Below are positions 1 to 11,676 of a stretch of DNA of 11,676 bases, one piece after another. The position numbers and the translations under genes are program-made. The stretch comes from Pleurocapsa sp. MO_226.B13. Its GTDB lineage: Bacteria; Cyanobacteriota; Cyanobacteriia; Cyanobacteriales; Xenococcaceae. Below the pieces are notes generated by a model, which worked only from the letters and a program-made list of their open reading frames with translations, had not been told where the DNA came from and searched no databases. Where the stretch lies: NCBI GenBank assembly GCA_030064795.1, contig JASJEI010000137.1, forward strand, positions 1 to 11,676. Reading direction: 5' to 3'. Each line of letters opens with the position of its first letter. The stretch's first letter is position 1.

Positions 1-119
1 AGAGAAAACTTTGAAGCGTAGTCTGCGCCAAAAAATGAAACGCGCAGCTATGAATAATGACTACATGATGACTGTTCTCCGATCCTTTTGTCAATAGGGT
101 TTGAGATGCTCTTACCCTG
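1..119 (+). mobile_element. Right end of an ISAs1-family insertion sequence (partial)
   Basis: The frame beginning at base 2 encodes the last 31 residues of an ISAs1 (H-repeat type) DDE transposase, ending in SFCQ and stopping at TAG 95-97. The terminal sequence TGCTCTTACCCTG follows, ending at about 119. The same end is seen again at 11554-11673, where a full element is present, and comparing the two by eye shows about 13 mismatches in 119 bases. They are therefore relatives, not fresh duplicates. The rest of this copy lies left of the window. Both copies point the same way. The end has been placed directly against the kinase gene. Confidence 0.85.
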
Positions 120-1876
120 GTAAGTTTGTTGTTGACAAAATCCTTGGTAGTGGTGGATTTGGTGTTACCTATAAAGTAAAAGACACGGGTTTAAACAAAT
201 TTTTTGCTGTAAAAACTCTCAATGAATTAGCAAAAAATCGACTAGATTTTCAGCAATTACAAATTAAATTTATCAATGAAGCGATCGCTCTTGCTAGTTG
301 TCGCCACCCTCATATAGTTAGTGTCTATCCTAAAGTATTTCAAGAGGGCGAATTATGGTGCATGGTGATGGATTATATAGAAGGAGAAGATTTAGCTTGT
401 TATCTAGAAGATCGTGGTAAGTTTTCCGAAGCAGATGCCATTGAACTGATTACAAAGGTAGGAAAAGCATTGTCTTACGTTCATCAGCAGGGATTTTTAC
501 ATCGAGATATTAAACCAGCCAATATTTTGCTACGCAAAGCAGATTTATCTCCCATACTGATTGATTTTGGTTTAGCTAGAGAATACACTTCAGGAACTAT
601 TAGGAGTATGACTAATGCTAGAACAGAATGTTTTGCTCCTATCGAACAGTACCAACGAAATGGCAATTTCGGTGCATGGACTGATGTATATGCTTTGGCT
701 GCAACATTATATGTTTTAGTAACGGATCGATTGCCCATACCGTCACAATTTAGAGTTTACGCAGAGTTACCGTCACCGAAGCAACACAATTCAAATCTAA
801 GCGATCGCGTTAACCGAGCTATTCTTAAAGGGATGGAATTAGAACCCCAAAACCGCCCTCAATCTGTAGAAGAATGGCTGGATCTGTTAAAACTAGAGCA
901 AAGAAACTATACTGCGCCAAATTTTTCAGTAAAACTACAAGTATTTGAATTTGATACCGTCCAAATCGATCGCTCTGGAGAAATAATCGATAGAGAGCAT
1001 CACTCGGTCAAATATTATGCAGAAGATTTAAGCGATGATATCAATTTGGAAATGATAGAAATTCCAGGTGGCGAATCGATTCTAAATTTGCCAGATCGAG
1101 GAAGAAATAGAGCAAATAACACGACCTACCAAAATTTAGTTCGTATACCTAGTTTTTATTTAGCTAAATTTCCCATAACTCAAAGACAGTGGCAGCAAGT
1201 AGCAATATTGCCTCAAATAGAAAGAAAATTACAACTCAAACCTTCCCAATTCTCAGGAGCAGATTTACCTGTAGAGAATGTATCTTGGTATGATGCCAGA
1301 GAATTTTGCCAAAGACTGTCTCAAGCCACAGGCAAACAATATCGATTGCCTTCAGAAATACAATGGGAATATGCTTGCAGAGCGGGAACAATCACACCCT
1401 TTTCTTGCGGTCAAACCATTACTTCCGAGATAGCTAACTATAATGGTCGGTATACCTATGCTGACGAGCCAAAGGGAGAATATAGGAAAATTACTACTCC
1501 CGTAAATAAATTTCCGCCCAACGCTTTTGGCTTACACGATATGCACGGTAATGTCTGGGAATGGTGCGAGGATGATTGGCAAGACAATTATCAGAATTCC
1601 CCTCGCGATGGCTCTATTTCTCTACCCGAAGTAGATATTTGGGCAATCGTAGCAACCTACTATTTTCTACTTACTGGCTTTTTTCCCCGTAACTTAGAAG
1701 ATCCCAATAATATGATGGTGGAGTTGTTAACAAAATCAGCCGTACCCATTCGAGAAAGAGATGCTTCTATTCCTCAACCTCTGGCAGAATTAATTGATTT
1801 AGCTTTGGTAGATAATCCAGAATTACATTTCAAAAGTGCGATCGCATTTAAAGAAGCTTTGTTGAATATCATCTAG
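101..1876 (+). CDS. Ser/Thr protein kinase with truncated FGE-like domain fused to a second kinase tail (chimeric)
   Basis: Hanks-type kinase. Counting TTG 101 as residue 1: Gly-loop GSGGFG 16-21, ATP lysine K38 (AVK), helix-C E60, catalytic HRDIKPAN 134-141 (D136, N141), DFG 155-157. The kinase domain ends near residue 265. From about 317 a formylglycine-generating-enzyme (sulfatase-modifying factor) type domain follows, with WYDAREFCQRLS and HGNVWEWCED (482-491). This domain stops near residue 505 without the usual RGGSW and GFR block. Residues 506-591 instead read as the C-terminal lobe of another kinase (PEVDIWAIVATYYFLLTG, then SAVPIRERDASIP). Residues 1-6 are encoded by the end of the ISAs1 copy, so the native start has been lost and TTG 101 is the only start-like codon before the Gly-loop. 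All visible catalytic residues remain, so activity is possible if it is translated. Its role is presumably cytoplasmic signalling; the substrate is unknown. Confidence 0.85.
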   Translation: MRCSYPGKFVVDKILGSGGFGVTYKVKDTGLNKFFAVKTLNELAKNRLDFQQLQIKFINEAIALASCRHPHIVSVYPKVFQEGELWCMVMDYIEGEDLACYLEDRGKFSEADAIELITKVGKALSYVHQQGFLHRDIKPANILLRKADLSPILIDFGLAREYTSGTIRSMTNARTECFAPIEQYQRNGNFGAWTDVYALAATLYVLVTDRLPIPSQFRVYAELPSPKQHNSNLSDRVNRAILKGMELEPQNRPQSVEEWLDLLKLEQRNYTAPNFSVKLQVFEFDTVQIDRSGEIIDREHHSVKYYAEDLSDDINLEMIEIPGGESILNLPDRGRNRANNTTYQNLVRIPSFYLAKFPITQRQWQQVAILPQIERKLQLKPSQFSGADLPVENVSWYDAREFCQRLSQATGKQYRLPSEIQWEYACRAGTITPFSCGQTITSEIANYNGRYTYADEPKGEYRKITTPVNKFPPNAFGLHDMHGNVWEWCEDDWQDNYQNSPRDGSISLPEVDIWAIVATYYFLLTGFFPRNLEDPNNMMVELLTKSAVPIRERDASIPQPLAELIDLALVDNPELHFKSAIAFKEALLNII

Positions 1877-2357
1877 CCCACATTCCGCAGAAATCGAAAA
1901 GGGACTGAAGAATTAATTTGAGAAAGGAGAAAAAAGTATCAAATAAATCTAAATTACAGAAAAAGTTGATGGTATGTTAAAAATCATGACATCATCAACA
2001 CCAGAAATCAAAGTAAAAGACCTAGATCATTGTGGAATCATCGCAGGAATAATTGACGAGATCGAATTAGTTCCACAAATCGACCAGATGATCTCAAAAC
2101 ATGGCAACCAAAAAGTGACCACAGGACAAGCAGTTAAAGCCATGATTATCAATAGTCTAGGAATGATTAGCTCTCCTTTATACCTCTTGGAAAAATTTTT
2201 TGAAGGCAAAGCGACAGAACACCTATTAGGAAAAGGAATATTGCCAGAACATCTCAATGATGATTGCCTGGGTAGAGCATTAGATCAATTGTACCAAGAG
2301 GGAGTAACTAAATTTCGATCGCTACTCCCAAAGGTACAAAAAAATTATCTACCTTGA
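1877..2357 (+). mobile_element. Remnant of an IS1634-family insertion sequence
   Basis: The remnant begins just after the kinase stop and contains the N-terminal coding part of an IS1634-type transposase. The sequence CCCACATTCCGCAG at 1877-1890 may be the left terminal repeat, but I find no inverted copy downstream to 2893, so the right end is missing or unrecognisable. Boundaries are approximate. Confidence 0.5.
1974..2357 (+). pseudogene. Truncated IS1634-family transposase (DUF4277 N-terminal region)
   Basis: The 127-aa product contains the N-terminal region of cyanobacterial IS1634-type transposases: VKDLDHCGIIAGIIDEI, a TTGQAVKAMIINSLG stretch, and LLGKGILPEHLNDDCLGRAL. Family members are several hundred residues long and carry the DDE catalytic core after this point. 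Here the match ends at about residue 110 (YQEGVTK), and the last 17 residues (FRSLLPKVQKNYLP) do not continue it. They may be an out-of-place C-terminus left by an internal deletion, or simply out-of-frame sequence. The break lies at a CGATCGC sequence (2317-2323). ATG 1986 gives the family-typical start MTSSTPEI and is more likely than ATG 1974. No catalytic core remains, so the gene should not be able to transpose. Confidence 0.8.
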
Positions 2358-2893
2358 AATGCTAATCTTTTAATTTGTTCGATTTCAACCGAGTTTTAAC
2401 CGCCTCAAACAATACCTGAATTTATCCCCTGGTACTAACAAAAAACAAGAGACATAATACCAACAAATTCAACTCGTTCGAACCTTAAATTGTGAGGTGA
2501 GGGTTAGCAAGTGGGGTGTGGAGGGATTGTGTCTTCTTCTATTTTATGTTTGATTAAGTGTCCTGCATAACAAATTAATACAGCACCTTAACTAAAAACT
2601 TAAGTCCGTTATCAACGGACTTAAATTGTCAGACAGTCTCAGACAAAAATACAATCTGCTCTATTTAACCGAATATAAATGAATAAGAGAAGGTGTAAAT
2701 AGCGGACGTTGGTAAGTTGGTAATACTAAAGCCTATATTATGTTAGTTGTTTATAAGAGAAAATATTCGATCGCCAACGCCAAATAGCGAGGTTTTACTG
2801 TTTACAATCCTGTCCCTATTAAGTATAGCTTAAACACCCTATTAGATTATCCGTATTTAGTGTGGAGTTTATTATCGAGCAGGTGTAAAAATT
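2358..2893. other. Gene-free spacer, mostly featureless
   Basis: No reading frame in this 536-bp stretch looks like a protein I recognise. It is AT-rich with one G-rich patch (GTGGGGTGTGGAGGG around 2511-2525) and one strong hairpin at 2600-2624. The frame of the downstream ORF stays open upstream only to a stop at 2858. Decayed sequence from the IS1634 remnant may fill its left part, but I cannot show this. Confidence 0.5.
2600..2624 (-). terminator. Perfect 11-bp hairpin, terminator-like on the minus strand
   Basis: TTAAGTCCGTT (2600-2610) and AACGGACTTAA (2614-2624) are perfectly complementary around a 3-base loop ATC. Read on the minus strand, the stem is followed by GTTTTTAG, a short U-tract, so it fits an intrinsic terminator in that direction. 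On the plus strand it is followed by ATTGTC, so termination there is less convincing. No minus-strand gene is visible to its right that would need it, so it may be a relic or a dispersed hairpin repeat. Confidence 0.5.
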
Positions 2894-3256
2894 GTGGAAG
2901 TTATCCGAGAGTATATCCAGGGACTCGATCGACATGGAATCTATCCCGATCGATATATTTGTTATCAAAAACAGGGGAATTTAGTTGAAATTGAAGCAGA
3001 AGTTACAGGAATTCGCCAGCAAGTTCTTAGTTTCTGCACTAATGATATTCTGGGTCGATCACAATCAAAAACAGTCAAACAAGCAGCAATTGATGCCATT
3101 GTTCGCTACGGGACTTCTAATAGCTCTTGTCCTATGTTAAGCGGTCGGATCGGTATTGTTGTCAATGCTCTTCATACCCCAGAAGAGATGGATTGTTTTG
3201 TTTGGGCGATGAGCGCGACACGCTCGGCTTTATCTAAGTTACAACAGGCAAAATGA
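2894..3256 (+). pseudogene. Internally deleted PLP-dependent alpha-oxoamine-synthase-like protein
   Basis: The 120-aa frame starts at GTG 2894. Residues 12-85 look like the N-terminus of an alpha-oxoamine synthase (the KBL/BioF/serine palmitoyltransferase group of fold-type I PLP enzymes): HGIYPDRY, SFCTNDILG (in the position of NYLGL), and AIDAIVRYGTSNSSCPMLSGR (in the position of RYGTGCSGSRLLNG). From about residue 88 it reads IVVNALHTPEEMDCFVWAM, which resembles the extreme C-terminus of the same family (usually a T-A-x-HT-x-E-D/E-ID motif before the final helix). The intervening 250-300 residues, including the Schiff-base lysine and the PLP-phosphate pocket, are absent, so enzyme activity is not expected. 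The join falls near GGTCGGATCGGT (3143-3154) and is in frame. A small perfect inverted repeat lies near the 3' end at 3211-3225. The gene precedes the AAA-CHASE2 gene by about 60-90 bp on the same strand. Confidence 0.7.
3211..3225. repeat. Short GC-rich inverted repeat inside the PLP-enzyme remnant
   Basis: GAGCG-CGACA-CGCTC is a perfect 5-bp stem with a 5-base loop. It is GC-rich in an AT-rich gene and falls in the C-terminal helix coding region (MSATRSALS). It may be a small in-frame inserted repeat, but it is short enough to be chance. Confidence 0.3.
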
Positions 3257-3345
3257 ACCTATGAAGCAGATTTTAATCCTTCATAATTCACAGTTTGCTA
3301 ATCTAAGTTATTTGCTAGGTGTTAAAAACATTGCTTAATCTCCTG

Positions 3346-6075
3346 ATGAATCAAGATAACGTAGCATTTTCCTATCAAATAGGAGGAAGTCTAGCTAGTC
3401 AATCTCCTAGCTATGTAGAACGGCGAGCCGATCGCGAATTAGAACAAGCCCTCAAACAAGGGGAATTTTGTTATGTTTTAAACTCGCGACAAATGGGCAA
3501 ATCTAGTTTGCGGATCAGAGCCATGTCTAAATTACAAGCAGAAGGAACTGTTTGTATTTTTATTGACTTGACTGGCATGGGAATCCAAGATTTAACTCCA
3601 GAGAAGTGGTACGCAGGAATTGTCTGTTCTTTGGTTAGTGGTTATCAACTTAAATTTAACTGGCGTAGTTGGTGGCGAGACAAAAGAGATTTATTGTCTC
3701 CCGTACAACGATTGAGTCTATTTATTGAGTCGGTTCTGTTAGTAGAAATTCCCGAAAAGATTGTAATCTTTATTGATGAGATCGACCGAGTTCTCAGTCA
3801 AAAGTTTTCTTTAGATGACTTTTTTGCTTTTATTCATAGTTGCTATCAAAAACGTCAAGTAAATTCAGATTATAATCGTCTTACTTTTACTCTTTTAGGA
3901 GTAGCAGCACCGAAAGATCTCATCGATCGTAAAAATCAATCTCCTTTCGATCTGGGTAGAGCGATCGACTTGCGGGGGTTTGAGTTGAAAGAAGCTTTGC
4001 CTTTGGCGTTAGGTTTATGCGATAAAGTTCCTAACCCCGAACAAACATTAGCAGAGATTTTATCTTGGACGGGAGGACAACCTTTTTTAACTCAAAAACT
4101 ATGTCAACTAGTCGTAGAAAAAGGTAACCAGGCAGAAACAGTTGTCGTAGCCGAACTAGTGGAAAGATATATTATTGATGATTGGGAATCACAAGACGAA
4201 CCAGAACATCTACGGACAATACGCGATCGCCTGTGTTGGCGTAATTCTGCCCAGACTATTCGTTTACTTGGTTTGTACCGCCAGATTTTAGTAAGAGGAC
4301 AAATTCGGAGTAATAATAGTACAGAACATATGGAACTACGTTTATCGGGTTTAGTTGTGGAAAAACGGGGTTATTTAGAAGTTAATAATCCTATTTATGC
4401 TTGTGTGTTTAATTTAGCCTGGGTAGATCGACAATTGGCACAATTACGCCCTTACGATCGCCAACTCACAGCCTGGATCGCTACAGATTGTTCCAATCCA
4501 ACTTATTTACTCAAAGGAAAAGAATTACAAAATGCTCTGACTTGGGCGTTGAATAAAAGTTTGGCAGACATAGATTATCAATTTTTGGTTGCCAGTCAAG
4601 ATTTAGCCAAACAGGAAGTAGAAAATACCCTAGCAGCAGTAGAAGCAGCTAGCAAGCTATTGGCAACTACAAGCAAACAAGCACGACAAAGAGTAAACAA
4701 ACAAAAACTAGCGAAGAAATGGCTAGGCGCGATCGCGATAATAGTGACGGGTTGTATTTTAATTCTGCGTTCTGGAGGAATTTTACAAAGTTGGGAATGG
4801 AATTCACTCGATCGCTTTTTTACTTGGCGACTGACGGATGCTAAAGATCAGCAAGTGGTGGTAGTAACGATTGACGAAAAAGATATTAACAAGATGGGAC
4901 AATGGCCGATTAGCGATCGGAATCTAGCAACCGTAATTAAGAAGATCGAGGCTCAAAAACCAAGTGCGATCGCTTTAGATATTTACCGCGATTTACCCGT
5001 CCCCCCAGGAAATCAAGATTTACTTCGACTAATTAACTCTACTTCTAATTTATATATGGTTGAGAAGGTAATCGGTGATTCTATTCCACCTCCACCAACT
5101 GTAAGTCAACAACAAGTCGGTTTTGCCGACTTGGTGCTAGATAGCGATGGTAAAGTACGTCGGGCATTATTATCTCTGGTAGGGGAAGATCGACGGACAC
5201 GTTTGAGTTTGGCTACTAAATTAGCTTTACATTACTTAGAAGAGAGAAAAATTTACCTCGAAGCAATAGATCCCAGTCGCTATCGCTATCGTTTGGGAAA
5301 AGCTGTATTCGAGCGATTCGAGGGCAACGATGGCGGGTATGTGCGTGCAGATGCGGATGGATACCAAATATTACTCAATTATTGGGGAACAACAGCTAAT
5401 TTTCAACAGTATTCTCTCACCCAGATACTAGAAGGCAAGATTACTAGTAAAGAGCTTCGCGATCGCCTCGTTTTTATCGGCTCAACTGCTGAAAGCATTA
5501 AAGATTCCTTTTATACACCCTATAGCCAGAGATGGTTTCGTTCTCCCCAAACAATGCCAGGAGTGTTTATTCATGCTAACGTTACCAGTCAAATAATTGG
5601 TACTGCACTCGATAATCGTCCTTTACTTCTTACCCACAATCGATTTTTAGAATTCCTTTGGATATTTTTGTGGGCAATTACTGGCACGGCGATCGCTTGG
5701 AGATTGCCATCTGGAATTGGGATTGCCTTTTATGTCTGCATTGCCAGTATGTTATTGATTACCGTCTGTTACTTGGGGTTTTTAGCGGGTTGGTGGCTTC
5801 CTCTCATACCTTCACTACTAGCACTGACTGCAACTGTAATTACGGCGATCGCGATTAGAAACAAACAACGCGAGAAACTAAAATTTCAGCAGATCTTAGC
5901 CTTGCTCTTGGCAGCATATCGCGATCGTCCGATTGTGGGCAGAATCGCTTTAGAATACTTCAAACAGTCAGAAAATCAAGATAATTCCCACCTCATCGAG
6001 CGGAAAATCCAACAACTAATGTCCAACGATTGTAGAGACGTAGCATGCGATGCTAAGCGAGTCCTTGACCGATAG
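3346..6075 (+). CDS. AAA-like domain + CHASE2 sensor membrane protein
   Basis: Residue numbers here count from GTG 3319. The N-terminus matches the cyanobacterial AAA-like (AAA_35) ATPase module: YQIGGSL 19-25, a Walker A-like SRQMGKSS 56-63, Walker B IFIDEID 150-156, and a winged-helix-like extension to about 370. A charged, lysine-rich helical linker (about 430-466) leads to TM1 (about 468-488). Next is an extracytoplasmic CHASE2 domain (about 490-770; VVVVTIDEKDINKMGQWP, PSAIALDIYRDLP, RLVFIGSTAESIKDSFYTP), then three more membrane helices (about 778-850) and a roughly 70-residue cytoplasmic tail. It has no kinase or cyclase output domain, so it probably couples envelope sensing to the ATPase module. 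ATG 3346 is preferred because YQIGGSL usually lies near the start; GTG 3319 is an alternative, and neither has a clear ribosome site. The last dozen or so codons and the stop lie in a palindromic repeat, so the C-terminus has been rewritten. The gene is convergent with the DUF928 operon. Confidence 0.88.
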   Translation: MNQDNVAFSYQIGGSLASQSPSYVERRADRELEQALKQGEFCYVLNSRQMGKSSLRIRAMSKLQAEGTVCIFIDLTGMGIQDLTPEKWYAGIVCSLVSGYQLKFNWRSWWRDKRDLLSPVQRLSLFIESVLLVEIPEKIVIFIDEIDRVLSQKFSLDDFFAFIHSCYQKRQVNSDYNRLTFTLLGVAAPKDLIDRKNQSPFDLGRAIDLRGFELKEALPLALGLCDKVPNPEQTLAEILSWTGGQPFLTQKLCQLVVEKGNQAETVVVAELVERYIIDDWESQDEPEHLRTIRDRLCWRNSAQTIRLLGLYRQILVRGQIRSNNSTEHMELRLSGLVVEKRGYLEVNNPIYACVFNLAWVDRQLAQLRPYDRQLTAWIATDCSNPTYLLKGKELQNALTWALNKSLADIDYQFLVASQDLAKQEVENTLAAVEAASKLLATTSKQARQRVNKQKLAKKWLGAIAIIVTGCILILRSGGILQSWEWNSLDRFFTWRLTDAKDQQVVVVTIDEKDINKMGQWPISDRNLATVIKKIEAQKPSAIALDIYRDLPVPPGNQDLLRLINSTSNLYMVEKVIGDSIPPPPTVSQQQVGFADLVLDSDGKVRRALLSLVGEDRRTRLSLATKLALHYLEERKIYLEAIDPSRYRYRLGKAVFERFEGNDGGYVRADADGYQILLNYWGTTANFQQYSLTQILEGKITSKELRDRLVFIGSTAESIKDSFYTPYSQRWFRSPQTMPGVFIHANVTSQIIGTALDNRPLLLTHNRFLEFLWIFLWAITGTAIAWRLPSGIGIAFYVCIASMLLITVCYLGFLAGWWLPLIPSLLALTATVITAIAIRNKQREKLKFQQILALLLAAYRDRPIVGRIALEYFKQSENQDNSHLIERKIQQLMSNDCRDVACDAKRVLDR

Positions 6076-6106
6076 GGAATCCTTTAGGATAGGGCTACGT
6101 CTCTAC
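6032..6106. repeat. 75-bp palindromic dispersed repeat (MITE-like) at convergent gene ends
   Basis: GTAGAGACGTAGC (6032-6044) and GCTACGTCTCTAC (6094-6106) form a perfect 13-bp inverted repeat enclosing 49 bases. Arms of the GTAGAGACGT type are common dispersed repeats in cyanobacteria. The element contains the last codons and stop (6073-6075) of the AAA-CHASE2 gene. Its right arm contains the stop codon (6103-6105) of the DUF928 gene on the other strand. A structure of this size between convergent genes could act as a two-way transcription barrier or mRNA 3'-end stabiliser; that role is inferred. Confidence 0.8.
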
Positions 6107-6909
6107 TGACGATCGATAATCGGTCGCTCGGCAATTTCAGCTATACCACCAGATTGCAGATATTTAACCCAAAGCTCGTTCCAATTGTTCAAAGACGATC
6201 TTTCTGCCACCAAAATATTGAGGGCATCATACCAAACGCCTCGTCGTGCATACAGGCTAGCCCGATCTAAACTTGTAGAGGGGAGGCGCGATCGCCCAGC
6301 CTCATCGGAGGCAAGCTCTTGACTCATCATAACCTGAGATTGAGCCACCCGTTTAATCCAAGCAGTAACCACAGGATCGTTAGGATTTGGTCGCTCGCCA
6401 CACACCAAGACAACTGCCCACTGATAGTTTTTGCCTAGTTCTAAGGCGGGGGCGCGATCTGACAATTCAATCCCCAAAATCCCAGTTTCCCCAAGCTTAA
6501 ACGACTGTTGCCAGTGAGGAGTAAAACCTTCTTCTTTGATACTTAAAATTGCTTGTCGTGCTGAAGTTGGAGGGATATAAACCCAAATGGTAGGACGCTC
6601 GGCTGTCGTTAACCCGTAGTTACGTTTGGGTACAATTGCAGTCAATTGTGGGCGATCGCTCTGAGTCTTGGTTTGAGGTGAAATAGAATCTTGAGAACAT
6701 ACCCGATCCTGACGGGAAGCTGCCCCTTCTGTCTCTTCTGGTCGTCCTGCTTCTGGCGGAGGTTGAAAAAAGACAGTAGTATTAGGATTGCCCTCTGGCT
6801 CGGCAAAGGCTACTGAAGTTAACAATACACTCAAGACAAGGGAAAAACCAATCCGATTCAAACTATGATTGATTTTGCGGGGATAGATACTTTTATTACA
6901 GAATTTCAT
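6103..6909 (-). CDS. DUF928 domain protein, secreted
   Basis: The 268-aa product has a basic N-terminus, a hydrophobic stretch at about 20-35 and a likely signal peptidase site after AFA (residue 36), so it should be exported to the periplasm or outer envelope. Residues 37-90 are a low-complexity, Pro/Glu/Gln-rich linker. Residues about 90-255 match the cyanobacterial DUF928 family: an RNYGLTTAERPTIWVYIP strand, GILGIEL, GKNYQWAVVLVCG, and late helices containing LYARRGVWYDALNIL. Function is unknown. In cyanobacteria DUF928 genes often lie beside CHASE2 genes, as here, which suggests a shared envelope-sensing role. Its ATG (6907-6909) overlaps the end of the upstream 110-aa gene by 14 bp, with TAGGAAC just upstream, so translation is probably coupled. 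The stop codon lies inside the palindromic repeat. Confidence 0.88.
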   Translation of the reverse strand: MKFCNKSIYPRKINHSLNRIGFSLVLSVLLTSVAFAEPEGNPNTTVFFQPPPEAGRPEETEGAASRQDRVCSQDSISPQTKTQSDRPQLTAIVPKRNYGLTTAERPTIWVYIPPTSARQAILSIKEEGFTPHWQQSFKLGETGILGIELSDRAPALELGKNYQWAVVLVCGERPNPNDPVVTAWIKRVAQSQVMMSQELASDEAGRSRLPSTSLDRASLYARRGVWYDALNILVAERSSLNNWNELWVKYLQSGGIAEIAERPIIDRQ

Positions 6910-7228
6910 GGTTCCTACTCGAACTTTTAGTAGTTGCTCTGTCGGTATTGAGAATAGATAATTGTCCTAAATTGGCATTTTCTGAGTTAGCTGGAGTCAA
7001 TTCTAGAGAACGATACAATTGAACGACACTTAAGATGATTAGTACCGCAATAAATCCCAAGCCAAAAATAATTCCTTTTTCAGAGGAGTGAGATCGAGTC
7101 TTATTGTTGTTACTCAGGATTGCATCCCAAGCTTCTGACTCAATCAGAAACCTAGTGTTGGGGACATAGTTTGGTTGGGAAAATTCTGTCCGTTCAGGTT
7201 GAGAGGGAAAATTAGAATCACGCTTCAT
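6896..7228 (-). CDS. Small single-pass membrane protein, first gene of the DUF928 operon
   Basis: I do not recognise a named family for this 110-aa product. It has a polar N-terminal half (residues 1-50) rich in Asn, Ser and Arg, one clear membrane helix (about 52-72; GIIFGLGFIAVLIILSVVQLY), and a short polar C-terminal tail of about 38 residues. Charge distribution suggests the N-terminus is cytoplasmic. The ATG is preceded by AAGGGAG, a good ribosome-binding site about 12 bases upstream. Its 3' end overlaps the DUF928 start by 14 bp, which makes a two-gene operon likely and points to a partner of the exported DUF928 protein. Confidence 0.7.
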   Translation of the reverse strand: MKRDSNFPSQPERTEFSQPNYVPNTRFLIESEAWDAILSNNNKTRSHSSEKGIIFGLGFIAVLIILSVVQLYRSLELTPANSENANLGQLSILNTDRATTKSSSRNHEIL

Positions 7229-7271
7229 GGCTTTAATTGACTCCCTTATAGTTGTTTAAACCTAGCTTTCA

Positions 7272-7277
7272 GTATTA
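7272..7277 (-). promoter_or_regulatory. Possible -10 element for the DUF928 operon
   Basis: The minus strand reads TAATAC here, about 45 bases upstream of the operon start codon. A weak TTGCTT lies only 14 bases further upstream, so the -35 spacing is poor. This is a tentative call based on the -10 match and position alone. Confidence 0.25.
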
Positions 7278-7342
7278 TGCGCTCAATACAGAAGCAATAA
7301 AATAGGAAAAATTCAGGTATTTTGCTCGTGACGGTTAGTGAC

Positions 7343-7798
7343 TTACAAACACGGGGCAAAAGAATCAAGACGCGATAGTACCTTAAGATCCTCTTCATCT
7401 AGTGTTGCAGGTATACCGCTACGAATTAACTCCGAAAAATCTTCGTTGGGAACCATAATACATAACGCATATAAACGTTGAGTGCCTGTATTTTTTAGAT
7501 AGTGAGTTCCTGTTTTGGGCATCAAAACGCTATCGCCAGTACGCAAGGGTACTTCTTTGCCATCGCACATTGCCATTCCTTCACCTTTGAGAATAAAAAA
7601 CATTTCTACGGCAAAATTATGACGGTGGGCGGGAGTGGCACTACCCACATCAAAAATTTCTACACAGACAGTTAAGGAATTGTTAGCATTGCTAGGATCG
7701 AAAACGATCGCCAGACGGTTCTTGTCTTCAGGACTGATACGATAAACCTGATAATCTTTTGGAGTTTTGATTACGGGAATCATGCAGCGTTCGTTCAT
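7343..7798 (-). CDS. Cupin domain protein
   Basis: The 151-aa single-domain cupin shows motif 1 as HRHNFAVEMFFILKGEG (metal ligands H58, H60 and E65) and motif 2 as GDSVLMPKTGTHYLKNTG (H99), so all four usual metal-binding positions are present. The C-terminal helix region contains PNEDFSELIRSGIP and DEEDLKVLSRL. It is a soluble cytoplasmic protein; the substrate cannot be told from sequence, and small cupins range from dioxygenases to sugar-binding proteins. ATG 7798 is chosen; the frame opens at TTG 7804, and ATG 7783 (MIPVIKTPKDYQ) is a plausible family-like start. No start has a strong ribosome site. It lies upstream of the DUF928 operon on the same strand with a 114-bp gap, and probably has its own promoter. 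Confidence 0.85.
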   Translation of the reverse strand: MNERCMIPVIKTPKDYQVYRISPEDKNRLAIVFDPSNANNSLTVCVEIFDVGSATPAHRHNFAVEMFFILKGEGMAMCDGKEVPLRTGDSVLMPKTGTHYLKNTGTQRLYALCIMVPNEDFSELIRSGIPATLDEEDLKVLSRLDSFAPCL

Positions 7799-7877
7799 CA
7801 CCAAAAATATCTTCTCGATTGTTTTGCTACTTTTGATTGTTACCTAACTACTAAGGATCGCTAATAACTCTTAGCAA

Positions 7878-8021
7878 TTATTTTGCTATTGTGGCTTGAG
7901 TTGCAATTGGACAAGGTATAGGTATACTGCGATATTTTCTAATGCCTACGTCTAAAGCAGAAAGCGCGATCTTAGTAGGAATGCTAAGAGTATAAGTTTG
8001 TCCTAAAAATTGTAGTTGCAT
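7878..8021 (-). CDS. 47-aa small protein, resembles short DUF4278-type proteins
   Basis: The ATG at 8021-8019 is preceded by AAAGGA with 10 bases spacing, a good ribosome site. The product starts MQLQFLGQTYTLSIP and later reads IRKYRSIPIP. Short cyanobacterial proteins of the DUF4278 group also begin with an M-x-L-x-F/Y-x-G-x-x-Y segment and carry a KYRG-like motif, so it may be a member or a fragment of one. The similarity is by eye and the Gly of KYRG is replaced by Ser. It ends at TAA 7880-7878 inside a 6-bp inverted repeat (TAGCAA/TTGCTA, 7872-7888). It is on the same strand as the cupin gene, about 80 bp upstream. Function unknown. Confidence 0.5.
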   Translation of the reverse strand: MQLQFLGQTYTLSIPTKIALSALDVGIRKYRSIPIPCPIATQATIAK

Positions 8022-8431
8022 GGTTAGATTTTCCTTTGGCTTTTGTTTTCTATGGTCTTATAGTAAAAATTTGAACGGCTAAAAACATCTGAAAAACGTC
8101 TCTAATCATTCCTCAACCAAAGCAATAACTATCCTGACACTTTCGCTGACTGCTAAGTATATATCTCTATAACTAAAGTCTTAATAATATTATTCGTAGG
8201 GGCGGTTCGCGATGCGGTTGCGCAAGCCCTAAAGGATTTGCGACACGAAGTTAGTCCTTTAGGGCTTCGCGGCACAAGTCGTTAGACGAGCGCGAGTCCT
8301 TTAGGGCGAACCGCCCTTACCTCATTGGTCTGCCTTGTTATATATAGCAAGCATTAAAGTATTTCAGATTAGTTCTGCCTTCTGCCAGTCTTAATCGCTT
8401 GGTAAGTTTCTAGCATCAGTTAGAGAATCTA
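8022..8431. other. Spacer holding a dispersed repeat, no gene seen
   Basis: This 410-bp stretch contains the 125-bp inverted-repeat element at 8196-8320 and otherwise AT-rich sequence. The left part (8022-8195) should carry the promoter of the 47-aa minus-strand ORF. I see no credible reading frame in the remainder. Confidence 0.5.
8196..8320. repeat. 125-bp palindromic dispersed element (MITE-like)
   Basis: GTAGGGGCGGTTCGC (8196-8210) and GCGAACCGCCCTTAC (8306-8320) pair at 14 of 15 positions. The interior contains three copies of a GCCCTAAAGGA-type segment in both orientations (8226-8236, 8265-8275 region, 8297-8307 region), giving nested hairpins. It is strikingly GC-rich against an AT-rich surround. 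It resembles the GTAGGGGCG-type repeats scattered in cyanobacterial genomes. There is no coding capacity. Confidence 0.75.
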
Positions 8432-9380
8432 GAGAAGCGGTCCAGTAGAAGATATTGACAAAAGAGCCAAAATATCTCTACTGAGTCGTGCCGATTTTTT
8501 TAGCTGTTTTCTGTTCAGATGGAACTTCCATCTGTGCGATGACGTGAAGATTATGGACTACCGCAGTCCGCCGTAAATCAAAGAGATTCTTGCCAGTCCC
8601 CAAATAACGGGCTTGGTTACCCTGCCAGCGACTTATATGAGCTAAACGTGAGTTCCACGCTGACTCGCTCTCGTAACTGAGAACGACCCAATTCTGTTAA
8701 CTGACGTTGGCGTAATTCTTGTAACAAAGATTCATCGGGATGAATAGAAACACTCCGTCCCCGAGAAGAAGTAGTGCATTGGTCTTTTAGAGGACCAACC
8801 TGACAATCACTCTGGGGAAAACGAGCTGTTTTGCCTTCCTCAAAAGGAATAGTCACACCGTGGGACAGCGAATCAGATTCTGAGCCCCATCCAAGACAAA
8901 AGCAGTTCGATCAAATCGCTCACCATTACGCACTCGCCAAGCTTTGCAGAAAATGGTTAAATCATTACTGCGCTGTTTAACCCAATGACAACTGAGATCA
9001 GCACGATCTATATGCAACTCAGTTAAAGTGACTTGTTGAAGAGCTAAGTCTTCGGCGATCGCTTACTCCTGTGTAGGCTTGTAAGATAATAGCTAAGGCT
9101 AATTGTGCAGGAGGGACTGGAGATCATCCTACCGTCGAATTTTTGTAGATTTTCGCTAGTTCTTGTTGAAATTCTTCGTCAAATAAGAGATGGCGATTTT
9201 TTCTTAACCAGATAAATAGCTTCGCAAAGCGAATTTTAGCGATGATTTTGACGGAACTTTCAGATAGTTCAATCGGTGGAGCCCAGTTTTGGGGACGCAT
9301 CTCCATAATCCTCATAACTTAGTGGTGAGATCACCCATAGATTATCATGTTTGTCAACCTATATTAGTGGACCGCTTCTC
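8432..9380 (-). mobile_element. Internally deleted IS1182-like element with both terminal repeats
   Basis: Terminal inverted repeats face each other: 8428-8462 and 9350-9384 match at 17 consecutive bases (TCTAGAGAAGCGGTCCA) and again at TTGACAAA. Taking GAGAAGCGGTCCA as the true end gives a 949-bp element with TA on each outer side as a possible 2-bp target duplication. GAGAATCTAG also occurs at 8423-8432 and 9390-9399. A full IS1182-type element needs a transposase gene of about 1.3-1.5 kb, so roughly half is missing. Both ends are present, so the element could in principle be moved by a transposase supplied elsewhere. Confidence 0.75.
8478..9300 (-). pseudogene. Broken IS1182-like transposase
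   Basis: Pieces of one transposase lie in order on the minus strand but in different frames. The N-terminus starts at ATG 9300 (MRPQNWAPPIELSESSVKI, then LFDEEFQQELAKIYK). Next is PPAQLALAIILQAYTGVSD, out of frame at about 9060-9120. Then comes EDLALQQVTLTELHIDRA and KAWRVRNGERFDRTAFVLDG. A piece at 8617-8856 contains CTTSSRGRSVSIHPDESLL and LRERVSVE. The C-terminus, HISRWQGNQARYLGTGKNLFDLRR, ends at TAG 8480-8478. About half of the usual protein is missing between GVSD and EDLALQ, and at least three frameshifts separate the rest. The deletion join coincides with GCGATCGC at 9055-9062. It cannot make active transposase. Confidence 0.8.
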
Positions 9381-9500
9381 TAGAAGATCGAGAATCTAGT
9401 CGCTCGTTTTAATTTCTATCAAATGAATGATGTTTGCTGGTTCAATTTCTAGCAAAATTAGAAATCGGAAATTCAAGCTACCAATTTTAGAGGATAGATA

Positions 9501-9641
9501 ATGAAAAATATTAAGTGGAACAAGATTATCGGCTTGGGATTGTGTGTTTTTGCTTTATCTGTTACTTCCGCAACCTTGACTGGCTGTGAGGCGGGAGAAC
9601 AAGAAATAGAGCAAGAGGAAGAACTGGAAGAAGAAGAATAG
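9501..9641 (+). CDS. 46-aa acidic small lipoprotein
   Basis: ATG 9501 follows AGAGGA with 8 bases spacing. The product has a basic N-terminus (MKNIKWNK), a hydrophobic core (IIGLGLCVFALSVTSA) and a lipobox LTGC with Cys29, so it should be processed by signal peptidase II and lipid-anchored. The predicted mature part is only 18 residues, with 11 Glu and no Lys or Arg, ending EEELEEEE. I do not recognise a named family, although very short Glu-rich lipoproteins with an LxGCE site do occur in cyanobacteria. A strong terminator follows at 9711-9734, so it is probably a monocistronic unit. Its promoter would lie between 9381 and 9500, next to the IS1182 end. Confidence 0.7.
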   Translation: MKNIKWNKIIGLGLCVFALSVTSATLTGCEAGEQEIEQEEELEEEE

Positions 9642-9710
9642 AGCGATCGGAATTCAAGGCTAGTCCAGAGCCAATTATTTCTTTATTTATAATCAATTTA
9701 AAAAAATTAG

Positions 9711-9734
9711 AGCGCAGCTAAGACTGCGCTTTTT
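9711..9734 (+). terminator. Rho-independent terminator after the small lipoprotein gene
   Basis: AGCGCAG (9711-9717), a 6-base loop, then CTGCGCT (9724-9730) form a perfect GC-rich 7-bp stem followed by TTTT. The stem is preceded by a run of seven A residues, so it can also work on the minus strand. Confidence 0.85.
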
Positions 9735-9947
9735 AAATGCTTGCTTTAGTTAACCAGTTTTTTGATAGATGATTATCTAACTTTTGCTTTGAGTTTATTC
9801 AATAGTATTGTAACTGTAGTAAAATTCTTTGTAGTAAGCTAGGAATATTTTCGATCTTGTAGTTATCTTTCATTTGAGATTAGTTGGCAATTTAATTTGA
9901 TAATATTATCGCTATAGATAAAAAAATTTAAGATTGAAGGTTTAAAT

Positions 9948-10151
9948 ATGAAAAATAAAACTCCTAATGATGCCAACTACGATCGCGCCATAACTTCTGC
10001 TGAAACCGAAGCCAGAATGGAAAGAGAAGGCGAAAATTTTAAGGAAACACCAGACCAAAAACAAGATATTGATACGACTTCTGGCTATACAACAGACCGC
10101 GAAGGTTTAGCTAATAATTATGCGATCGAACCTGAAATGTATGCAGGGTAA
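9948..10151 (+). CDS. Small hypothetical protein truncated by an ISAs1 insertion
   Basis: The ATG at 9948 follows GAAGG with 7 bases spacing. The 67-aa product is hydrophilic and lacks membrane segments: MKNKTPNDANYDRAITSAE, EARMEREGENFKE, TTDREGLANNYAIEPEMY. It looks like a short cyanobacterial protein family of unknown function in which a TDREGL-x-NNYA-x-EPEMY block is followed by further acidic sequence. That assignment is from memory and not certain. The last native codon is Tyr65. The final Ala and Gly codons and the TAA stop are made by the left end of the ISAs1 element starting at 10144. The native C-terminus should continue beyond 11674, outside the window. Confidence 0.7.
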   Translation: MKNKTPNDANYDRAITSAETEARMEREGENFKETPDQKQDIDTTSGYTTDREGLANNYAIEPEMYAG

Positions 10152-10495
10152 GCTCATCTAATTTGGTAGAAAATGTACTTGATAAAAGTCCCCTTGTATA
10201 ATCTTTTTCTTTAGAAGATAAGATGGTTGAGGTATATAATGAAGTCTTAATCTTAACTACGGTAAATTGAGACTATTAGGGGAAAGAATTGATGGCATTG
10301 GGCTTTGCACCTGTAACAGCTAAACAAGCAAAACTACCAGATAAAACCACAAAATTAACCCCAATTGCCGAAATACAAGGGAATTTATCTAACTACTTTT
10401 CTGAGATTAAAGATCCTAGAGTGACTAGAACAAAAAAACACTTGTTAACAGATATTTTAGTGATTGCCATACTTGCCGTAATTGCCGGAGCAGAA

Positions 10496-10518
10496 AGGCG
10501 CATAGTTCGCCGCATCTA
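10496..10518. repeat. Short GC-rich insertion in the ISAs1 transposase (about 23 bp)
   Basis: AGGCGCATAGTTCGCCGCAT occupies most of this interval, between codons for IAGAE and GWED, which are adjacent in the transposase family. GGCG and CGCC form a small hairpin. The insertion shifts the frame and brings in a stop at 10517-10519. Its size is like the small dispersed repeats known from Nostoc. Confidence 0.55.
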
Positions 10519-11087
10519 GGCTGGGAAGATCTCGAAAATTACGGTATTGCTAAGCAAGAATGGTTGTCAGAATTTTTAGAATTACCTTACGGAATCTAAG
10601 CGCGATGATACTTTTCGTCGCGTCTTTGAAAGGATCGAGCCTCAAGTTCTCGAAAGTAGTTTTACCAAATGGGTACAAGAACTAATTCCTTCTTTAGACA
10701 AACAGATTCTCCCAATTGATGGTAAATGTTTGAGAGGCTCTTATGACCGCGAAGGGGGATTAAAAGCTTTACATTTAGTAACAGCTTGGGTCGCACAACA
10801 AAATCTAACACGCTTGACAAATCAAAGTAGAAGACCATAAAACATGAAATTACCGCTATTCCAGCCCTATTAGAGTTAATTGATGTTACCGGAGCGATCG
10901 TGACCAAGCAATGCGATGGGAATGCAAACTGAAATAGTTCGCTTGATTCGTGCCAAAAAAGCAGATTATGTTTTGGCACTTAAAAGTAATCATCCAAACC
11001 TTCACACTCAGGTAAAAAATTGGTTCTCCCAAGCGATCGCCAATAACGCGCGAAGGGATTACAATCTCTTATGACCGTAGAGTTGAA

Positions 11088-11136
11088 AAAGCGCACCGCC
11101 TGCGCTGAGGTTTCCGAGCGCGTAAAGACGGAGCAA
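11088..11136. repeat. GC-rich insertion in the ISAs1 transposase (about 49 bp)
   Basis: This lies between codons for RRVE and EGHHRTEKR, which should be adjacent. It is GC-rich in an AT-rich gene and contains the stem GCGCT/AGCGC (around 11103-11122) enclosing GAGGTTTCC. A 49-base length shifts the frame. Exact borders are uncertain by a few bases because A and G runs repeat at both edges. Confidence 0.5.
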
Positions 11137-11398
11137 GAAGGACATCATCGCACAGAGAAAAGAATAGTTCGAGCTGTATCTCTGTCAGAGTTTGGTGGTC
11201 TCTACAAACAAGAACAATGGTCAGGTCTTCAAAGTATTGTGATGGTCGAACGAACCCGCCATCTGTGGAATAAAGTTACCCATGAAGTCCAGTTTTATCT
11301 GTCTTCTTTGCCGTGCCTTCGCTCATATCCTCGGCAATGCAATTCGCACCCATTGGGGAATTGAAAACCAAGTCCATTGGACGAAAGGACGTAACTTT

Positions 11399-11468
11399 GC
11401 GGTGCCCCCATTCGGGGATAAACGACCCCGCGGAGGAAACCTCCGCATGGGAACGCGCACCAAGAGAT
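11399..11468. repeat. Nested-hairpin GC-rich insertion in the ISAs1 transposase (about 70 bp)
   Basis: The insertion lies where the conserved transposase stretch around the NED motif should be continuous. Three nested pairings are visible: outer GGTGC (11401-11405) with GCACC (11457-11461), CCCC with GGGG (11406-11417), and GCGGAGG with CCTCCGC (11430-11446, loop AAA). This is much more ordered than the surrounding DNA and resembles a structured mobile repeat. Confidence 0.65.
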
Positions 11469-11676
11469 AATGAGGATCGTTGTCGCATTCGTTCGTGCCA
11501 CTCCCCTCGTAACTTCGCTCTCCTTAGACGCATGGCATTAAATGCCCTAAATCTAGAGAAAACTATTAAACGTAGTTTACGCCAGAAAATGAAGCGGGCT
11601 GCTATGAATAATGAATATATGATGACTGTTCTACAATCCTTTTGTCAATAGGGTTTGAGATGCTCTTACCCTGGAA

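Follow-up and report, generated by a model that had tools for sequence, protein, structure and literature searches.

In all likelihood, a dead pleurocapsalean transposon of the ISAs1 family has gathered insertions of three short, protein-less repeat families (I1, I2 and I3) that behave in the same way as the small dispersed repeats (SDRs) known from Nostoc. The transposon lies near the end of the window, by which we mean the whole 11,676-nucleotide stretch of Pleurocapsa sp. MO_226.B13 DNA analysed here. A sequence-only reading had described a transposase gene interrupted by several GC-rich, hairpin-forming inserts, and had proposed very small mobile repeats or a preferred target for them. The observation is real and its interpretation mostly right. 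The three families are dispersed, join their targets exactly, nest in one another and occupy identical sites in distant IS copies, and I2 and I3 change their hairpins in a compensatory manner, which together marks them as small mobile repeats. The same transposon DNA also undergoes recurrent block changes that add one base; in our reading these are a second process acting on it, rather than proven remains of the repeats.

The broken ISAs1 copy and its inserts

The element begins with CAGGGTAAGCTCATCT and ends with AGATGCTCTTACCCTG, and the terminal sequences CAGGGTAAG.. and ..CTTACCCTG are common to its relatives. Two profile matches place it in the ISAs1 family: the broken 5' piece in the window matches PF13808, and the intact 403-aa ORF of a relative (L001; L and G numbers denote loci and genomes) is an NF033564 ISAs1 equivalog (E 1.9e-125, profile search). 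The reading frame of the window copy is disrupted along its whole length, and the element, which is a dead transposon, extends beyond the 10496 to 11468 in which the inserts had been noticed. Alignment with 13 relatives, together with a frameshift-aware alignment to the L001 ORF, resolves its departures into three inserts of 23, 49 and 69 bp (about 23, 49 and 70 had been proposed) and seven +1 block changes, which account for the several smaller changes also noticed. The inserts are indeed GC-rich, at 56.5% (I1), 63.3% (I2) and 65.2% (I3) against 40.1% for the window. The element and its inserts are as follows; the alignment allows I1 and I2 to be shifted by 1-3 bases.

10144..11673, + strand: degenerate ISAs1-family insertion sequence (alignment with relatives; PF13808 in the 5' piece)
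10495..10517, + strand: I1, 23 bp, AAGGCGCATAGTTCGCCGCATCT, member of a dispersed family, after target AGA (alignment with relatives)
11089..11137, + strand: I2, 49-bp insert (48 in L204) of a GC-rich hairpin family (alignment; covariation)
11116..11119, + strand: block change within I2, hairpin 3' arm altered, +1 base (alignment of I2 copies)
11399..11467, + strand: I3, 69-bp insert consisting of the 51-bp form of L002 plus a nested 18 bp (alignment; covariance model)
11405..11422, + strand: hairpin of 18 bp with a CCCCATTCGGGG core, inserted within I3 (alignment)

At its left end (1-120) the window also contains the 3' end of another ISAs1 element, 89% identical to 11555-11674 and 92% identical to the Hyella copy L002.

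The inserts had also been noted to share short words. These are present (GCGCACC at 11091 and 11455, GAGGTTTCC at 11107, GGAAACCTC at 11435), but 13 of 200 shuffles also contained GCGCACC twice. The inserts stand out from chance because each belongs to a family dispersed elsewhere. The searches covered 27 genomes of the family that holds Hyella (G002), a panel to which the window's own genome does not belong.

I1 is absent from eight of the nine relatives that cover its site, the ninth being Pleurocapsa L080, which has I1 there too. In the panel, 57 places are listed in 11 of the 27 genomes, 15 of them exact, against 0 for a reversed-pattern control. The insert follows one of the trinucleotides AGA, ACA and AGT, and in 28 of 31 contexts it ends in the complement of that trinucleotide (TCT, TGT, ACT) (AGA..TCT 14, ACA..TGT 13, AGT..ACT 1), a count in which two contexts have a common left flank and from which one chance match with 5 mismatches was excluded; at least three further copies in G018, outside these 31, violate the rule. 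Since the GA of AGA is present in relatives without the insert, the pairing partner of I1 at that site is the target itself. Covariation in I1 is confined to these terminal trinucleotides. Two wider searches gave no copy with the same ends: a loose core occurred in 9 of 25 genomes outside Hyella's family, about as in the reversed control, and across 148 genomes of the order the matches outside the family lacked I1 ends, the one in G080 being a repeat of its own.

I2 is absent from nine of ten relatives that cover its site and occupies the same site in L204; matches occur in 16 of the 27 genomes. Family members read AAAGCGCACCGCC.GCGCTGAGG-TTT-CCTCAGCG-TA..GACGGAGCAAG. All 31 copies entered the covariation analysis, in which 95.7% of cells are paired, 4 of 15 pairs have changed on both sides, and double-change cells number 19 against 6.9 in shuffles. 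The block change inside the window's I2 recurs in L096, L130 and L131.

I3 is absent from eight of ten relatives covering its site, and L002, L204, L141 and L297 have it at the same site as the window, whose copy is matched by the I3 covariance model at E 1.1e-12. The nested 18 bp is missing at that point in L002 and L204; a nested form similar to that of the window occurs in two G006 copies, L146 and L163. The family, AGCGGTGCGACCC.GCGGAGG-TTT-CCTCCGC-..GGGAACGCGCACCAAGA, has matches in at least 19 of the 27 genomes. Among the best 150 candidates per genome, the covariance model returned from at least 2 to at least 138 matches in 8 of 22 genomes (at least 138 in G029, 90 in G201, 80 in G109, 77 in Hyella, 49 in G224, 17 each in Stanieria and G018, and 2 in G064) and none in the other 14, which include Microcoleus, Microcystis, Laspinema and Nostoc. 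Covariation was read from 23 of 35 matches, leaving out 12 that were I2 copies, partial or differently ended copies, or the window's nested copy: 99.4% of cells are paired, 7 of 16 pairs have changed on both sides, and 25 cells are doubly changed against 4.5 in shuffles. An Rfam search of the window and of four element-bearing loci matched no family.

The proposed hairpins are found in part. The window's I3 folds better than 200 of 200 shuffles (z -4.1), as do one I3 family sequence (z -4.1) and one I2 family sequence (z -3.7); for the I2 copy of the window there is no such advantage over shuffles (z +0.19), and the hairpin of I1 is weak (z -0.55 against 200 shuffles). The three-base loop of I2 and I3 is either TTT or AAA between the same arms, like a flipped hairpin.

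Two further ISAs1 copies deserve mention. In L297 (G009:C174:10000-12100) there is an I3-type element at codon 332 and another at codon 343, and the latter contains a further insert and measures 96 bp in all. L258 (G166:C100:5000-8700) is interrupted at codon 141 by a palindrome unlike I1-I3, whose length of 54 bp is divisible by three.

I2 also resides in the reading frame of another transposase. Stanieria sp. NIES-3757 (G015) has four copies of another IS, which we take to be of the IS630 type, with complete identity over 1240-1241 bp; three are chromosomal and one lies on a 143,540-bp plasmid (AP017376.1). In all four, I2 is in frame within a 387-aa protein bearing a DDE_3 domain, and this IS multiplied once it had acquired I2.

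Insertion sites, movement and comparison with known repeats

Judged by overlap with empty sites, I3 duplicates 0 nt of its target, I1 duplicates 0-1 and I2 no more than 3; at the I3 site of L204 three target bases are missing, so the junction is not exact in every copy. Nested copies include the 18 bp in the window's I3, I1 inside the I3-like L163, and the insert in L297. By eye, heptameric tandem repeats surround the copies L176, L187, L188 and L160.

Insertion sites recur. On a quick tree of 104 rows, 14 of which fill less than half of the columns (L080 only 26%), I1 at codon 68 takes two changes for two carriers, the window and L080. At codon 257, where the window and L204 have I2 and Cyanocohniella L040 has a 48-bp insert with different inner letters, but with the AAAGCG start and a CAAGACA end, three carriers take three changes; a 24-bp insert at codon 379 of L055 and L204 takes two for two. 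For I3 at codon 343, four changes serve five carriers (the window, L002, L204, L297 and L141, the last from a distant subfamily). The idea of a preferred target holds in part, as far as these recurring sites go. Gene conversion could be partly behind the sharing of sites among pleurocapsalean copies.

Insertion would have been called into question by undamaged copies of the IS that carry these bases as part of their frame. For I3 something close to this exists: in L002 it is in frame in an ORF with one upstream stop, and L204 and L141 likewise read open through it. Most relatives lack I3, however, so it is still an insertion.

How such repeats move can be sketched. An enzyme supplied in trans would copy them through a hairpin of single-stranded RNA or DNA, and the target might be chosen by short base pairing, through A-runs in the case of I2 and through the trinucleotide complementary to the 3' end in that of I1. 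We infer that the repeats may be active at present. Gene-less elements of less than 60 bp rank with the smallest mobile DNA so far described. The I1-I3 families have well-defined ends and structure, empty sites for comparison and a possible pairing with the target, which makes insertion directly testable, and a host IS that multiplied with a repeat in frame adds to this.

The closest comparison is with SDR1-8 of Nostoc punctiforme, which were reportedly described by Elhai et al. in 2008 and are said to be 21-27 nt long. Like them, I1-I3 are dispersed, very short, protein-less and present in many copies per genome; they nest and insert exactly, and some copies lie in heptameric tandem repeats (by eye). 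I2 and I3 have the hairpin with compensatory change, whereas I1 covaries only at its terminal trinucleotides. I1 at 23 nt fits the SDR length, and I2 (about 48-49) and I3 (51) exceed the range. Unlike the Nostoc repeats, I1-I3 are found in Hyella's family and a few other genomes. To our knowledge the 2008 work includes neither the three-base target complementarity seen in I1 nor residence in transposase frames. The three are seemingly new families of a known kind.

Rickettsia palindromic elements (RPE) are palindromic repeats that lie in frame inside protein-coding genes. I2 and I3 may resemble them in part of their copies: with both strands considered, 14 of 23 I3 and 7 of 31 I2 copies lie in a stop-to-stop frame that stays open for 25 codons or more in both directions, counts that come without a chance control. 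By description, I1-I3 differ from RPE in being shorter and in occurring in another organism. MITEs are non-autonomous, have an inverted-repeat structure and generate a target duplication of fixed length; I1-I3 are likewise non-autonomous with inverted-repeat structure, but have no such fixed duplication, the 0 nt of I3 being seen in both the window and L002.

PMC3116915 and PMC4390886 cite the SDR work of Elhai et al. 2008, and the latter describes exact insertion of SDR5 into the HIP1 octamer. In PMC3116915, REP/REPIN sequences with the RAYT transposase are short non-coding hairpin repeats thought to be moved in trans. A GTAG or CGTC tag at one end is their usual mark (compare PMC3733652). 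By eye, the consensus ends of I1, I2 and I3 have neither tag.

Block changes that add one base

In a block change, 3-6 nt are swapped for a block one base longer, at codons that recur in distant cyanobacteria. The window's ISAs1 copy has seven.

10597..10601, + strand: +1 block change at codon 95 (AAGCG, shared with L005, Pleurocapsa L080, Microcoleus L010 and L256/L280)
10810..10816, + strand: +1 block change at codon 167 (alignment with relatives and the L001 ORF)
10839..10843, + strand: +1 block change at codon 175 (new letters shared with L201, L005 and L100)
10906..10910, + strand: +1 block change at codon 197 (alignment with relatives and the L001 ORF)
11048..11051, + strand: +1 block change at codon 244 (alignment with relatives and the L001 ORF)
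11313..11319, + strand: +1 block change at codon 317 (shared with L005 and L100)
11383..11387, + strand: +1 block change at codon 339 (shared with L100 and L297)

We read 51 ISAs1 copies and 71 regions, partly overlapping sets, against the L001 ORF. Frameshifts in distinct contexts number 71 of +1, 14 of -1, 7 of +2 and 4 of -2; the excess of +1 over -1 has p about 2e-10, and with a single reference some shifts in subfamilies below about 55% identity may be alignment effects. Of the 60 distinct +1 sites, 22 have RAGCG or its complement among their new letters and 11 have GCGC, whereas random places yield 4.3% and 2.5%. At the 14 sites of -1 shifts, RAGCG or its complement occurs 0 times. Length-preserving base clusters were left aside, because many of them can be normal protein divergence.

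Such replacements are seen most directly between close copies. Within identical flanks, L283 and L288 differ as TGG-TCGA-GTG and TGG-AAAGC-GTG, and again as AAA-TTAGC-GAA and AAA-GAGCGG-GAA. Mismatch runs of at least three bases are clearest, among 116 pairs, in L284/L287 (11, with 0.30 expected) and L283/L288 (5, with 0.05 expected), where transversions outnumber transitions; pairs at 86-88% identity have a smaller excess, as in L232/L277 (5 against 2.61).

Another degenerate IS occupies about 8428-9384 of the window, bounded by terminal inverted repeats of 35 nt that are 83% complementary. Its comparison with L311 (G029) reveals, by eye, clustered base changes resembling block changes, which suggests that these extend beyond ISAs1. 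As for a general trait of coding genes, the CHASE2-AAA orthologs L111-L113 speak against it: their gaps are all multiples of three, as expected under selection. Among the papers listed in a literature search, mostly outside subscription, none described +1 block changes.

These changes could be multi-base mutations of an ordinary kind, produced by template switching, error-prone synthesis or short-patch illegitimate recombination and made to look recurrent by local hot spots. The excess of mismatch runs in L284/L287 and L283/L288 is what this explanation would lead us to expect, and the clusters in the window's second IS agree with it. We nevertheless consider it somewhat doubtful, given the strong +1 bias and the identical new letters found at one site across genera, as with AAGCG in the five carriers at codon 95 and GAAC at codon 285 (L100 and L290). 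Nor is a donor apparent: template switching inside the IS is rejected, since the longest self-match over each changed block averages 7.06 nt against 6.92 at random places, and no exact donor for the codon-95 change was found outside IS copies in 388 genomes. In that search the changed 19-mer was exact in four genomes only (G005, G006, G170 and G222), always in an IS copy, and had a one-mismatch place in eight more.

Alternatively, +1 changes would be the remnants of RAGCG-headed repeats that were later deleted or truncated, leaving a head of 4-8 nt at the cost of a few target bases. The RAGCG enrichment fits this, as does the start of I2 (AAAGCG in 29 of 31 copies and in the L040 insert), and inserts and +1 changes coincide at codons 66-68, 95, 257 and 376-379. 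The start of I3 resembles RAGCG less strictly, with AGCGG in 18 of 23 copies but AAAGCG in only 12 of 23, where the A's may belong to the target. Moreover, the whole inserts of the window and L002 lose no target bases (three are lost at the L204 I3), whereas block changes replace 3-6, and many of the latter have other letters (GAAA, GCGC, GGGA, AAAAC). Finally, G170, G152, G222 and G164 have RAGCG changes and no I3 model match; since genomes without detected I3 thus also have block changes, the link to the repeats is unproven, and we regard such an origin as rather unlikely.

Inheritance or gene conversion between IS copies could explain the sharing of inserts and changes without repeated events, and several common changes are in fact limited to pleurocapsalean copies (L005, L100, L201 and the window). 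We think this unlikely as a full account. Microcoleus L010 has the codon-95 change of Pleurocapsa and Xenococcaceae copies, yet over 56 flanking bases it departs from its unchanged kin L019 and L011 by just 1 and 2. The tree calls for a separate change in most carriers: codon 95 takes four for four (L256/L280 was lost in de-duplication, so that four of the five carriers are counted), codon 175 five for five (including L040 at 176), codon 339 four for four, codons 203 and 317 three for three each and codon 285 two for two. The exceptions are codon 359 (three for four), codon 337 (two for three) and the I3 site.

Full repeats and +1 rewrites might even be two outcomes of one machine, an undescribed site-directed rewriting of cyanobacterial transposon genes. 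It would cut at a recurrent site and then insert a hairpin repeat or replace 3-6 bases by a +1 block, often RAGCG, breaking the frame; if true, this would perhaps be a defence that disables transposons. We hold this for a long shot. Assembly or sequencing errors are hardly credible: although several relatives are metagenome-assembled genomes, isolates also contain the inserts (Hyella L002, Stanieria), the plasmid record NC_019700.1 holds the L264 copy with its two +1 changes letter for letter, and same-letter changes occur across records of different projects.

The IS DNA of many cyanobacteria undergoes discrete block rewrites from n to n+1 nt at recurrent sites, which we read as a process separate from the repeats. 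Such changes are a second mutational signature, for which we found no name, and which wrecks transposons at predictable places.

Other features of the window

At 8196-8320, arms of GTAGGGGCGGTTCGC and GCGAACCGCCCTTAC enclose a GC-rich cluster of repeated CCTTTAGGGC units, which resembles a further assembly of short repeats. At 6032-6106 an inverted repeat, GTAGAGACGTAGC..GCTACGTCTCTAC around a CCTTTAGGATAG stretch, lies at the end of the CHASE2-AAA gene and provides its last codons; CHASE2 orthologs of this gene in G002, G004 and G006 match at 66-73% and, together with the nearest IS copies on the tree, point to a pleurocapsalean source. The short ORF at 1974-2357, with DUF4277 (PF14104), is probably a truncated IS gene. 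Upstream of it, an ORF at 101-1876 has protein kinase and FGE-sulfatase domains; its last part reads like a kinase C-terminus, and the ORF is perhaps a fusion or deletion product.
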